Assembly: GCA_001604385.1 (NCBI GenBank)
Contig: LVBK01000013.1
Span: 62,001-126,000 of the forward strand
Length of the DNA stretch: 64,000 bases
Source of the DNA: Spirochaetales bacterium Spiro_09
GTDB lineage: Bacteria > Spirochaetota > Spirochaetia > Treponematales > Treponemataceae
Direction of reading: 5' to 3'
Shown: one piece after another, positions 1-64,000 of the stretch
Position numbering within the stretch: position 1 is the first letter of the stretch
How the letters are laid out: every line of letters begins with the position of its first letter
Position numbers and translations under genes: made by a program
Notes under the pieces: generated by a model
What the model was told of the DNA's origin: nothing
What the model saw: only the letters and a program-made list of their open reading frames with translations
The model's database searches: none

Positions 1-792
1 TCGGGCACGCTCATGCACAAAACGCAAACGACACGGACCATGATAACCCGTACCTCCATCAATCCCTTTTTTACGAACGGTACTGAAATTGCGGGGTTTA
101 TCCTGTTCTTTGAGGATGTAACGCGGCGATACAATGAACGGCTCCGGTCAACTTTCAGCAGCATACTGGAAGCAGCAAAATTGAAGGATAACGATACCGG
201 TCTGCATAATGAACGGGTCAGTTACTATTCCAAGAAAATGTCATCATATTTGTATAAACAGCGGCTCTACCCGCAAATTGACCCCGATTTCATCGAAGAT
301 ATCGGCTTCCTCGCAGCCATGCATGATGTCGGAAAAATAGGGACCCCTGACTATATTTTGCAAAAACCGGGAAAATTGACGGAACTTGAATGGGAAATAA
401 TGAGGGAACATACGATCAACGGAACCTTTATCCTTTCATCCTATCCAAATCCGATGGCGAAGGAAATTGCCCTCAGTCATCATGAATGGTGGAATGGGAA
501 CGGTTATCCGTTCAAGCTTGAAGGAGACATGATACCCCTGTCTGCCCGAATTGTAACGATCGCGGATGTCTATGATGCCCTGCGCATGAAGCGCACGTAC
601 AAAGAAGAGTTTACCCACGAAGAGACCGTTTCGAAAATTCAGGCAGCCTCGGGGGTACAGTTTGATCCTGCGCTGGTTGAAGTTTTCATGCACATAAACC
701 GGGATTTTGATGAAATATGGAACCTCTTGCGCGACAATAATCACAACGAGGACAGCAGAGCACGGGAACAGGAATATTCAGATATCATATAG
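1..792 (+). CDS. HD-GYP domain protein, 5'-truncated by window edge
   Basis: The frame is open to base 1, so the start lies outside the window. The visible part opens with the end of a PAS-like sensor segment (about residues 15-40, GFILFFEDVT). An HD-GYP domain follows: LHNERV at about residue 65, HDVGKIG with PDYILQKPGKL at about 105, the later HHEWWNGNGYP, and DVYDALR. HD-GYP proteins usually degrade cyclic di-GMP, and the metal-binding HD and GYP motifs are intact here, so activity is plausible. The N-terminal sensor part is missing. It is convergent with the flagellar csrA operon. Confidence 0.85.
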   Translation, partial: SGTLMHKTQTTRTMITRTSINPFFTNGTEIAGFILFFEDVTRRYNERLRSTFSSILEAAKLKDNDTGLHNERVSYYSKKMSSYLYKQRLYPQIDPDFIEDIGFLAAMHDVGKIGTPDYILQKPGKLTELEWEIMREHTINGTFILSSYPNPMAKEIALSHHEWWNGNGYPFKLEGDMIPLSARIVTIADVYDALRMKRTYKEEFTHEETVSKIQAASGVQFDPALVEVFMHINRDFDEIWNLLRDNNHNEDSRAREQEYSDII

Positions 793-830
793 CAGGCTGT
801 TGAACAGCAACGGGACTTTCAGCAACCTGC
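792..830. terminator. Hairpin between convergent HD-GYP gene and csrA
   Basis: An imperfect inverted repeat pairs 792-804 with 818-830, with one C/A mismatch and one G-U pair. It sits immediately after the HD-GYP stop codon. There is no T-run on either strand, so it is at best a weak or factor-assisted terminator. Confidence 0.35.
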
Positions 831-865
831 TCAAAATATGCGTTATTACCGGAAAAGCTGTTTAA

Positions 866-1087
866 TTACCCAAGAATATCGGGCAATTTGGAGGCATCAG
901 CATTCGAGACAGCTGCAGCGCGATTCTCGTTCTGTATTGCTTCATACACCTCATGGCGAAAAACCTTGACGGATTTTGGCGCTTCAACCCCGACCTTGAC
1001 CTGATCGCCCCGTATTTCAATGATTGTCAAAGATATATCCTCACCAATCATTATTCGTTCATTGACCTTTCGTGACAATATCAGCAT
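866..1087 (-). CDS. csrA: Carbon storage regulator CsrA
   Basis: This 73-residue RNA-binding translational regulator begins [15 protein letters not shown] and carries the VKVGVEAP and [10 protein letters not shown] segments typical of CsrA, with a longer alanine-rich tail. The ATG at 1087 is preferred over an upstream TTG at 1090: GAGG lies six bases ahead, and the ATG shares one base with the fliW stop (TGATG), so translation is probably coupled. FliW, made from the gene just upstream, is known to bind and inhibit CsrA while flagellin is scarce, so the gene order matches a partner-switch circuit for flagellin translation. Confidence 0.95.
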
Positions 1088-1530
1088 CAATGACCTCGCT
1101 TCGCGGCGAATTCCGCCACAAGATCATGCTTGGTATGCCATTTCGGGTCCACCAGAATCGCCTGCATCGCCATATTGTTTTTTTTATTGATGATCAGAGG
1201 GCCTTGCAGATTCGCGGTGACAGGTCCGCCATCACCCGGTATGGTAATAAGCGTAAAGACCAAAACGTCAGAGGGTGATTCAACCTGCAAAGGAGAAAGA
1301 AGACTGTCGTCAATATCCAGTTCATAATCAGGTCTGAAAAGAAAGGGATCAACACACAGGAAGGCAAGTTCTGCCGATTCCAGGGATTGTATCCATACAA
1401 AGGGCTGCTGGGACGCATCTATCAACGCAAAACGATGATACTGCTCAAACCCGTAAAAACCCCTTTCAAGGGTAATAATCTGCTTGTCCACAATGGAAAC
1501 CGTTCCCATTGCCTTCGTTGAAATTTCCAT
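1087..1530 (-). CDS. fliW: Flagellar assembly factor FliW
   Basis: This 147-residue protein shows the FliW pattern: an N-terminal strand region ([28 protein letters not shown]), a central [20 protein letters not shown], and a C-terminal [20 protein letters not shown]. In known systems FliW binds either flagellin or CsrA and so couples flagellin synthesis to export. An AAGGTG ribosome site lies five bases before the ATG. The gene lies between flgL and csrA on the same strand and its stop overlaps the csrA start by one base. Confidence 0.95.
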
Positions 1531-1539
1531 TCTGTCACC

Positions 1540-2784
1540 TTATCGCAAGTAGTTCAAAAGCGTGCTGGAATACAGCTTTCCTGCCGTACTGAGCGTCGCC
1601 TGTTGTGTATATTCGTACATCTTAAGATCCGTGATTGCTTTGGTAAAGTCAAGATCACCTTCCCGGGAAGCTGCAGCCGTTACGTTCAGCGTTTGCGTAT
1701 CTAGCCGGGAAATGGTTGCCTGCGAGCGCTCATGGCGCGAGCCAATTTCCGCAAGCCGTGTCGAAAGATTTTCAACCGCACTGTCAAGCGCACCCAGGAC
1801 ACGGCTACCGATGCGTTCCTGATCCCCTTTCATCAGTGAATCGCGGAGCGCTATAACAGAATCAAACATCGATCCTCCCGAAACGCGGACTGAGGGCGAA
1901 AGGTTGTACGGAGGGCGTTGGCCCTGACGGATCATGCCCAAGGATGATAACACGGAACCACCCGGCGAATCGGATAGCCACAATTGACGCGCATCGGTTG
2001 TTTCCATATTCAGACCGTTCGTAACAGGATCAAGATAGGCCTTCACCGCTGCTCCGGAATCATTTATTTTGGAAATAATGGCATAAATGTTGTCACCGGC
2101 TACCAGTGGAATCTCGAGACCATCCACCTGTATATGGGTATCCTCCGGCACGACATAGGTTGTGGCGTCCAACTCGGAAAAAAGGGTTTGCTTTTCAGCC
2201 CAGAATACCCGGTTGCCCGCGTTATCAGCACGCATGTATGCAAGCTCGTCTATTTCTACCTGTTTTGAATCCACCGAGCCATTGTACCTGACCTGGGTGA
2301 TCATGGGCGTTCCTGCCCCATCAAGATCTCCCAAAACCGTTTCGAAGGGTTCGGTAAAACTCCTGGTGCCGGAAAAAACGCGTACGCCATCCGGACCGGT
2401 GGCATTACCGTTCAGGACCAGTTCCTTCAATAGTTCATCGACTTCAACGGCCATGTTTTTCATGTCTGAAGGGGTAAACGTGCCATGAGCGCCGGTGACT
2501 GCCAATTCTCGAATCCGGTGCATAACCTGCATTGACTGATTCATATGACCCTCAGCGATCACAAACTGGTCGCTGAGAGTTCGTGCGTTTTTTCCGAAGC
2601 GATCAAGCCGGGCCAAATAAGACTCGTATCGGACACTATGTCCGGCCGCAAGAGGATCATCCCGAAGATTCAGGTTTTTTTGCTGGCTTGCAATCTTATT
2701 GTTCTGATTGCTCAATCGGGATTCCTGACGACGCAATGCAGCTTGTATATCGTCATGATGCATGTTTGAACTTATTCGTCTCAT
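1540..2784 (-). CDS. flgL: Flagellar hook-associated protein 3 (FlgL)
   Basis: This 414-residue protein has the flagellin-like N-terminal helix (MRRISSNMHHDDIQAALRRQ, with later NLRDDPLAAG) and a C-terminal D0/D1 helix (DLDFTKAITDLKMYEYTQQATL) ending LLNYLR. FlgL is the second junction protein between hook and filament. A GGAG element lies about nine bases before the ATG. It lies 13 bases downstream of flgK and 9 bases upstream of fliW, so it is in the same operon. The length is normal for a FlgL with a variable middle domain. Confidence 0.93.
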   Translation of the reverse strand: MRRISSNMHHDDIQAALRRQESRLSNQNNKIASQQKNLNLRDDPLAAGHSVRYESYLARLDRFGKNARTLSDQFVIAEGHMNQSMQVMHRIRELAVTGAHGTFTPSDMKNMAVEVDELLKELVLNGNATGPDGVRVFSGTRSFTEPFETVLGDLDGAGTPMITQVRYNGSVDSKQVEIDELAYMRADNAGNRVFWAEKQTLFSELDATTYVVPEDTHIQVDGLEIPLVAGDNIYAIISKINDSGAAVKAYLDPVTNGLNMETTDARQLWLSDSPGGSVLSSLGMIRQGQRPPYNLSPSVRVSGGSMFDSVIALRDSLMKGDQERIGSRVLGALDSAVENLSTRLAEIGSRHERSQATISRLDTQTLNVTAAASREGDLDFTKAITDLKMYEYTQQATLSTAGKLYSSTLLNYLR

Positions 2785-2797
2785 TTATCGTGACTCC

Positions 2798-4672
2798 TTA
2801 TACGCCCAGACGATTGATAACCGTGTCGAGCATTTCGTCTACAGTGGAAATAAATCGTGCGGCCGCGTTATAGCCGTGCTGGAACTTGATAATGTCGGCA
2901 AGTTCCTCATCTATATTGACTCCTGATATGGAGTCTCTCATGCCTTTCAATTGAGCAAGGATCGCGACCTGTGTTTCCAGGGAACGCTCCGCCTGTTCTC
3001 CCTTCAATCCAACGCGAGTTACTGCATCGGCGAAAAAGTCATCAAAGGTTCTGGTATTACCGACCATGACAGGAGAATTTCTGATAGCGGAAATTGCCAC
3101 TGCGGCCCGATTATCCCCTGCGGCGACAAAACCGTTTTCGTCGGGGAAACCTGCGGCAATACCCTGCACGTCATTTTTCAGGGCTGTATGTATTTCCATC
3201 CAGCCTGCAGGATGAGCGATTGGCGCGACACCATACTTTACGTTTGACTCGGCGAGAACGTTGATTGCATTGGCTGTTTGCCAGGTAAATGCGTTCTCCG
3301 GTCCGGTACCGGCAAGAATCCCAGCATAACCGGCAAGAAAATAACCTGAATCCTCAAGATGACGGATGACAAAGTCGGGGTTTTCCGGATTTTGCGAAGT
3401 CGTTGCCTTCATGACCAGTCGTCCGTTCCGGTCAAGACTGGCGACCACCTCTCCCCCGGAATTATTTATTCGGGCGATAACATCGGAAACCATATCTGTT
3501 GGAGCATATGGTACTTCAACAAGATCGTCAGCAGCGGGAATACGGATAACACCCTGAAGTCCTATCTGTTCCCGGCCGGAAAGCGTATTGGCTCCAGTCA
3601 GTCGATAAATATAGGTCGAGTCAAATTCACCGTCACCGTTCCTGTCATAATTGCCTGCAACGTTATTGATAAAATCCTGCTCGACAAAAAAATCAAGTCC
3701 TGTTCGGCCGTTTTGGCCCATCCCATCTCGATGAACATCATTCACAAGATCGACAAAATTCATTGTCATGGTATCCAGACTCTGAATTTCATCGCGAAAG
3801 TCACCGTCCCGAAGGCCGATAAGCGCCCCCAGTTTACCGCCAGTAAAATGTGCCTGTTTCCCTGATTCAGCCCAGGCAACTGTTGCGTATCCGTCATTTT
3901 GCTGACCGGTAACCAGATCAAAGGTCCGGTATTTTTTGCCCTGAACCAGTTCATAGCCGTCAGTGTGAATGACGAATTCGTCGGGGTCTCTCTGATCTGT
4001 GGTAATATTTATCAACCCTGACAATTTTTCTACCAAAAGATCGCGACGGTCCATCAGGTCGTTGGGATTATCACCCATGGCTTTCACTTTGACAATTTCT
4101 TCATTCAAGCCGGCTATCTCGCGGGAATAATCGTTTACTTGTGCGGTCACGGCTTCAATGTCGCCATTAAGCATATCCCGTATGCCCTGAAGACCCTTGT
4201 ATTGCTGATGAATGGAATCTACGAGCGTTTCCCCACGGGTCAGCACAGCCTGGCGAGCGCTTCGCGACTCCGGATACAACGCCAATTCCTCCCATGCGGT
4301 CCAAAACTGATCCATGCGTCCACGAACCGAAATGTCGGCAGGTTCGTTGTAAATTTGTTCCATCATAAGAAGATAATGGTCCCGGGTAGACCAGTACCCT
4401 TCACCATTTGTCTGGGCGACAATACGTTGATCAAGTAACTCATCCCGCAAACGTCGTATGGATTGAACCGAAACACCCTGACCGATCTGGCCGGGTGTTT
4501 CCGCACGGGACAAATCGGGTCGATATAACGGATCGGTTGCTTTCAACTCCACGCGTTGGCGGGTATACCCTTCCGTAGAGGAATTTGAAAGATTGTGTCC
4601 AGCGGTTTGAATGGACTGGTTATGGGCAAACAGGCTCCGTTTCCCCATCTCTATGCCAGAAAAAGTAGACAT
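2798..4672 (-). CDS. flgK: Flagellar hook-associated protein 1 (FlgK)
   Basis: This 624-residue protein opens STFSGIEMGKRSLFAHNQSI with AGHNLSNSSTEGYTRQRVEL, the FlgK D0 signature. It closes with GVNIDEELADIIKFQHGYNAAARFI and a terminal helix. FlgK caps the hook and, with FlgL, joins it to the filament. A GGGGG ribosome site lies six bases before the ATG. It is 9 bases downstream of flgN, which encodes its probable export chaperone. Confidence 0.95.
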   Translation of the reverse strand: MSTFSGIEMGKRSLFAHNQSIQTAGHNLSNSSTEGYTRQRVELKATDPLYRPDLSRAETPGQIGQGVSVQSIRRLRDELLDQRIVAQTNGEGYWSTRDHYLLMMEQIYNEPADISVRGRMDQFWTAWEELALYPESRSARQAVLTRGETLVDSIHQQYKGLQGIRDMLNGDIEAVTAQVNDYSREIAGLNEEIVKVKAMGDNPNDLMDRRDLLVEKLSGLINITTDQRDPDEFVIHTDGYELVQGKKYRTFDLVTGQQNDGYATVAWAESGKQAHFTGGKLGALIGLRDGDFRDEIQSLDTMTMNFVDLVNDVHRDGMGQNGRTGLDFFVEQDFINNVAGNYDRNGDGEFDSTYIYRLTGANTLSGREQIGLQGVIRIPAADDLVEVPYAPTDMVSDVIARINNSGGEVVASLDRNGRLVMKATTSQNPENPDFVIRHLEDSGYFLAGYAGILAGTGPENAFTWQTANAINVLAESNVKYGVAPIAHPAGWMEIHTALKNDVQGIAAGFPDENGFVAAGDNRAAVAISAIRNSPVMVGNTRTFDDFFADAVTRVGLKGEQAERSLETQVAILAQLKGMRDSISGVNIDEELADIIKFQHGYNAAARFISTVDEMLDTVINRLGV

Positions 4673-4681
4673 GTACGCCCC

Positions 4682-5179
4682 CTAAAAGGTCCGGTTCAGG
4701 ACAAGGCTGTCGACATTTCGAGACACCAGACTGCCTTTTTTGGAATATATTCGGTTTTTTTTCGCGGGAATGAGTTCATTCATCATCCCGGTTAACACGG
4801 TACGAGCGTTGTCTGTGTATGAGGCTAAAATGTCGTTTTCTGTTTTAACCAGCACCAGAATTCGCCTGACATCCCGGAAATACCCGTTGATTTTCGTCCT
4901 GACCGACTCGGGAAATGAAACAGTAATAGCGTAAAAACTGTCAACGGTATGATTATCCGGCGAAATTGAATCTACAATAGCCTGCCTGTTTTTTTCGAGA
5001 AGTTCAAACTCCGCCAGGAGGGTGTCTTTTTTGGCGGTATGTATTTGCAATTGAACCCAATCACGGCAAAGAACGGCTTCATACATTTTCTTCTGGCAGC
5101 CGTAGAGACTCGTTAATACCGTAATTTCTTCACATAAAATATTCTCGAGAATTGACATGTATTCAAGTTTGGTTTCCAT
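4682..5179 (-). CDS. flgN: FlgN-type flagellar export chaperone
   Basis: This 165-residue, largely helical protein starts with an acidic helix (LEYMSILENILCEEITVLTSLYGCQKKMYEAV) and a middle FELLEKNRQAIVDSI segment resembling FlgN. Its position directly before flgK and flgL supports a chaperone role for those junction proteins. A GGAG sequence seven to eight bases before the ATG supports this start. It is the first gene of the flagellar operon. The call rests as much on position as on sequence. Confidence 0.75.
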   Translation of the reverse strand: METKLEYMSILENILCEEITVLTSLYGCQKKMYEAVLCRDWVQLQIHTAKKDTLLAEFELLEKNRQAIVDSISPDNHTVDSFYAITVSFPESVRTKINGYFRDVRRILVLVKTENDILASYTDNARTVLTGMMNELIPAKKNRIYSKKGSLVSRNVDSLVLNRTF

Positions 5180-5196
5180 GGATACACTCCTTCATT

Positions 5197-5226
5197 AGTA
5201 TATCGGTGTATCAGAAACAGAACTGA
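5197..5226 (-). promoter_or_regulatory. Candidate promoter of flgN operon
   Basis: On the reverse strand, TCAG is followed after 15 bases by ACCGATAT (5207-5200), close to the flagellar sigma-28 pattern TAAA-N15-GCCGATAA. An overlapping TATACT (5202-5197) would fit sigma-70. Either could drive flgN, whose ATG is about 20 bases downstream. Confidence 0.45.
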
Positions 5227-5282
5227 ATGAAAAAATCCTCATCCGGATACCGCCTGGACTTTTTGATACCCTTCTGATTGTA

Positions 5283-5314
5283 TTGACTTTTTTTGGTTCA
5301 TCTGGCAGTATGCT
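5283..5314 (+). promoter_or_regulatory. Possible promoter of the tRNA cluster
   Basis: TTGACT at 5283-5288 and TATGCT at 5309-5314 lie upstream of tRNA-His, but the spacing of 20 bases is long for sigma-70. Transcription would start just before the tRNA at 5328. Confidence 0.4.
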
Positions 5315-5327
5315 TTTCGTCAGTTAT

Positions 5328-5400
5328 GGTGGGTGTAGTTCAGGGGTAGAGCACCAGATTGTGGATCTGGCTGTCGTGGGTTCGAAACCCATCACCCACC
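5328..5400 (+). tRNA. tRNA-His (GTG)
   Basis: It folds as a cloverleaf with the anticodon GTG in the loop TTGTGGA. The 5' end carries the extra G(-1) opposite C73 that is diagnostic of histidine tRNA. The acceptor stem pairs GTGGGTG with CACCCAC. CCA is not encoded. Confidence 0.95.
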
Positions 5401-5468
5401 CTTGTGGGCAGGACACCGTTTTTCGGATGTCCTGCTCATGATTTTCTTTGCGTGGTACAGTACATCTT

Positions 5469-5542
<74 letters not shown>

Positions 5543-5645
5543 ATCAAACAGGCAGCATGAACCTGTTGACAAAAAAAACGGGATACGATATAAACATATC
5601 TCGTTGCACAACAGAGAACCCCAGGTTTTCGAACATGCAATATCC

Positions 5646-5718
5646 GGGCCATTAGCTCAGCTGGTAGAGCAACAGACTCTTAATCTGTGGGTCGAAGGTT
5701 CGATCCCTTCATGGCTCA
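5646..5718 (+). tRNA. tRNA-Lys (CTT)
   Basis: The acceptor stem GGGCCAT pairs with ATGGCTC through one G-U pair. The anticodon loop CTCTTAA contains CTT. The D arm (AGCTCAGCTGGTAGAGC) and T arm are canonical. CCA is not encoded. Confidence 0.95.
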
Positions 5719-5784
5719 AACCGGACAGAACAGGGTGCTTGACACAAACAGTTCAGTTCGGTAGACTTCTGCTCACAAACGTGA

Positions 5785-5864
5785 GCGAGAGTGGTGGAAT
5801 TGGCAGACACGCCAGACTTAGGATCTGGTGCCTAGGCGTGAGGGTTCAAGTCCCTCCTCTCGCA
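5785..5864 (+). tRNA. tRNA-Leu (TAG)
   Basis: It has a class II structure with a long variable arm (TGCCTAGGCGT region). The acceptor stem GCGAGAG pairs with CTCTCGC, and the anticodon loop CTTAGGA contains TAG. CCA is not encoded. Confidence 0.95.
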
Positions 5865-5901
5865 ATTCCGCCAAAGATCGCGTTTTGTACAGAATGATTT
5901 T

Positions 5902-5973
5902 GCGGGAATAGCTCAGTGGTAGAGCGCCACCTTGCCAAGGTGGATGTCGCGGGTCCGACTCCCGTTTCCCGCT
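5902..5973 (+). tRNA. tRNA-Gly (GCC)
   Basis: The acceptor stem GCGGGAA pairs with TTCCCGC, and the anticodon loop TTGCCAA contains GCC. It is the last of five same-strand tRNA genes and is followed at once by a terminator. Confidence 0.95.
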
Positions 5974-5981
5974 CTAACTCG

Positions 5982-6018
5982 AAAAGCGATTCGGTAAAAT
6001 CCGGATCGCTTTTTTTTT
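5982..6018 (+). terminator. Intrinsic terminator after the tRNA cluster
   Basis: AAAAGCGATTCGG pairs with CCGGATCGCTTTT (one G-U pair, six-base loop) and is followed by a run of T, a standard rho-independent terminator. It separates the tRNA unit from tig. Confidence 0.9.
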
Positions 6019-6078
6019 ACCGTACGGCATACGCTTCAAACCCGGTAACATAATAACCATCTCGAAGAGGACATGAAC

Positions 6079-7440
6079 ATGAATCTGACCAAGACCTTTA
6101 CAAAACTTGAGAAATCACGCGTCAAGCTTGATGTAACCATCCCGCAAGCGGAATTAACCAGCGCGTATCAAGGTATTTTGCAAAAATATGCAAAATCTGC
6201 TCAAATTCCCGGTTTCCGCAAGGGAAAGGTTCCTGTCAGCATTCTTGAGCTAAAGTACGGCGAAGCACTGAAAGGCGATGCCGCCGGTGATATTATCGAA
6301 AAGGCATTATCCGAAATATTTGAATCCGCAAACGAGTTCGAGCGACCACTACCCTATTCCCAGCCGGTAATGGATCAGGCTCCCGCTTTTGATCTTGCCT
6401 CCGACATGACCTTCTCCGTAAGCTACGACTCGTTCCCCCAGGTCACGATTACTGCAGCTGACGGATTCAAAATTGAAGTTCCCCAGGTCAGTATCGGTGA
6501 CAAGGAAATGAAGGAAGAGCTGGAAGCGGTTCGCGAGCGGAACGCAATTGTCGTCGATCGGGCGGACAACGAAAAAGCAAAAAAAGACGATATCGTGACC
6601 GTCAACTATTCGGAACTTGACGACAATGGTGCAGTTATTCCGGGCAGCGAGCGACAGGATTTTGTATTTACCATCGGAACCGGCAGCAATATATACAAGT
6701 TTGACGATGACCTGATCGGCATGAAAAAAGGCGACAGCAAGGATATTACAAAGGCATACCCTGCTGATTTCGAGGACAAGGAACTTGCCGGACAGACAAA
6801 GAAAATTCGTGTAAGCATTACTGCCCTTAAAGTACGTAATTTACCCGCTCTTGACGATGAATTGGCCCAGGATGTCAGCGAAAAGTACAAAACACTTGAT
6901 GACCTGAAGGCTGACATTAAAAAGAACATGGAAACCGCGGTTGAAAACAAACTGAAAGAGCTCAAGAGCAATGCCCTGCTTGAAGCGATGATCGAAAAAA
7001 ACGACTTCGAGCTTCCCGAATCCATGATAGCTGCAGAACTTGAATCACGCTGGCAGATGATGGCACAGCGTTTCCGCACTGATGTAGCACAGCTCGAGAA
7101 ACTGATTGTAGCCTCGGGACAATCCAAAGAAGGCATGCTTGAATCGTGGAGACCTGAAGCGGTTAAAATGCTCAAAAGTCGCGTTTTGGTCGAGATTCTG
7201 CTCAAGGACAGGGAGATTGCCGTCACACCGGAAGACGTGGAAGCAGAATTCGCGAAAATTGCTGAAGGCGCGGGCATTTCGGTCGATGAAGTAAAAAAGC
7301 ACTATGCGGATCCCCGAAGAAAAGAGTATCTTATTGATGACATCAAGGAACAACGCCTGTATGCCGAGCTTCTTGAAAAGTGCACCATTACCAAGGGCAA
7401 GAAAACAGCCTTTGCAGATCTCTTTAAAGATGGACAGTAA
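6079..7440 (+). CDS. tig: Trigger factor, ribosome-associated chaperone and prolyl isomerase
   Basis: The protein is about 453 residues. It has the ribosome-docking loop ([10 protein letters not shown], about residue 45), a central FKBP-type PPIase domain ([14 protein letters not shown] to FVFTIGTG and [11 protein letters not shown], about 180-240), and a C-terminal helical chaperone domain. It folds nascent chains at the ribosome exit. Two in-frame ATGs exist at 6073 and 6079. AAGAGG at 6065-6070 is only two bases from the first but eight from the second, so 6079 is chosen. clpP follows after two bases, the usual tig-clpP-clpX arrangement. Confidence 0.95.
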
Positions 7441-7442
7441 CA

Positions 7443-8060
7443 ATGAATGAACAAATGAACAATCTGGTTCCGTACGTTATCGAACAAACCGGTAACGGGG
7501 AACGGTCATATGATATCTTCTCGAGACTTCTGAAAGACCGGATTGTTTTTATTGACGGAGAGATTAACGACGCGACTGCAGATCTCGTCGTTGCCCAGCT
7601 CCTGTTTCTTGACTCCCAGAATCCGGACAAGGACATCAATCTGTATATCAACAGCCCCGGCGGTTCTGTGACAGCGGGGTTGGCCATTTACGACACCATG
7701 CAGCTTATCCGGTCAGACATACAAACCTATTGTCTTGGCCAGGCTGCAAGTATGGCCGCCATTTTGCTGGCAGCGGGAACGGCGGGAAAGCGTAATGCGC
7801 TTCCATCATCCCGGGTACTGATTCATCAACCCTGGGGCGGTGTTCAGGGACAAGCCGTGGATATCGGAATACAGGCACGCGAAATTATCAGGCTGAAAAA
7901 ACTGACAATTGAGTATTTCGCCTCTCATACCGGAAAGACAGAAAAACAGATTGCAGAGGATATGGAACGGGACTTCTTTATGTCAGCACAGGAAGCCCTT
8001 GAATATGGTGTCGTTGACCAGGTCATGACACGGAGGAAGAATGGCAAGACTGAAAAATGA
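7443..8060 (+). CDS. clpP: ATP-dependent Clp protease proteolytic subunit
   Basis: This 205-residue serine peptidase has the ClpP triad: Ser in GQAASMAA, His in [11 protein letters not shown], and Asp in [12 protein letters not shown]. The [22 protein letters not shown] and [11 protein letters not shown] segments are characteristic. It forms the degradation chamber docked by ClpX. It starts two bases after the tig stop and its last 20 bases overlap clpX in another frame, so translation is likely coupled. Confidence 0.97.
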
Positions 8061-9285
8061 AAAGGAGCAAACCTGCTCCTTTTGCGGAAAAAATGCGGAC
8101 AATACCAGAAAGATTATAGCCGGTCCGGGTGTATTCATATGCGACCATTGCGTTGACGTGTGCAAGGGCATTCTTGATGAAGAAACCCAACAGTCAGCGG
8201 GAGAATTTACCGGAGATATACCGACACCAAAAGAAATGAAGGCGCATCTTGACCAGTATATCATTGGTCAGGAGCAGGCAAAGAAAACCTTGTCGGTAGC
8301 GATCTATAATCATTACAAGAGAATTGCAAATCCGGCAAAATCCTCCGACGACGTTGTCATCGAGAAATCGAATGTACTGCTTATTGGCCCTACCGGTTCC
8401 GGCAAGACATTGTTGGCGCGAACCATTGCGCATAAGATGAAAGTTCCGTTTGCGATTGCCGATGCGACAACCCTGACAGAAGCGGGCTATGTTGGTGAAG
8501 ATGTAGAAAATATTCTGCTCAAGCTGATTCAGAACGCCGGAGGAAACATTGCTGCTGCGGAACGGGGTATCATCTATATCGATGAAATAGACAAAATATC
8601 CCGCAAGGGAGAAAATGTGTCCATAACCCGAGATGTGTCAGGTGAGGGAGTACAGCAAGCCCTGTTGAAAATTATCGAGGGCACCTCTGCATCGGTACCG
8701 CCCCAGGGCGGAAGAAAACATCCGAATCAGGAAATGCTGAAAATAGACACGACAAATATTCTGTTTATCTGCGGTGGTGCTTTCGTTGGTCTGGACAAAA
8801 TGATCGAAACACGTGTTGCCCAGCATCCGATGGGATTCGGAGCAGACATAAAGGGAATAAGAGAACGAAATCTGCATGAATTATACGAGCAGATAAGTCC
8901 CGATGACCTGATAAAATTCGGGATGATACCCGAATTTATCGGCCGACTGCCCATTACTGTATCCCTGGATGAACTTGTCCGGGACGATTTGCGCCGCATT
9001 TTGACAGAACCCCGGAATTCAATCGTCCGCCAGTTCAAGGCCTCGCTCGATATAGACAAGGTTGATCTTGTATTCGACGAGGACGCGATTGACGCTATCG
9101 CCGACCTTGCAATTACACAAAATACCGGCGCCCGCGGTTTACGCGCAATTGTAGAAAAGTTGATGATGGACATAATGTTCGAGATTCCTTCGATCGAAGG
9201 AAATAAACGGGTCGTAATAACCCGTGATGTGGTTAACAGAATAAAAAAACCGGAGATAGAGCTGGCAAACCAGAAGACAGCCTGA
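8041..9285 (+). CDS. clpX: ATP-dependent Clp protease ATP-binding subunit ClpX
   Basis: This 414-residue AAA+ unfoldase begins with the ClpX zinc-binding domain (CSFCGK and CDHCVDVC, residues about 12-40). Walker A is [11 protein letters not shown], Walker B is [10 protein letters not shown], the sensor region includes FIGRLPI, and the C-terminal part includes [15 protein letters not shown]. The substrate-unfolding ring hands proteins to ClpP. It overlaps clpP by 20 bases and ends just before a strong terminator. Confidence 0.97.
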
Positions 9286-9302
9286 TCGGTTGCCGTACTT
9301 TC

Positions 9303-9337
9303 AAAAAAGGTTCCGTACTAACGGAACCTTTTTTTTA
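9303..9337 (+). terminator. Intrinsic terminator after clpX
   Basis: AAAAAGGTTCCGT pairs with ACGGAACCTTTTT around a four-base loop, followed by more T. The A-run upstream means it may also serve the convergent glycosyltransferase gene. Confidence 0.9.
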
Positions 9338-9355
9338 TTGACCCTGATACCCTCT

Positions 9356-10486
9356 CTAGTGTTTGAGAGCCGTTATTTTATCGACTGTTTCGCGGGCGCA
9401 TCGATCCCAGCTGAAGGGCTGTACGTGCGCGACCGAACGGGCAGCCAAGTCTGAACGCAACGTATCGTTTTCCCCGCCGGGAGTTTTTATCAGCTTTTGA
9501 ATGGTATCCGCAATTTCCTGGGGTCGTTCGGGATCAAAATACAGAACACTGTCACCGGCCATTTCCGGAAGTGCTCCGGCTCGTGCACAGCCGACGGGTA
9601 CCCCGCACGCCAGGGCTTCCAGAACCGGTAGACCGACACCTTCCGTTGCGGAAGGAAATATACAGGCGTCTGCAGCGGAATAGAGTTCAGGCAAATTTTG
9701 ATGGGGAAAATAGCCGGTCAATAAAATATCGGATGCAACCGGGGAGCGCAATACCTCGCGGTGTACTACTTCCGCGTTCACTCCGTCCGAACCTGCAAGC
9801 ACAAGCCGATGGGGCAGCCCTGTTTTTTCCTTGAAAAGAGCAAAGGCCTTGATGAGTTCCACATGACACTTCCCCGGATACGCGACGCGCGAGGCATAAA
9901 TGATATAGGGTCGTCGTATGGAAAAAGGATGAATCAGCACCGCTTCATTGCTGGAAATTGAACGGGGATAAAAGAGACTGGTATCAATTCCATTATATAT
10001 GACCGCAATGCGCGATTCGGGAATACCGAGATTAACCAGATCATCCCGAATAAAACGGGTGGCCGCAATAATGAGCGGAACCTTTTTCAGCTGCATTTTG
10101 AAAAAATTGGTAATCAGGCCTTCATCGGAAGTCCGATAGAGCTCACTCAATATTTCCTGAACTACCACTACCGGAGTCGCCTCGAACTTGAGCGGGAGCA
10201 TACGAGTCCCTGCAGGGAAAAGGACAACATCGTATTTTTGCTTTCTGACAAAAGACGGATACGAGGTTATATGCCAGGCTCGTTCAGCCAACAGGCTGTC
10301 GGACACCGGAAGGCCGGTATATGTTACATTATCTACGCCGGAATTATATGTAAAGCGGTCAAGCTCGGGTCCAAACAGATCGATTTCGTGTTCCGAAGCA
10401 TGCATATTTTTGACCAGAGACAAAATATACGAACCGATTCCGGAACGCCCATGATCGCACCCGAAGGTATTGATTCCAATTTTCAA
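9356..10486 (-). CDS. GT4-family glycosyltransferase
   Basis: The protein is about 376 residues with a GT-B fold. The N-terminal KIGINTFGCDHGRSGIGSYI motif is that of glycogen-synthase-like group 1 transferases, and the C-terminal part contains the nucleotide-sugar site SATEGVGLPVLEALACGVPVG with E-x7-E spacing. The TTG at 10486 is preferred over a further upstream codon at 10513: GGAGG lies eight bases before it and KIGINTFG is where the family begins. The substrate is unknown. It has no same-strand neighbour, so it is probably a single-gene unit, convergent with clpX. Confidence 0.8.
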   Translation of the reverse strand: MKIGINTFGCDHGRSGIGSYILSLVKNMHASEHEIDLFGPELDRFTYNSGVDNVTYTGLPVSDSLLAERAWHITSYPSFVRKQKYDVVLFPAGTRMLPLKFEATPVVVVQEILSELYRTSDEGLITNFFKMQLKKVPLIIAATRFIRDDLVNLGIPESRIAVIYNGIDTSLFYPRSISSNEAVLIHPFSIRRPYIIYASRVAYPGKCHVELIKAFALFKEKTGLPHRLVLAGSDGVNAEVVHREVLRSPVASDILLTGYFPHQNLPELYSAADACIFPSATEGVGLPVLEALACGVPVGCARAGALPEMAGDSVLYFDPERPQEIADTIQKLIKTPGGENDTLRSDLAARSVAHVQPFSWDRCARETVDKITALKH

Positions 10487-10561
10487 ACAATGTTCCTCCG
10501 CCTGTGAAATCAAACAAGCATCATTATAGCACTTTTATGACCCTTATGCTATCCTGAACGA

Positions 10562-11752
10562 ATGGATACCTTTTCTTCTCTCCCGGTTATGAATGAACTT
10601 GTTAGTGCTCTTGATAAGCGCACCATTATCCGACCGACTCCGGTCCAACAGGAAGTTATTCCTCTGTTGATGGCAGGTAAAGACATATTTTTCCGCTCCG
10701 AAACAGGCACGGGCAAAACATTTGCATATCTCCTGCCCGCCTTCAGCCGCATTTGTGCGGATGAAACAAAGGGTGGTCCGAAGGTTATGATAATCGCGCC
10801 GACCCATGAACTGGCTTCCCAGATCAAGGGGGAGGCGGTACGGCTGGCGGAGGACGCCAATCTGCCGGTCACTGCGGCGCTGTGCATAGGAGGAGCCCCC
10901 CTCAAGCGCCAAATCGACATGCTGAAGCAGAAACCTTCAATATTGGCGGGAGGCCCGGCACGGCTTCTGGAACTGATCAGGTTGAAAAAACTTCATGTGT
11001 CACACATTAACATGGTTATACTGGATGAAACCGACCGCATGCTCTCCCCGGAAATGCGCGATATAGTACGCGATCTTCTGGGCTGTCTTCCTGCCCAGGC
11101 TCTCTATGTGGCCTGCTCGGCAACCTTCAGTACGTATCAGGCAAAATTGCTGCGCTCAATGATACCGGCCCATACAGACGGCAGTGCACGTTTTTTCACC
11201 GAGGTACACATGCCGGACGAAGATATACTCAAGAGGCGCATAACCCACTGGGCCTTTTTCAGCGAGGGACGGGACAAGGTCGAAAACCTGCGAAAATTCC
11301 TTATTGCAGAAAAACCGGGCAAGGCGCTTGTTTTTACTGCCATTGGGGGCCAGGTTGAAAATATTTTTTCAAAATTGCAGTATCGGGGCATTTCATGTGC
11401 CGCTTTGCATGCAAAGATAGACAAGGTTGGCCGCAAGAAGGCAATTGACGACTTTCGTTCCGGTCGTGTAACCGTTCTTATAACGAGCGATCTTGCCGCA
11501 CGGGGACTTGATATTCCCGGCATCACCCATGTGGTTCAGCTTGACGTGAACGAAAATGAAGATTTCTTTATTCATCGCGCCGGCCGTACCGCCCGTGCGG
11601 GAAACACCGGAATCAATGCCATTTTCGGCGACGAGCGTGAAATGCGTGCCCTTTCGCGAATTGAAAAAAAGTTGGGAATTATCATATACCCGAAAGCGCT
11701 GTACGGGGGGAATGTGGTTACCCCGGAAACTGACGATACAGAGAAAGAATAA
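10562..11752 (+). CDS. DEAD-box-family RNA helicase with DETD in motif II
   Basis: This 396-residue two-domain helicase has the Q motif (RPTPVQQEVIPLL), Walker A SETGTGKTFAYLLP, motif Ib (ILAGGPARLLEL), motif II VILDETDRML, motif III SATFS, motif V TSDLAARGLDIPG and motif VI HRAGRTARAG. It should unwind or remodel RNA. The A-to-T change makes DETD instead of DEAD. It has no basic C-terminal extension. No Shine-Dalgarno precedes the ATG. A TATGCT box at 10545-10550 lies 11 bases upstream, so the mRNA may be leaderless. Confidence 0.88.
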   Translation: MDTFSSLPVMNELVSALDKRTIIRPTPVQQEVIPLLMAGKDIFFRSETGTGKTFAYLLPAFSRICADETKGGPKVMIIAPTHELASQIKGEAVRLAEDANLPVTAALCIGGAPLKRQIDMLKQKPSILAGGPARLLELIRLKKLHVSHINMVILDETDRMLSPEMRDIVRDLLGCLPAQALYVACSATFSTYQAKLLRSMIPAHTDGSARFFTEVHMPDEDILKRRITHWAFFSEGRDKVENLRKFLIAEKPGKALVFTAIGGQVENIFSKLQYRGISCAALHAKIDKVGRKKAIDDFRSGRVTVLITSDLAARGLDIPGITHVVQLDVNENEDFFIHRAGRTARAGNTGINAIFGDEREMRALSRIEKKLGIIIYPKALYGGNVVTPETDDTEKE

Positions 11753-11762
11753 GGCAACATCG

Positions 11763-11839
11763 AGTTCGCCCCTGCACAGGGCCTGCTTGCCGGTGGCTCC
11801 GGCCTTCCGGAGCGGCCCCTGTACAGTCGATCTGCCTCA
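11763..11839 (+). repeat. 77-nt dispersed intergenic repeat, copy 1
   Basis: It begins AGTTCGCCCCT and ends TCTGCCTCA. It carries a core hairpin GCCGG-TGGCT-CCGGC followed by exactly 27 bases to the TCTGCCTCA end. The same layout recurs at 42700-42776 and, inverted, at 49138-49214. It lies between convergent genes, so it may also act as a termination signal here. Confidence 0.7.
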
Positions 11840-11862
11840 TTCTTTACATGACGTAGAGATTT

Positions 11863-13617
11863 TCAGAACCAGTATTCAAAGCCAGCGCTGATGTAGTTAT
11901 TGAAAGCCCTGCCTGTCGCATTGTCCAGCCACTCAGCACGCTGACTTTCGGCGACAGCCTTCCAGTCTTCATTGGTCGGGTCAGCCTCGCGAGCAGCGGC
12001 GGCAGCGCTGTCATAGCGATATACCTGGGAACGGATACCCTCGTTGATATTAAGTTCAAAGCGGTATCCCAGCCTGAACACCATGTGGCCGCCAGTTTTA
12101 AGAACAGGAAGGCGGCATGTAATGGTAAAGCCCGTCTGCCAAATGTATTGCAGCGTATCCTGCGCTAAAAACGGTGTGGTGTAGTTGTACAGGTGCCCGG
12201 AAGACTTTGTTCCCGAAGAACTGAGAATACCGCCGTCGGTTATATAAAGATCTTCCCCGGCAGTTATGTATTCCCTGATCCATTTTTCCGGTATGTCCTC
12301 GTAGATGTTGCCGTGACGGATTAAGGTTCCGACAATGTCCACATCGACGCCTTCAAGGGGCCGAAGTTTTACGGAAAGGTTGACCCTATCGGAGTTTGGC
12401 TCGAGCGCCGCGCCGAAATTTTGGCCAAAGTGCATGTAATTCTGGTAATTCGGGGCGTCAAGACTGATTTCGTCACCGTTTTTATGTGAATACATAAAGG
12501 GTGTCACCATGGTGTAGTCCAATCCCGCACGCGCGAAAATGCCGGTTTTTCGGGGTGCATAGCTTGCGCCGAGCTGTCCGGCAAGGCGCCATTTGGTGTC
12601 AAAATTGAACCTGATCATGTCATTGAAGCTCAGGTCGTCCGCGTAGAGAACGCCGTCAACTTTCAGCGACCGAAGCGGTTTGACGGTAAACATGCCGCCC
12701 AAGAAACTGTTGTCATTGAGGCCAGAGACGCTCTGACTAATCATATAGGGGGTGGTCGGAAGCATGTAGAGGGGTTCAAAACGGTCACCCCACATGACGG
12801 CTTCAAGAAGCGATACCGAGAGCCAGTCAAACGGCGCGTACTCGAACGAATGAACGGAAAGATACTTTTCGGGAAAATGCGGGATGCCGCCGGAGCGATA
12901 CTCCACGCCAAAACCGTCATTCGCCGTGATTGAATACAGGGCGGATGTGTACGACCAGTTTTCCCGATACACCGTATAATTGAACTGCCCGCTGTGGAGA
13001 GCTTGCGAACCGACAATAATACCGTTATCGGCAAAGGGACCGTATGAACCGCGCATGAGACCCATCGTAAACCAGTTGCGGTCTGTGCCGACCGACAGGG
13101 ATGAATTGAAGGATGGCAGCATGTAGAACGGGCCGAGCTTTGCATTATCGGGGACTATATCACGAGTCGAAGCTGTCGAGGCGGGAAGAATTTCCTCCAT
13201 GGGCAACTTGTTTATCATCCATGCATCGATTGATGCGCCGGCTGTAACGAGATCGGATAAAAAAAGATTTGCGTCAAGAGAAAGAGAGCCGGCCATTTGA
13301 CGGCGACCACCGGGCATATCGGTAGCAAGTTCGGCCTGGGTACCGGGGAGGACTGCTTTTCCGAAGAGCCGTCGGTAATGAGAGCGGGCGATATAACGCT
13401 GTTCCCGATCGCCTCGTTCCATAACCTGTTGCAGTATATTTTTCACCACCGGAAGCGGATACGGCCGTGCAGGCGGCAGGTGGCCCACAATTCCCGAGGT
13501 TTCCCATACCGACAGATCGGTATAGAAAAAGTCGAGCGGATCGGCTGATACCTGGGCGAAGGCGGCAAGTATCGGGAAGAAAGCAAAGAGGCAAAAAAGA
13601 AGCGTGTTACGTTTCAT
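11863..13617 (-). CDS. Predicted outer-membrane beta-barrel protein, Wzi-like
   Basis: The protein is about 584 residues with a signal peptide (KRNTLLFCLFAFFPILAAFA). The N-terminal region (FFYTDLSVWETSGIVGHLPPARPYPLP) recalls capsule-assembly Wzi proteins. Many amphipathic strands follow, and it ends in a C-terminal aromatic (GFEYWF), as barrels do. The ATG at 13617 is chosen over 13629 because GAGG lies six bases before it. It is the last gene of an operon with two glycosyltransferases and another barrel, suggesting a role in surface glycan or glycolipid display. The Wzi link is by appearance only. Confidence 0.6.
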   Translation of the reverse strand: MKRNTLLFCLFAFFPILAAFAQVSADPLDFFYTDLSVWETSGIVGHLPPARPYPLPVVKNILQQVMERGDREQRYIARSHYRRLFGKAVLPGTQAELATDMPGGRRQMAGSLSLDANLFLSDLVTAGASIDAWMINKLPMEEILPASTASTRDIVPDNAKLGPFYMLPSFNSSLSVGTDRNWFTMGLMRGSYGPFADNGIIVGSQALHSGQFNYTVYRENWSYTSALYSITANDGFGVEYRSGGIPHFPEKYLSVHSFEYAPFDWLSVSLLEAVMWGDRFEPLYMLPTTPYMISQSVSGLNDNSFLGGMFTVKPLRSLKVDGVLYADDLSFNDMIRFNFDTKWRLAGQLGASYAPRKTGIFARAGLDYTMVTPFMYSHKNGDEISLDAPNYQNYMHFGQNFGAALEPNSDRVNLSVKLRPLEGVDVDIVGTLIRHGNIYEDIPEKWIREYITAGEDLYITDGGILSSSGTKSSGHLYNYTTPFLAQDTLQYIWQTGFTITCRLPVLKTGGHMVFRLGYRFELNINEGIRSQVYRYDSAAAAAREADPTNEDWKAVAESQRAEWLDNATGRAFNNYISAGFEYWF

Positions 13618-13680
13618 GTGAATCCTCATGTATATCAGGATGCGGATGCACCGTGTCCGGTGATGACAACTCCTGGATTT

Positions 13681-15276
13681 TTACCGCAGATGCCGGCGAA
13701 CCGACGCGGACAGCGAGAAATCGGAATCCGAAACAGTTCCGGTGACAATACTATATCCGACAGAGGCCGATGCCTCAAGACGGTCGGAAAAAGCGCGTGT
13801 ACCCTCGATCAGGATGCGATGCTGACGGATTGAATCGGCTGAGGGCGTCGAAATAACCGCTTCATCAACGGTGGTCGGATAGGTTACGTCGCCGGAGAGA
13901 TAGCGAGTGCCGTTCGATCCCTGAACGGTAAAACGGTAACTGCCTGACAGCGAAAAAGCAAAGGGAACGTCATATAAAACGCGCATCATGATTGACGCGG
14001 TATCGGGACCATAACCATTTCCAAGCCAGGTACGTATGTACTCGGTCGTCTTGCCGTCTGGGGCAACAAGTTCCCGTCGCGATGAAAAGAAACTTATTTC
14101 CGGATTCGACATGATATAGAGCCAGGGGGTGCTGTACAGGCCCTCCAGTACGCAGGATAAAATACCCGAGCGAAATGTCCTGATATGCTCGATGCCGGCA
14201 AGTGCGCCAAGGGAGTCGGGAATGACCTGCGCACCTTCAAAGCGGGACCGTTCATAGGGAGTCTGGAATTGATTCATGACAAACTGTCCATACCCGCGCC
14301 AGCCCGAACGGGGAACAACATCAACAATCAAACCGAACTGTGAACCAACGCTGTCCGATTCTGACGATAACGGATAATCGTCGCGCCATCCCGCAAAACT
14401 GTGAAAAACCGTGGCGGGGTTCAGGTATCGAAGATCAAGGGAAGAATTTACATTTGACGCTTCGGCCAACGCGACGGACAGAAAGCGGAAAGGTTTTATT
14501 GCAAGGTGATGGTAGTACACGAAACGGGAGGGTGCCAGTTCCACTGTCGTCAGGGAAACCCGGAAGCGGGGAGAAAAAAGAGTCAGGAGGGCAAAATCCA
14601 GACGGTCGCTTGCATCTGAAAGGAACATACTTCCGGAAACGGATTCACCCGTAGTAAGGCGGCCCCGACCGATCACAAAGGAGGACCAGGAGTTACCAAG
14701 ACTGATTCCTGCTGTATCGGGGGCATTCATGTCACATTCGTCGGCTGAAAGAGGAACATTCGTCCAGGAATGAGCGGAGGTTCCTGCCCAATAGCCTTTT
14801 TGAACCGGAAAGTCTGCATAGACGGCGGAGTACGAACCAAACCGGAGGTCCAGAGGAAAAGAGAAAACGGGCGGCTGTTGCCGGTAGATGTCGGAGAAAT
14901 CCTTTTCCAGCAAGACATCTGCATCGGTCGAGTATCGAAAAGAAAGAGCGACCGAAGGACGGATATCCAGTCGTGCCCCGTTCGATGCGAGGAGCGGCAC
15001 GCGCTCGGTGAAATAACTCTCAATACGCCGGACAAGGGGCAGAACAGAATTGTCAAGCATACCGGTATCAATCGCATGCAGGGAGGATAAAAGTTCAGCC
15101 CTGCTCGCCGGAGCGTGATGTATAAGAGGAGCTTCCCCGGCCAGAACATGAATATATCGCAGATAATTATAGACAGGGCTTCCCGGCTGTTCGGGTACCG
15201 GATAGGATTGCTGCGCGATAAAGGAAGAAGGAACCATAATCGCGCAACACAGGGTCAGAACTAGCCGTAATTTCAT
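13681..15276 (-). CDS. Predicted outer-membrane beta-barrel protein
   Basis: This 531-residue protein has an N-terminal signal sequence (KLRLVLTLCCAIMVPSSFIA). A short helical region follows (VYNYLRYIHVLAGEAPLIHHAPASRAEL), like that at the start of the neighbouring 584-residue barrel, then a long strand-rich region with many alternating aromatic and polar residues. Its ATG overlaps the stop of the upstream glycosyltransferase by four bases, so translation is coupled. The two barrels appear distantly related and may be paralogues. The function is not known. Confidence 0.55.
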   Translation of the reverse strand: MKLRLVLTLCCAIMVPSSFIAQQSYPVPEQPGSPVYNYLRYIHVLAGEAPLIHHAPASRAELLSSLHAIDTGMLDNSVLPLVRRIESYFTERVPLLASNGARLDIRPSVALSFRYSTDADVLLEKDFSDIYRQQPPVFSFPLDLRFGSYSAVYADFPVQKGYWAGTSAHSWTNVPLSADECDMNAPDTAGISLGNSWSSFVIGRGRLTTGESVSGSMFLSDASDRLDFALLTLFSPRFRVSLTTVELAPSRFVYYHHLAIKPFRFLSVALAEASNVNSSLDLRYLNPATVFHSFAGWRDDYPLSSESDSVGSQFGLIVDVVPRSGWRGYGQFVMNQFQTPYERSRFEGAQVIPDSLGALAGIEHIRTFRSGILSCVLEGLYSTPWLYIMSNPEISFFSSRRELVAPDGKTTEYIRTWLGNGYGPDTASIMMRVLYDVPFAFSLSGSYRFTVQGSNGTRYLSGDVTYPTTVDEAVISTPSADSIRQHRILIEGTRAFSDRLEASASVGYSIVTGTVSDSDFSLSASVRRHLR

Positions 15277-16436
15277 GATTGTTCCCTATCCTTGTTTTCG
15301 ACAGGAAAATCGTGAATAAAATCGGCCAGCTCGTCGGTGCCATTCTTCAAGCGCAAGGAGGCGATACGATGTGAAATTTCCTCGCTGATTGCCGGATTAG
15401 AAAACACTTCCCGGGCTTTTTGAATAATATCGGCCGGTTTCGGAATATGCCAGCCGGCACCAGAATGTACCGCGAAAAGCACATTTCCCAATTCTTGACC
15501 ACGTATAAAACTGGAAAATATTACCGGTTTTCGCACAGCGAGAACTTCCATAACGGTCGAGGCGCCACCCTTGGTCACAATACAGTCAGCTATATTCAGG
15601 AGGTCGGCCATATACTGAATAAAACCGAATACCCGAACCGATTCTGACGGGACGTTCCTGATCATAGCACGAATCTGGCGGAGGAGGACCCTGTTTCTGC
15701 CACAGACAGCCAACAGGCAGGCATCCATGCCCGATGAAATATATTCGCGGACTATCCGGTCTGCATGCCGAAGCCCCTCTCCTCCCCCGGCTATCAGCAA
15801 GACCGGCTTGGAAAGTGGAATGCCGAGCCGTTCCCGAACAGCTTTTTTTTGTTCGTCGGTATAGGGCGTATCATAGGCAGGAGAAAGAATGAACGGAAAG
15901 GTATGAATGCGTTCCGCCGGATAGTGGTATTTGTTGATTGCCTCTTGTTTAAGTTTTTCGGAGAAGACAACAAGATCCATGTTTTTTTTGTAAAACCACA
16001 GGGGATGAGCGGTATAGGGGTCGGTCACAATCGTAATGAGCGGAATCGATGGGTTTACCTGGTCTATCGCCTTGCGGGTAACCATGATAAGGACCTCATG
16101 CAGACAGACAACCTTCGTGATACCTTCCTGCCGCAAAAATCGCTTCAGTTTTCTCAGACCGTGCAACTCGACGAAATAATTGCCGAAATGGATACTCAAG
16201 GGCGAGAACGTCATTTGATAAAAAAGTACGTACCCTTCCTCAAAGTAATTGCTCGTCATGCGATAGCCGTCCTCAAAGAAGAAACGGACAACGGGCATAC
16301 CTTCGGCAAAACCGTGATGCAATACACTGACGCTGTCATCGGAGTGACGGGCTTCCAGAGCCCGCGCAAGGGCCCGGGCCGGTGCGGCATGTCCGCCGCC
16401 GGTATCAAGATACAAAAATGCCGTTTTTTGTTTCAT
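15273..16436 (-). CDS. MGDG-synthase/MurG-like glycosyltransferase
   Basis: This 387-residue GT-B protein starts FLYLDTGGGHAAPARALARAL, the glycine-rich motif of monogalactosyl/diglucosyl-diacylglycerol synthases. Its C-terminal half contains LLIAGGGEG, DCIVTKGGASTVMEVLAVRKPVI and the ELGN segment typical of the MurG/GT28 sugar-nucleotide site. It probably adds a sugar to a lipid at the inner membrane. It overlaps the upstream GT4 gene and the downstream barrel gene by four bases each. The order suggests the GT4 enzyme makes a first glycolipid that this enzyme extends. Confidence 0.75.
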   Translation of the reverse strand: MKQKTAFLYLDTGGGHAAPARALARALEARHSDDSVSVLHHGFAEGMPVVRFFFEDGYRMTSNYFEEGYVLFYQMTFSPLSIHFGNYFVELHGLRKLKRFLRQEGITKVVCLHEVLIMVTRKAIDQVNPSIPLITIVTDPYTAHPLWFYKKNMDLVVFSEKLKQEAINKYHYPAERIHTFPFILSPAYDTPYTDEQKKAVRERLGIPLSKPVLLIAGGGEGLRHADRIVREYISSGMDACLLAVCGRNRVLLRQIRAMIRNVPSESVRVFGFIQYMADLLNIADCIVTKGGASTVMEVLAVRKPVIFSSFIRGQELGNVLFAVHSGAGWHIPKPADIIQKAREVFSNPAISEEISHRIASLRLKNGTDELADFIHDFPVENKDREQS

Positions 16437-17644
16437 TTTTTGAGTGTTTCCCTGTAGATTTCTTCAAGTCTGACGGTCATGGTATCAATAGTCCAGGAGC
16501 GCGAATGTACAAGAGCCTCGGCTACCTTGCGGGCATACAGTTCCGGGTCTTCGAGCAACTCCACCACCCGGGCGGTAAATTCATGAGCATCATGGCGAAC
16601 CATGAAGCCGCCATTATCACCCCCCATTACATAGCGGGTCCCCATTTCTCCGATTGCGACAACCGGTATACCGGAAAGCATTGCTTCAATGGTTACCAGC
16701 CCCTGCGTTTCAGAACAGGAGGGGAAAACGAACAATGTAGAAATTGCATAGACCAGGGACAGATCTGTACGGTCAAGATAGCCGGTAAAAATACAGGACT
16801 CTTCAATGCCGAGAGAACGCGCTTCTTCTATAAATAAGGGTAAATCGGGGCCGTTGCCCGCAGCGACAAAAACGGTATCCGGATGACGGGCGAATACTTC
16901 GGGGAGCAATCGTAATAGAAACGAAAGATTCTTTTCATTACCAATTCTTCCGGCAAAAAGCAACAGACGCTTTCCCTGCGCACGGGGATATTTTTGTTCG
17001 AATGCAGTGCGAAAGTTCTGAACAGATTCTTCAGAATGCGAAAAAAGGGAAGGATCGATGCCGGTAGGCAACAACCATACCTGCTTTTTTATGCGATATC
17101 GTACCAGAACATCCTGTATCTGCGCTGTCGGAGCAATAATACTGTCCGCACGCTTTGCCATGCTTTTGATTATTTTCCGGGCCACCATGCGCAGAATTAC
17201 TTCCGGAGCGAACGGAATATAGTTCGCGGCATATTCCTCCCAAAAGGTGTGAAAAGTATATACAACCGGTATTGACCTCAGTTTTGCATAATAAAAACCG
17301 AATTCACCAATAACAAACTCCGAATGGATATGGACAAGATCGGGAGCAAAGGTATTGAGTTGACGTGAAACCCAAAACCATTTGTGAAATTTCGCAACCC
17401 GGTCCTCTTTCGATATCGGTAGCGGATACGATGGAACCCGGATTATAACCGGTTCAGCCTGTGGATTCTTTACGGAAGGATTCGCGTCGGAAAGGCGTTC
17501 AACCGCAGGAGGCTCAGGATAAAAGGGACAAATGATATATACCTGGTGACCCTGGCGGATCAGGGCTTTCGAAAATGAATCAACTGATACGGTAACCCCG
17601 TTTACACGCGGCCAATACGCATCGGTGAACATGACGATCTTCAT
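16433..17644 (-). CDS. GT4-family glycosyltransferase, diacylglycerol-glucosyltransferase type
   Basis: This 403-residue protein begins KIVMFTDAYWPRVNGVTVSV, a motif shared by 1,2-diacylglycerol 3-glucosyltransferases and PimB-like mannosyltransferases. It continues with DLVHIHSEFVIGEFG, LLFAGRIGNEKNL and the donor site FPSCSETQGLVTIEAMLSGIPVVAIGEMG. It is the first gene of a four-gene operon with an MGDG-synthase-like enzyme and two barrels. TATACT on the reverse strand (17657-17652), preceded by TGC, ends seven bases before the ATG and there is no Shine-Dalgarno, so the transcript is probably leaderless. Confidence 0.75.
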   Translation of the reverse strand: MKIVMFTDAYWPRVNGVTVSVDSFSKALIRQGHQVYIICPFYPEPPAVERLSDANPSVKNPQAEPVIIRVPSYPLPISKEDRVAKFHKWFWVSRQLNTFAPDLVHIHSEFVIGEFGFYYAKLRSIPVVYTFHTFWEEYAANYIPFAPEVILRMVARKIIKSMAKRADSIIAPTAQIQDVLVRYRIKKQVWLLPTGIDPSLFSHSEESVQNFRTAFEQKYPRAQGKRLLLFAGRIGNEKNLSFLLRLLPEVFARHPDTVFVAAGNGPDLPLFIEEARSLGIEESCIFTGYLDRTDLSLVYAISTLFVFPSCSETQGLVTIEAMLSGIPVVAIGEMGTRYVMGGDNGGFMVRHDAHEFTARVVELLEDPELYARKVAEALVHSRSWTIDTMTVRLEEIYRETLKK

Positions 17645-17704
17645 GGCAGTGAGTATAGCATGTTATTGCCAGTTAGGGGAATTCACGCTATAGTGCAATA
17701 CGCA
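17645..17704. promoter_or_regulatory. Overlapping divergent promoters for the glycolipid operon and the UDG-like gene
   Basis: On the reverse strand an extended -10 (TGCTATACT, ending 17652) serves the glycosyltransferase operon. On the forward strand TTGCCA, 18 bases and TATAGT (17689-17694) point at the ATG at 17705. Both start codons lie within 60 bases of each other, and each sits 7-10 bases from its -10 box. Confidence 0.55.
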
Positions 17705-18361
17705 ATGACACAGACAGAAAAACATGATCTGCATACATTCTTGACACTCGCCGAAGACTGGATATCCGGTTACCGGACAAGGCGACAGACACCTGTTTTT
17801 TCTGATGACCGGGAACCGCTCCATTTCCTGAAAGATGAAGACTTGAATTCGGCCATACATGAGTGTAAGGCCTGTAAAAGACGTCCCGATGCATTACACG
17901 AGCGGAAAACAAGCGAAGTGACGGCCCCTGATACATGCGAAGCGTTCGTTATACCGCTAACCCCCCTTTCAGAGGCTGCAGCGGCACTGCTGGATCGTAT
18001 GCTAGCCGCCATACAGCTTGTGCGCGGGTCAAGTGTCATTGTTGAACCCCTTCTGCACTGTACAGGCTCTGGCGGCACTGACAGGGAAGACCTCCATACC
18101 TGTGCTGTGTTTATTGAAAACCGCATTGAAATTCACCGCCCGAAGTGCATTCTTGCCCTTGGAAGGACGGCAGGCTCCTTTTTCGCAGGCGCTGACATAC
18201 CGCTCAATGATTTGCGTTCCCGCATGGGCACCTGGAAGTCCGTTCCCTTCCTGACAACCTATGAACCTGATGAACTGCTTGCTGATGAACAGCTTAAACG
18301 TCCAGCGTGGGAAGACCTGAAACGATTCCGGGCTGAACTTGACCGCATTAAAGGCATGTGA
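17705..18361 (+). CDS. Uracil-DNA glycosylase family 4-like protein, probably catalytically altered
   Basis: The protein is 218 residues from the ATG at 17705. The four cysteines that hold a 4Fe-4S cluster in family 4/5 UDGs are present (CKAC at 54/57, then C119 and C133). So are PKCILALGRTA and the C-terminal KRPAWEDLKRFR. The uracil-pocket motifs are replaced: GEAPG-type motif A by VIPLTP, and the TYHP-type motif by TYEPDELL, losing the His. An upstream in-frame ATG at 17660 would lie inside the promoter. It overlaps priA by one base (TGATG), suggesting a shared repair or replication role. Confidence 0.7.
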   Translation: MTQTEKHDLHTFLTLAEDWISGYRTRRQTPVFSDDREPLHFLKDEDLNSAIHECKACKRRPDALHERKTSEVTAPDTCEAFVIPLTPLSEAAAALLDRMLAAIQLVRGSSVIVEPLLHCTGSGGTDREDLHTCAVFIENRIEIHRPKCILALGRTAGSFFAGADIPLNDLRSRMGTWKSVPFLTTYEPDELLADEQLKRPAWEDLKRFRAELDRIKGM

Positions 18362-20337
18362 TGTCACACTGGCTTGAAATTCTGATAGATGTACCGGTAT
18401 ACACCACCTTTACCTACCGGAATCCGGATCCGGATGCTGTAAGACAGCTTACCGGATGTCGTGCAGAAGTACCCTTTGGTTCCCGTTTTCTCACCGGCTA
18501 TATTATCAATTCGCGTGATACCCTTCCTTCCTCATGCCCGGTTCCCGAAAAAGAAATAAAGCCGATAAAACGGATTATTGACCGGGAAGCCCTTTTTGAC
18601 GACAACCATGTACAACTTGCAAGGTGGATGGCCGGTTTTTATTTGTGCGGCGAAGGGGAAGCATTAGCTGCTATGCTACCCTCCGGTAAAAGGGAGTCCA
18701 TAGCCCCGGGCACGGATATAGGCGATGTTGAATTTTCAGCAAAGCCGTTTACACTCTCGGAAGAGCAGATCAATGCAGTAAGCGGGATACGCGAGTCAGG
18801 CGGAGAAAAACCGGTATATCTGTGGGGATTAACCGGATCGGGTAAAACCGAGGTTTTTCTGCAGGCTGCAGAAGAGGTAATGGCACAAGGAAAATCGGTG
18901 ATCTATCTGGTTCCGGAAATAGCCCTGACCCACCAGGTTGAGGAAGCGGTAACCGCACGGTTTGGACAGTGCGCGGCAGTTCTTCATTCCGGTTTGACCG
19001 GAAGCCGTCGGCTCAGTGAATGGATGCGCATTAAACGGGGAGACGCGCGAATCGTGGTAGGCGCTCGAAGTGCGGTTTTCGCTCCGGTATGTAATCTGGG
19101 TTTGATTATCATCGATGAAGAACATGATGGTTCCTACAAGTCGGGTGCTACACCGCGCTATCATGCGCGCCAAATAGCAATGCGTCGCTGCGCTGACGCA
19201 CACTGCCCGCTGGTGATGGGAAGCGCAACTCCTTCTGTCGAAGCCTGGCACCAAATGGAAACCGGTTCCATTGAACGGTTCACCCTGACGGCACGTTTAT
19301 CCGGCGGTGCTCCACCAGAAATAACAATCGTACCGCTCGGAGGAGAAACGGGGGCCCTTTCCTCCCGCCTGGTACAAGAAATCAGGGAAGCAAAAGAAGC
19401 GGGAAGACAATCAATCATTTTTCTGAATCGTCGCGGTTTTACTCATTTTTTCCGGTGTAATACCTGTGGGTATGAAATGAAATGCCGCAATTGTTCCGTT
19501 CCGGCAACCTGGCACCGGAAAAGCGGTGTAATGAAGTGTCATTACTGCGGCTGGCAATCTCCGCCGCCATCAGTGTGTCCGGAATGCGGATCGCTCGATA
19601 CCGGTTATGCAGGCTTTGGAACCGAGTTCATAGAGGATGAACTGCGATCGCACTTTCCCGGTTACACGATTCAGCGTATCGATACGGACACACTGACGGT
19701 CCGGGGAGAACGGAAGAAAGTCCTTGATGATTTTAGAAACGGAAGAATTGATATTCTCCTGGGAACACAAATGGTGGCCAAGGGACTGAACTTTCCAGGT
19801 GTCAGACTGGTCGGTATTGCACTCGCCGATACCGGACTGCACATGCCCGATTTTCGTGCCGCTGAGCGCACATTCGCACTCATTACCCAGGTAGCAGGCC
19901 GCGCAGGTCGTTTTTTTCCGGACGGACGCGTGTTGATTCAAACCTGGAGCCCGAATAATCCGGCTATCCGGCTCGCTTCCCAGGGAAATATCCGTGCCTT
20001 TTACGAGTGGGAAATCGGACAACGGCGAATGCTGGATTTTCCCCCCTTTTGCCGCATGGTTCGTCTTGTGTTTCGCAGTAAAAAGGCAGAAATTGCACTT
20101 TCTGGCGCAACTGGAGCAGCACAGATTCTGGCCGAAAAATTGGGAAATGAAGGTGTGTTATTAGGTCCGGCCGAGTGCCCCATATCGCTCATTTCAGGTA
20201 ATTATCGCCATCACATCATTCTGAAAGGGCCCCAACTGGCCCCCCTGCTCCGCGCAGCACGACATTTTCAGACAAATTATAAACCGCTTGCCTCTCTTCA
20301 TATTGAATATGATGTTGACCCTGTCAATGTGCTATAA
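18361..20337 (+). CDS. priA: Primosomal protein N' (PriA helicase)
   Basis: The protein is about 658 residues. It has an N-terminal DNA-binding part, then Walker A WGLTGSGKTEVFLQ, motif II IIIDEEHDGSYK, the motif III-region GSATPSVEA, and the PriA zinc-binding insert with paired cysteines (CNTCGYEMKCRNC, CHYCGW, CPECGS). Motif V/VI follow as LLGTQMVAKGLNFPGV and QVAGRAGRF. PriA restarts stalled forks by loading the primosome. Its ATG overlaps the stop of the UDG-like gene, and a GTG three bases upstream is the alternative. Confidence 0.96.
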   Translation: MSHWLEILIDVPVYTTFTYRNPDPDAVRQLTGCRAEVPFGSRFLTGYIINSRDTLPSSCPVPEKEIKPIKRIIDREALFDDNHVQLARWMAGFYLCGEGEALAAMLPSGKRESIAPGTDIGDVEFSAKPFTLSEEQINAVSGIRESGGEKPVYLWGLTGSGKTEVFLQAAEEVMAQGKSVIYLVPEIALTHQVEEAVTARFGQCAAVLHSGLTGSRRLSEWMRIKRGDARIVVGARSAVFAPVCNLGLIIIDEEHDGSYKSGATPRYHARQIAMRRCADAHCPLVMGSATPSVEAWHQMETGSIERFTLTARLSGGAPPEITIVPLGGETGALSSRLVQEIREAKEAGRQSIIFLNRRGFTHFFRCNTCGYEMKCRNCSVPATWHRKSGVMKCHYCGWQSPPPSVCPECGSLDTGYAGFGTEFIEDELRSHFPGYTIQRIDTDTLTVRGERKKVLDDFRNGRIDILLGTQMVAKGLNFPGVRLVGIALADTGLHMPDFRAAERTFALITQVAGRAGRFFPDGRVLIQTWSPNNPAIRLASQGNIRAFYEWEIGQRRMLDFPPFCRMVRLVFRSKKAEIALSGATGAAQILAEKLGNEGVLLGPAECPISLISGNYRHHIILKGPQLAPLLRAARHFQTNYKPLASLHIEYDVDPVNVL

Positions 20338-20357
20338 ATATTGTTGATATACTTCAT

Positions 20358-21143
20358 TCAGTACCGTACATCCCACAAAAAAAGACCGGTACCTGGGGCT
20401 GTAGGACCGGCCTCGCTGCGATTACACGCATGCAGGCGGCGATAGAATTCCTCGACCGGGTAGTGCTTTTCTTCCAGCCAGAGAAGCGTACCGGTGATCG
20501 ACCGAACCATTTTCCAGAGAAAGGCATTTGCGCTAATCTCAAATACCAGTTTTTCACCTTCGGGAAAAAAGTGCGCGAAATACAGATAACGGGAAAATGA
20601 ATGACTTTGGTCTCCTGCGGCGGCGAAAGTAGTACAGTCAAGCTCACCCTGCAAGGCTTGAGCCATACGGTTCAGCCGTGCCAGGTCAGGCCATCGGCCC
20701 ACATGCCAGAGATAGGGCATCTCATGAGCTGGGGGACAGGTTCCGCAATAGATAAAAAAACGGTACGTTCGCGCTCGTGCGTCAAAGCGTGCATGAAAAG
20801 AGTCATGAACTTCCTCGGCAGCATGTATGCGCACATCTTTGGGTAATAAAGAATTGAGCGCCGGAATGAATCGCGCCGCCGGAATGCGTGCAATATCCGT
20901 ATGAAAATTTGCCACTTGACCGACAGCATGCACGCCTGAATCGGTTCGTCCAGAGCCGACAAGCTCTACCGGATGACCGTGCATTCGTTCAAGAGCAGTC
21001 TCAATTACAGCCTGCACCGTTCTGCCGGTTAACTCTCCCGATTTCTTTTGACTTTGCCAGCCGTTAAACGAGGTACCATCGTAGGATATTCTGAGCTTGA
21101 TATTTCGCCTGATACCGGCGACCACAGATTCATTCGTCTTCAT
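20358..21143 (-). CDS. truA: tRNA pseudouridine synthase A
   Basis: The protein is about 261 residues. LRISYDGTSFNGWQSQ opens the catalytic domain, GRTDSGVHAVGQVANFHT carries the catalytic Asp, and ANAFLWKMVRSITGTLL is the conserved C-terminal motif. It makes pseudouridine at positions 38-40 of tRNA anticodon stems. The frame is open further upstream, but a start beyond 21143 would run deep into the DUF2225 gene. The ATG at 21143 overlaps that gene by 14 bases. It is the last gene of the dxs-cdaA operon. Confidence 0.93.
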   Translation of the reverse strand: MKTNESVVAGIRRNIKLRISYDGTSFNGWQSQKKSGELTGRTVQAVIETALERMHGHPVELVGSGRTDSGVHAVGQVANFHTDIARIPAARFIPALNSLLPKDVRIHAAEEVHDSFHARFDARARTYRFFIYCGTCPPAHEMPYLWHVGRWPDLARLNRMAQALQGELDCTTFAAAGDQSHSFSRYLYFAHFFPEGEKLVFEISANAFLWKMVRSITGTLLWLEEKHYPVEEFYRRLHACNRSEAGPTAPGTGLFLWDVRY

Positions 21144-22014
21144 CAACCTCACCGGCATCCTGTAATTCAGCAACCAGATTGTCATATAAAGCACGTGCAT
21201 GCTCAAGAAGCGGCCCAGGTTTGCTTTTGGTTGATTTTCCGAGACCGAACATTTTTGCAAGAGCACGGCGTTGTGCTGTCAATAATTCTCTGCGCTTATC
21301 CGGATCGGATCTGGAGCCATACTTGTATTCAAGCAAGGCGGTAATGTATAACACCCCGTCATATCCATAATTCTTGTCCAGATCGGGTCCGAAGGACTTT
21401 AAGTTGGCAATCATCTCCTTGCCCGTGCTTTCCAGTTCAATAGCACGGCGGTAAAAGAAGAGAGCTTTACGGTACATAAGGTCCGAAACATAGCTATAGT
21501 TTTCTTCCGGGTATTTTTTACCCAAATCTCCGAAAAGCCAGGCAGCGCGCAAGGAGCACAAGGCCTGTTTTATCGTCGGTGAAAATTTGGTATCAACTTT
21601 TTCATAACAAAGAAGTGCAAGATAATATGATGCAGCCCCGTCGCTAAGCGTTCGGGCTGAAGAAAAATCCACTTTGGTGAACAGACGCTTGATAGCCTGA
21701 TACCGTTCCTGCATCGCGGTGTATATTTTATCGAGACTCTCTTTGTCCAAAACGCGGAAATCCTGATAAAAGGCTGCATAATGACATTTTGGACATACTG
21801 TCACGCTATACACAAGCGGATGAATTTCGCCGTATTTTGCGGAAGGTTCATACATTCGGCGCAATTCGTCCGTCAGGTTGCCGGCAATCATGCGCCCACC
21901 GCCCGACATGAGCTCCTCGCGCTTGAATTTAGTATTGCATATGGGACACCCGATTTGCTCTTTTGAATAAAATGTGATTGTCGGATTTTTGGTATCTTTC
22001 TTCAATACAGCCAT
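21130..22014 (-). CDS. DUF2225 family protein
   Basis: This 294-residue protein has two CxxC pairs near the N terminus (CPICNTKF about residue 23, VCPKCHYAAF about residue 74), probably binding zinc. A helical, TPR-like remainder with many Arg and Tyr residues follows, as in the DUF2225 family. The function is unknown. A strong GGGAGG lies seven bases before the ATG, which immediately follows the acpS stop. The basic tail ends in an acidic VDEDE. Confidence 0.8.
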   Translation of the reverse strand: MAVLKKDTKNPTITFYSKEQIGCPICNTKFKREELMSGGGRMIAGNLTDELRRMYEPSAKYGEIHPLVYSVTVCPKCHYAAFYQDFRVLDKESLDKIYTAMQERYQAIKRLFTKVDFSSARTLSDGAASYYLALLCYEKVDTKFSPTIKQALCSLRAAWLFGDLGKKYPEENYSYVSDLMYRKALFFYRRAIELESTGKEMIANLKSFGPDLDKNYGYDGVLYITALLEYKYGSRSDPDKRRELLTAQRRALAKMFGLGKSTKSKPGPLLEHARALYDNLVAELQDAGEVDEDE

Positions 22015-22392
22015 TCAGGAACCTCCCTCTATGACGACCATTGCAAGAGCATTATCCCGCTCATGTGTCAGGCTCAAGTGAACCCGTTCTCCACCAGCAA
22101 CTTTGAGAGCCTGCAACGCATTTCCGAAAACCTCAAGACAGGGTTTGCCATTATGATTGTTGATCACCAGAATGTTTTTCAGCGTTATTCCATGCAAGCC
22201 GATACCGATAGCCTTGCCGAATGCTTCCTTGGCGGCAAAGCGGGCAGCAAGGGAAAGTGTTGCGGAGGAACCCCGGCTTAAAGCCGCCTTCAACTCGTCG
22301 GGATGAAAATACCGTTCAAGCAAGCCCGGGATGGAAGTCCACCGCTCCATTCGGCTAACATGCACAACATCGAGTCCTACTCCGATAATCAT
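22015..22392 (-). CDS. acpS: Holo-[acyl-carrier-protein] synthase
   Basis: This 125-residue protein begins IIGVGLDVVHVSRMERW, with the metal-binding Asp, and contains LAARFAAKEAFGKAIG and LSLTHERDNALAMVV. It transfers 4'-phosphopantetheine from CoA to acyl carrier protein. The stop directly abuts the DUF2225 ATG, and the start overlaps cdaR by four bases. Its presence after cdaA-cdaR replaces the glmM found there in many Firmicutes. Confidence 0.95.
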   Translation of the reverse strand: MIIGVGLDVVHVSRMERWTSIPGLLERYFHPDELKAALSRGSSATLSLAARFAAKEAFGKAIGIGLHGITLKNILVINNHNGKPCLEVFGNALQALKVAGGERVHLSLTHERDNALAMVVIEGGS

Positions 22393-23336
22393 TGTCTTTT
22401 CCTCGTGACCGTCAATACAATCTCCTGGGGGAAAATGCTTTGTATCTCGAACGGACCATCAATTACCGGATAGACCGGAAGTGTATATTCCCCGGGATCC
22501 GTTATCTGCTCGCATAAAACGGTAAGCACAGTTTCGGGCAATGACCAGGAGGATAATTCGGAGCGTGCACCCTTCAACTGTATGCGGCCAAAAGGATAAT
22601 CCGTTTCAACCTGCAAGTCGGGATCAAGATTATCGAAGTAAAAGGGTACTGCGGAGAAGGTGCGGGTCATACTGGTCTGAACAATCGATACCGTGAAAGA
22701 AGTCCTTCCGGTACCGGATATCTTGATGGCGGGGGAAGGGGTAATAACCTGGATACTCCCGTCATAGCTTGCATTGCGTCCGGAAATATCAATAGCGTTT
22801 GTTTCTACCTCTTCTATCCGGGATACGGCCGACCGTGGACCGCTTATTTCCACTACTGCGGGATTGATGGTATAGCCATTAAACTCGTATCCCGTTTCGG
22901 GAACACCGGTAATGTCCGGCTTGACCGGAACCCGTTTTACCGCGCGGAATTCCAGATTCATCTGCAATTCAGGAGGATCGGCACGAACTTCAAGAGAATT
23001 TATTCCCTCCGCAGAGCCGGTTATACGGGAACGAACCGCAACTTTAACGGTACCTTCAACGGAAAAGCCGGATAGATCAACAAAGGCTGACACATCACTT
23101 TCTGAAATGGGGTACATGCTTGTGGGCTCGCCCCGTACGCGTACGTTAACATGGGTAGGATACTGCCCGGACGGCACCAGGGCCGATCCCGAATCAATTT
23201 CAAGAGGAACAGAGAAATACCGGTCCTCCAGCGTACTCATACGGTAAAAAAGAAAAAGAAGCAAGGCTAAAACAAAACAGATTATTTTAACCGGCCAGTC
23301 CTGGACAAGACGCTGCATGAAGTCTTCAGTTTTCAT
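22389..23336 (-). CDS. cdaR: YbbR-domain protein, CdaR-type regulator of diadenylate cyclase
   Basis: The protein is about 315 residues. An N-terminal transmembrane helix (VKIICFVLALLLFLFY) is followed by several extracytoplasmic YbbR repeats, seen in segments such as VPLEIDSGSALVPSGQYPTHVNVRVRG and VEISGPRSAVSRIEEV. CdaR proteins bind the membrane cyclase CdaA, whose gene lies just upstream. Starting at the ATG at 23336 (KTEDFMQRLV) overlaps the cdaA stop by 11 bases. An earlier codon at 23354 is possible. Confidence 0.85.
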   Translation of the reverse strand: MKTEDFMQRLVQDWPVKIICFVLALLLFLFYRMSTLEDRYFSVPLEIDSGSALVPSGQYPTHVNVRVRGEPTSMYPISESDVSAFVDLSGFSVEGTVKVAVRSRITGSAEGINSLEVRADPPELQMNLEFRAVKRVPVKPDITGVPETGYEFNGYTINPAVVEISGPRSAVSRIEEVETNAIDISGRNASYDGSIQVITPSPAIKISGTGRTSFTVSIVQTSMTRTFSAVPFYFDNLDPDLQVETDYPFGRIQLKGARSELSSWSLPETVLTVLCEQITDPGEYTLPVYPVIDGPFEIQSIFPQEIVLTVTRKRQ

Positions 23337-24123
23337 GGACAGACTCCTCTGCACTCCCGGTTCCCAGGTCGAGCAAACTTTCCAGCTGGCGGATTCTTTC
23401 CGCCTGGGTCAAGTCATAATACAGCTTTGAATCGTAAGCCAGGCTTATCGCGCCGGTTTCTTCCGATACAATCATGATGACTGCGTCTGTCTCCTCGGAC
23501 AATCCAAGAGCCGCCCGATGGCGGGTTCCAAATGACTTTCTGATATCCTGTTGCTCGGACAAGGGTAAAAAGCAGCCAGCGGCAAGTATTCTGCCGCCCT
23601 GAATGACCACTGCCCCGTCATGAAGCGGTGTATCGTGTCCGAAAATCGAGACAAGCAAACTGGAGGAAAGTTCCGCATTGAGGCGGGTCCCGGTATCAAT
23701 GATATCCTTGAGCGCATTTCTGCGGACAAAGACGGCAAGCATGCCCCTGCGCCGGTTCGAGAGGATGTCTGCCGAAGTCAACACCGAATCAAGATGCGAG
23801 TGTTTTGACCGCGTTCCGATTCTGAGCCAGTCACTTTGACCTATTCGCAAGAATATTTTGCGCAGCTCGGGCTGAAAAACAATGGCAACGCCAATCAGAA
23901 TTCCCGGAGCCAAAATATTCAGGATCCATAACAGGGTGTTTAGTCTGAGTATGTACGCCATGGCGTAAATGACCAACAATGAGACAGTACCCTTTAAAAG
24001 CTGTACCGCCTGGGTTTTGACCAATACGCTGTAGCCCATATAGAGCAAAATAGCCAGTATGGTTATGTCGAGAAACGGCTGAATGGACGAATACATCGAG
24101 GTAATTTTGTTGATCAGTTCCAC
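23326..24123 (-). CDS. cdaA: Membrane diadenylate cyclase CdaA
   Basis: This 265-residue protein has three N-terminal membrane helices (roughly residues 12-85) and then a DAC domain with both nucleotide-binding signatures, the DGA motif in PLHDGAVVIQGGRI and the RHR motif in GTRHRAALGLSEETDA. It makes c-di-AMP from two ATP, a signal that controls potassium and cell-wall homeostasis. It overlaps folP by ten bases and is followed by the gene of its likely regulator CdaR. Confidence 0.94.
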   Translation of the reverse strand: MELINKITSMYSSIQPFLDITILAILLYMGYSVLVKTQAVQLLKGTVSLLVIYAMAYILRLNTLLWILNILAPGILIGVAIVFQPELRKIFLRIGQSDWLRIGTRSKHSHLDSVLTSADILSNRRRGMLAVFVRRNALKDIIDTGTRLNAELSSSLLVSIFGHDTPLHDGAVVIQGGRILAAGCFLPLSEQQDIRKSFGTRHRAALGLSEETDAVIMIVSEETGAISLAYDSKLYYDLTQAERIRQLESLLDLGTGSAEESVHEN

Positions 24124-24953
24124 CTTGGTTCCAACTCCTGTAATACCGCCAGCATATCACGGGTCTCTTCCACATCATGCACACGCAGATAACCGGCTCC
24201 CTTCTGCACTGCGTACATGTTTGCACACAAACTTCCCGCCATCCGTTTATCGACTGACTTGCCCGTCATCTGCCCGATACTGCTTTTACGGGAAAGAGCC
24301 ATCATTACCGGATAACCCAGTTCGAGCAAGCGGTCGATGTTACGAATGAGTGCAACATTGTCCTCATGCCGTTTACCGAAGCCAATGCCGGGATCCAGTA
24401 TGATCCGGTCAGGAACAATTCCTGCGTCAAGCGCATACTGAACCCGACCGGCCAAAAAATCACATACCTCTGACACCACATCATCATACTGTATTCCCTG
24501 TTGCATCGTTTCGGGAATTCCCTTTTTATGCATCAGAACTACCGGTATGGAGAGGCGCGCTGCAACAGAGGCCATGGTCTCATCATCGGCAAGGGCGGAC
24601 ACATCATTGAGCAGGTCAGCCCCTGCTTCTATTGCAGCCTTCAACACCCCTGATTTTCTCGTATCAACGGATATCGGGATGGAGCTATGTTCGCGGATTT
24701 GTTTGATCAGCGGGACAATTCGGCCTATTTCTTCGTGTTCATCCACATAGGCAGAGCCAGGGCGGGTTGACTCACCTCCTAAATCCAGAATATCCGCACC
24801 GGCCTCAATAAGGGAAAGTGCCAATTCAAGGCCGGTGTCCCCGGCTCTGCTTCCTTCCCAGAAGGAATCTGGAGTGACGTTCACAATACCCATAATAAAG
24901 GCGGGTAGCTCAGTATGAATCGTACGTCCGGCAAGATTCAGCGTACGGCTCAT
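24114..24953 (-). CDS. folP: Dihydropteroate synthase
   Basis: This 279-residue TIM barrel carries the DHPS signatures IMGIVNVTPDSF, DLGGESTRPGS, PISVDTRK and DPGIGFGKRHEDN. It condenses p-aminobenzoate with the pterin pyrophosphate in folate synthesis. The usual SFSDGG after TPD is SFWEGS here, a mild change in a flexible loop. Its ATG overlaps the dxs stop by four bases and it runs ten bases into cdaA. Confidence 0.94.
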   Translation of the reverse strand: MSRTLNLAGRTIHTELPAFIMGIVNVTPDSFWEGSRAGDTGLELALSLIEAGADILDLGGESTRPGSAYVDEHEEIGRIVPLIKQIREHSSIPISVDTRKSGVLKAAIEAGADLLNDVSALADDETMASVAARLSIPVVLMHKKGIPETMQQGIQYDDVVSEVCDFLAGRVQYALDAGIVPDRIILDPGIGFGKRHEDNVALIRNIDRLLELGYPVMMALSRKSSIGQMTGKSVDKRMAGSLCANMYAVQKGAGYLRVHDVEETRDMLAVLQELEPRWN

Positions 24954-26845
24954 AAGGGAAAGCCCTGGCAGACACGTTCCCTCAAACGGCGGACAGCATC
25001 GGCAATATGTGCAGGCGAAAGCCCGGAAGACGCAAGAATTTCTGCACGGGACCCCTGCGGATAAAAAACTTCCTCAAAAGCCAAAACAGAGGTTATCGCC
25101 GGCAATTTGTTACGAGTAATAACCGATTCAAGATACTCCCCGATACCACCCGTTCGCATACCGTCCTCCACAAAGAGTACAACCCGATAATTATTGACCA
25201 CCTCAAGGAAACGTGCCTCATCGAGAGGCTTTACGAAACGCAGATTATAGATATCAACGGGATTTCCCGAACGGGCAAGCGAATTTGAGGCTTCAAGAAC
25301 CTCGGAATACATGCCTCCGGTGCAGACAACAACCGTATCCGAACCGGTGCGTTCATGAATAAATACCCCGGTACCCGGTTCGAGTGGTTGGCAGAACCCC
25401 TCTTCCTCGGTCGGCGTAGCGGATTTCGGATAGCGGATAATGACCGGGCCGTCCTGTTCGAGCGCCCATTCCAGCATGAGAGAAAGTTCCACTGCGGAGG
25501 CCGGACACAGTATTGTCAGACCGGGCACCGGGCGGAAAAGAGCAAGGTCGTACAGCCCCTGATGCGTCTCCCCATCATCGGGTACCGCGCCCGAGCGATC
25601 AAGCATGCACACAACCGGCAGTCCCTGTAGCGCAACATCATGAATCAGCTGATCAACCGAGCGCTGCATGAAGGTACTGTATATGGCGATAACGGGCCTT
25701 AACCCTCCTGCAGCCAGACCGCCAGCGAAGGTTACCGCATGCTGTTCAGCAATTCCGGTATCGAAAAAACGGTCGGGAAACCGGTGCTGAAAAGCCGCCA
25801 AACCGGTACCCTTTGCCATCGCTGCCGTGATCGCGACCACGCGTTTATCACGGGAAGCGCACTGGACGATTGCCGAAGAAAAGGCTTCCGTAAAACTGGT
25901 TGTGTGAAATTTCTCGACCGTTCCGTCGCTGATACAAAACGGTCCGATACCGTGAAAAGTTGCGGGGTCATTTTCTGCAAGACTGTAGCCCCGCCCTTTT
26001 TGAGTCATCACATGCACAACCACAGGACGGGAAAGTGCCCGGACATTTCTGAGTACCTTTTCCAATTCCTCGATATTGTGGCCGTTCAAGGGACCGACAT
26101 AATCAAACCCCAGATCGACAAAGAGATTGTCGTTGAATACCAGACCTTTGAGCGCCCGTTTGATGCGTTGAATAAACCGTGTCATCGCTGAGCCGATAAA
26201 GGGAATGCGCAATACAGCCCGGTCAACGTGGTCACGGAAGCGCTGATACCAGGAACCCATGGTCAAGCGGCTCAAATATTCAGATAAAGCGCCCGTATTC
26301 TCGCTTATTGACATTTTATTGTCGTTTAAAATAACTATCAGGTTCTCGGTATCCTGGCCCGCATGGGAGAGTGCCTCGAGAGCCATTCCTCCCGTAAGGG
26401 CTCCGTCACCGATAATAGCGACAACCTTCCCCTCAAGGCCCTGCAGCCTTCTGGCTTTCAGTAAACCATAGGCCGCTGATATTGAGGTAGAGGAGTGCCC
26501 GGTGTCGAAGACATCGTGAGGACTTTCTTCTTTCTTGGGGAATCCGGACAAACCGTCCTTTTTTCGTATGGTATGGAAAGCATCAGACCTTCCCGTAAGC
26601 AATTTGTGCGTATAACACTGGTGGCCGACATCCCAGATAAATGAATCCAGGGGGCTGTTGAATACCCGATGAAGGGCAATCGTCAGCTCGACAACACCGA
26701 GATTGCTCGCAAGGTGACCACCGTTCGATCCAACCACATCGATAATACGCGTACGTATTTCCTTGGCCAGGTTTTGAAGTTCTGCCGGTGAAAGGGCCTT
26801 TACATCATCAGGAGTTCTGATTCGGGAAAGGAGCGAATGATTCAT
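24950..26845 (-). CDS. dxs: 1-deoxy-D-xylulose-5-phosphate synthase
   Basis: This 631-residue thiamine-diphosphate enzyme contains the TPP motif GDGALTGGMALEAL...NDNKMSIS, GHQCYTHKLLTGR, the pyrimidine-domain motif FFDTGIAEQHAVTFAGGLA, and a transketolase C-terminal domain. It makes DXP from pyruvate and glyceraldehyde-3-phosphate for the MEP isoprenoid pathway. It heads the seven-gene operon. A TGATATAGT extended -10 (TATAGT at 26859-26854) ends eight bases before the ATG and there is no Shine-Dalgarno, so the mRNA is probably leaderless. Confidence 0.96.
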   Translation of the reverse strand: MNHSLLSRIRTPDDVKALSPAELQNLAKEIRTRIIDVVGSNGGHLASNLGVVELTIALHRVFNSPLDSFIWDVGHQCYTHKLLTGRSDAFHTIRKKDGLSGFPKKEESPHDVFDTGHSSTSISAAYGLLKARRLQGLEGKVVAIIGDGALTGGMALEALSHAGQDTENLIVILNDNKMSISENTGALSEYLSRLTMGSWYQRFRDHVDRAVLRIPFIGSAMTRFIQRIKRALKGLVFNDNLFVDLGFDYVGPLNGHNIEELEKVLRNVRALSRPVVVHVMTQKGRGYSLAENDPATFHGIGPFCISDGTVEKFHTTSFTEAFSSAIVQCASRDKRVVAITAAMAKGTGLAAFQHRFPDRFFDTGIAEQHAVTFAGGLAAGGLRPVIAIYSTFMQRSVDQLIHDVALQGLPVVCMLDRSGAVPDDGETHQGLYDLALFRPVPGLTILCPASAVELSLMLEWALEQDGPVIIRYPKSATPTEEEGFCQPLEPGTGVFIHERTGSDTVVVCTGGMYSEVLEASNSLARSGNPVDIYNLRFVKPLDEARFLEVVNNYRVVLFVEDGMRTGGIGEYLESVITRNKLPAITSVLAFEEVFYPQGSRAEILASSGLSPAHIADAVRRLRERVCQGFPL

Positions 26846-26853
26846 GATTGAAG

Positions 26854-26862
26854 ACTATATCA
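26854..26862 (-). promoter_or_regulatory. Extended -10 box of the dxs operon
   Basis: Reverse-strand TGATATAGT has the TGn extension and a near-consensus -10 ending eight bases before the dxs ATG. No convincing -35 was seen. Confidence 0.5.
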
Positions 26863-26874
26863 TACCCGGTACAT

Positions 26875-26910
26875 AAAAAAAAGGCCGCAAACACTTCAGT
26901 TCGCGACCTT
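26875..26910 (-). terminator. Terminator downstream of the bS22-type gene
   Basis: Reading the reverse strand, AAGGTCGCGAAC pairs with GTTTGCGGCCTT (12 pairs, two of them G-U), followed by eight T. It lies just upstream of the dxs promoter and isolates the two units. Confidence 0.85.
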
Positions 26911-26985
26911 CCTGGCGTATAAGCTTTCAAAGAAACCTGCCGGGCTTTGAACACAGATTACGCCTTCAATAAGCCCGGAAAAATT

Positions 26986-27075
26986 TTATTTCTTCTTGTG
27001 CCGGTTTCTTCTGAGTTTTTTCTTTCGCTTATGCGTCGCGATTTTCTGGCGTTTACGTTTTTTTCCGCAGGGCAC
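26986..27075 (-). CDS. bS22/COX24-type small ribosomal protein, 29 residues
   Basis: A GTG at 27075, seven bases after a strong AAGGAG (27083-27088), opens a 29-codon frame. Its product starts PCGKKRKRQKIATHKRKKK and ends RRNRHKKK. This closely matches the very short, lysine-rich AURKAIP1/COX24-domain proteins of Bacteroidetes and spirochaetes, identified as ribosomal protein bS22 in Bacteroidetes ribosomes. The cysteine at position 3 is the only unusual residue. The gene is followed by a good terminator. It could share a transcript with miaA, whose stop lies 44 bases upstream. Confidence 0.85.
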   Translation of the reverse strand: MPCGKKRKRQKIATHKRKKKLRRNRHKKK

Positions 27076-27118
27076 GTCGGCACTCCTTGTCCAAATAAGT
27101 TCTGCAATTATGCACAGA

Positions 27119-28126
27119 TTACAAAAGACCGTCAAGGGCTGTTTTTATCAAAGCGGCCACTCCGCTAAAATCTTCAGCATGTACGTGATGAATGCCTTTC
27201 ATGGAACGAATGAAGGTTTCCTGGCGCTTGGCATATTTTTTACTGTTCCTGACAATTGCGTCCCGTATCAAGGGTATATCCGAAGCAGGAGGATCGGTCA
27301 AAAAGAACTCGCGATAGCCTATGGCTTGCATGCCGGGATCATCCGGCCCGTATCCGGCTTCCAACAATCCGTTGAATTCGTCAACCAGTCCCGCATCGAA
27401 CATCTCGTCCACGCGTTTTTCTATCCGTTCGTAGACCTCCGCACGCGGACGGTCCAGGGCAATGCAAACAAACGAATATCCCTCACGCAGGGTAGCGCCC
27501 GCCTCAAAGGAAGACTGGGGATGACCCGATGCATAGAAAATTTCAAGCGATCGCACAATTCGATACGCGTCGTGTGGATGGATACGGGAGGCTGAAAGAC
27601 TGTCGACACCGGAGAGTTCTTCGCGCAGTGGATCAAGTCCTTCTATGTCTAACCGCTTTAGCAGACTCTCACGTATACCCGGGTCGGATTGCGGGGTATC
27701 CGGTAACCCGTACACAAAGTTTTTTATATAGAACGCGGTTCCGCCCAGGATAACCGGAAGCCGACCTCGTGCGGAAATTTCTGTGCACAATCTGTCAGAT
27801 TCACGCACAAAATCTCCGGCACAAAACTGCTGGTCTGGCGAAATGCAGTCAACAAGATGATGGGGAAGGGAATCAAGAAGGAAAGAAGGCGGTTTGGCGG
27901 TACCGATATTCATGTTACGGTACACCTGCATTGAATCTGCACTGATTATTTCAGCCATGCCGGCAAAAGGAGCGGGTGTCCCGGTGAGGCGCGTTGAAAA
28001 TAACCGTTCAGAGAGGGCCGTCTTGCCCGAAGCGGTCGGTCCGAAGATGACCGCTACCGGTAACGGCCTATTACTGCTTATCGATCTGGTATTCAACGGT
28101 CCGGGTAAAGACCTGCCGGGCAGCAA
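27119..28126 (-). CDS. miaA: tRNA dimethylallyltransferase, copy 1
   Basis: The protein is up to 335 residues. The P-loop is FGPTASGKTALSERL. EIISADSMQVYRNMNIGTAKP, HHLVDCISPDQ, LPVILGGTAFYIKNFVYG and MQAIGYREFF follow, ending with KKYAKRQETFIRSM. MiaA adds dimethylallyl to A37 of tRNAs reading UNN codons. The start is uncertain: only TTG codons at 28126 and 28096 lie before the P-loop, and both are inside the 94-residue gene upstream, so initiation is probably coupled. A second, divergent miaA lies at 36449-37390. Confidence 0.9.
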   Translation of the reverse strand: MLPGRSLPGPLNTRSISSNRPLPVAVIFGPTASGKTALSERLFSTRLTGTPAPFAGMAEIISADSMQVYRNMNIGTAKPPSFLLDSLPHHLVDCISPDQQFCAGDFVRESDRLCTEISARGRLPVILGGTAFYIKNFVYGLPDTPQSDPGIRESLLKRLDIEGLDPLREELSGVDSLSASRIHPHDAYRIVRSLEIFYASGHPQSSFEAGATLREGYSFVCIALDRPRAEVYERIEKRVDEMFDAGLVDEFNGLLEAGYGPDDPGMQAIGYREFFLTDPPASDIPLIRDAIVRNSKKYAKRQETFIRSMKGIHHVHAEDFSGVAALIKTALDGLL

Positions 28127-28355
28127 GCGAAACCACTTTACCGTCGTTAGCTTCTATTTCCGGGTCACGTACCATAGAAAGCTGATATGCGCGACGGATG
28201 GACGCACAGGTTATTTCGTATACATTGCCCGTAAACTCGACGAGCTGTTCAAGTGGGAATATCATTGTTTCAGTATACGAATTCATTGAAACAAGAGCAA
28301 GTGCTTGTTGCCCCATTACCTGATATATGCTTACATTATATTCATGTTTATTCAT
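28071..28355 (-). CDS. Conserved small protein of unknown function
   Basis: This 94-residue protein is not recognised. It is soluble, with a central predicted strand-helix segment (ETMIFPLEQLVEFTGNVYEITCASIRRAYQLS) and ends with YQIDKQ. It starts at ATG 28355, directly divergent from hflK, and overlaps the beginning of miaA by up to 56 bases, so the two are probably translated together. The overlap and sensible codon content support it as a real gene. Confidence 0.6.
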   Translation of the reverse strand: MNKHEYNVSIYQVMGQQALALVSMNSYTETMIFPLEQLVEFTGNVYEITCASIRRAYQLSMVRDPEIEANDGKVVSLAARQVFTRTVEYQIDKQ

Positions 28356-28412
28356 TCAGACTAACGTGAGTGAATTATGCCGATGCAATAAAATGTGTAT
28401 ACCGGAGGTATC

Positions 28413-29393
28413 ATGGATACATCGAACGGAAGTCAACAGCCACAGTTCTCAGGAAAAATACCGTACAAGCTGATTCTGACAGTTGCGGCAATAATAATTG
28501 CCGTTATCATCGCAAGTACCGGGTTTTTTATAGTAGATCAGACAGAGGAAGCGGTCGTTACCCGCTTTGGTAAGTACACGAAAACTGTCGGACCCGGACT
28601 TCAATTTAAGCTTCCCCTCGGAATTGATCGTGCCTGGAATGTTCCGACTAAACAAATTCAGACCGAACAGTTTGGATTCCGGACAGTACGCGCGGGAAGC
28701 CAAAATGTATATGAAGATAACCTGACAAAAGAGTCGACCATGCTGACTGGTGACCTCAATATTGTCGACGTGGAATGGATTATCCAGTACCGGATCAATG
28801 ATCCTGTCGCCTGGCTTTTCAACGTTCATTACGACGTCAGACGATCCACGATCCGCGACATCTCACAATCGGTAATAAACACACTGGTAGGAGACCGGGC
28901 CATACTGGACGTAATCGGCCCCGAAAGAACAGCTATTGAAAACAACGCACTGATGATGATGAACGATCAGCTTCGGGAATTCGGTCTGGGAGTAACAATA
29001 ACAACCGTGCAACTTCAGAACATTGTACCACCAGCAGGTGTTCAGTCTGCATTCGAGGACGTAAATAAGGCTATTCAGGACATGAACAGACTCATCAATG
29101 AAGGAAAGGAAGCATATAACGCAGAAATTCCCAAAGCCTCCGGTGAAGCAGAGAAAATGGTACTTGAAGCCCAGGGATATGCTGCCGAACGTGTCAACCG
29201 GGCACAGGGTGATGCCTCCCGATTTACTTCGGTGTATGAAGAATACCGTCGTGCTCCGGAATTGACCAGGAGACGGCTCTATCTTGAAACAATGGAAAAT
29301 CTTTTTGCCACAAAAGAAGGCACTACCTTGGTAGATAAAAAACTTGAAAACTTCCTGCCGCTCGGGAATGTAGTAACAGGAGGCGCACAATGA
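28413..29393 (+). CDS. hflK: HflK-type SPFH membrane protein
   Basis: The protein is about 326 residues. One N-terminal membrane helix (ILTVAAIIIAVIIASTGFFIV) is followed by the SPFH/band-7 domain (EEAVVTRFGKYTKTVGPGLQFKLP) and a long coiled-coil (INEGKEAYNAEIPKASGEAEKMVLEAQGYAAE). HflK and HflC form a cage around the FtsH protease. The ATG at 28413 is chosen because GGAGG lies four bases upstream. A GTG at 28395 is unlikely. The start of hflC overlaps the end by four bases. Confidence 0.93.
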   Translation: MDTSNGSQQPQFSGKIPYKLILTVAAIIIAVIIASTGFFIVDQTEEAVVTRFGKYTKTVGPGLQFKLPLGIDRAWNVPTKQIQTEQFGFRTVRAGSQNVYEDNLTKESTMLTGDLNIVDVEWIIQYRINDPVAWLFNVHYDVRRSTIRDISQSVINTLVGDRAILDVIGPERTAIENNALMMMNDQLREFGLGVTITTVQLQNIVPPAGVQSAFEDVNKAIQDMNRLINEGKEAYNAEIPKASGEAEKMVLEAQGYAAERVNRAQGDASRFTSVYEEYRRAPELTRRRLYLETMENLFATKEGTTLVDKKLENFLPLGNVVTGGAQ

Positions 29394-30373
29394 ACGCACT
29401 ACGGTCAAAGATAATCACTACAGCCATCATACTGATTGTGGCAGCCTTTATACTGAATCCCTTCTATGTTGTCGAGGAAGGAAATCAGTCAATAATCACT
29501 CGCTTTGGAGAAATAGTGCGCTCAACTCCGGATGCGGGTTTGCACGTAAAACTGCCGTTTATCGACCAGGTAATCACCTATCCGAAAAAACTGATGTCGC
29601 TTGAGGGAGATTCGCAGCGAATACCGACGAAGGAAAACCAGTTTATCATCGTTGATACTACCAGCCGCTGGAAAATAACCGATCCGGTAAAGTTCTATGA
29701 ATCGGTAACGACTATCGAGGCCGCCTACTCGCGGTTAAGCGACATTATCGATTCGGCAGTTCGCACCGTCATTACATCCTCCAGTTTGAACGATGTTGTA
29801 CGCAATTCGAACCTGATCAACGAATTACAGCACAAGGAAAATTTTGCCCTCGGCGCCGACGCGGAAGACGTACAGCTGAGCCAGATTACTGCGGAAAAGG
29901 CGACCTATGAAACGATTACCAAGGGAAGGCGCGCACTGAGCAATGAAATGGCGCAGATAGCTCGCGAAAAAGTGCCCGAATTCGGTATTGAACTTATAGA
30001 CATAGTTCCCCGTCAAATTAAATATTCCGATGAGTTGACGCAAAGCGTGTATAATCGCATGATCAAGGAACGAAACCAGATTGCCCAGACGTTCCGTTCA
30101 ACCGGAGAAGGAAAAAAGGCCGAGTGGATGGGAAAACTTGAAAATGAGCGGCGCAGCCTTCTTTCAAGCGCGTATAATCGGGCGGAAAAGATCAAGGGCG
30201 ATGCGGATGCTCTTTCCTCGAGAATATACACCGAAGCCTACAGTCGGGATCCCGAATTTTACAGCTTTTGGAAAAGCATTGAAACATACCGGTCAACCAT
30301 GCCGCAATTCAACAAGATCATGACGACGGATCTCGAGTTTTTCAAGTATCTTTATTCACCGAACGGACGATAA
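29390..30373 (+). CDS. hflC: HflC-type SPFH membrane protein
   Basis: This 327-residue protein has one N-terminal helix (IITTAIILIVAAFILNPFYVV) and a band-7 domain (EGNQSIITRFGEIVRSTPDAGLHVKLPF). It also carries the HflC features FYESV/YSRLSDIIDSAVR, ELIDIVPRQIKYSDELTQSVYNRM and RSTGEGKKAEW. It partners HflK. It overlaps hflK by four bases (ATGA) and a pseudokinase gene starts three bases after its stop, making a three-gene unit. Confidence 0.93.
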   Translation: MNALRSKIITTAIILIVAAFILNPFYVVEEGNQSIITRFGEIVRSTPDAGLHVKLPFIDQVITYPKKLMSLEGDSQRIPTKENQFIIVDTTSRWKITDPVKFYESVTTIEAAYSRLSDIIDSAVRTVITSSSLNDVVRNSNLINELQHKENFALGADAEDVQLSQITAEKATYETITKGRRALSNEMAQIAREKVPEFGIELIDIVPRQIKYSDELTQSVYNRMIKERNQIAQTFRSTGEGKKAEWMGKLENERRSLLSSAYNRAEKIKGDADALSSRIYTEAYSRDPEFYSFWKSIETYRSTMPQFNKIMTTDLEFFKYLYSPNGR

Positions 30374-30376
30374 CAG

Positions 30377-31939
30377 ATGGCCTTAGTTGAACACAGCACC
30401 AGGGAAGGCTCCCGGGTGCTTGTAGTACGAACGGGGATGAATCCCCGTTCATTTGCTCAATCTCGGCTTTCAAAAATAACGACGGTTCCCGGACATTTGG
30501 TTGACAGCACGGGCCAGGTGGACTCATGGCAATTTGAGGGAACCTTCTGCGATGACACGGGCAGTCGGGAAGAAATTGTGCTTTTCGGAACGGATTATCA
30601 GGGAACCCCGCTCATTGATCTGGTACAGGGTACAGACAAAAAACTGGCCTGGAGTGCGATGCACCGCTGCATCTCCTTACTTGAAAAGGTTTTGCAAAGC
30701 GGAAACCAGGATCTTGTTTTGAATGCAGTCAGGACAGGTCCGGCAGGTATTCTCATGGGTGATAATGGAGGCCTTCTCGTATTTCCCGCAGAGGCTTGCA
30801 TCGCCTGCATTGAAACCCAGCCGGGTACTTTTCCTGTTGACAACCGACACAGGTGGATTCATCCCGATGCCGACACACTGCCACCGGAACGGTCCCTCAG
30901 TTTCCTGGCAGGAGTTATGGCATACAGAATCATTGCGGGACAGATGCCCTTCGCACACACTGGCGAAGATGCACCCCTTTCTCAACAGATTGCGGAGACG
31001 ATAAGAAAACACCGTTATATGGAGTTATCCCGTACCGTGTGGGAGGTCAGGAATAGTGCAGCGCAATGTGTCGACGGTCTGATAAACACGAGTCTGTCCA
31101 ACTCTACTGCCACCCTTCTCGCCTTCGGAAACGACTTTGATGCAATCTGTGATCCCGAACGGGCCGGGCAAGTCCCAACCGCGGAATTCACAGACATACG
31201 AGATTGGGAAATAAAAAGGTTCAATACAGCAATTAAAAAAGCAGTATTCATGAAGAAATACCGCGTCCTTTATTCGGGAGCACTCGTCGCATGCTGTGCC
31301 TTGCTTGCCTTCCTTGCAATATGGCGCTTCGACAGTGCGGCAAAGCCGACGACAGAGGGACTCGACAGCAGTGAGGTTGTTCTCCGCTATTATACGGCCA
31401 TCTCGCAGCTTGATCAGGTTACGCCGCGGGCATTTTCAAAGAGAAGGGTTAAACCCGATTATGACGATTTTACTGCGAGTCTGTATGTGTCCGCAAAAAT
31501 GAGACAAACCTATGAGCGTGATGCCGGAATCATAACACCGGCACAGTTGTATGCAGGGCAATGGAACAAGGATAAAATGGTATACGGCATGACACAATTA
31601 TCAGTCCGCGCTGTATCCCGGGGAGAAAAAACAGCGCAATATGAGGTGTCATTCTATTTATGGCTACCTTTTTCCCCCTCTCCGGAAGATGCCCCGCTGG
31701 ATCCATTCAATGCACCCATACAGCTGAGCCTGTATTTATACCGGGATATAGTCAACCTTGAGTATGCGCGAAACCGCTGGATCATTTCTGCAATTGAGCA
31801 TGCGGAGCGAACGACAATAGAAGAAAATGGACAAAAGGTACTTGATCTCGTTAACAATCCCGAAGGTAAAACCAAAAAATGGGCTCCTTCAAATGAAGAA
31901 ATTGAAAACGCACAGCAATTTGAAATGATTGTTCATTAA
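30377..31939 (+). CDS. Membrane protein with degraded protein-kinase-like domain
   Basis: This 520-residue protein has a cytoplasmic N-terminal region with kinase-lobe traces. GPAGILMGDNGGLLVFP (about 121-137) sits where a kinase has its catalytic loop and lacks HRD, and LSFLAGVMAYRIIAGQMPF (about 174-192) resembles the alphaF to alphaG region. No VAIK, HRD or DFG is visible, so it is predicted to be a pseudokinase. One membrane helix (about 296-316) is followed by a ~200-residue extracytoplasmic domain. It begins three bases after hflC and may act with the HflKC complex. Confidence 0.6.
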   Translation: MALVEHSTREGSRVLVVRTGMNPRSFAQSRLSKITTVPGHLVDSTGQVDSWQFEGTFCDDTGSREEIVLFGTDYQGTPLIDLVQGTDKKLAWSAMHRCISLLEKVLQSGNQDLVLNAVRTGPAGILMGDNGGLLVFPAEACIACIETQPGTFPVDNRHRWIHPDADTLPPERSLSFLAGVMAYRIIAGQMPFAHTGEDAPLSQQIAETIRKHRYMELSRTVWEVRNSAAQCVDGLINTSLSNSTATLLAFGNDFDAICDPERAGQVPTAEFTDIRDWEIKRFNTAIKKAVFMKKYRVLYSGALVACCALLAFLAIWRFDSAAKPTTEGLDSSEVVLRYYTAISQLDQVTPRAFSKRRVKPDYDDFTASLYVSAKMRQTYERDAGIITPAQLYAGQWNKDKMVYGMTQLSVRAVSRGEKTAQYEVSFYLWLPFSPSPEDAPLDPFNAPIQLSLYLYRDIVNLEYARNRWIISAIEHAERTTIEENGQKVLDLVNNPEGKTKKWAPSNEEIENAQQFEMIVH

Positions 31940-31949
31940 GCGCCACATG

Positions 31950-31988
31950 CTGACAATGAACTGCTCCACTGAAGCAGTTCATTGTCAG
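31950..31988. terminator. Perfect 16-bp hairpin between convergent genes
   Basis: CTGACAATGAACTGCT and its exact complement flank a seven-base loop, between the pseudokinase stop and the lepB stop. There is no T-run, so it may be a bidirectional, factor-assisted terminator. Confidence 0.6.
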
Positions 31989-32000
31989 TTAGCCGCACTT

Positions 32001-33680
32001 TTACTGAGGAACACCCGCTCTCGAAAGCGGCCAAAACCTGAAAAGCGCTGTTCCCAAAATCATATGCGCAGGAACAAAACGGGGCTCAAGATTCGATCTA
32101 TAAAGAATTGAATACCGATCTCCGTTATCGAGGGGAATTAACCGCCTGACATAGGAATGCCGCATATCGAGCGAATTGAACCGGTTGTCACCCATCATGA
32201 AATAGGAATCCTCGGGGATATAGCTCTCCTCTTCCGGGGGAAATTCGCCCATATTGCGTTGGTCATGAATGCTTATATACAATAAAAAGAGCCGCATATC
32301 AGTATCAAGCACGATTCGTTCAGCATCTGTACTGTAATCTTCAGGTGCATTTTTTCCGTCCTGCATCAATTCGGCATTTCGTACCAACAGACGGGCAAGC
32401 GTGTGTTTAATCAGCAAGTTAAGATTGCGGGTACGCTCATTAAAGAGATTGTCGCGCTCAGGATTCACTTCCCAGGCTGTAAGGAATTCGTCAAACCAGG
32501 CAGCTCCGCCATCGGTATTGAGCAATATTCGGCTTGCCTCGATGTTATTCTTGTATAACCAGAAAATCTCCATACGCGAGCCCTCGAAGAGATCAGGGGC
32601 TCTCATAACCGTATCGCGTGTCGTCTTCAAACTGCGAAACCGCTTTACCAGTTCGGCACTTTCCTTGGTATATTGAGTTTGGTCCAGGGCGGCTCTGCGC
32701 GATTCAACCGACTCGAGCAAGCTGAATTCATCCCTGCTAAAAAGTTTGTCCTTGACAAGTGCATATTCGGTTCGGGGCAAGGCAGCCAGATTCCAGGTAG
32801 CCCAGGATGCGTCTTCAGTAACCTGGTGCCATGAAGGATTGGTACGGGTTTTCGAATAGAGAATCCCATCGACCAGCATCAATTTCTCGCCGGGTATGCC
32901 GGTAACGCGTTTAACCAGCGGATCAGCCTTAACATCCCCAAACTCGTCAACATTGATATTGACCGAGGTAAAGGTCAGCATATAGATAAGCTGCGAGACA
33001 AAAGAACGCACCCGATCTGCCTTGGTATCGTTGTAGTGCGGATTATTGAACACCACAATGTTACCCCGCTTGTAATCCCGCAGCCGCGGGACCCCAACTT
33101 CGGACAAGGGAAACTTGGGTCCGGAAGGCGTTTTGACAACCACAACACGGTCTTTCACCATGAACTCGGGTACCATCGATTCTGTTGGAATGGCATAGAG
33201 CTGAAAGAAGAACAGATTGACAAGCAAAACAAGACAGGCAGCCTGAATCAAAGCGTCAAGCCACTCCAAAATATGCACAGCAACGTTCTTCTTCCGCTTC
33301 TTCTCGAACTGGAATGACGGAACATGGCGTTGTATCCGCTTGTCGGAAAGCCGGTAGAGGGTCACAAAAGAGAGAATAAAAACCGCGATCCAGCAAAGCA
33401 CAGTGAGAAGATCAAGAATAAAAAACCCGTCCGCAGAACCGGAGCGTCGTATAATGAAGGCAGCAAAAAGTATAAAGGGTATGTACTCAAGTATTTTTCT
33501 CAGAACCGCAAGCTTGCGATATACGGGATTCCGTACGAAACGAACAGATACCGCCGCCAATAGCACGGTCACCGCAAGCGACAAGGGAAAGGCCCAAAAG
33601 GCGGCACCAAACTCAGGAATGAAGCATAAAACGGAAAACACAAATGATGCGATGACACATCCGGATAACAGCACAATCAT
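32001..33680 (-). CDS. lepB: Signal peptidase I, enlarged
   Basis: The protein is about 559 residues from the ATG at 33680, which has GGAGG upstream. Numbering from there, several N-terminal membrane helices fill the first ~110 residues. The catalytic Ser lies in IPTESMVPEFM (about 168), the catalytic Lys in PLVKRVTGIPGEK (about 257), and the box MGDNRFNSLDMRHS at about 496. The gap of about 240 residues between the Lys box and MGDN is far longer than in usual enzymes and is filled by a charged, helical insert. It cleaves signal peptides outside the inner membrane. Confidence 0.92.
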   Translation of the reverse strand: MIVLLSGCVIASFVFSVLCFIPEFGAAFWAFPLSLAVTVLLAAVSVRFVRNPVYRKLAVLRKILEYIPFILFAAFIIRRSGSADGFFILDLLTVLCWIAVFILSFVTLYRLSDKRIQRHVPSFQFEKKRKKNVAVHILEWLDALIQAACLVLLVNLFFFQLYAIPTESMVPEFMVKDRVVVVKTPSGPKFPLSEVGVPRLRDYKRGNIVVFNNPHYNDTKADRVRSFVSQLIYMLTFTSVNINVDEFGDVKADPLVKRVTGIPGEKLMLVDGILYSKTRTNPSWHQVTEDASWATWNLAALPRTEYALVKDKLFSRDEFSLLESVESRRAALDQTQYTKESAELVKRFRSLKTTRDTVMRAPDLFEGSRMEIFWLYKNNIEASRILLNTDGGAAWFDEFLTAWEVNPERDNLFNERTRNLNLLIKHTLARLLVRNAELMQDGKNAPEDYSTDAERIVLDTDMRLFLLYISIHDQRNMGEFPPEEESYIPEDSYFMMGDNRFNSLDMRHSYVRRLIPLDNGDRYSILYRSNLEPRFVPAHMILGTALFRFWPLSRAGVPQ

Positions 33681-33738
33681 GATTCCTCCAAAACTTGCCA
33701 ACAGAACCAAAAGTATAGCAAAAAAAAAAAAGCAGCGC

Positions 33739-33744
33739 TATACT
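33739..33744 (+). promoter_or_regulatory. -10 box for fumarase
   Basis: TATACT ends nine bases before the fumarase ATG. An A-rich tract upstream may act as an UP element. No -35 consensus or ribosome site was seen. Confidence 0.5.
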
Positions 33745-33753
33745 GCAAACATT

Positions 33754-35379
33754 ATGGATTTTGAACAGATACACATTCCGCTCGAAATTCCCGTTCCGCA
33801 GGAAAACGGGTCGAACGTACATATAGATTCCCGGCTCCTTACGTTTGCTGCACAGCAGGCCTTCGAGCGCCTGTCGTTCACCTTTACGCGGGAACATCTT
33901 GAACACCTGATTTCGGTTGCACTTGATCCCGTCAACAGCCCGAATGACAGATCCACGGCGGCTCAACTGCTTGAGAACGCAAACATAGCGGCAAAAGGCA
34001 TGTACCCCCTGTGCCAGGATACCGGAACGGCTCAGGTATTCGCCTGGAAAGAAAATGGAATCGATACTGGCGCATCGGATGACGTGGAAGCCCTCTCGAA
34101 AGGCGCCCTGGGAGCGTATGAAAACAGAAATCTTCGTTTTTCGACGACTATTCCGGATTCCCTCTTTTGTGAACATGATCCCCATACAAACGGCCCTGCG
34201 CAGATACTGGTGCAATGCACACCAAAAACAGGCGAAGATATCGCATATCGCTTTCTGTTTTGCGCAAAAGGCGGCGGCTCCGCGAATAAAACCGGTTTGA
34301 TTCAGGCAACAAAGGCACTCCTGAACGAAGAAGCCTTTACGGCGTATCTTCGCCGTGAAATTGCCGCTCTTGGAACTGCCGCGTGTCCACCATACACCAT
34401 CGCGGTTGTAGTCGGGGGAATAAGCCCCGAGCAAAACCTTCTGACCCTGAAACTCGCAACAGCCGGCTTATATTCACACACGATAGAAGGACATGATTAC
34501 CGCGTCATGGGCGCACTGCCGCTCAGGTGTCCTGAATGGGAACAACGGGTGCTTGACATTGCAGCCGATACCGGTCTCGGTGCCCAATTCGGGGGCCGCG
34601 CGCTTGCGGTCTCCGCGATAGTTCTCCGCTTGCCGCGCCACGGGGCCAGTTGTCCGGTATCGCTAGGAGTGTCCTGCTCCGCACACCGCAATTTGTACGG
34701 ATATATCAATTCGCGCGGCTTCTGGCTGGAGAAAACGATTGACACACCCGAACGCCTTCCCGGTTTTGCCGACGCTGTATCCCGATCAGCTGCAGAAGCG
34801 GCACAAACCATCGAGATCAATCTTGACAAAGGTATCGAGGCTGCCCGCAACCAGCTGTCCGGAATGACCTGCGGTACGGCTCTTGTATTAAGCGGGAACA
34901 TCCTTGTCGCTCGCGATGCTGCCCATGCGCGATGGCGCCAGCTACTGAACGAAGGAAAGGCCTTGCCTGACTATCTGCGTGAATACGCCATCCTCTACGC
35001 CGGCCCGGCCCGTACCCCAATCGGAGCGGTAACCGGAAGTTTCGGTCCGACAACTGCGGGACGGATGGATGAATACGCGGACGATTTGATGAGCAGGGGT
35101 GCCGCACTTATCACGATTGCGAAAGGAAACAGGAATGCCCAATGGCAAAAAGCCTGCAAAAAATATGGCGCCTTCTACCTCGGAACCGTTGGCGGCGCAG
35201 CAGCACTCATTGCCGAACGGCATGTACTTCATTCAGAAGTAATCGATTACCCCGAGCTGGGAATGGAAGCGGTCAGACTGCTGAAAATATCAAGGCTTCC
35301 CGCCTGCATGATAACCAACGACAAGGGTGAAGATTTTTATACAAGTATTCTTGAGAATAACCTTCAACAAAATTCATAG
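33754..35379 (+). CDS. Class I fumarate hydratase (4Fe-4S)
   Basis: The protein is about 541 residues from the ATG at 33754. The alpha and beta regions are fused. Likely Fe-S cysteines lie in PLCQDTGTAQVF, FCAKGGGSANKT and CPPYTIAVVVGGISPEQN. The C-terminal part has TPIGAVTGSFGPTTAGRMD and GTVGGAAALI. It interconverts fumarate and malate. L-tartrate dehydratase is a related alternative. The longer open frame upstream to 33403 lies antisense to lepB and is not coding. No Shine-Dalgarno precedes the ATG, suggesting a leaderless mRNA. Its last six bases overlap the convergent tatD gene. Confidence 0.92.
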   Translation: MDFEQIHIPLEIPVPQENGSNVHIDSRLLTFAAQQAFERLSFTFTREHLEHLISVALDPVNSPNDRSTAAQLLENANIAAKGMYPLCQDTGTAQVFAWKENGIDTGASDDVEALSKGALGAYENRNLRFSTTIPDSLFCEHDPHTNGPAQILVQCTPKTGEDIAYRFLFCAKGGGSANKTGLIQATKALLNEEAFTAYLRREIAALGTAACPPYTIAVVVGGISPEQNLLTLKLATAGLYSHTIEGHDYRVMGALPLRCPEWEQRVLDIAADTGLGAQFGGRALAVSAIVLRLPRHGASCPVSLGVSCSAHRNLYGYINSRGFWLEKTIDTPERLPGFADAVSRSAAEAAQTIEINLDKGIEAARNQLSGMTCGTALVLSGNILVARDAAHARWRQLLNEGKALPDYLREYAILYAGPARTPIGAVTGSFGPTTAGRMDEYADDLMSRGAALITIAKGNRNAQWQKACKKYGAFYLGTVGGAAALIAERHVLHSEVIDYPELGMEAVRLLKISRLPACMITNDKGEDFYTSILENNLQQNS

Positions 35380-36156
35380 CAGTTCACGGGAAGGGTGGGC
35401 AAGAAAAAAAGCTTCCTTAAAATTCTTCTCGACCCGGGAACACAACGTGTCAAGGGAAACAGACCGAAGGTCGGCAATACACTGGCTTACCTTCTGAATG
35501 TCAATTTCCCGGCTGTACGCCTCACCCCGACCGGCCATCCAGGGAGCATCGGTTTCTGTCAAAATGCGATCAACTGGTAAGGTGCGAGCAGAATGAAGCA
35601 CCGTCTTCTGCCCCCGCAACACTCCCTTGCCGAGTGAAAAATACGCATTAACGCCCCGCTTTAAAAATGCAATCCCTTCATCGGGAGAACCGGGCCAACC
35701 GTGAAATATAACCGAAGGGAGACGGGATAATCGGGCTGTCGACTCAAAGATGAGGGGCAAGGCCTTGCGGGAGTGTATGACAAGAGGAAGGCCATGGCGC
35801 AGGGAGCGCTCAACCTGTGCGTTCCAGACAAGGATTTGAGCATCAAGACTCGCTCTGAACGCCGGATTATACAAATCAAAACCGCATTCGCCAATTGCAT
35901 CGACCATCCCCAGTTCAATCGCCCGATCCAGAACCTCGAGAGCTGTATCATCGGGCTCCTGGGGATGTATGCCAAAAGAACACAGCATTGTGGCCGGCGC
36001 AAGTGTACCCGACAACCTTCGATGAAACACCAGTTCTTCCATGGTATGGGAAGAGGCACATAAAAAGGCGGTTAACCCGGGATCAAAGGCCCGCTGTGCT
36101 TTCCCGACCAGATCATAGGGATGAATATGGGCATCGATGAAATGTAAAACAGACAT
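35374..36156 (-). CDS. TatD-family metal-dependent hydrolase
   Basis: This 260-residue TIM barrel has all TatD metal ligands: FIDAHIHP near the N terminus, DAIGECGFD, LPLVIHSRKA, VIFHGWPGSP and ILTETDAPWM. Members are Mg-dependent 3'-5' DNases or other hydrolases, and the exact substrate cannot be told. The reverse-strand TATAAT at 36171-36166 lies nine bases before the ATG at 36156, again with no good ribosome site. A GTG directly upstream is an alternative start. Confidence 0.85.
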   Translation of the reverse strand: MSVLHFIDAHIHPYDLVGKAQRAFDPGLTAFLCASSHTMEELVFHRRLSGTLAPATMLCSFGIHPQEPDDTALEVLDRAIELGMVDAIGECGFDLYNPAFRASLDAQILVWNAQVERSLRHGLPLVIHSRKALPLIFESTARLSRLPSVIFHGWPGSPDEGIAFLKRGVNAYFSLGKGVLRGQKTVLHSARTLPVDRILTETDAPWMAGRGEAYSREIDIQKVSQCIADLRSVSLDTLCSRVEKNFKEAFFLAHPSRELL

Positions 36157-36165
36157 CACACCCTG

Positions 36166-36171
36166 ATTATA
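36166..36171 (-). promoter_or_regulatory. -10 box of tatD
   Basis: A perfect TATAAT on the reverse strand ends nine bases before the tatD ATG. No clear -35 was seen. Confidence 0.55.
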
Positions 36172-36223
36172 CTGCTAAAGGAACCGGCCGCACACCCGAA
36201 AATAGAGGTATCGGGAGGTTACG

Positions 36224-36439
36224 ATGAAAAACTACTATATCAAGAGCAAGGCGGGATCGGCAGATTATCTTTCGATTATCAATGAAAGCGAAGAAGGTTT
36301 TATGGTCCGAATTTTCAGAGACCTTGACGGATATGAAAAAATTATCGATGAATACATGACCCGGGCGCTCTTTGAAACGTGCGTACGCACGGGCTACCTG
36401 TGTCAAATGGAAGAAAAAGAAGCTACGGCTATTGCCTGA
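36224..36439 (+). CDS. Small conserved protein of unknown function
   Basis: This 71-residue acidic protein is not recognised. The sequence reads as a compact alpha/beta fold (KNYYIKSKAGSADYLSIINE, then EGFMVRIFRDLDGYEKII) with a Cys-containing tail. GGGAGG five bases before the ATG strongly supports translation. It sits alone between divergent tatD and convergent miaA copy 2. Confidence 0.65.
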   Translation: MKNYYIKSKAGSADYLSIINESEEGFMVRIFRDLDGYEKIIDEYMTRALFETCVRTGYLCQMEEKEATAIA

Positions 36440-36448
36440 GTGTACCGG

Positions 36449-37390
36449 TCAATCCGAGTGTCGGCCGGTCATGCGCCGGGCGATTGACAGGGCGTGATCA
36501 CGGTTTCCGTTCTCTACCCATTCTATTCTGACGCCTTTTCGTTCCATTCCCCTGAACCAGGTTTCCTGACGTTTCGCGAACTGGCAAATCGCGGTGTACA
36601 AACCGTTTCGGTATTCAGAAAACGAGGGAATTTTTTTCTGGAGAAACTCTGCGGTAAAGCGATACTCCAAACCAAGCCGCTCCAAACGTTCCCAACTGAT
36701 TCCGGAAGCCTGGAGGGAAGCGACCTCTTCCACCATACCCTGCTCAAGGCGCTGGTCCAGTCGTTGTTGAATACGACTTCTCAATTCGGCGCGCTCAAAA
36801 CGGATACCCAATACGCCCGCCCGTATGCCAGACCGCTCGAATGTATATGAACATTCCATATTATCCGACAAACGAATGTATTCGGCAATTTCTATTGCCC
36901 TGACAAGCCGTGGTTTTTCAAGCAAATCCGTTTTATTATGAATATCCTGTTTCAGTGAAAGCAAACGCTGCGCAAGTTCTTCGACAGACAAGTGCGAAAG
37001 CTCTTCACGCAAAAGCGGATTTACCGGAACCTCCCTGAATTCATATCCGCGAATCACCGAGTCGAGATACAAACCGGTTCCCCCACACACGAGGGGCATA
37101 CTCGAACGGGACTGAATATCCTGCACGCTTGCATAGAAGTCTTTCTGAAAATGAAAGACACTGTATTCGTCTGGAAGCGACGCGACATCCACAAGATGAT
37201 ACGGAATATCTCCATACTCGCCCAAATCCTTACCGGAACCGATATCGAGACCCCGATAGACCTGACGGGAGTCCGCGGAAATGATCTCCGCACCCAGTTC
37301 GCGGGCAAGATATACCGCGAGGGCTGTTTTGCCCGTTGCGGTCGCTCCGAGCACGACGAGAACATTACATCGCGTATTTTCAGTTACCAT
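36449..37390 (-). CDS. tRNA dimethylallyltransferase homologue, copy 2
   Basis: This 313-residue MiaA-family protein has the P-loop VLGATATGKTALAVYL, EIISADSRQVYRGLDIGSGKD, PYHLVDV, PLVCGGTGLYLDSVIRGYEF and the C-terminal QFAKRQETWFRGM. It diverges from copy 1: SGKDLGEYGD replaces the GTAKP region, and the middle is shorter. That pattern is like the second MiaA seen in some other bacteria. It may have a different tRNA target or substrate. It overlaps rlmI by seven bases. Confidence 0.85.
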   Translation of the reverse strand: MVTENTRCNVLVVLGATATGKTALAVYLARELGAEIISADSRQVYRGLDIGSGKDLGEYGDIPYHLVDVASLPDEYSVFHFQKDFYASVQDIQSRSSMPLVCGGTGLYLDSVIRGYEFREVPVNPLLREELSHLSVEELAQRLLSLKQDIHNKTDLLEKPRLVRAIEIAEYIRLSDNMECSYTFERSGIRAGVLGIRFERAELRSRIQQRLDQRLEQGMVEEVASLQASGISWERLERLGLEYRFTAEFLQKKIPSFSEYRNGLYTAICQFAKRQETWFRGMERKGVRIEWVENGNRDHALSIARRMTGRHSD

Positions 37391-38574
37391 ACACGCATGA
37401 AGGCGGCTTTAAGATAATCCGATTCCGGATAGCCGATAAGGGAAGGATGATCGGGACCCGGCCCGCGTTTTTCCAGGATTTGAACCTTACGACGTGCATC
37501 CATCGCGGCGTTTTGCAACATGCCATAAAAATGATCGGAACCGAAGAAATGGGAACAGGAACAGGAAAGCAAATAGCCGCCCGGCTGGAGTATTTTCATG
37601 GCTCTCAGGTTGATTTCCTTATAGCCGCCATAGGCCTTGTCGATCATCTTCGCATTTTTGGTAAAGGCTGGTGGATCAAGTATAATAGCGTCAAAGCGCC
37701 GCCCTTCCCGTTCAAAGGACTTGAGCAAATCGAAAACATCGGCGGTTTGAGCGGTCACACAGTGTTCAGCCCTGTTGCGGGCTATGTTCCTGTTTACGGT
37801 GGCGACCGCCTCGGCGGATATGTCCACACTCAAAACCGAGGAAGCGCCCCCCTTCCAGGCATTCAAGCCGAATGCCCCCGTATGAGTAAAGGTGTCAAGC
37901 ACGTTTTTTCCCCGACACAACTTCGAGATAAACTGACGGTTATGTTTTTGATCCAGAAAATACCCGGTCTTTTGGCCATTTTCCAGATCGACTTCAAGTT
38001 CAACACCGTTTTCCCGAATGAAAATGAGCGGGTTTCGGGAATTACCAATCCAGCCCTTCCGTTCCTGGAGACCTTCCAGGGCCCGAACATGAACATCGCT
38101 GCGTTCGAATATTCCAGCAGGAGAGACCAGGTCACGCAAGACAGAAATAATGTCATCGCGATACGCTTCGACGGCGAAAGCGAGAAACTGTATAGACAGG
38201 TAAATTTCTCCGGAAAGCGTGACGAATCGATCTACAACCAGACCTGGGATACCATCCGCTTCGGCAAAGAAGAGTCGGTATGAATCAGTGTCATCGTACA
38301 AGAGAGAGCGGCCCTCGGTCGCGCGGGAAATCTGGCGCTCAAAAAAGGCCCGGTCAATTGTTTCTTCCCGAATTCGGGTAAAAATACGCACCTGAATTTT
38401 CGAATTTCTGTTTATTATTCCACGTCCCAAAAAATGACCTGATTTGGTCAACACATCTATGACGGATCCGGTTTCACAGGCACCCTGATAACGGCCAATT
38501 TCATTGTCAAAAATCCAGGGATGACCACGCAGGAGACGATCCTCTTCCCCTTCTTTTAAAAATACTCTTTCCAT
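37384..38574 (-). CDS. RlmI-like class I SAM-dependent rRNA methyltransferase
   Basis: This 396-residue protein has an N-terminal PUA domain (GHPWIFDNEIGRYQG, GSVIDVLTKSGHFLGRGIIN). It also has an EEHD-like linker (DGIPGLVVDRF), GQKTGYFLDQKHNR, the SAM motif VLDTFTHTGAFGLNAWKGG, and the catalytic motifs ILDPPAFTKN and LSCSCSHF. This fits 23S rRNA m5C1962 methyltransferase. TATACT on the reverse strand (38589-38584) is nine bases before the ATG with no ribosome site. It is transcribed away from the M48-like gene. Confidence 0.88.
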   Translation of the reverse strand: MERVFLKEGEEDRLLRGHPWIFDNEIGRYQGACETGSVIDVLTKSGHFLGRGIINRNSKIQVRIFTRIREETIDRAFFERQISRATEGRSLLYDDTDSYRLFFAEADGIPGLVVDRFVTLSGEIYLSIQFLAFAVEAYRDDIISVLRDLVSPAGIFERSDVHVRALEGLQERKGWIGNSRNPLIFIRENGVELEVDLENGQKTGYFLDQKHNRQFISKLCRGKNVLDTFTHTGAFGLNAWKGGASSVLSVDISAEAVATVNRNIARNRAEHCVTAQTADVFDLLKSFEREGRRFDAIILDPPAFTKNAKMIDKAYGGYKEINLRAMKILQPGGYLLSCSCSHFFGSDHFYGMLQNAAMDARRKVQILEKRGPGPDHPSLIGYPESDYLKAAFMRVW

Positions 38575-38583
38575 AGGAAGCCA

Positions 38584-38634
38584 AGTATAGCGCTTTCGTT
38601 GCCTTACGGCTACTCGTGTGTTATTGTCTATACC
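38584..38634. promoter_or_regulatory. Divergent promoter region of rlmI and the M48-like gene
   Basis: The reverse strand has TATACT (38589-38584) ending nine bases before the rlmI ATG. The forward strand has TATTGT (38622-38627) ending seven bases before the ATG at 38635. Neither gene has a Shine-Dalgarno. Confidence 0.4.
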
Positions 38635-40428
38635 ATGAAGCTTTCCAAATCAGCAGTATGTATATTTACTTTCATCTGCCTCTCTGCGGGCTTGAATATG
38701 TTTGCAATGTCGGATACACAACTTCGCCAGGCGCTTATAGAAGCAGGCCAACGTGATGTGGATACGGTTTCCCGGAGCAGCCTGTCGGCAGATACGCTTG
38801 GAGAGTGGCAGGACGTTCTTGATACAGTATCCTTTCTGGTTTTCAGGCAAACGGAATTGTACCGCGGGCCGCTGACCCTTGTGGTGATCGACTCTCCTGA
38901 TACAAGAGTACGTTTTTATTACAGCGGCTCACTTGCAGTACCAACAGGATTACTCGACGCCATAGACGAGCGTATTTTCGTTGAGGCCTCGGAAGCCTCG
39001 CGGAGAATTCGCGATATTCAGCTTGAACGGGAACAAAAACTTGCTCCTGTTTTCGCCTTTGAAGCAGCCCGACTGGCCCTTGATCTTCACTATCAAACCT
39101 TTGTCAATGCAGTACATGAAGGAGAATGGCCTGTTGCCGGTATTCCGGGCTGGATGGAACCCTCCGCCGAGGAAACCGCAAAAGCCGACCGGCTGGTTCC
39201 GGCGATCCTTTCAATTGCAGGATTTGCGCCTGCACTCCACCTGGATTCCCTTCAACACGGAGCATCTTCATCCGTGCTTGACCGGATACTCTCCATTCAG
39301 GAAGGCGAAAAAGAAATTGAACGCGTGAACGGTGAACTGCGAAACGTGTTTGCGCTTCTCAGAACAGGTTTTGCCCCGCAGGAGGCATTGACGACCCTTT
39401 ATGGATTGTCTGAACAGCTGAATAACTCATACTGGATCGACAGGCTCACCGCTATTATATTGCATCAATTGTGGCTTGAATCTGTCCCTCCGGCCGAGCG
39501 GCTTTTTATCTGGATGCCGGGAGCGGCCACCAGAACGAGCCAGTCCCACGATACCTTCATGGCATTGGTAACGCAGAAAGAAAAAAAAAGGCCAATATTG
39601 ACTGATCGAACTCCGGGGAACCGGGAAACCTGGCGACAAGCGGTATCTGCCTGGGGTTCAGTCAATTCCCGGATTCCCGACCCGGTGTGTCTTTCAGCCC
39701 TGGCAAGCCTCCTCGTTTTTGGCGAAGGCAACGGGGACAGGGAAAACGCACAGTCAATTTCCGAAAAAGCAGCAGCTCTTGAAGTTGGCGGTAGTTCCTT
39801 TACCGCACGGAACAATCATGCGATTATACAATTCCTTGCAGGTGAAAGCGTTCAAAAGGTTGTCGGTATGCTTGACACCATTAAGCCGGTTCATCTCAAT
39901 GATGTCACCCTCGCCCGAACGTATGAGGGGTTTACCGGAGATTCACGTGAATTGGAAATAAACCGCGCCTTAATTCAATCCTATGAGGGACAAGGAACGT
40001 CCCTGGATTCAGAAACACCGGGACCGGCTGCTGACAATACCCTGGTGACTATGGATTTGCGCGGTATCAGGGCAGGAGACAGTGCGGATTTGTTGATCGA
40101 GCGTTGGGGAAAACCCGCAGAGATCCACTATAACTTTGTTGTTGAAGTCTGGGTCTATCCCTCACTGGATGCGACAGTGCTCATGATGGATCGCACCCGG
40201 GGGGGAGTATCCGCCCCCCGCATCGAGTCGATCACGCTCGGCCCGAATTCGCCGATTACCCTCGGGAAGTCCATCAGGACAGCAGATACGAAAAAAGACT
40301 TCGAAACGGTATTCGGCCCGTCACGATGGCTCGCAACAGACCGGTCGGTGTATATTCACGATGGACAGGAATTATCCGTACTATTTCTGTCCGATAAAAT
40401 TCAGAGCATAACCGTCCATCTTAAATAG
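38635..40428 (+). CDS. Secreted M48-like protein lacking the HExxH motif
   Basis: This 597-residue protein has an N-terminal signal sequence (KLSKSAVCIFTFICLSAGL). FYYSGSLAVPTGLLDAID (95-110) matches the conserved strand-helix of M48 peptidases, and EETAKADRLVPAILSIAGFAP (179-199) matches their third-ligand region. Where HExxH should be it has FEAAR (142-146). It is predicted to be an inactive periplasmic relative. The C-terminal half (about 480-597), starting with a SmpA-like segment (GIRAGDSADLLIERWGKPAEI), is strand-rich. The track-type longer start at 38599 is inside the promoter. Confidence 0.6.
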   Translation: MKLSKSAVCIFTFICLSAGLNMFAMSDTQLRQALIEAGQRDVDTVSRSSLSADTLGEWQDVLDTVSFLVFRQTELYRGPLTLVVIDSPDTRVRFYYSGSLAVPTGLLDAIDERIFVEASEASRRIRDIQLEREQKLAPVFAFEAARLALDLHYQTFVNAVHEGEWPVAGIPGWMEPSAEETAKADRLVPAILSIAGFAPALHLDSLQHGASSSVLDRILSIQEGEKEIERVNGELRNVFALLRTGFAPQEALTTLYGLSEQLNNSYWIDRLTAIILHQLWLESVPPAERLFIWMPGAATRTSQSHDTFMALVTQKEKKRPILTDRTPGNRETWRQAVSAWGSVNSRIPDPVCLSALASLLVFGEGNGDRENAQSISEKAAALEVGGSSFTARNNHAIIQFLAGESVQKVVGMLDTIKPVHLNDVTLARTYEGFTGDSRELEINRALIQSYEGQGTSLDSETPGPAADNTLVTMDLRGIRAGDSADLLIERWGKPAEIHYNFVVEVWVYPSLDATVLMMDRTRGGVSAPRIESITLGPNSPITLGKSIRTADTKKDFETVFGPSRWLATDRSVYIHDGQELSVLFLSDKIQSITVHLK

Positions 40429-40437
40429 AAGCACACC

Positions 40438-41217
40438 TTACAGGGAATCAAACACGTCATCCATGGTATAAATTCCGTTTTTGACATGTCCTGAATCAAG
40501 GGGCTGACACAGCCATTCAATTGCCCGTACTGCTCCGATGGCGAATGCCTCACGGTTCCGGGCAGTATGGGTCAGTTCAATTGTATCCGCGGACGAATCA
40601 AACCAGACGGTATGGGTTCCCGGAACCGAACCAACCCTGACGCTGGCCAGATGAAGTTCATCACTCTCCGGTTTTCGTTCAAAACTGTCAGTGACCAGTT
40701 TTGTTTTCCGGGGTATCTGTGCAAGTATCCGTTTGGCAATGTCGAGTCCGGTCCCTGAAGGACTGTCAGCCTTTTGATTGTGATGCGACTCGAAAAGAGC
40801 AACATCGTACTCTTCAAAAGACGCCATAAGGCGAGCGGCCTCACTTACCATACGGTAAAAAAGATTAACGCCCACAGAAAAATTCGATGCATGCAGAAGA
40901 GCGCTTTTATTCAATTCTACCTGCGCGGCAATTTCCGGCAACCGGTCAAGCCAGCCGGTTGTTCCGACAACAAGAGGTATGCCGGTAGGGATGAGCGCGG
41001 AAATATTGGCGAACACCGAGGCAGGATGAGAAAACTCGATAATTCCCTCGGCGCCGGATTCTCGCACCGCTCGCACCATTTCGGAGGTATCCGAGGTGAT
41101 ACAGCTCGCATCCTGCGCAAACAAGTCCACCGTACAGACAATGTCATGAGTGCGAAGACGTGCCGCCTGGGCAATCATGTGGCCCATTTTTCCATAACCG
41201 ATAAGAGCCAGCTTCAT
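40438..41217 (-). CDS. dapB: 4-hydroxy-tetrahydrodipicolinate reductase
   Basis: This 259-residue protein has the NAD(P) motif IGYGKMGHMIAQ, an IIEFSHPASVF segment, and the catalytic ESHHNQKADSPSGT with adjoining His residues and Lys. It makes tetrahydrodipicolinate for lysine and diaminopimelate. Its ATG overlaps the lysC stop by one base (TGATG), so aspartate kinase and DapB are co-translated. Confidence 0.95.
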   Translation of the reverse strand: MKLALIGYGKMGHMIAQAARLRTHDIVCTVDLFAQDASCITSDTSEMVRAVRESGAEGIIEFSHPASVFANISALIPTGIPLVVGTTGWLDRLPEIAAQVELNKSALLHASNFSVGVNLFYRMVSEAARLMASFEEYDVALFESHHNQKADSPSGTGLDIAKRILAQIPRKTKLVTDSFERKPESDELHLASVRVGSVPGTHTVWFDSSADTIELTHTARNREAFAIGAVRAIEWLCQPLDSGHVKNGIYTMDDVFDSL

Positions 41218-42593
41218 CAGGCAGTACCTCCGGAAGACAGCAGGTCTTCACCCTCGGGTCCAAAAAAACGGGAGTGAAGCAGCGTCACGACGGTGTTCGC
41301 CTCCGAGGAATGACAGATCAGGCTGATGTTGACCTTTGAAGCACCCTGACTGACCATTTGAATATTGATATTTTCCCGGGACAGAACCTCGAAAGCAGCC
41401 GCTATAATCTTGCTTGAACGACGTACATCGCAGATGATGGTCACTATTGCACGTTCTTTGCGGACATCGACGCTCGCATATTTGGACAAATCCGCCCGGA
41501 GCGCGGCGAGAGGCGATTTTTCGGAATCAACCGTCAAAGAGACGGAAACCTCCGAGGTGGCGACAACATCGACACTGATATGATGGGTGGCGAACGACTC
41601 GAAAACCTTGGCAAGAAAACCGTATTGACCAAGCATACGCGTTGATACAATGTCGATTAATGTCACGTTCTTCTTGGTCGTTATCGCGCGCACTGCAGGG
41701 GGAGTCCCCTCATGATTGGTAACGATGATTGATCCGGGAGCGTTGATGTTATAGGAGTTCTTTACACGAACCGGCGTACCCGTCTGTAAACAGGGCTGCA
41801 TGGAACGGGGATGCAATACCTGCGCGCCGAAGTACGCAAGCTCGGCTACCTCGTCATATGTCGCGACGGGAACGGGACGAGCTTCCTTGACAATACGGGG
41901 ATCTGTCGTAAGGATGCCGTCAACGTCTTTCCAGGTTTGTACTTCCTCGGCGCGAACCGCTGCTCCGATAATTGTTGCCGTCAAGTCGCTACCGCCTCGA
42001 CCGAGCGTGGTGATAAAACCTTTCGCATCCTTTGCGATAAAACCGGTAACGATCGGAATGGGAAGACCGTCGCCCTTTTTGCCCTCTGCATAGGGCCCAA
42101 GATTTTTCCTCAGGTTTTCCCAGGTTTCGGGAAGCAGGTCGGCAGACGTATAGTTTGAGTCGGATATAAAGCCGATATCCCAGGCGTCGCGGAAGGCTGC
42201 ACGCGTACCCTTTGCATTCAGGTAAAGAGCCATCAGGCGGACCGACAGGCGCTCACCGAATGATACGAGATAATCTTTTGATCGGGGGGTCAATTCCCGG
42301 AGCATGGAAACACCGGTGAGCAGCGTGCGTAATTCCTGCAGGAGAGCGTCAATCTCGGATAACGGGACGCCAAGCTCGGTTGCGGTCTGTTTATGGAGCG
42401 TCTCGACCGCGTCAATACTGATAGTGCCGGCGAGTGCCGTATCAGCTGCTTCCAGAAGATGATCGGTGGTGTCTCCCATGGCTGAAAGAACAACGACCGG
42501 ACGTTTATCGGCAAACGTTTCAATAATACCCGCAACATGCCGGATGCGTTCCGCATTGGCTACCGATGAACCGCCGAATTTCATTACTATCAT
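41217..42593 (-). CDS. lysC: Aspartate kinase
   Basis: The protein is about 458 residues. VMKFGGSSVANAERI opens the amino-acid-kinase fold, FITTLGRGGSDLTATIIGAA is the substrate loop, and two ACT domains fill the C terminus (about 310-458), implying feedback control by lysine or threonine. The ATG at 42593 has GGAG nine bases upstream and is preferred over a codon at 42629. Its product feeds both dapB (lysine) and hom (threonine/methionine). Confidence 0.95.
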   Translation of the reverse strand: MIVMKFGGSSVANAERIRHVAGIIETFADKRPVVVLSAMGDTTDHLLEAADTALAGTISIDAVETLHKQTATELGVPLSEIDALLQELRTLLTGVSMLRELTPRSKDYLVSFGERLSVRLMALYLNAKGTRAAFRDAWDIGFISDSNYTSADLLPETWENLRKNLGPYAEGKKGDGLPIPIVTGFIAKDAKGFITTLGRGGSDLTATIIGAAVRAEEVQTWKDVDGILTTDPRIVKEARPVPVATYDEVAELAYFGAQVLHPRSMQPCLQTGTPVRVKNSYNINAPGSIIVTNHEGTPPAVRAITTKKNVTLIDIVSTRMLGQYGFLAKVFESFATHHISVDVVATSEVSVSLTVDSEKSPLAALRADLSKYASVDVRKERAIVTIICDVRRSSKIIAAAFEVLSRENINIQMVSQGASKVNISLICHSSEANTVVTLLHSRFFGPEGEDLLSSGGTA

Positions 42594-42699
42594 GATTCGC
42601 TCCGTAAGAATTTTGCATAAATATACCAAAACACTGAATATAGTTCAATACAGACGACCCTGCCTCACCGAATATTTTGCGAGGACTCAGGGTATTGCC

Positions 42700-42776
42700 A
42701 GTTCGCCCCTTCCTGAAGCTATCTTCGCGGCGGCTCCGCGGCAGGCCCCTGCTCCCGCGTCGATCGTTCTGCCTCA
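42700..42776 (+). repeat. 77-nt dispersed intergenic repeat, copy 2
   Basis: It has the same ends and spacing as copy 1 (AGTTCGCCCCT at the left, TCTGCCTCA at the right). The core hairpin is CGCGG-CGGCT-CCGCG. It lies in the divergent lysC/rnb intergenic region, just upstream of the rnb promoter. A fragment resembling the right end occurs again at about 42660. Confidence 0.7.
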
Positions 42777-42786
42777 CATTCCGGTC

Positions 42787-42816
42787 TTGGAGCGGCACAC
42801 TAATACATGGTAGAGT
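42787..42816 (+). promoter_or_regulatory. Candidate promoter of the RNase II gene
   Basis: TTGGAG (42787-42792), an 18-base spacer and TAGAGT (42811-42816), ending six bases before the ATG at 42823. Confidence 0.45.
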
Positions 42817-42822
42817 AAGGCC

Positions 42823-44691
42823 ATGAAATACGCATTACATATGGTTGTCATACATAAATCGAAACCGGCACTCGTCAGCGGCTTTGACGGGGATAAAATT
42901 GAAATAACGCTGAAAGACGAAAAAAAGAAGGTTCGTGAAAAGGATATTGAACTCTTGCACGCAGGGCCAGCACGGTCATTGCAGGAACTGTTGAATGCCA
43001 AACCGGGGGAAGCAGATTTTCAGGAAGCCGCGGAATTTTTTCGGGGCAGTGAACCGGCCTTTTCCGAGATTGCCGAACTGGTATGGGGTCCGCTAACACC
43101 CGAGCTCGCCTGGGCAGCCTGGCAGACCGTCGCAGCCTCACCCTGGTTTGAATGTACATCGCCTGAGGCTCCTGTTCGCGTACGTGATGCCGGGGAAGCT
43201 CTGGCGCTGATCCGCAAGTCAGAGAAAAAGAAGGGTGAAGAGGAAGACCGTGCTGCCTTTGTCGGAAGGCTTTCCAGAACAATGGCCGGGAAAGAAGACG
43301 GCGTTGACCTGACTGTCGATGCGCAATGGCTACAGGAAATTGAGGCTCTGGCCCTGGGAAAGACAGACAAGTCCAGAAACCTTAAAGACGCCCGGATCCC
43401 GGTAACCCCGCAGGCAGCCCATTCAGTTCTATTAAAAACAGGGTTCTGGAATCTGGAACGCAATCCCTTCCCGTATCGCCACGGCCACGGGCTTTCTTCC
43501 GCGCAGGTTGCAATTACCGAGCCGGATGATCGGGCGGAACGCCTGGACTTGACCGCACTTGCAGCGTGGGCAATCGATAACGCCTGGAGCGCGGATCCTG
43601 ATGACGCGGTCAGTTTTGACCAGGGTACGCTGTGGGTTCATATTGCCGATCCGGCATCCAGCATTAGTAGCGACACGCCGGCGGACCTTGAGGCCCGCCA
43701 GAGAGGGGCAACCCTGTATATTCCCGAAGGGGCCGCACGCATGTTACACGACCAGGCCCTGGACTATTTTGCCCTGGGCCTGGCACCGGTATCCCGTGCA
43801 CTCTCCTTCAGGATCGAGTTTACGGAAACGGGAGCGATCAGGGAAACGTCGGTCCACCGCACCCTTGTCAGCGTGCAGCGTTTGACCTATGCACAGGCAA
43901 GCGAGCGGATGGACAGCACCGAACTGGCACCGCTATTCGCTATTGCCCGGAAAAATATGGAACGGAGAGCTGCAGCCGGTGCGGTGTCCATCGAGCTGCC
44001 GGAAATTCATCTGTCGGTTGACACTGATACAGAAGGGACTCCGCAAGTACACATTGACGCAATTCATTCAGAGAGCGCTGCGGATATGGTACGGGAGATG
44101 ATGCTGCTGGCCGGCGAGGCCGCCGCGCGTTTTGCCTTCAAGCACGGTATTCCCTTTCAGTATGTAAGCCAGGAAAGTCCGTCCCTGCCCCGGGACATAC
44201 CCCATGGACTTGCCGGCGAATACCGGAAACGACGATCGATGAAATCCCGCAAAGTGGGAACAATTCCCTCGGATCACGCAGGTCTTGGATTGGGAATGTA
44301 CAGTCAGGTAACAAGTCCTCTCAGGCGCTACGGAGATCTGGTTGCCCATCAGCAACTGCATCTTTTTCTTGATGGCAAGAAACTGATGGATACCGACGAG
44401 ATGCTTGAGCGAATTGCAGCCGGGGACAGCGCGGCCCGGGAATGTACGTTGGCCGAGAGGGAGTCGAACATGCACTGGATTCTGGTGTACCTTTCCCGGA
44501 ATCCGGACTGGAGGGGAGAGGCGGTCATTGTTGAGCTGAACGGGCCGCAGGCTACCGTCCTGATACCGGAACTTGCACAGGAAGCGCGGATTCACGCACC
44601 GGCAGACACCCAACTGAATGACCGCATACGCATCCGGGCGGGCAATATCTCGATTGCAGACCAAAGCGTTACGTTCACAACGGATGCGTAG
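42823..44691 (+). CDS. RNase II-family 3'-5' exoribonuclease
   Basis: This 622-residue protein carries an RNB domain. The four catalytic aspartates are intact in AIDNAWSADPDDAVSF (about residue 247-262), followed by LWVHIADPASSI. Later come FRIEFTETGAIRE, the FQYVSQESPSLP region and SPLRRYGDLVAHQQLHLFL. Like other spirochaete and cyanobacterial forms it has a long, unusual N-terminal half with no clear cold-shock domains. It should degrade mRNA from the 3' end. The gene is monocistronic, with weak or no Shine-Dalgarno. Confidence 0.88.
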   Translation: MKYALHMVVIHKSKPALVSGFDGDKIEITLKDEKKKVREKDIELLHAGPARSLQELLNAKPGEADFQEAAEFFRGSEPAFSEIAELVWGPLTPELAWAAWQTVAASPWFECTSPEAPVRVRDAGEALALIRKSEKKKGEEEDRAAFVGRLSRTMAGKEDGVDLTVDAQWLQEIEALALGKTDKSRNLKDARIPVTPQAAHSVLLKTGFWNLERNPFPYRHGHGLSSAQVAITEPDDRAERLDLTALAAWAIDNAWSADPDDAVSFDQGTLWVHIADPASSISSDTPADLEARQRGATLYIPEGAARMLHDQALDYFALGLAPVSRALSFRIEFTETGAIRETSVHRTLVSVQRLTYAQASERMDSTELAPLFAIARKNMERRAAAGAVSIELPEIHLSVDTDTEGTPQVHIDAIHSESAADMVREMMLLAGEAAARFAFKHGIPFQYVSQESPSLPRDIPHGLAGEYRKRRSMKSRKVGTIPSDHAGLGLGMYSQVTSPLRRYGDLVAHQQLHLFLDGKKLMDTDEMLERIAAGDSAARECTLAERESNMHWILVYLSRNPDWRGEAVIVELNGPQATVLIPELAQEARIHAPADTQLNDRIRIRAGNISIADQSVTFTTDA

Positions 44692-44723
44692 GTGCAGACG
44701 GAAAACCGTCCGGGAGAGACCGA

Positions 44724-45614
44724 TTACATATTCGGATCACTCCCGGGCGATGGTGGAGCACCGATACTTTCACCCCGAATGATTTCGATCGGAAACCGTT
44801 CGCTTTGAACAGGAATACGGGGGTTCTCGATGCGGTTACATAAAAAGTTCGCTGCGCGGTATCCCATTTCCTCCAGCGGTTGATACACGGACTGCAGTGA
44901 CGGGGTGAACATTCTACCTTCGGGAAATGCGTCAAAACCGGTTACCGACACATGAGCGGGAACTGACACGCCCAATTCGAGGGCTGCATGCAGAACGCCC
45001 ATTGCCATGAAATCCGAGGCGCAAACCAGGGCGGTTGGCCGATCATAGGAATGAATCAGTTTCCTGAATATCTGGGCCGCCGACTCCCGGGAAAAATCGC
45101 CCCGGTAATGAAACGCCGGATCGAAGGGGATGCCGTTTTTCTTGAGCCCCACATAGAACCCTTCAAATCGTTCGGAAATATCGTCATTTTCCTGCCATGT
45201 TCCGATAAAACCCAGCTTTGTGTGGCCAAGAGACACCAGGGTGTCGACCAGGATCTCGACGCCTTTGGCGTTCTCGCTGTTCACATGGTCTATTCTTCCG
45301 ATACTCGGCTTAAAACTGACCGCAGATACCGGTATATCCAGGCGGTCAATTTCTTCCTGTACTTGGGCATCGAGATACGCGCCAAGAAAAATGAGCCCCT
45401 GTACCTTTCCTTCATAAAACAACCGCAAGAATTCGGTAACCGTTGTCACCTGCCGTCGGGTTGATATCAGAAGATCGTAATCCCGTTCAACACAGGCAGT
45501 CTCGATTCCCTGCAACAAGCGGGAATAATATTCATTGGTATTCATGTCCAGTGTCGTCTGAAGCGAACCGACGACACCGATGGTTTTCATTATTTTTGTT
45601 CCGGTATTTTTCAT
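44724..45614 (-). CDS. LacI-type ligand-binding protein without DNA-binding domain
   Basis: This 296-residue protein is the periplasmic-binding-like half of a LacI/GalR regulator: IGVVGSLQTTLDMNTNEYYSRLLQGIE, DLLISTRRQ, VQGLIFLGAYLD, HTKLGFIG, PTALVCASDFMAMGVLHAALELGVSVP, SVTGFDAF. No helix-turn-helix precedes it, and the 110-base gap upstream is filled by promoters, so this is not a frameshifted longer gene. It may be a sugar sensor acting through a partner protein. The start at 45614 is eight bases past a -10 box. 45590 is an alternative. Confidence 0.75.
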   Translation of the reverse strand: MKNTGTKIMKTIGVVGSLQTTLDMNTNEYYSRLLQGIETACVERDYDLLISTRRQVTTVTEFLRLFYEGKVQGLIFLGAYLDAQVQEEIDRLDIPVSAVSFKPSIGRIDHVNSENAKGVEILVDTLVSLGHTKLGFIGTWQENDDISERFEGFYVGLKKNGIPFDPAFHYRGDFSRESAAQIFRKLIHSYDRPTALVCASDFMAMGVLHAALELGVSVPAHVSVTGFDAFPEGRMFTPSLQSVYQPLEEMGYRAANFLCNRIENPRIPVQSERFPIEIIRGESIGAPPSPGSDPNM

Positions 45615-45651
45615 GTGTACACAGAGTAGACCGCTTTCCGGGGACAGTCAA
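45615..45651 (-). promoter_or_regulatory. Promoter of the LacI-like gene with GTGTACAC palindrome
   Basis: TTGACT (45651-45646), 17 bases, TACTCT (45628-45623), then the palindrome GTGTACAC (45622-45615) right before the ATG. The palindrome is placed where an operator could act. Confidence 0.65.
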
Positions 45652-45676
45652 TATATGCCTGTTGGAGCCGTTTACC

Positions 45677-45705
45677 TTGACACCCCCGGAATGCGCGTAT
45701 ACTAT
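45677..45705 (+). promoter_or_regulatory. Promoter of hom
   Basis: TTGACA at 45677-45682 is followed by TACTAT at 45700-45705 (17-base spacing) or TATACT at 45698-45703 (15). hom has AGAGG seven bases before its ATG. Confidence 0.7.
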
Positions 45706-45723
45706 TTTCCCAGAGGATACACC

Positions 45724-47049
45724 ATGAATACATTCAAAGTCGCTATTTTCGGCGGTGGGACCGTCGGCGGGGGCGTTGCGCGCATACTGCGCGAGAATTC
45801 CGCCCTGCTGGAGCGTCGTGCCGGCTGTCCGGTCGAGCTGGTCACCATACTGGATCTTTTTCCGTCGGCTTCTTCAAAACGTCACGGGATTCCGCTTGAA
45901 CTGTACTGCGGAAACGGGGGCGATCTGAACAGAGATGAAGCGTCAAAATATATGGCACAGATATTGTCGAACCCTGAAATTGACGCGGTTGTCGAAACGA
46001 TCGGGGGTTCCTCGGATTATATTCTGCAGGTGGTTCTGGATATATTACATTCAAAAAAACACCTGATAACCGCGAACAAGGCATTGCTTGCGAAACACGG
46101 GACTGCGATCATGCGGGCAGCAGTGGAAAACCAGCGGGCAATCGGTTTTGAGGCCTCGGTCTGCGGAGCCATACCGGTCATTAAAGGAATCAATGACTGC
46201 ATGAGTGGCGATAAAATTGAAAGTGTATCGGGCATCATGAATGGGACCAGTAACTATATTCTGACCAAAATGTCCCGCGAGGGTCTTTCTTTTTATGAGG
46301 CACTTAAAGGAGCCCAGGCAATGGGCTATGCGGAAGCGGATCCGACCCTGGATATCAACGGCGGGGACGCAGGCCATAAATTGGCCATACTATTGCGCAT
46401 CCTGTACGGCATAGAGACACAACCGGGCGATATACCGGTGTCCGGCATCGATACCATCAACGCTGAAGATACGCGCATCGCGGAGGAAACGGACGCGGTA
46501 ATAAAATTGATCTGTTACGCGCAAAGGGAACAGAACGGCGTGTGCGCGACCGTCCAGCCGATGATGGTAAAAAAAAGCAATGTCCTTTCGGATATCAACA
46601 ATGCCACAAACGCGATAAAGCTTGTCGGAGCTTACTCACGAGAAAACCTGTTCGTCGGACAGGGAGCGGGCTCACTCGAAACAGGGAGCGCCATTGTTTC
46701 CGACATTGTGTACATAGCACGCTATGGAACGGCAAGTCTGCGCGACTATCCGTCATCAGGTCTTAGCCTGGTATCGTTCGATAGCCACGTCATGCCCTAC
46801 ACGATTATATTCGATACGGAAGATGTTCCCGGTATAACCGGCATCGTGACGACTGCAATCGGCAAACAGGAAATAAACATAGATACGGTCAGCCATAATA
46901 TGCGTGTCAGCGGACAAGCCGGAGCCCTATTCTCGATAGTTACCAAGCCCTGTACCCTGACGCAAATAAAAGCCGCAGTCCGCGACATGCAGCAGACCGC
47001 TCCCTCAATATTTGTGAAAGAACCCAAAATAATCCCGGTTCTGGCGTAA
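45724..47049 (+). CDS. hom: Homoserine dehydrogenase with ACT domain
   Basis: The protein is about 441 residues. The Rossmann motif is VAIFGGGTVGGGVA, the substrate region is GIMNGTSNYILTKM followed by AQAMGYAEADPTLDINGGDAGHKL, and a C-terminal ACT domain (about 355-430) suggests threonine feedback. It reduces aspartate semialdehyde to homoserine. The ATG at 45724 follows AGAGG by seven bases. The open frame upstream of it lies across the promoter and is not coding. A strong terminator follows. Confidence 0.96.
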   Translation: MNTFKVAIFGGGTVGGGVARILRENSALLERRAGCPVELVTILDLFPSASSKRHGIPLELYCGNGGDLNRDEASKYMAQILSNPEIDAVVETIGGSSDYILQVVLDILHSKKHLITANKALLAKHGTAIMRAAVENQRAIGFEASVCGAIPVIKGINDCMSGDKIESVSGIMNGTSNYILTKMSREGLSFYEALKGAQAMGYAEADPTLDINGGDAGHKLAILLRILYGIETQPGDIPVSGIDTINAEDTRIAEETDAVIKLICYAQREQNGVCATVQPMMVKKSNVLSDINNATNAIKLVGAYSRENLFVGQGAGSLETGSAIVSDIVYIARYGTASLRDYPSSGLSLVSFDSHVMPYTIIFDTEDVPGITGIVTTAIGKQEINIDTVSHNMRVSGQAGALFSIVTKPCTLTQIKAAVRDMQQTAPSIFVKEPKIIPVLA

Positions 47050-47089
47050 ACCATTCAGCCCGTAGGTCCGGCTATCTCCCGTACAAAAC

Positions 47090-47120
47090 AAAAAGGCTTC
47101 CGCTGCGCGGAAGCCTTTTT
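47090..47120. terminator. Bidirectional terminator between hom and ugpC
   Basis: AAAAAGGCTTCCGC pairs with the G-U/perfect complement ending AAGCCTTTTT around a TGCG loop, with A-runs and T-runs on both sides, so it can end transcription from both convergent genes. Confidence 0.9.
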
Positions 47121-47141
47121 CATTCCTGGTGAAAGAATGTA

Positions 47142-48254
47142 TTACTCGGACTTTACGTCGTCGCAAATGCTGAGCTCTGTTTCCTTGTCGAAGAACTTTG
47201 CCTTATCCATGAGGGGCTCAAAATTGACGGTTTCGCCGATCTGGAACACAATGTCGGGAGACGTGCGGACAATGAGCTGCTGGTTCTTGGTGGCAAGATA
47301 CAGGTGTGTTTCAGCTCCGAGGGGTTCCTTTACGGTTACCTTCATCTGCATATTGTTCTTTGCAACCGGGTTCTTCTGATAGGACAGATCCTCGGGGCGG
47401 ATTCCGAAGAACACTTCCTTGCCGATGTAATCCTTCAGCACCTTCTGCTGCTCTGCGGTCGGCACAAGCTCGAAGGAACCTTCGTCTGCCACAATCTGAC
47501 CACCCTTCTCGCTTATCTTTACGGAAAGGAAGTTCATGGGCGGTGAGCCGATAAAGCCGGCAACAAACTTGTTGATCGGGTGGTTATAGAGGTACAGGGG
47601 TGAACCGATTTGCTGAATCTTTCCGTCCTTCATGACGACGATCTTGTCACCCATGGTCATGGCTTCAACCTGGTCGTGGGTTACGTAAATCATGGTCGCC
47701 TTCAGGCGGTTGTGAAGATCGGAAATTTCGGCGCGCATCTGAACGCGGAGCTTCGCGTCGAGGTTTGAAAGAGGTTCGTCGAAAAGGAATACCTTGGGGT
47801 TACGCACAATCGCGCGGCCTACGGCAACGCGCTGGCGCTGACCGCCGGAGAGGGCTTTCGGCTTGCGGTCAAGAAGTTTTTCAATATCAAGGATACGGGC
47901 GGCTTCGTTAACGCGGCGCTCGATTTCCTTCTTGTCGGTCTTGCGGATCTTGAGACCGAAGGCCATGTTGTCGTATACGGACATGTGGGGATACAGAGCG
48001 TAGTTCTGGAAAACCATCGCAATGTTGCGGTCCTTCGGAGGAACGTCGTTCATGCGGTCGCCGTCGATAAAGAGATCGCCTTCGGTGATTTCTTCGAGAC
48101 CCGCAACCATGCGGAGGGTTGTGGACTTACCGCAACCGGAAGGACCGACGAATACGACGAATTCCTGGTCGTCAACGATAATATTGGCGTTGTCAACGGC
48201 GCGAACTCCGCCGTCATACACCTTTCCAATACCTTTGAGTTCTACTTTAGCCAT
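47142..48254 (-). CDS. ugpC: ABC transporter ATP-binding protein, UgpC/MsmK type
   Basis: This 370-residue ATPase has Walker A GPSGCGKST, Q-loop FQNYALYPHMSV, signature ALSGGQRQRVAVGRA, Walker B VFLFDEPLSNLDAKLR, H-loop YVTHD, and a C-terminal OB/TOBE regulatory domain (about 240-365). It energises carbohydrate or glycerol-phosphate importers. No permease or binding protein lies nearby, so it may be a shared ATPase for several sugar systems, as MsmK and MsiK are. AGGAGG six bases before the ATG and a near-consensus promoter point to high expression. Confidence 0.93.
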   Translation of the reverse strand: MAKVELKGIGKVYDGGVRAVDNANIIVDDQEFVVFVGPSGCGKSTTLRMVAGLEEITEGDLFIDGDRMNDVPPKDRNIAMVFQNYALYPHMSVYDNMAFGLKIRKTDKKEIERRVNEAARILDIEKLLDRKPKALSGGQRQRVAVGRAIVRNPKVFLFDEPLSNLDAKLRVQMRAEISDLHNRLKATMIYVTHDQVEAMTMGDKIVVMKDGKIQQIGSPLYLYNHPINKFVAGFIGSPPMNFLSVKISEKGGQIVADEGSFELVPTAEQQKVLKDYIGKEVFFGIRPEDLSYQKNPVAKNNMQMKVTVKEPLGAETHLYLATKNQQLIVRTSPDIVFQIGETVNFEPLMDKAKFFDKETELSICDDVKSE

Positions 48255-48288
48255 AAAAGGCCTCCTGAAAAGTTATCTTATGGATGCC

Positions 48289-48317
48289 ATTTTACGATGA
48301 AAAAAGCCATATGTCAA
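48289..48317 (-). promoter_or_regulatory. Sigma-70 promoter of ugpC
   Basis: On the reverse strand, TTGACA (48317-48312), a 17-base spacer and TAAAAT (48294-48289) are near consensus. The -35 overlaps the end of the DUF554 gene. Confidence 0.8.
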
Positions 48318-49090
48318 ACGATAAATGCCGCAATGCGGACAATAATCGGGTCGGCCAGGATAAAGGCAACAATAACCACGATAGCCGGAAGGTAATTCGC
48401 GGTCTTGAGGCTCCGCAAGCGCAGTAGATTTATTGCGATCATCAGAATCAGGGCGCCGCCGGTTGCGGTCAATTCCGTTATCATCTGTGGACTTACCCAC
48501 TGCTTGATGTACTGCGAGCCGAGCGTGAGCAAGCCCTGATACACCAAAATGGACAGGGCGGAAAACGCGGTACCGATACCCATTGCGGCGGCAAACACGA
48601 TCGACATAAAACCGTCCAGCACAGATTTCGTATACAGCATGGTGTAATCGCCCTCTGTCCCCGCCTTGAATGAACCGACAATCGCCATAGCTCCGACGCA
48701 AAAAAGAACCGAGGAGTTAAGAAAGGCATACGCAAAACGCGAATTGTTCCCGTCACCCGGTGTCCCCTGCGCGGCTGCTTCTGTCGCCACCGCTGTGCGG
48801 GAAGCCGTTCCAAATCTTCGTTCAAGAAAATGACCCAGCGCGAGAATCTTGCCGTCAACATCCCACCAGGAACCGAGAATACCCCCGATAATCAGGGCAA
48901 GTGCAAGATATATGACATTTTGGACCTGCAGCGCCATCTGCATCCCGATAATGAGCGTCACAATTCCGGCGGCCGATCGAATAACATCGGACAAGTCCTC
49001 GGAAATTTTCCGCGCAAAAAGAATACCCAGCAGGGATCCGACAATAATCGCAATGCAATTTACAATTGTTCCAATCATGATAGCAAGCAT
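48314..49090 (-). CDS. DUF554 membrane protein
   Basis: This 258-residue protein of about seven membrane helices begins MIGTIVNCIAIIVGSLLGILFARKI and continues with AAGIVTLIIGMQMAL, LALIIGGILGSWWDVDGKI and a hydrophobic C-terminal half, as in the DUF554 family. The function is unknown. An internal ATG at 49078 is a possible start and lies ten bases past TAGTAT (49094-49089). Confidence 0.85.
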   Translation of the reverse strand: MLAIMIGTIVNCIAIIVGSLLGILFARKISEDLSDVIRSAAGIVTLIIGMQMALQVQNVIYLALALIIGGILGSWWDVDGKILALGHFLERRFGTASRTAVATEAAAQGTPGDGNNSRFAYAFLNSSVLFCVGAMAIVGSFKAGTEGDYTMLYTKSVLDGFMSIVFAAAMGIGTAFSALSILVYQGLLTLGSQYIKQWVSPQMITELTATGGALILMIAINLLRLRSLKTANYLPAIVVIVAFILADPIIVRIAAFIV

Positions 49091-49137
49091 ACTACCCGTT
49101 GGGGCAGCCGAAGGTCAATGAAGAAGCATACCTGAAA

Positions 49138-49214
49138 CGAGGCAGAACGGGCGTGCCGGGCGAACGGGCGACGCGCGGAGCCGCCGCGCAGAACGCGTAA
49201 CGTCAGGTGCGCGT
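49138..49214 (-). repeat. 77-nt dispersed intergenic repeat, copy 3 (inverted)
   Basis: Read on the reverse strand it carries the core hairpin CGCGG-CGGCT-CCGCG, exactly 27 bases and then TCTGCCTCG, as in copies 1 and 2. The left 26 bases are more diverged. It lies between the MFS and DUF554 genes. Confidence 0.6.
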
Positions 49215-49223
49215 TGTATTCAT

Positions 49224-50405
49224 CTACACGAGAATCCGGTAACGATGCAGCAGGGAACGCACCCGAGGAGACCGCGCCGTATAATACAGCAGGATGCCGA
49301 GGATCGGAAACAGGCTGAAAATGACAAACAGGGAACGGTAGCCCCAAAATTCGATGATAAGTCCGCCAGTAATATTGCCGATAACGGAAGCGATGCCGAC
49401 AGAAACCGAGGTATACAGGCTTATCGCAATCGCCATCACTTTTTTTGATGCCCGTTCGGAAATAAACACGACTGCCGCCGGATGCAACAGCCCAAAGCAC
49501 ACCGAGTGAAAAAGCTGTCCCGCAACTGCTCCGCCAAAGGACGGAAAGACTGCATATACCAGATTTCGCATTGTAATCGCGAGCAGGGACAGAAGAATAA
49601 TCCGCTGTGTGCCCCAACGCCTGATAAACAAACCCGACAGGAACATAAAGGGAACTTCAGCGGCAGCAGAAAGGGCCCATAAGCCGGCATAGGACTCAAG
49701 GCCCAGATATTCACGCACGTACAGTGACAAAAAACGCTGTGAAGGGGTCATACCCAAAAACGCCATAAACAACAGGGCAATGCCAGCCCAAAAGGAAGCG
49801 GGCAATTCCTTCATTGCCGCTCGCCTACCGGACGAAGGGGACGCGGATACACCGGTATCGGTTGGATAAATCCGGCGGAGTTGGGGTACACTGACAACCG
49901 ACAGGGTAAAAAAAAGCGATGGCAGGGCAACCCAAACCGCGATTGAAAAAGGCGAATCAGGATTTACCATACCGGAAAATTGCAGGAAGAGCGTTATGCA
50001 CACGAAACCAATGCTACCGAGCACCCGAATTTTCCCATAATTGTTTTTATGCTCCCCAAGCAGACGCTGAACCAGCGCGTCGGATACCGGTACCAGGCCC
50101 TTGTACCCTAGCGCAAAGAGTGAGAGCATCAAGGCGGTAAGCCAGAAATTCCTGAAATAGACCAGGGGAGGCAAGATGAGCACCATCAACAGGGAGAGAA
50201 GTATCATCACTTGTCCGTAATTTCCCTTTCTGTCAACGCGAGCGGAAACAAATACGGGAAACAAAAGGCCTGCTCCCTCAAACACACCCTGAAGCAAGCC
50301 AATCAAAGCCGGCGTGTAGCCCAACGTAGAGAGCAGCACCGGAAGATACGTATTGACGACTCCGTATACACAAAAGAGCAGGAATAACGAAAGACCCATT
50401 ATCAT
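49224..50405 (-). CDS. Major facilitator superfamily transporter
   Basis: This 393-residue protein has twelve predicted membrane helices and the half-way charged loop (about 185-205). The N-terminal YGVVNTYLPVLLSTLGYTPALIGLLQGVFEGAGLL and the GKIRVLGSIGF segment resemble the MFS_1-like/PPP and nucleoside-permease-type groups. The substrate cannot be told. It begins four bases after the stop of the ferritin-VIT1 gene, so the two may be co-transcribed. Confidence 0.8.
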   Translation of the reverse strand: MIMGLSLFLLFCVYGVVNTYLPVLLSTLGYTPALIGLLQGVFEGAGLLFPVFVSARVDRKGNYGQVMILLSLLMVLILPPLVYFRNFWLTALMLSLFALGYKGLVPVSDALVQRLLGEHKNNYGKIRVLGSIGFVCITLFLQFSGMVNPDSPFSIAVWVALPSLFFTLSVVSVPQLRRIYPTDTGVSASPSSGRRAAMKELPASFWAGIALLFMAFLGMTPSQRFLSLYVREYLGLESYAGLWALSAAAEVPFMFLSGLFIRRWGTQRIILLSLLAITMRNLVYAVFPSFGGAVAGQLFHSVCFGLLHPAAVVFISERASKKVMAIAISLYTSVSVGIASVIGNITGGLIIEFWGYRSLFVIFSLFPILGILLYYTARSPRVRSLLHRYRILV

Positions 50406-50408
50406 GGT

Positions 50409-51293
50409 TTAGATTTCCACGCCCAGAAAATACTTGACCGCAATGCCGACACCGAAAGACAATACGGTCACCCCGAGACTGACCGCAAGCATTTCGAGAA
50501 AATGCTTTTTAAAGGGTAAATCCCGCGCAGTACACAGATAATAGTTAAAACCGACGATTATCAGAATAACCACCGTCAACGTCATTCCGAGGGCAAGAAT
50601 AAAATTGGTCGTCAGAAAAAAGGGCAGCACGAGCAAGATAACCGTCAGGATGTACGCTCCCCCGGTGTACAGTGCGGATTTTCCCGGAGATACACTGCCG
50701 TCACCATCGGAGCGCTGGGACAGATATTCAGATGACGCCATCGAAAAGGCGGCAGAGATTCCGGTAATCAAACCGGTCATGGCGATGAGCCGGGTGTTCT
50801 GGAACGCGAAGGTAAAACCGGCAAGCGCTCCGGTAAGCTCGACCAATGCGTCATTCAAACCGAGAACGACAGAGCCTGCATAACGCAGACGTTCCTCGTC
50901 AATCAAACCGATAAAAAACTGCTCATGAGCGTGTTCTTCGTCTATTATAGTCCCTATATCGGGATAGTATTCCCTGACCGCAGCATAACCGTCCTGCGCC
51001 TCGGACTCTGCATTTTCCAGCTGTTTGATCGCAAACGTAATACCCAAGACACGGGCGATACACACAAACAAACGAACCTTTGCCATATCCGGTTTAATGC
51101 GCAAACCGGTTTCAGCTTCCCATCGGCGGGCGTGTTTTTCTTCCTCGTCGGCAATACTCAGTATGGCACGGGAGTTTGATTCCTCTTTGACAAAACCTGC
51201 AATTTTACGATATATGAGCGCGCTATTCACTTCATCCCGCTGAAAGGCGATTACTTTTTTTTGTATATCGATCGGCATCTCGGAAAACTTCAT
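50409..51293 (-). CDS. Ferritin-like/VIT1 fusion membrane protein (MbfA-type)
   Basis: The protein is about 294 residues. The N-terminal ~140 residues form a four-helix rubrerythrin-like domain with ExxH-type iron ligands (ADEEEKHARRWE, IDEEHAHEQF). The C-terminal half is a VIT1/CCC1 transporter domain (VVLGLNDALVELTGALAGFTFAF, SMASSEYLSQRS). In other bacteria MbfA exports iron under excess. A GGGGGA four bases before the ATG at 51293 supports that start. Confidence 0.88.
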   Translation of the reverse strand: MKFSEMPIDIQKKVIAFQRDEVNSALIYRKIAGFVKEESNSRAILSIADEEEKHARRWEAETGLRIKPDMAKVRLFVCIARVLGITFAIKQLENAESEAQDGYAAVREYYPDIGTIIDEEHAHEQFFIGLIDEERLRYAGSVVLGLNDALVELTGALAGFTFAFQNTRLIAMTGLITGISAAFSMASSEYLSQRSDGDGSVSPGKSALYTGGAYILTVILLVLPFFLTTNFILALGMTLTVVILIIVGFNYYLCTARDLPFKKHFLEMLAVSLGVTVLSFGVGIAVKYFLGVEI

Positions 51294-51384
51294 GGCATCC
51301 CCCAATTTATAGAAAAGCAATTTGATTCTTGATGCTCATAGCCTAACTGAGGAGGCCCATTCAATCAAGGGTCACTCCAATAAC

Positions 51385-51425
51385 AAACAGGTCAGTGAAA
51401 ACACGATGTTTTCACTGACCTGTTT
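51385..51425. terminator. Perfect 18-bp hairpin downstream of ssb
   Basis: AAACAGGTCAGTGAAAAC and its exact complement enclose a five-base loop between the ssb stop and the ferritin-VIT1 start. No T-run follows on the reverse strand, so termination strength is uncertain. Confidence 0.6.
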
Positions 51426-51489
51426 ATGGAGTTATTTAAAAGCCGGTTCAACCGGCTTGCAAACGATTGCTGCTATAAAACCGGATATC

Positions 51490-51939
51490 TCAGAAGGCTG
51501 CAAGGGCTTCACCCGTAAAGGTGTCTACCGGCTCCTGAACTAAGGGAGAAAGAAGAAGGCTCTCGCCATTTGACCCGGCCGAAGAGGACTCGTCCTCACT
51601 CTTTTTATTTTTAAACTGCGGCTTGAACTCGACATGTTCGGCAACCACCTTGATTTTGCTGTAGTTCTTTCCGTCCGTGCCCGTCCATCGATCCTGTTTC
51701 AGACGGCCGACAACCCGTACGCCCCGGCCCTTCAAACAGTACTTGCCACAGGATTCAGCGAGCTTTGCCCAGCTTTCGACCTCAAAAAAAGAGGTTTCCT
51801 GCTCATACTCGTCATCCTGCCGATAGGACCGGTTCGATGCGATGGAGAAATTGCACACAGTGCTGCCACGGGGCGTTTCCTTGATGACTGGATCACGCAC
51901 AACATTTCCCTCAAGCAAAATCGAATTCAGAGAGTTCAT
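51490..51939 (-). CDS. ssb: Single-stranded DNA-binding protein
   Basis: The protein is 149 residues from the ATG at 51939, which follows GGAGG by eight bases. The OB fold is clear (NSILLEGNVVRDPVIKETPRGSTVCNFSIASNR, then FFEVESWAKLAESC, GRGVRVVGRLKQDRWTG). The tail lacks a classic DDDIPF tip and ends EALAAF, so the protein-docking end is unusual or modified. It coats single-stranded DNA. An upstream GTG at 51999 is less likely. Confidence 0.88.
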   Translation of the reverse strand: MNSLNSILLEGNVVRDPVIKETPRGSTVCNFSIASNRSYRQDDEYEQETSFFEVESWAKLAESCGKYCLKGRGVRVVGRLKQDRWTGTDGKNYSKIKVVAEHVEFKPQFKNKKSEDESSSAGSNGESLLLSPLVQEPVDTFTGEALAAF

Positions 51940-52074
51940 ACTTTGTTCCTCCGCGAACATGGTATCTATCCCGACAGGCATCCTCAGGGGGATGCACACT
52001 GGATAGTACCTTTCTTATATCGCGGATTCACCTTTTTTGGCCAAAAAGTCACGAGTCTTTTTTTATCAATTTTT

Positions 52075-53487
52075 TCAGGGTTTGTTCCGTCCTGAAGTGA
52101 CTTCAACGAATTTTTTCAGCGCAGAAATTTGAGACCTAACCCGATTCGCATTGGGGCCACCGGGCACATCGCGGGCATGTACGCAGGCTTCAGGGCTCAA
52201 ACAGTCATATATGTCACCTTCAATCAGGGAAGAATATTCTTTGAACCGTTCAAGAGGAAGCTCGATCATGTCACGAATATCATGGTCAATGCAGTATCGG
52301 ACAACTCCGGCAGCAACGCCGTGTGCTGTCCGGAAAGGAACGCCTTTGCGTACCAGATAATCCGCAAGATCGGTGGCGTTAGCGTGTCCCCCGGAGCAGG
52401 ATGCTGCCATGCGGTCAACATTCCAGCGCGCTGTTTCGATCATTGCGGTGAATACCCGCACACAGGACGACGCCGTATCGATTGCGGCGAACAATTGCTC
52501 ACGGTCTTCCTGCATATCCCGGTCATAGGAAAGCGGCAAGCCCTTCATCATGGTCAGCAAGGCAACAAGATTGCCGAAAACCCGACCCGACCGGCCCCTG
52601 ATAAGTTCCGCAAAATCCGGGTTCTTTTTCTGGGGCATGATGCTCGAGCCGGTTGACCATTTTTCCGACAGGTCGATAAACTTGAACTCTTCCGTTGACC
52701 AGATAACAATTTCTTCGCAAAACCGTGATAGGTGCATCATCAAGACCGATAATGCGCTGACAATTTCAATGCAGTAATCCCGATCGGAGACAGCGTCCAG
52801 CGAATTTTCGGTAATTTTCGAAAAGCCGAGTTCAGAACGAACCATTTCCCTGTCAAGCGGTAATCCGCTTCCAGCCAGAGCTCCCGAACCAAGGGGCATT
52901 ACGTCAAGCCGGACCAATGCGTCTGAAAGTCTACCATGGTCCCGGACAAGCATCTGGCACCAGGCGCACAGATGATGGGCAAGGGTAACCGGTTGGGCCC
53001 GTTGCAGATGTGTATAGCCCGACATCAGCGTGCCGGTGTGCTGTGCTGCAATATCGGACAGAGCATTGATAAGCGAAAGCACCAACGAGTTTAATTCGGG
53101 TACAAGCCGCTTCAGGCACAGGCGTTCATCAAGGGCTACCTGATCGTTGCGGCTTCGGCCGGTATGTACTTTTTTACCGATATCCCCGAGGCGGTCGGTC
53201 AGCACTCCCTCGATAAACGAGTGAATATCCTCGGCGCCCGTATCCACAGACAGTGAACCACTCTCCAGTTCGCGGGCAATATTTTTCAGTTCGCGGACTA
53301 TTGCGTCCGATTCCGCCGAAGGGAGAATGCCGGTTTTTCCCAGCATTCCTGCATGGGCAATACTGCCGCGAACATCGTCCTGCGCCATACGTACATCCGC
53401 ATAAATTGATGTTTCAAAGTCAACCGCTTCGGCATCAGGTCCTTCGGAAAACCGTCCATGCCACAGAGGCGCTTTTTTATCTGTCAT
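52075..53487 (-). CDS. argH: Argininosuccinate lyase
   Basis: The protein is 470 residues from the ATG at 53487, with AGGAGA upstream. It begins APLWHGRFSEGPDAEAVDF, has the HTGRSRNDQVALD motif, TLMSGYTHLQRAQPVTLAHHL, and the superfamily signature GSSIMPQKKNPDFAEL. It splits argininosuccinate into arginine and fumarate. It is separated from argG by two non-arg genes. Confidence 0.96.
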   Translation of the reverse strand: MTDKKAPLWHGRFSEGPDAEAVDFETSIYADVRMAQDDVRGSIAHAGMLGKTGILPSAESDAIVRELKNIARELESGSLSVDTGAEDIHSFIEGVLTDRLGDIGKKVHTGRSRNDQVALDERLCLKRLVPELNSLVLSLINALSDIAAQHTGTLMSGYTHLQRAQPVTLAHHLCAWCQMLVRDHGRLSDALVRLDVMPLGSGALAGSGLPLDREMVRSELGFSKITENSLDAVSDRDYCIEIVSALSVLMMHLSRFCEEIVIWSTEEFKFIDLSEKWSTGSSIMPQKKNPDFAELIRGRSGRVFGNLVALLTMMKGLPLSYDRDMQEDREQLFAAIDTASSCVRVFTAMIETARWNVDRMAASCSGGHANATDLADYLVRKGVPFRTAHGVAAGVVRYCIDHDIRDMIELPLERFKEYSSLIEGDIYDCLSPEACVHARDVPGGPNANRVRSQISALKKFVEVTSGRNKP

Positions 53488-53532
53488 TGCTGTCTCCTGT
53501 CTTTCCAAATGTTTTTGTCAATACGTCCCGGA

Positions 53533-54075
53533 TTATGCTTTTTTGGGCGGTTTTTGATATATGCGGAGAACCTCGCAGATATATTGACGGTGATAATCCT
53601 TCTGGGGGTAACTGTCCTGAATAACCGGATCAAGAAAACACGCCGGATCAAGATCCTGTGCGTATATTTTCTTGCAGACAATGTTCACCCGGGCTTCTTC
53701 GAACCCTACAGCGCCATTTTCAAGCAAAACGGGAGTCAAACCGGCTGCTTCGGCCTTGTCGGTATCTGCTCCGCTTGTCGTGCCGCACACTTGTAAAATT
53801 TTTTTCATTTCCTCTTCGAAAAACGAAAAGGTGACCAAATCGTTTTTTTCCACAAAGCGGTAGGTATGACGCGTCGGACGTATGACGGCCGTTATGGTGC
53901 GTTTTCCCCAAAAGACCCCGAAGGAACCCCAGGACGCTGTCATTGTATTCCATTCCTCCCGCGAAAGACCGGTGCCGGATGTAACGAGCATCCAGTCATG
54001 ACCTATACTGGAAAACGGTTTCAGGAGCATATCCAGCGGGGATCTATCAGCGTCAGATACAGTAAATTGGTACAT
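53533..54075 (-). CDS. Flavin reductase-like (flavoredoxin family) protein
   Basis: This 180-residue FMN-binding split-barrel protein has the family pattern NTMTASWGSFGVFWGKRTITAVIRPTR, NDLVTFSFFEEE and SGADTDKAEAAGLTP. It likely binds FMN and acts in redox or FMN supply. The exact partner is unknown. It sits between popT-type and argH genes on the same strand. Confidence 0.85.
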   Translation of the reverse strand: MYQFTVSDADRSPLDMLLKPFSSIGHDWMLVTSGTGLSREEWNTMTASWGSFGVFWGKRTITAVIRPTRHTYRFVEKNDLVTFSFFEEEMKKILQVCGTTSGADTDKAEAAGLTPVLLENGAVGFEEARVNIVCKKIYAQDLDPACFLDPVIQDSYPQKDYHRQYICEVLRIYQKPPKKA

Positions 54076-54087
54076 TCATCCTCTCCT

Positions 54088-54903
54088 TTACGTTCGTTCG
54101 GTTCGACTAAACATCCATGATATACCAGAACCTGCAATTACACAGACAACCGAAATGATCCACTGAACGGCACCGTCCGGCACACCCGGGAAGAGAGGAA
54201 AAATGGAACCGATCACAAGACCAAGAATCAGGCTGTAAGCGGCAACGGGGAAGCGGTTCAACACAAAACGAACCAGTCCGGCTCCGGCAATCAGACCGGC
54301 GAGCACACCGAGACCTGCCGGTATCAACAAGGGTATGTTAAAGTCGGCAATAGCTGCAAGAAATGTTTGATAACCACCCAGAACCAGCAGCATAAGAGAA
54401 CCTGAAATACCCGGGATGATCATGGTAAACGAGGCGACCGCTCCCAGGGCGAACAGCCAGAAGAAAACAGGGACTGTCAGGGTGGTGACAATGCGGCCGG
54501 TTTCGCGGTCGCCGTCAAGAACCATCATTGCAATCATGCAGGCAAGCCCCACAGCCGCGCAGACCGCCCCCTGTATGGACAGGATTCCCTTGCCCGCGCG
54601 GGCGTTGATGAACGGAATGCTTCCGCCGATAATTCCGATAAAAAAGTAATAGACCGGAACCGGTTGCGATTCAAACAAAAAAGACAAAAAATGTGAAAAC
54701 ACAACAATTCCGCACAGCATACCTAGTGCCAATACAATCAGGAAAGGAAGTTCGGACCGTATCTTCTTGAAATCAAGAGCGATGACCGCGAGCAGCCGTT
54801 CATATACATTGAAGATTACCGCCATAGTGCCACCTGAAACACCAGGGATGACATTGGCAATGCCGAGCGCGATTCCCGTAAAAAAATTCCGGACAAGATC
54901 CAT
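54088..54903 (-). CDS. DUF368 membrane protein, PopT-type undecaprenyl-phosphate translocase
   Basis: This 271-residue protein of about nine membrane helices starts NFFTGIALGIANVIPGVSGGTMAVI and repeats this in MIIPGISGSLMLLVLGGYQTFLAAI, the duplicated DUF368 motif. Recent work on the family identifies it as a carrier that returns undecaprenyl phosphate to the cytoplasmic face. It lies just upstream of the flavoredoxin gene on the same strand. Confidence 0.85.
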   Translation of the reverse strand: MDLVRNFFTGIALGIANVIPGVSGGTMAVIFNVYERLLAVIALDFKKIRSELPFLIVLALGMLCGIVVFSHFLSFLFESQPVPVYYFFIGIIGGSIPFINARAGKGILSIQGAVCAAVGLACMIAMMVLDGDRETGRIVTTLTVPVFFWLFALGAVASFTMIIPGISGSLMLLVLGGYQTFLAAIADFNIPLLIPAGLGVLAGLIAGAGLVRFVLNRFPVAAYSLILGLVIGSIFPLFPGVPDGAVQWIISVVCVIAGSGISWMFSRTERT

Positions 54904-54988
54904 AAGATTACTCCCGCAAAAAGGGCTGACTGACAGATACCAAACACCAGGTTACAAATGCCCGCACCGGGATGCGGGCATCAGGAAT

Positions 54989-56251
54989 TTACCGGGTAGG
55001 ACGCTTTTTCAGATAGTCTGTATCTACCGCCTGACCGGAACCATTTGCCTGTTCCATCAGTGCGCGTACCTTCAGGGGCAAACCAAACAAATTGATAAAG
55101 CCTTCAGCATCATGATGATTATAGAGCTCTCCGGTTGTAAAGCTTGCAATCTTCTCGTTATATAAGCTGTACGGGGATCCCGAACCGGCGCCCCTGATTG
55201 AACCCTTATACAGTTTGACGCGAACCCAACCGGTAACTTTTTCCTGGGTAACCGCTACAAAGGCCTTGAGGGACTCCATGAGTGTGGTATACCAGCGACC
55301 ATTGTAAATCAATTCGCTCATTTTCAGGGCAATGTGTTGCTTGAAGAAATAGGTATCACGGTCAAGACACAAATGCTCAAGCTGTTCGTGAGCGAAATAC
55401 AAAATGGATCCGCCCGGTGTTTCGTACACACCGCGGCTCTTCATACCGACCACACGATTTTCAACAATATCGATCAAGCCGACACCGTTACGACCGCCAA
55501 TGGTATTCAACTCCTGCATTAACTCAAGAGCGCCCATCTTTTTTCCGTTTACCGATACAGGTACGCCTTTTTCAAACGCTATCTCGACATATTCACCGGC
55601 TTCGGGAGCTTCTTCGGGCACTGTCGTCAACTGGAGCATGTGTTTCCAGTTCGGTTCGTTCTTGGTTTCCTCAAGCTCAAGACCCTCGTGGGAGAGATGG
55701 AAAATATTCTCGTCCCGGCTGTAGGACTGATCTTTTTTCATCGGAACCGGTATGTTCCGTTTTTCAAGATAGGCAATTTCCGCTTCACGACTGTCCATGT
55801 CCCATTTGGGGTCACGCCAGGCCGCGATAATTTTGAGATCGGGCGCAAAGGCCTTGATGGTCAGTTCAAACCGGATCTGATCGTTGCCCTTACCCGTTGC
55901 TCCATGGGAAATCGCGACTGCTCCCTCTTGCCGGGCATACTCGACCAGAATTTTTGCGATAAGCGGACGGGCAGTAGAGGTTCCCAGAAGATAGCGGTCT
56001 TCATATACCGCGTTTGCCTGAACAGCAGGAAACACAAAATCGGTGATATATTCTTCACGGGCATCCACGACGTAACAGGCTGTAGCGCCTGTATCAAGAG
56101 CGCGTTTTTTGATGACCGGCCAATCATCTCCCTGACCCAAATCGATACACACCGCTATAACATCATAATCATAATGCTCTTTGAGCCACGGAATGATGAC
56201 CGTGGTATCAAGCCCTCCCGAATAAGCGAGTATTACCTTTTCTTTTGCCAT
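54989..56251 (-). CDS. argG: Argininosuccinate synthase
   Basis: This 420-residue protein has the ATP-pyrophosphatase motif [30 protein letters not shown], and the citrulline/aspartate-binding segments [24 protein letters not shown] and [14 protein letters not shown]. It joins citrulline and aspartate. AGGAG lies about seven bases before the ATG. The transcript seems to carry an ~86-base leader with two hairpins. Confidence 0.96.
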
Positions 56252-56277
56252 GTTATTCTCCTTTCAACACGCCATAG

Positions 56278-56350
56278 CTGCACAGCGGAAGACGCGGTGC
56301 AGAATACCTGCGATAAGTGTGGTATGCTTATCGCTTTGTTCATAGATATA
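56278..56350 (-). promoter_or_regulatory. argG promoter and structured leader
   Basis: An extended -10 (TGGTATATC) ends near 56345. The leader then holds two hairpins on the reverse strand: GCGATAAG/CTTATCGC with a nine-base loop (56334-56310), and CTGCAC/GTGCAG with inner GCG/CGC (56302-56278). Neither ends in a T-run. They could stabilise the mRNA or regulate argG. Confidence 0.45.
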
Positions 56351-56409
56351 CCAAATTCGACAGGCTTTTTACAGGCCCCGAACGAATAACTCCTTTATTC
56401 CGGATACCC

Positions 56410-58113
56410 CTACTCCCGCTCAAGAGCGCATGCCTTCTCGTGAAGCTCAAGTACTTTCCGGTGAAAATACTTCTCTATCGATCGTTCTTCGATAATTCCC
56501 TCCACAACGCCGTCAGAGGAAACAACCGGAATTGTATCTACTCCGTTCGTTCTGAACTGTTCGCGAATTTCACTTACCGGTGTCGTTGCCGCGCATCGGA
56601 GGGGAGAAGAATCCATCACGTCGCAAGCCAGCAAGCCGTCGGCAATATCCCCGAGCAACAGAGCCTCTTTCAGGTTCTCGATAGTAATTATCCCCACAAG
56701 GTGCCGGGAAGCATCGCAGACAGGACAGCTCAGGGTTGCCTGACGGCTGAAAGCGTCAACCACTGCCCTGAAGGGTGCATCCTCTTTCAGATAGCGTGCA
56801 ATCCGTTGGTCACGAATCACATCGGTAACGGTTGCTTCACGCAGTAAATCTTCCTCGGTTATATCGAGGCCGCACTCACCCGCTTTTGTCACCCCATGTT
56901 TGACACAAACAGGACCGACAAGCTGAACAACAAAAGTGGTAGCAGTAATAACCAGGATCACCGTTGGCCCGAGCGACTCCGGGAATATCCGCCCTGCCGA
57001 GATGGAGAGACCTATCGCGACTCCGGCCTGGCTCAATAAACACCACTTCAGATACTTCCGGACAGAGAGCGGTGCCTTGGTTATTTTGGCACCCAGGGTT
57101 GCACCCACGGCCTTGCCAACTGTACGGGCCAGTACATACATGAGGGCTAAAAGGGCAAGAAAGGGAGAGACGCTCCAGATGTTCAGTTTTGCACCGACAA
57201 TCACAAAGAAAAGCACATATACCGGGGGAGTAAACCGGTCTACCAGTCGAAAAAGATCGCTCGATCGCGCCGCTGCATAGTTTGAAATGAAAAAACCCAT
57301 CGCCATGGCGGATAAAATGGAATCAAGGGAAAAGTAGGTGCAAATACCGGTAAGGATAAGAATCAGACCAAGCGCAAACGCAAGCGCGCGTCCCTCATCA
57401 TGTTTCAGGGAGCGCATGATCAGGGCGAGAAGCGCGCCAAAGACTACACCCACCAAAATTGAAAGACCGACATGATAGACTATATGTACAAGTTGAGCAC
57501 CCAATCCGGCAGTTCGCTCTCCAATCAACCCGCCGGCTATGGTAGACGCGACCGCAAATAGCACCAGTGCTATTGCATCATCCATCGCAACTATCCCGTA
57601 CAGCATTGTAGTCAAGGGTCCCTTGGTCCTGTTCTCCGCCAGAACATCTGTTGTGGCAGCCGGTGCAGTCGCAGAAGCTATTGCACCGAGTACCAGGCCG
57701 AGAGCAACGGAGGTCGCAATATCACGGGTGACCAGGGCGCTTGCCACACTTATTAACACAGTTACCACGATAAATGGAACGACAGCCTCAAGAAGCAAAA
57801 TTCCGGTAAACTGTTTTCCGTATTTTTTCAGGAGTGAAATTTTTAGTTCCCCCCCGATCAAAAAGCCTATCAGCGAGAGAGCGAGGCTGCTTATCGGCTC
57901 AAGACTTCCAAGAACGGAGGCGGAAAGAAGCCGTGAGCCTGATTGACCGACAAGTATCCCGATAACTATATAGCCGACAACCTGGGGGAAATGAATTTTT
58001 CGAAAAATATACCCACCCGAGGCCCCGAGAAACAAAATCATACCGAAAAGAAAAATGCTGTTCGCCCGTTCAAGTGCATCGAACTGTAGAATATCGGGAA
58101 GATAATCGATCAT
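56410..58113 (-). CDS. CPA2 cation:proton antiporter with CBS pair
   Basis: The protein is 567 residues. About twelve membrane helices carry the Na+/H+ exchanger pattern (VVGYIVIGILVGQSG, MALSLIGFLIGGELKISL, SATAPAATTDVL, and MDDAIALVLFA with the paired aspartates). A cytoplasmic tail follows with two CBS repeats (about 440-550). It should exchange Na+ or K+ for protons, with nucleotide control through the CBS pair. Its ATG overlaps the argD stop by four bases, tying an ion transporter to the arg operon. Confidence 0.88.
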   Translation of the reverse strand: MIDYLPDILQFDALERANSIFLFGMILFLGASGGYIFRKIHFPQVVGYIVIGILVGQSGSRLLSASVLGSLEPISSLALSLIGFLIGGELKISLLKKYGKQFTGILLLEAVVPFIVVTVLISVASALVTRDIATSVALGLVLGAIASATAPAATTDVLAENRTKGPLTTMLYGIVAMDDAIALVLFAVASTIAGGLIGERTAGLGAQLVHIVYHVGLSILVGVVFGALLALIMRSLKHDEGRALAFALGLILILTGICTYFSLDSILSAMAMGFFISNYAAARSSDLFRLVDRFTPPVYVLFFVIVGAKLNIWSVSPFLALLALMYVLARTVGKAVGATLGAKITKAPLSVRKYLKWCLLSQAGVAIGLSISAGRIFPESLGPTVILVITATTFVVQLVGPVCVKHGVTKAGECGLDITEEDLLREATVTDVIRDQRIARYLKEDAPFRAVVDAFSRQATLSCPVCDASRHLVGIITIENLKEALLLGDIADGLLACDVMDSSPLRCAATTPVSEIREQFRTNGVDTIPVVSSDGVVEGIIEERSIEKYFHRKVLELHEKACALERE

Positions 58114-59303
58114 GAGCCGAGCACCTCCGCAAGAATATCAAGGCCGTCGTCAATTTCTTTCATGGTAATAACCAGCGGAGGAAGAAACCGCAGGGTGGAA
58201 GGGCCAGCGGTAGATATACACAAACCAGTCGATTGAGGGCCGGCTTTTTTCAGGCACTCGAGCTGTACGGCTGACGCGTTTCCTTTAATATCGATACCGA
58301 TCATCAAACCCTTGCCCCGGACATTGATAATCTCGGGATGCTTCCAGGCACTCACCTTCGACCGGATATAATCCCCTTTCTCTGCTACCTTCGCCAGAAA
58401 ACCCGGCTCGGAAAGCACGTCAAGCACCGCGCTCGCCGCGGCACAGGCAAGGGGATTTCCCCCAAAGGTTGACTGATGATCACCGGCCACAAGCGATTGT
58501 GCTGCCTTTCCCCGTGCAAGACAGGCTCCCATCGGAATACCTCCGGCTATTCCCTTCGCAAGGGTAACTACATCGGGCTGTATTCCCAGGCCGTCACTTG
58601 CAAGAAATGCGCCGGTTCTTCCGATTCCGGTCTGAACCTCGTCGGCAATGACGATGGCGCCCGCATTCCGCGCCGCTTCACTGGCAGCTTGCGCCCATTG
58701 TGCGTCAACCAGATTGACCCCGCCTTCTCCCTGTACGCACTCGAGCATAAAGGCGCACACTGAATCATCAAACGCTGTTTTAAGCGCCTCATAATTGTTC
58801 GCTTCAATAAACCGGAATCCGGCCGTATAGGGGGCGAAGGCCGGCGCATGAAATTTCTCCTGGCCGGTAGCAGAAAGCGTCGTTATGGTCCGTCCATGAA
58901 ACGATTTGAAAAGTGTGACAATAACGTGCCGGGTTCCCGGTTTTTTCCCCGCCTCTGCATCCGAAAGCGCTCCAGTTTTGCGGGCGATTTTAATCGCGGC
59001 TTCATTTGCTTCCGCGCCCGAATTGCCGAAGAACACCCGGTCCATGCCGGTCTTTGCCAGAAGAGCCGCAGCGTATGAAAGCCCCTTGTCCGAATTATAA
59101 TAGTTGGAAATATGAATCTGCCGGGCAGCCTGTTCACAAATGGCACCAACCAGCGCCGGATGATTATGACCAAGACAATTAACACCAATTCCGGAAACAA
59201 AATCTATATACTTGTTCCCTTCGGTATCGGTCAGAGTACTACCCTGCCCGGATGTGAAAACCACCGGCAAACTGCCCAGATTATTAATAATAGAACCAGC
59301 CAT
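58110..59303 (-). CDS. argD: Acetylornithine aminotransferase
   Basis: This 397-residue class III aminotransferase has SGIGVNCLGHNHPALV, FFGNSGAEANEAAIK, FKSFHGRTITTLSATGQ, VIADEVQTGIGRTGAF and the PLP lysine in TLAKGIAGGIPMGA. It interconverts acetylglutamate semialdehyde and acetylornithine. AGGAGA lies five bases before the ATG. It shares four bases with the antiporter gene. Confidence 0.95.
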   Translation of the reverse strand: MAGSIINNLGSLPVVFTSGQGSTLTDTEGNKYIDFVSGIGVNCLGHNHPALVGAICEQAARQIHISNYYNSDKGLSYAAALLAKTGMDRVFFGNSGAEANEAAIKIARKTGALSDAEAGKKPGTRHVIVTLFKSFHGRTITTLSATGQEKFHAPAFAPYTAGFRFIEANNYEALKTAFDDSVCAFMLECVQGEGGVNLVDAQWAQAASEAARNAGAIVIADEVQTGIGRTGAFLASDGLGIQPDVVTLAKGIAGGIPMGACLARGKAAQSLVAGDHQSTFGGNPLACAAASAVLDVLSEPGFLAKVAEKGDYIRSKVSAWKHPEIINVRGKGLMIGIDIKGNASAVQLECLKKAGPQSTGLCISTAGPSTLRFLPPLVITMKEIDDGLDILAEVLGS

Positions 59304-59394
59304 GAGAATCTCCTGTAATAGTCTGCTGACTGGGACATGCGCCCGTAGCAGCAGTTACATATGCTCTCGCCAAAAATTGTACAGATACGTGCAC
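59284..59394 (-). CDS. Possible 36-residue leader ORF overlapping argD
   Basis: A GTG at 59394, nine bases after a perfect AGGAGG (59409-59404), opens a 36-codon frame that stops inside argD at 59284. A TTG two bases upstream in another frame would give only a 13-residue peptide. The strong ribosome site is otherwise unexplained, because argD has its own AGGAGA. The peptide has no clear domain. Possibly it couples translation to argD or opens the hairpin just downstream. Confidence 0.35.
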   Translation of the reverse strand: MHVSVQFLARAYVTAATGACPSQQTITGDSHGWFYY

Positions 59395-59398
59395 AATT
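59372..59398 (-). terminator. AT-rich hairpin with T-run between argB and argD
   Basis: Reverse-strand AATTGTGCA pairs with TGTACAATT (one G-U) around a six-base loop and runs into TTTTT. Its 5' arm contains the start of the possible leader ORF, so translation there would disrupt the hairpin. Confidence 0.5.
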
Positions 59399-59425
59399 AA
59401 CCACCTCCTGCCTGACTATCATGAT

Positions 59426-59450
59426 ACCCGGCGGCTTTCAGCAGCCGGGT
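59426..59450 (-). terminator. GC-rich hairpin just after argB
   Basis: ACCCGGC pairs with GCCGGGT around an 11-base loop, 11 bases after the argB stop. No T-run follows, so it may protect the upstream mRNA from 3' decay or pause polymerase. Confidence 0.45.
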
Positions 59451-59461
59451 GGCAATAACGC

Positions 59462-60334
59462 TCAGGTAAGCATTGTTCCGACACCGCGATCGGAAAACAT
59501 CTCGATCAGCAAGGCATGGGGAACACGTCCGTCGATAATGTGGGTTCGGGGAACCCCGCCCTTGAGCGCTTCAAGACAACACTCTATTTTGGGAATCATG
59601 CCCGAGGATATTACCCCGGTGGCAATCATTGACGGAATCGCCACATGGTCAATACGCTTGATGAGCGATGAGGGATCATTCACATCCCGCAAGACGCCGG
59701 GCACATTGGTTAGCTGCACAAATTTCTCCGCCTTGAGCGCGACCGCGATCAGGGCTGCGGCAGTGTCGGCATTCACATTGTACCGGTTCATGTCCCCCTG
59801 TTCACCTACCGCGACAGTTGAAACGACCGGAATATACCCCTGTGACAGAAGGGACTCGAGAATACCGGGGTTAACCTCGGTGACATCTCCGACCAGACCG
59901 AGATCAACCCCGTCCTTGTCTATTTTCCGTGCCCGGAGCAAACCGGAGTCAACGCCGCTGACACCGATTGCCTTCCCTCCGGCCTGTAATATGAGGCCGA
60001 CAATATCCTTGTTCAATTTGCCGGTCAGTACCATCTGTACAATTTCCATGGTATCAGCATCCGTATAGCGTAAACCATTGATAAATTTGGGTTCAATCCC
60101 GACACGGGACAACATGGAATTTATCTCCGGTCCTCCGCCGTGGACAAGAACCGTGTTTACGCCGATTGTATTAAGCAATACAATGTCCTGCATAACGGCT
60201 GCTTTGAGTTCTTCGTTCAGCATCGCGTTTCCGCCGTACTTCACCACAATTGTCTTGCCGACAAATTGCTTGAAATATGGCAGGGCCTGAACCAGAATAT
60301 TTGCCCAGTCTTCATTATCTATCTTGTCTATCAT
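59462..60334 (-). CDS. argB: N-acetylglutamate kinase
   Basis: This 290-residue amino-acid-kinase protein has KTIVVKYGGNAMLNEELK, VLVHGGGPEINSML, GLRYTDADTMEIVQMVL, and VQLTNVPGVLRD, with INADTAAA-like NVNADTAAALIAVALKA. It phosphorylates acetylglutamate, usually the arginine-feedback step. Its ATG overlaps the argJ stop by four bases. Confidence 0.96.
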   Translation of the reverse strand: MIDKIDNEDWANILVQALPYFKQFVGKTIVVKYGGNAMLNEELKAAVMQDIVLLNTIGVNTVLVHGGGPEINSMLSRVGIEPKFINGLRYTDADTMEIVQMVLTGKLNKDIVGLILQAGGKAIGVSGVDSGLLRARKIDKDGVDLGLVGDVTEVNPGILESLLSQGYIPVVSTVAVGEQGDMNRYNVNADTAAALIAVALKAEKFVQLTNVPGVLRDVNDPSSLIKRIDHVAIPSMIATGVISSGMIPKIECCLEALKGGVPRTHIIDGRVPHALLIEMFSDRGVGTMLT

Positions 60335-61548
60335 GTCCGGTAATCTCCGTTGATCTTTACATAGTCATAGGTCAAATCGCAGCCCCAGGCGGTACCTGAT
60401 CCCTTCCCGTCCTTCAATTCAATTCTTATGCCGATTTCCTTTTCTCCCAGAATAAGCTTTCCCTTATCTTCATCAAAATCGAGCGGGACACCCTCGTGAA
60501 ATACTTCTATTTCACCGGCAGCGCTTCTGAAATACACGCTGGTACCTTCCGGTTTGAACAGCTGTCCTGAATACCCCATAGCGCACAGGATACGGCCCCA
60601 GTTTGCATCCCTCCCGAAAAAGGCAGCCTTCACCAGACTCGATGAAATAACTGACTTGGCCAGAGTTCGCGCGACCGCATCATCGGTTGCACCCGAAACC
60701 ATACACTCGATAAGATGTTGTGCACCCTCACCGTCAGCTGCTATCATGCGGGCCATTGTGGTATTCAAAAGATCAAGGGCTGAGACAAAAACCTCAAAGT
60801 CCTTTCCTCTGGAATTGATGATTTTGTTTCCTGCCATGCCATTTGCAAGAATAATCAGCGTGTCATTCGTACTGGTGTCTCCGTCCACGCTGACGCAATT
60901 GTATGTTCGCTCGACACTATCTGTCAGAGCAGTTTTCAGCATGTCGGACGAGATTGCACAGTCAGTAGTGATAAAGCCAAGCATGGTTCCCATATTGATA
61001 TGGATCATTCCTGATCCCTTCGCCATGGTTCCGAGTGTAACGGTCTTGCCGCCGATTTCTACCTGAACAGCCGCTTCCTTGTGAACAAGATCGGTTGTCA
61101 TAATAGCTTCACGGGCGCGAACATTTCCGTTTCTGGATAAACCGGACACCGCAAGCGGCATTGCTTTTTCAATACAGTCAATATTGATTTGCTGACCGAT
61201 TACGCCGGTTGAACAGACCAACACATCCGTTTCCCGCAAAGCCAGTTCCCGGGCGGCAGACTTTGCCATCCGGAGGGCGTTGTCGTAACCCTGCGCGCCG
61301 GTACACGCATTCGCATTACCCGCATTCGCGACTATTGCCCGCGCACTACCGTCAGCAATATGTTTTTGGGTCAATTTGACCGGTTCGGCTTTCACCAGGT
61401 TTTTTGTAAAGACCGCAGCTGCAGTACAGTCGGTTTCCGATACAATCAGCGCAAGATCATGCTTCGTCCGGCCTTTTTTTATACCGGCCAGCACACTGTT
61501 TGCGGTAAAACCCGCAGGGGCGCAAACGCCGCCTTCTATCATTGTCAT
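60331..61548 (-). CDS. argJ: Bifunctional ornithine acetyltransferase/N-acetylglutamate synthase ArgJ
   Basis: This 405-residue protein has the self-cleavage region AKGSGMIHINMGTML, where the Thr is the nucleophile (MGTML replaces the usual MATML), and CVSVDGDTSTNDTLIILANG. Recycling of the acetyl group through ArgJ makes the pathway cyclic, so no argA or argE is needed. It is preceded by argC (15 bases) and overlaps argB by four. Confidence 0.95.
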   Translation of the reverse strand: MTMIEGGVCAPAGFTANSVLAGIKKGRTKHDLALIVSETDCTAAAVFTKNLVKAEPVKLTQKHIADGSARAIVANAGNANACTGAQGYDNALRMAKSAARELALRETDVLVCSTGVIGQQINIDCIEKAMPLAVSGLSRNGNVRAREAIMTTDLVHKEAAVQVEIGGKTVTLGTMAKGSGMIHINMGTMLGFITTDCAISSDMLKTALTDSVERTYNCVSVDGDTSTNDTLIILANGMAGNKIINSRGKDFEVFVSALDLLNTTMARMIAADGEGAQHLIECMVSGATDDAVARTLAKSVISSSLVKAAFFGRDANWGRILCAMGYSGQLFKPEGTSVYFRSAAGEIEVFHEGVPLDFDEDKGKLILGEKEIGIRIELKDGKGSGTAWGCDLTYDYVKINGDYRT

Positions 61549-61563
61549 CGTACATCCTCCTCG

Positions 61564-62613
61564 TCAGAATGCAGCCGGAATATCGTCGATCCCGGCAGTT
61601 TCATCAAAGCCGAACAACAGATTCATGTTTTGAACCGCCTGTCCGGCTGCGCCCTTCACCATATTGTCTATGGCTGCCACCACTTCAAGCATGGTGCCGC
61701 CGTTTACCACATGCACCGAAATATCGCAATAATTTGACATGCGCACATTGCGTGTCGTCGCGGTAGAGCCAACGGGCAGGACTCTCACGAAGGGTTCATC
61801 CCGATAATGCGCTTCATACAGGGTATGGATTTCCTCAATTTTCGCGGGTGCCAACAAGCGCGCATATACCGTAGCGATAATGCCGCGACTCATCGGCAAG
61901 AGATGCGGGGTGAAAATGACATTCACCTCCTGTTTGGCAACCTTCGTCATATTCCGTGCAATTTCCGGTTGATGCCGGTGCTTGCCTACATTGTACGGCA
62001 TGAAGGATTCTCCCGATTCAGCAAAATGATTGGTTTGCGTCGGGTTCCGTCCGGTGCCGCTGATACCGCTTTTCGCATCCACAATCACCATGCCGGGATC
62101 GACAAGACCTTTGGCAAGGGCTGGGAGCAACGAAAGACTTGCAGCGGTAACGTAACATCCCGGGTTGCCGATTACACTCGCCTTTTTGATCTTTTCCCGG
62201 TTCATTTCCGGAAGACCATAGACCGACTGGGCATGTACCGCGGGAAATTCATATTTTTTCTTGTACCACTGTTCGAAGGTTGCCTCATCTTCGTCAAAGC
62301 GAAAATCTGCGGACAAATCCACCAGCTTCTTCCCCTGTGCAAGACAGGTGACGGCATACTGTTCCGCTATGCCATGAGGGAGCGCGGTAAAGACAATTTC
62401 TGAAGCGGCAACAACCGTATCAGCGTCAACTAAAAGACCGTCGGTCTTTCGGTCAAGAACGCCCCTCAGATTCGGGTACATATCAACAATATTTTGTCCC
62501 TCAAAGCTTACCGAGCTGAGAACCAGCCGATTGACCGAAGGATGCTTGAGAAGAAGGCGAACAAGTTCTACACCGACATAGCCGGTGGCACCGATAATAC
62601 CAGCAGTTATCAT
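61564..62613 (-). CDS. argC: N-acetyl-gamma-glutamyl-phosphate reductase
   Basis: This 349-residue protein has the NADP motif GIIGATGYVGVELVRLL, LPHGIAEQ, the active-site cysteine in ASVIGNPGCYVTAASL, and HRHQPEI with AVFTPHLLPMSRG-like VIFTPHLLPMSRGI. It makes acetylglutamate semialdehyde. GGAG seven bases before the ATG supports the start. It is the first structural gene of argC-J-B-D and lies 97 bases after the leader-peptide stop. Confidence 0.96.
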   Translation of the reverse strand: MITAGIIGATGYVGVELVRLLLKHPSVNRLVLSSVSFEGQNIVDMYPNLRGVLDRKTDGLLVDADTVVAASEIVFTALPHGIAEQYAVTCLAQGKKLVDLSADFRFDEDEATFEQWYKKKYEFPAVHAQSVYGLPEMNREKIKKASVIGNPGCYVTAASLSLLPALAKGLVDPGMVIVDAKSGISGTGRNPTQTNHFAESGESFMPYNVGKHRHQPEIARNMTKVAKQEVNVIFTPHLLPMSRGIIATVYARLLAPAKIEEIHTLYEAHYRDEPFVRVLPVGSTATTRNVRMSNYCDISVHVVNGGTMLEVVAAIDNMVKGAAGQAVQNMNLLFGFDETAGIDDIPAAF

Positions 62614-62664
62614 ACTATTACTCCATTTTCTGTTACTGTAACGGATACGGGGATGAGTTTAAAG

Positions 62665-62683
62665 CCGTTCGCAACCCGAACGG
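62665..62683 (-). promoter_or_regulatory. Stable hairpin in the argC leader
   Basis: CCGTTCG pairs with CGAACGG around a five-base loop. On the reverse strand only three T follow (CTTTAAA), so it is a weak terminator at most. On the forward strand the same hairpin is followed by GGCGATTTTT. Confidence 0.5.
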
Positions 62684-62709
62684 GGCGATTTTTATAGGGA
62701 GGTGTACGC

Positions 62710-62778
62710 CTAACGGCGACGGAGGGAGGAGAGGGAGAACGGGTTTAGTGTATGCAAATGCGAAGAATCATGATGCAT
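62710..62778 (-). CDS. 22-residue arg-operon leader peptide ending Arg-Arg-Arg-stop
   Basis: The ATG at 62778 follows AGGAGA (62789-62784) by five bases. The peptide starts MHHDSSHLH, with four His codons, and ends SLRRR: codons CGT CGC CGT, then TAG. Three consecutive arginine codons next to the stop, in the leader of argC-J-B-D, are the hallmark of an arginine-sensing attenuator or stalling peptide. A small hairpin CGCC-GTTA-GGCG (62718-62707) overlaps the arginine codons. The alternative pairing GCCGTT with AACGGC would link it to the next hairpin. Confidence 0.7.
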   Translation of the reverse strand: MHHDSSHLHTLNPFSLSSLRRR

Positions 62779-62835
62779 AATACTCTCCTGATAGAAGTTT
62801 GTGCAAAGCAGCTATGCCATAACACTCGTTGTATT

Positions 62836-62865
62836 ATAGTATCGGCTTTACTCAGAAATGGTCAA
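62836..62865 (-). promoter_or_regulatory. Promoter of the argCJBD operon
   Basis: Reverse-strand TTGACC (62865-62860), an 18-base spacer and TACTAT (62841-62836), overlapping TATAAT (62838-62833). The start would be near 62827, leaving about 50 bases before the leader peptide. Confidence 0.65.
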
Positions 62866-62879
62866 GACCTTGCTATGTA

Positions 62880-64000
62880 TTAGACGGGTGTACTGTTGAT
62901 ACCCAAATCCAGTGGTCGTTTATTGTCAGAAAGGCGGCGGGACAAATAGTCCCGATCCAGATCCAGCCGATCAACCAATAGTTTTGTCTGTTCAGCCGAT
63001 AATAAATTTTGCTCGGCATACAGATATACTATGGCTCGTTCCGCAATATTCGGCACCTTCAAGGCATTCATTTGCTCGGTTGACGGTTTTGGTCCGTCCA
63101 TATACCGGGATATAAAACTTTTCCACAGTTCAGATTGTTCGCTTTGAAACCGAATTAGGGAAAGCTCGCGTTCAAGCGGCTCCAGGTTACCGACACTCGC
63201 CTCCTGGCCAAGCGGTTTGAGCGTAAAATAGGTATACTGCTTTCCCGGAAGATAGTGGTGCTGATCGCAGCGGGTACAATAATTCGGCTCAAGAGGATCT
63301 TCTTTTTCCCTGTCGCCGCCAATGATGATGAGGGGGTCAAAAAAAAGGGCCGGACACTCGATACCGTCTACATAATAATAGCGGTAGGTATTATGAGCAT
63401 TTTCCAGACATTCCGAATGTTCACAGTAGGCCGAAAGAGGATAAATATCGGTGGAGGTTTCCATCAAAAGGCGGGCTGTTGCGTTGAACATTTCGCCACG
63501 GAAATTGAGCAGAAGCGTCGGCATGACAAACACAAGGCCCCGCTGTTCGGATTCACGTTTCACCAGATAGGCAAGACGCTCATCGTAAAATGCGGCCTCG
63601 TCAATTATCCAGGTACCGACGTGGGGATTATGCTTGATGAGATTTTCAAGATCGAAGGAATTGCTGATGGTCGCAATATGCTTTCCGCATCGTTCATACC
63701 CGCCCCGGTAGGCAAGGGCATCTTCCGGATACTCGGTAAAACGCATTCTGTCCAGGGAGTAGCGTACAAAAAAAGTATTTCGCCGATCCGCACAGCCAAT
63801 TCCCGACTCGGGCTCAAACAATTCTTTTTGGCTTCCACCCCCGCTCGTGAGCCAGGAAATTGACGAACCTTTTTTCCGGGCTACCGCCGCATCGCGCCAG
63901 AGGCGGGCAGCATATTCCGTTTTACCGGAACCCATCGGTCCTATTACCAGAATGGTGCGCGAGGGTTCGATAAAATCAAAATGGGTGTTTGCCTCATGAA
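62880..64000 (-). CDS. Thymidine-kinase-like protein, 5' end beyond window
   Basis: The frame is open through base 64000, so the start is outside. The visible part has the P-loop VIGPMGSGKTEYAARL, WIIDEAAFYDERLAYLVKRESEQRGLVF with the catalytic Glu (usual DEAQF is DEAAF), and NFRGEMFNATARLLMETST. Zinc-ribbon cysteines (CEHSEC, CTRCDQH) and PALFFDPLIIIGGDRE also match type II thymidine kinases. A C-terminal extension of about 110 residues, helical and charged, follows. The first in-frame ATG visible, at 63935, lies inside the P-loop and cannot be the true start. Confidence 0.75.
   Translation of the reverse strand, partial: HEANTHFDFIEPSRTILVIGPMGSGKTEYAARLWRDAAVARKKGSSISWLTSGGGSQKELFEPESGIGCADRRNTFFVRYSLDRMRFTEYPEDALAYRGGYERCGKHIATISNSFDLENLIKHNPHVGTWIIDEAAFYDERLAYLVKRESEQRGLVFVMPTLLLNFRGEMFNATARLLMETSTDIYPLSAYCEHSECLENAHNTYRYYYVDGIECPALFFDPLIIIGGDREKEDPLEPNYCTRCDQHHYLPGKQYTYFTLKPLGQEASVGNLEPLERELSLIRFQSEQSELWKSFISRYMDGPKPSTEQMNALKVPNIAERAIVYLYAEQNLLSAEQTKLLVDRLDLDRDYLSRRLSDNKRPLDLGINSTPV

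Follow-up and report, generated by a model that had tools for sequence, protein, structure and literature searches.

The synthesis of arginine in bacteria is usually controlled by the repressor ArgR, and leader-peptide control has, to our knowledge, hardly been studied in the spirochaete phylum. In the attenuators of the his, trp, leu and ilv operons, a short open reading frame (ORF) that is rich in codons for the end product and led by a Shine-Dalgarno (SD) sequence directly precedes the biosynthetic operon. The argC locus analysed here has the same layout, although it differs from those attenuators in that the amino acid is arginine, the control codons immediately precede the stop, there is no intrinsic terminator, and the leader is rich in C and poor in G.

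In the tryptophanase operon of Escherichia coli, it is established that a rut site is masked, and Rho thereby blocked, by a ribosome that has stalled where the short ORF tnaC ends (PMC8429421), as we propose for the present locus. However, the arrest at tnaC is caused by free tryptophan through a conserved peptide and serves catabolism, whereas here the lack of charged tRNA-Arg would be sensed in the service of synthesis. In the Salmonella speF leader (orf34/speFL), which has Arg codons in the leader ORF and involves Rho, as proposed here, the rate of translation senses arginine (PMC6386406); the target, however, is ornithine decarboxylase, the peptide is conserved, and regulation is exerted by the Arg codons at positions 12-13, not by the one adjoining the stop. 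The leader ORF rbfL of Staphylococcus aureus senses arginine limitation via Arg codons (PMC13009471), but these are the rare codons AGA/AGG, the leader acts by blocking the ribosome site that follows it, and its target is a biofilm regulator. Mycobacterial cysteine leader peptides, for which Rho-dependent attenuation has been suggested, resemble the present leaders in having runs of end-product codons without terminators (PMC1262725), and differ in the amino acid, in belonging to Actinobacteria and in that their poly-Y motifs are unconserved. A search of the open-access literature (subscription papers were mostly outside its scope) recovered only the speF leader (PMC6386406) and rbfL (PMC13009471) as arginine-codon leaders and no leader-peptide attenuator of arginine biosynthesis. 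Leader-peptide attenuation of arginine synthesis apparently has not been described before, which is a provisional statement.

The window, that is, the whole stretch of 64,000 nucleotides analysed here, contains on its minus strand the genes argC (N-acetyl-gamma-glutamyl-phosphate reductase; 61564-62613), argJ (60331-61548), argB (amino-acid kinase family; 59462-60334) and argD (class-III aminotransferase; 58110-59303), as judged from the ORFs and Pfam. On the same strand, a gene for a Na+/H+ exchanger with a CBS domain (56410-58113) overlaps argD by four bases and may be a member of the arg operon; argG (argininosuccinate synthase; 54989-56251) lies beyond it and is a candidate operon member only. 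Upstream of argC, also on the minus strand, a promoter-like pair was present at 62836-62865 (-35 TTGACC at 62865-62860 and -10 GATACT/TACTAT at 62843-62836). The original prediction, made from this DNA alone, had called this promoter near-consensus; the two elements are there, but with 9 of 12 consensus matches the agreement is moderate. The rest of the predicted architecture was found as described: the SD sequence AGGAGAG at 62789-62783, equivalents of which are present in relatives; an ORF of 22 codons at 62778-62710, encoding MHHDSSHLHTLNPFSLSSLRRR and closing with the codons CGT CGC CGT (62721-62713) and the stop TAG (62712-62710); a small hairpin, CGCC-GTTA-GGCG, at 62718-62707 over the last Arg codons and the stop; and a stable 7-bp hairpin, CCGTTCG-GGTTG-CGAACGG, at 62683-62665. 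The second hairpin is followed by CTTT and not by a U-tract. Its 5' part overlaps a noncoding element, CGCCCCGTT, at 62687-62679, and the SD sequence of argC, TGGAG, is at 62625-62621. Just 5' of the leader promoter there is a minus-strand ORF (62880-63935) with a Walker-A-like GSGKT motif and no Pfam match; a similar C-terminus occurs at the same place in the loci L003 and L007.

We compared this leader with the corresponding region of 12 genomes of the genus, seven of which have argC at this site. All seven have an SD-led ORF of 21-28 codons before argC, ending in LRRR directly before the stop (in the window) or in LRRR[QR]A. The peptides of the other six are MNLASTVTAYPSFLLLRRRQA, MLSRHADISLVSRDGFSPRFRTLRRRQA, MTDQCCETFSALCLSGFHLFRALRRRQA, MVMYLSAVLSVISQSSSPSSALLRRRRA, MNMHGSPDYICITQSKLNLLRTLRRRQA and MTMLVWNKNVSIIQSPLSLLPSLRRRRA, and LRRR is the sole part common to all seven. 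Conservation of the ORF and the Arg run in relatives, on which the original prediction had staked itself, was thus present in 7/7 congeners as well as in a second family (see below), and the alignment that it had recommended showed terminal Arg codons kept at or near the stop and a nucleotide block at the control codons that is invariant in 7/7 congeners. The block CTCCGTCGCCGTNNGGCGTA occurs in exact form once per genome in all seven, always at the leader; elsewhere in the genus there are two further matches, each with two mismatches. The four His codons at the start of the window's leader, which had been left unexplained, are not conserved among the leaders of the genus and are specific to the window, and a role for them as a second signal was rejected on this ground.

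The second family, which belongs to the same order, was reached through a sample of the phylum and contributed 23 argC loci at which the upstream DNA could be read. At 21 of them argC is preceded by an ORF that has an SD, is 29-46 codons long and closes with Arg codons, typically with RRR, YRR, VRR, ARR, SRR or LRR directly before the stop; the exceptions were one RRP, two RK and one ORF with a single terminal Arg. When a strict rule was applied (SD, ATG, 18-50 codons and at least two Arg among the last five codons), 7/7 loci of the genus, 18/23 of the second family and 0/130 control loci passed. The control loci were drawn from the remaining genera sampled in the window's family, from a third family, and from further orders of the class and further phyla. 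Shuffled sequences in which the SD and ATG were kept passed the rule at a rate of about 2.5% (about 0.025 per locus). A -35 element TTGAC[ACT] was found 5' of the leader in 27/28 leader loci. In the argC tree the window's genus is at the base of the argC clade of its family, and the presence of the leader requires 4 changes on the tree as compared with 19.3 in shuffles; the leader may be old and have been lost in some lineages, or it may have been gained twice. Among genus loci, no comparable leader was found before argF or before hisG. When the window was scanned for short ORFs that have an SD and precede a large ORF, none besides the leader had an Arg run or a comparable excess of C. The only Rfam matches in the window were tRNAs, and seven argC loci had no match at E <= 1; a T-box or other Rfam riboswitch at the argC leaders was rejected in the absence of any matching family.

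Across the leaders, the length varies from 21 to 46 codons and the peptide bodies are unconserved, while the SD, ATG, Arg codons and stop are always in one frame. Since the body of the peptide is not conserved, the signal appears to be the Arg codons themselves. Arrest peptides require conserved tunnel residues. An arrest of the nascent peptide by free arginine, like that of the fungal arginine attenuator peptide, would agree with the position of the Arg run next to the stop codon, yet no peptide is conserved beyond the Arg residues and some relatives end in RK or LR; we regard such an arrest as hardly credible. The conserved ORF and Arg codons in two families support the original proposal of an arginine-codon leader peptide that controls argCJBD, and, judged from the sequence comparison, it is very probable that the Arg-codon leader controls argC.

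The original prediction had named ArgR as the usual control of arg genes, which applies to the relatives: 9/12 congeneric genomes and 27/30 from the second family had an ArgR gene, and ARG-box-like sites (12-14 of 14 matches) lie 5' of most leaders, some of them overlapping the -10 element, possibly by chance. It does not appear to apply to the window species, in whose draft genome (G000; 88% complete) ArgR was not found, and no ARG box was found at the argC promoter of the window (62786-62960), where the best site has 11 of 14 matches, the level of shuffled sequences. Within the limits of a draft that is 88% complete, the window species has likely lost ArgR and kept the attenuator. Control of the arg operon by ArgR alone, the leader ORF being a small ORF without regulatory function, draws on the wide occurrence of the repressor and its putative sites in the relatives; it does not account for terminal Arg codons that are conserved over unconserved bodies and before argC only, nor for the persistence of the leader in the window species, and we consider it very improbable. 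Two congeners without this argC (G058 and G072) nevertheless have ArgR and ornithine carbamoyltransferase, which suggests that their ArgR serves another arginine pathway.

We then considered how the leader could act. In classical attenuation, the position of the ribosome selects between an antiterminator and an intrinsic terminator, here the hairpin at 62683-62665. The Arg codons, the hairpin over them and the stable second hairpin are all present, and the segments CGCC/GGCG/CGCC, invariant in 7/7 congeners, could form mutually exclusive pairs. However, the second hairpin is not followed by a U-tract in the window or by any T run in the other six congeners, a scan detected no terminator-like site in 26/28 leaders, and the fold of the whole leader was no better than that of shuffled sequences (z = -0.46). 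An intrinsic terminator in the leader was rejected on the first two of these grounds, and the suggested switch, in which the leader would refold and the second hairpin would act as the terminator, was not borne out. The alternative pairing GCCGTT:AACGGC between the Arg codons and the 3' arm of the second hairpin fared no better, being absent or shortened in several relatives and of the wrong polarity, because a ribosome stalled on the Arg codons would favour the hairpin. Taken together, the evidence makes classical attenuation quite improbable.

Covariation in the stems, which had been recommended as a check, was seen at few positions. Double-sided changes do occur in the downstream hairpin, which lacks a U-tract in both families (one change in the genus and two in the second family), including a swap of C-G to G-C in the second hairpin between L001 and L002/L003, but shuffled sequences frequently equal these counts, so that the covariation is suggestive only. 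RNAalifold of the seven congeners gave short stems only. The predicted hairpin over the Arg codons is present at a conserved position in 7/7 congeners, with invariant paired bases and variation confined to the loop. CGCCCC is invariant in the genus (with the full CGCCCCGTT in 6/7) while the surrounding linker diverges, and its CGCC could pair alternatively with the GGCG that lies at the stop codon, a pairing that would compete with the hairpin over the Arg codons. Note that the CGCC/GGCG/CGCC segments do not vary in the genus, and hence no covariation signal is possible for them. The hairpins at the stop codon and the conserved CGCCCC hint at a structural role of the RNA that the Rho model set out below does not need, and the hairpin without U-tract is possibly a pause site, or a stop for exonuclease that would set the 3' end of a trimmed, Rho-terminated RNA.

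In translational attenuation, the leader RNA would sequester the ribosome site of argC and stalling would free it. In many leaders most of the argC SD is predicted to be base-paired (its mean probability of being unpaired is 0.26), and an Arg-codon leader that governs downstream initiation, although with the opposite sign, exists in rbfL (PMC13009471). In our ensemble folding, however, a gain of more than 0.15 in the accessibility of the argC SD was obtained in 0/28 leaders when the region under a stalled ribosome was masked, and in 1/28 when the whole ORF was; in the window, too, the predicted accessibility was barely changed by a stalled leader ribosome. The structures near argC also differ between the groups. 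Relief of SD sequestration by stalling was therefore not supported by the ensemble model, and we regard translational attenuation as unlikely.

Rho-loading sites are characteristically C-rich, G-poor and weakly structured. The ORF bodies of the leaders have on average 40% C and 16% G and are C-rich and G-poor in all 28; for comparison, C makes up 22-24% and G 27-30% of the six operon genes in the window. C minus G peaks at 21 per 60 nt in the leader of the window (62754-62695, the proposed rut-like Rho-loading region), against at most 13 anywhere in the six operon genes. Upstream of argC, the maximum of C minus G per 60 nt averages 19 in the loci with a leader versus about 6-8 in the leaderless loci. 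At fourfold sites, G makes up 13% in the leaders of the genus as compared with 38% in argC (P = 3e-6), and 18% as compared with 34% in the second family (P = 4e-11). This depletion of G suggests that selection acts on the RNA, although it might also be a means of keeping the leader free of structure. The Rho gene was found in 12/12 genomes of the genus. Such a C-rich, G-poor leader without a terminator points to Rho as the putative terminating factor.

The Arg codons lie 3' of the C-rich stretch, a placement that fits a stalled ribosome with a queue behind it. When one stalled and one queued ribosome were modelled on the 28 leaders, they covered a mean of 58% of the most C-rich segment; the cover was partial in several loci, and in L173 and L175 the most C-rich segment was wholly downstream of it. 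By its composition, which can indicate but cannot prove Rho sites, the leader would contain a rut-type region that a stalled ribosome can cover. The codons CGT and CGC are not rare in the genes of the operon, in which CGG is the commonest Arg codon, and the stall would therefore be caused by ordinary starvation rather than by codon rarity.

We infer the following course of ribosome stalling and Rho loading, including their polarity. When arginine is plentiful, ample charged tRNA-Arg would allow ribosomes to complete the leader and depart, Rho would load onto the bare C-rich leader RNA, and transcription would terminate ahead of argC or soon after entering it. Under arginine shortage, a ribosome would stall on the terminal Arg codons of the ORF, and together with the queue behind it would cover the C-rich stretch, exclude Rho and let argCJBD be transcribed. 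The polarity fits, in that a lack of charged tRNA-Arg at the terminal Arg codons would lead to masking, readthrough and arg expression. As a whole, the explanation of the leader as an arginine-responsive attenuator of argCJBD that works by masking a Rho site seems to us fairly probable, and for the Rho-masking step taken by itself we would put the chances a little better than even. More tentatively, and somewhat short of an even chance, a Rho-dependent arginine attenuator that senses tRNA charging may be ancestral in one spirochaete order; its leader would be a coding rut site that drifts in sequence, stays C-rich and G-poor and is closed by terminal Arg codons, and it would be the sole arginine control in the window species after the loss of ArgR and its operators.

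If this is true, arginine is one more end product that is sensed, at the operon for its own synthesis, by stalling in a leader peptide. The comparison of many diverged leaders would then indicate that selection on a leader ORF can act on a Rho-loading composition rather than on the sequence of its peptide or hairpins, and the relatives would form a natural series, from ArgR together with the attenuator to, apparently, the attenuator alone.

Some further loci may have related leaders. In L034, a Treponema metagenome-assembled genome, a possible leaderless Arg leader, MTLYAKNIFSRFRRFR followed by a stop, precedes argC, its ATG lying close behind a TTGACA promoter. In two genomes of the second family, ORFs ending in SR or WR at L176 and L169 have no SD and are possible leaderless Arg leaders as well. 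In part of the second family (L166-L186), the leader ends with CGT ARR TAA and is directly followed by GGCG-nnnnn-CGCC and a C-rich linker, a motif at the nucleotide level that spans several genera.
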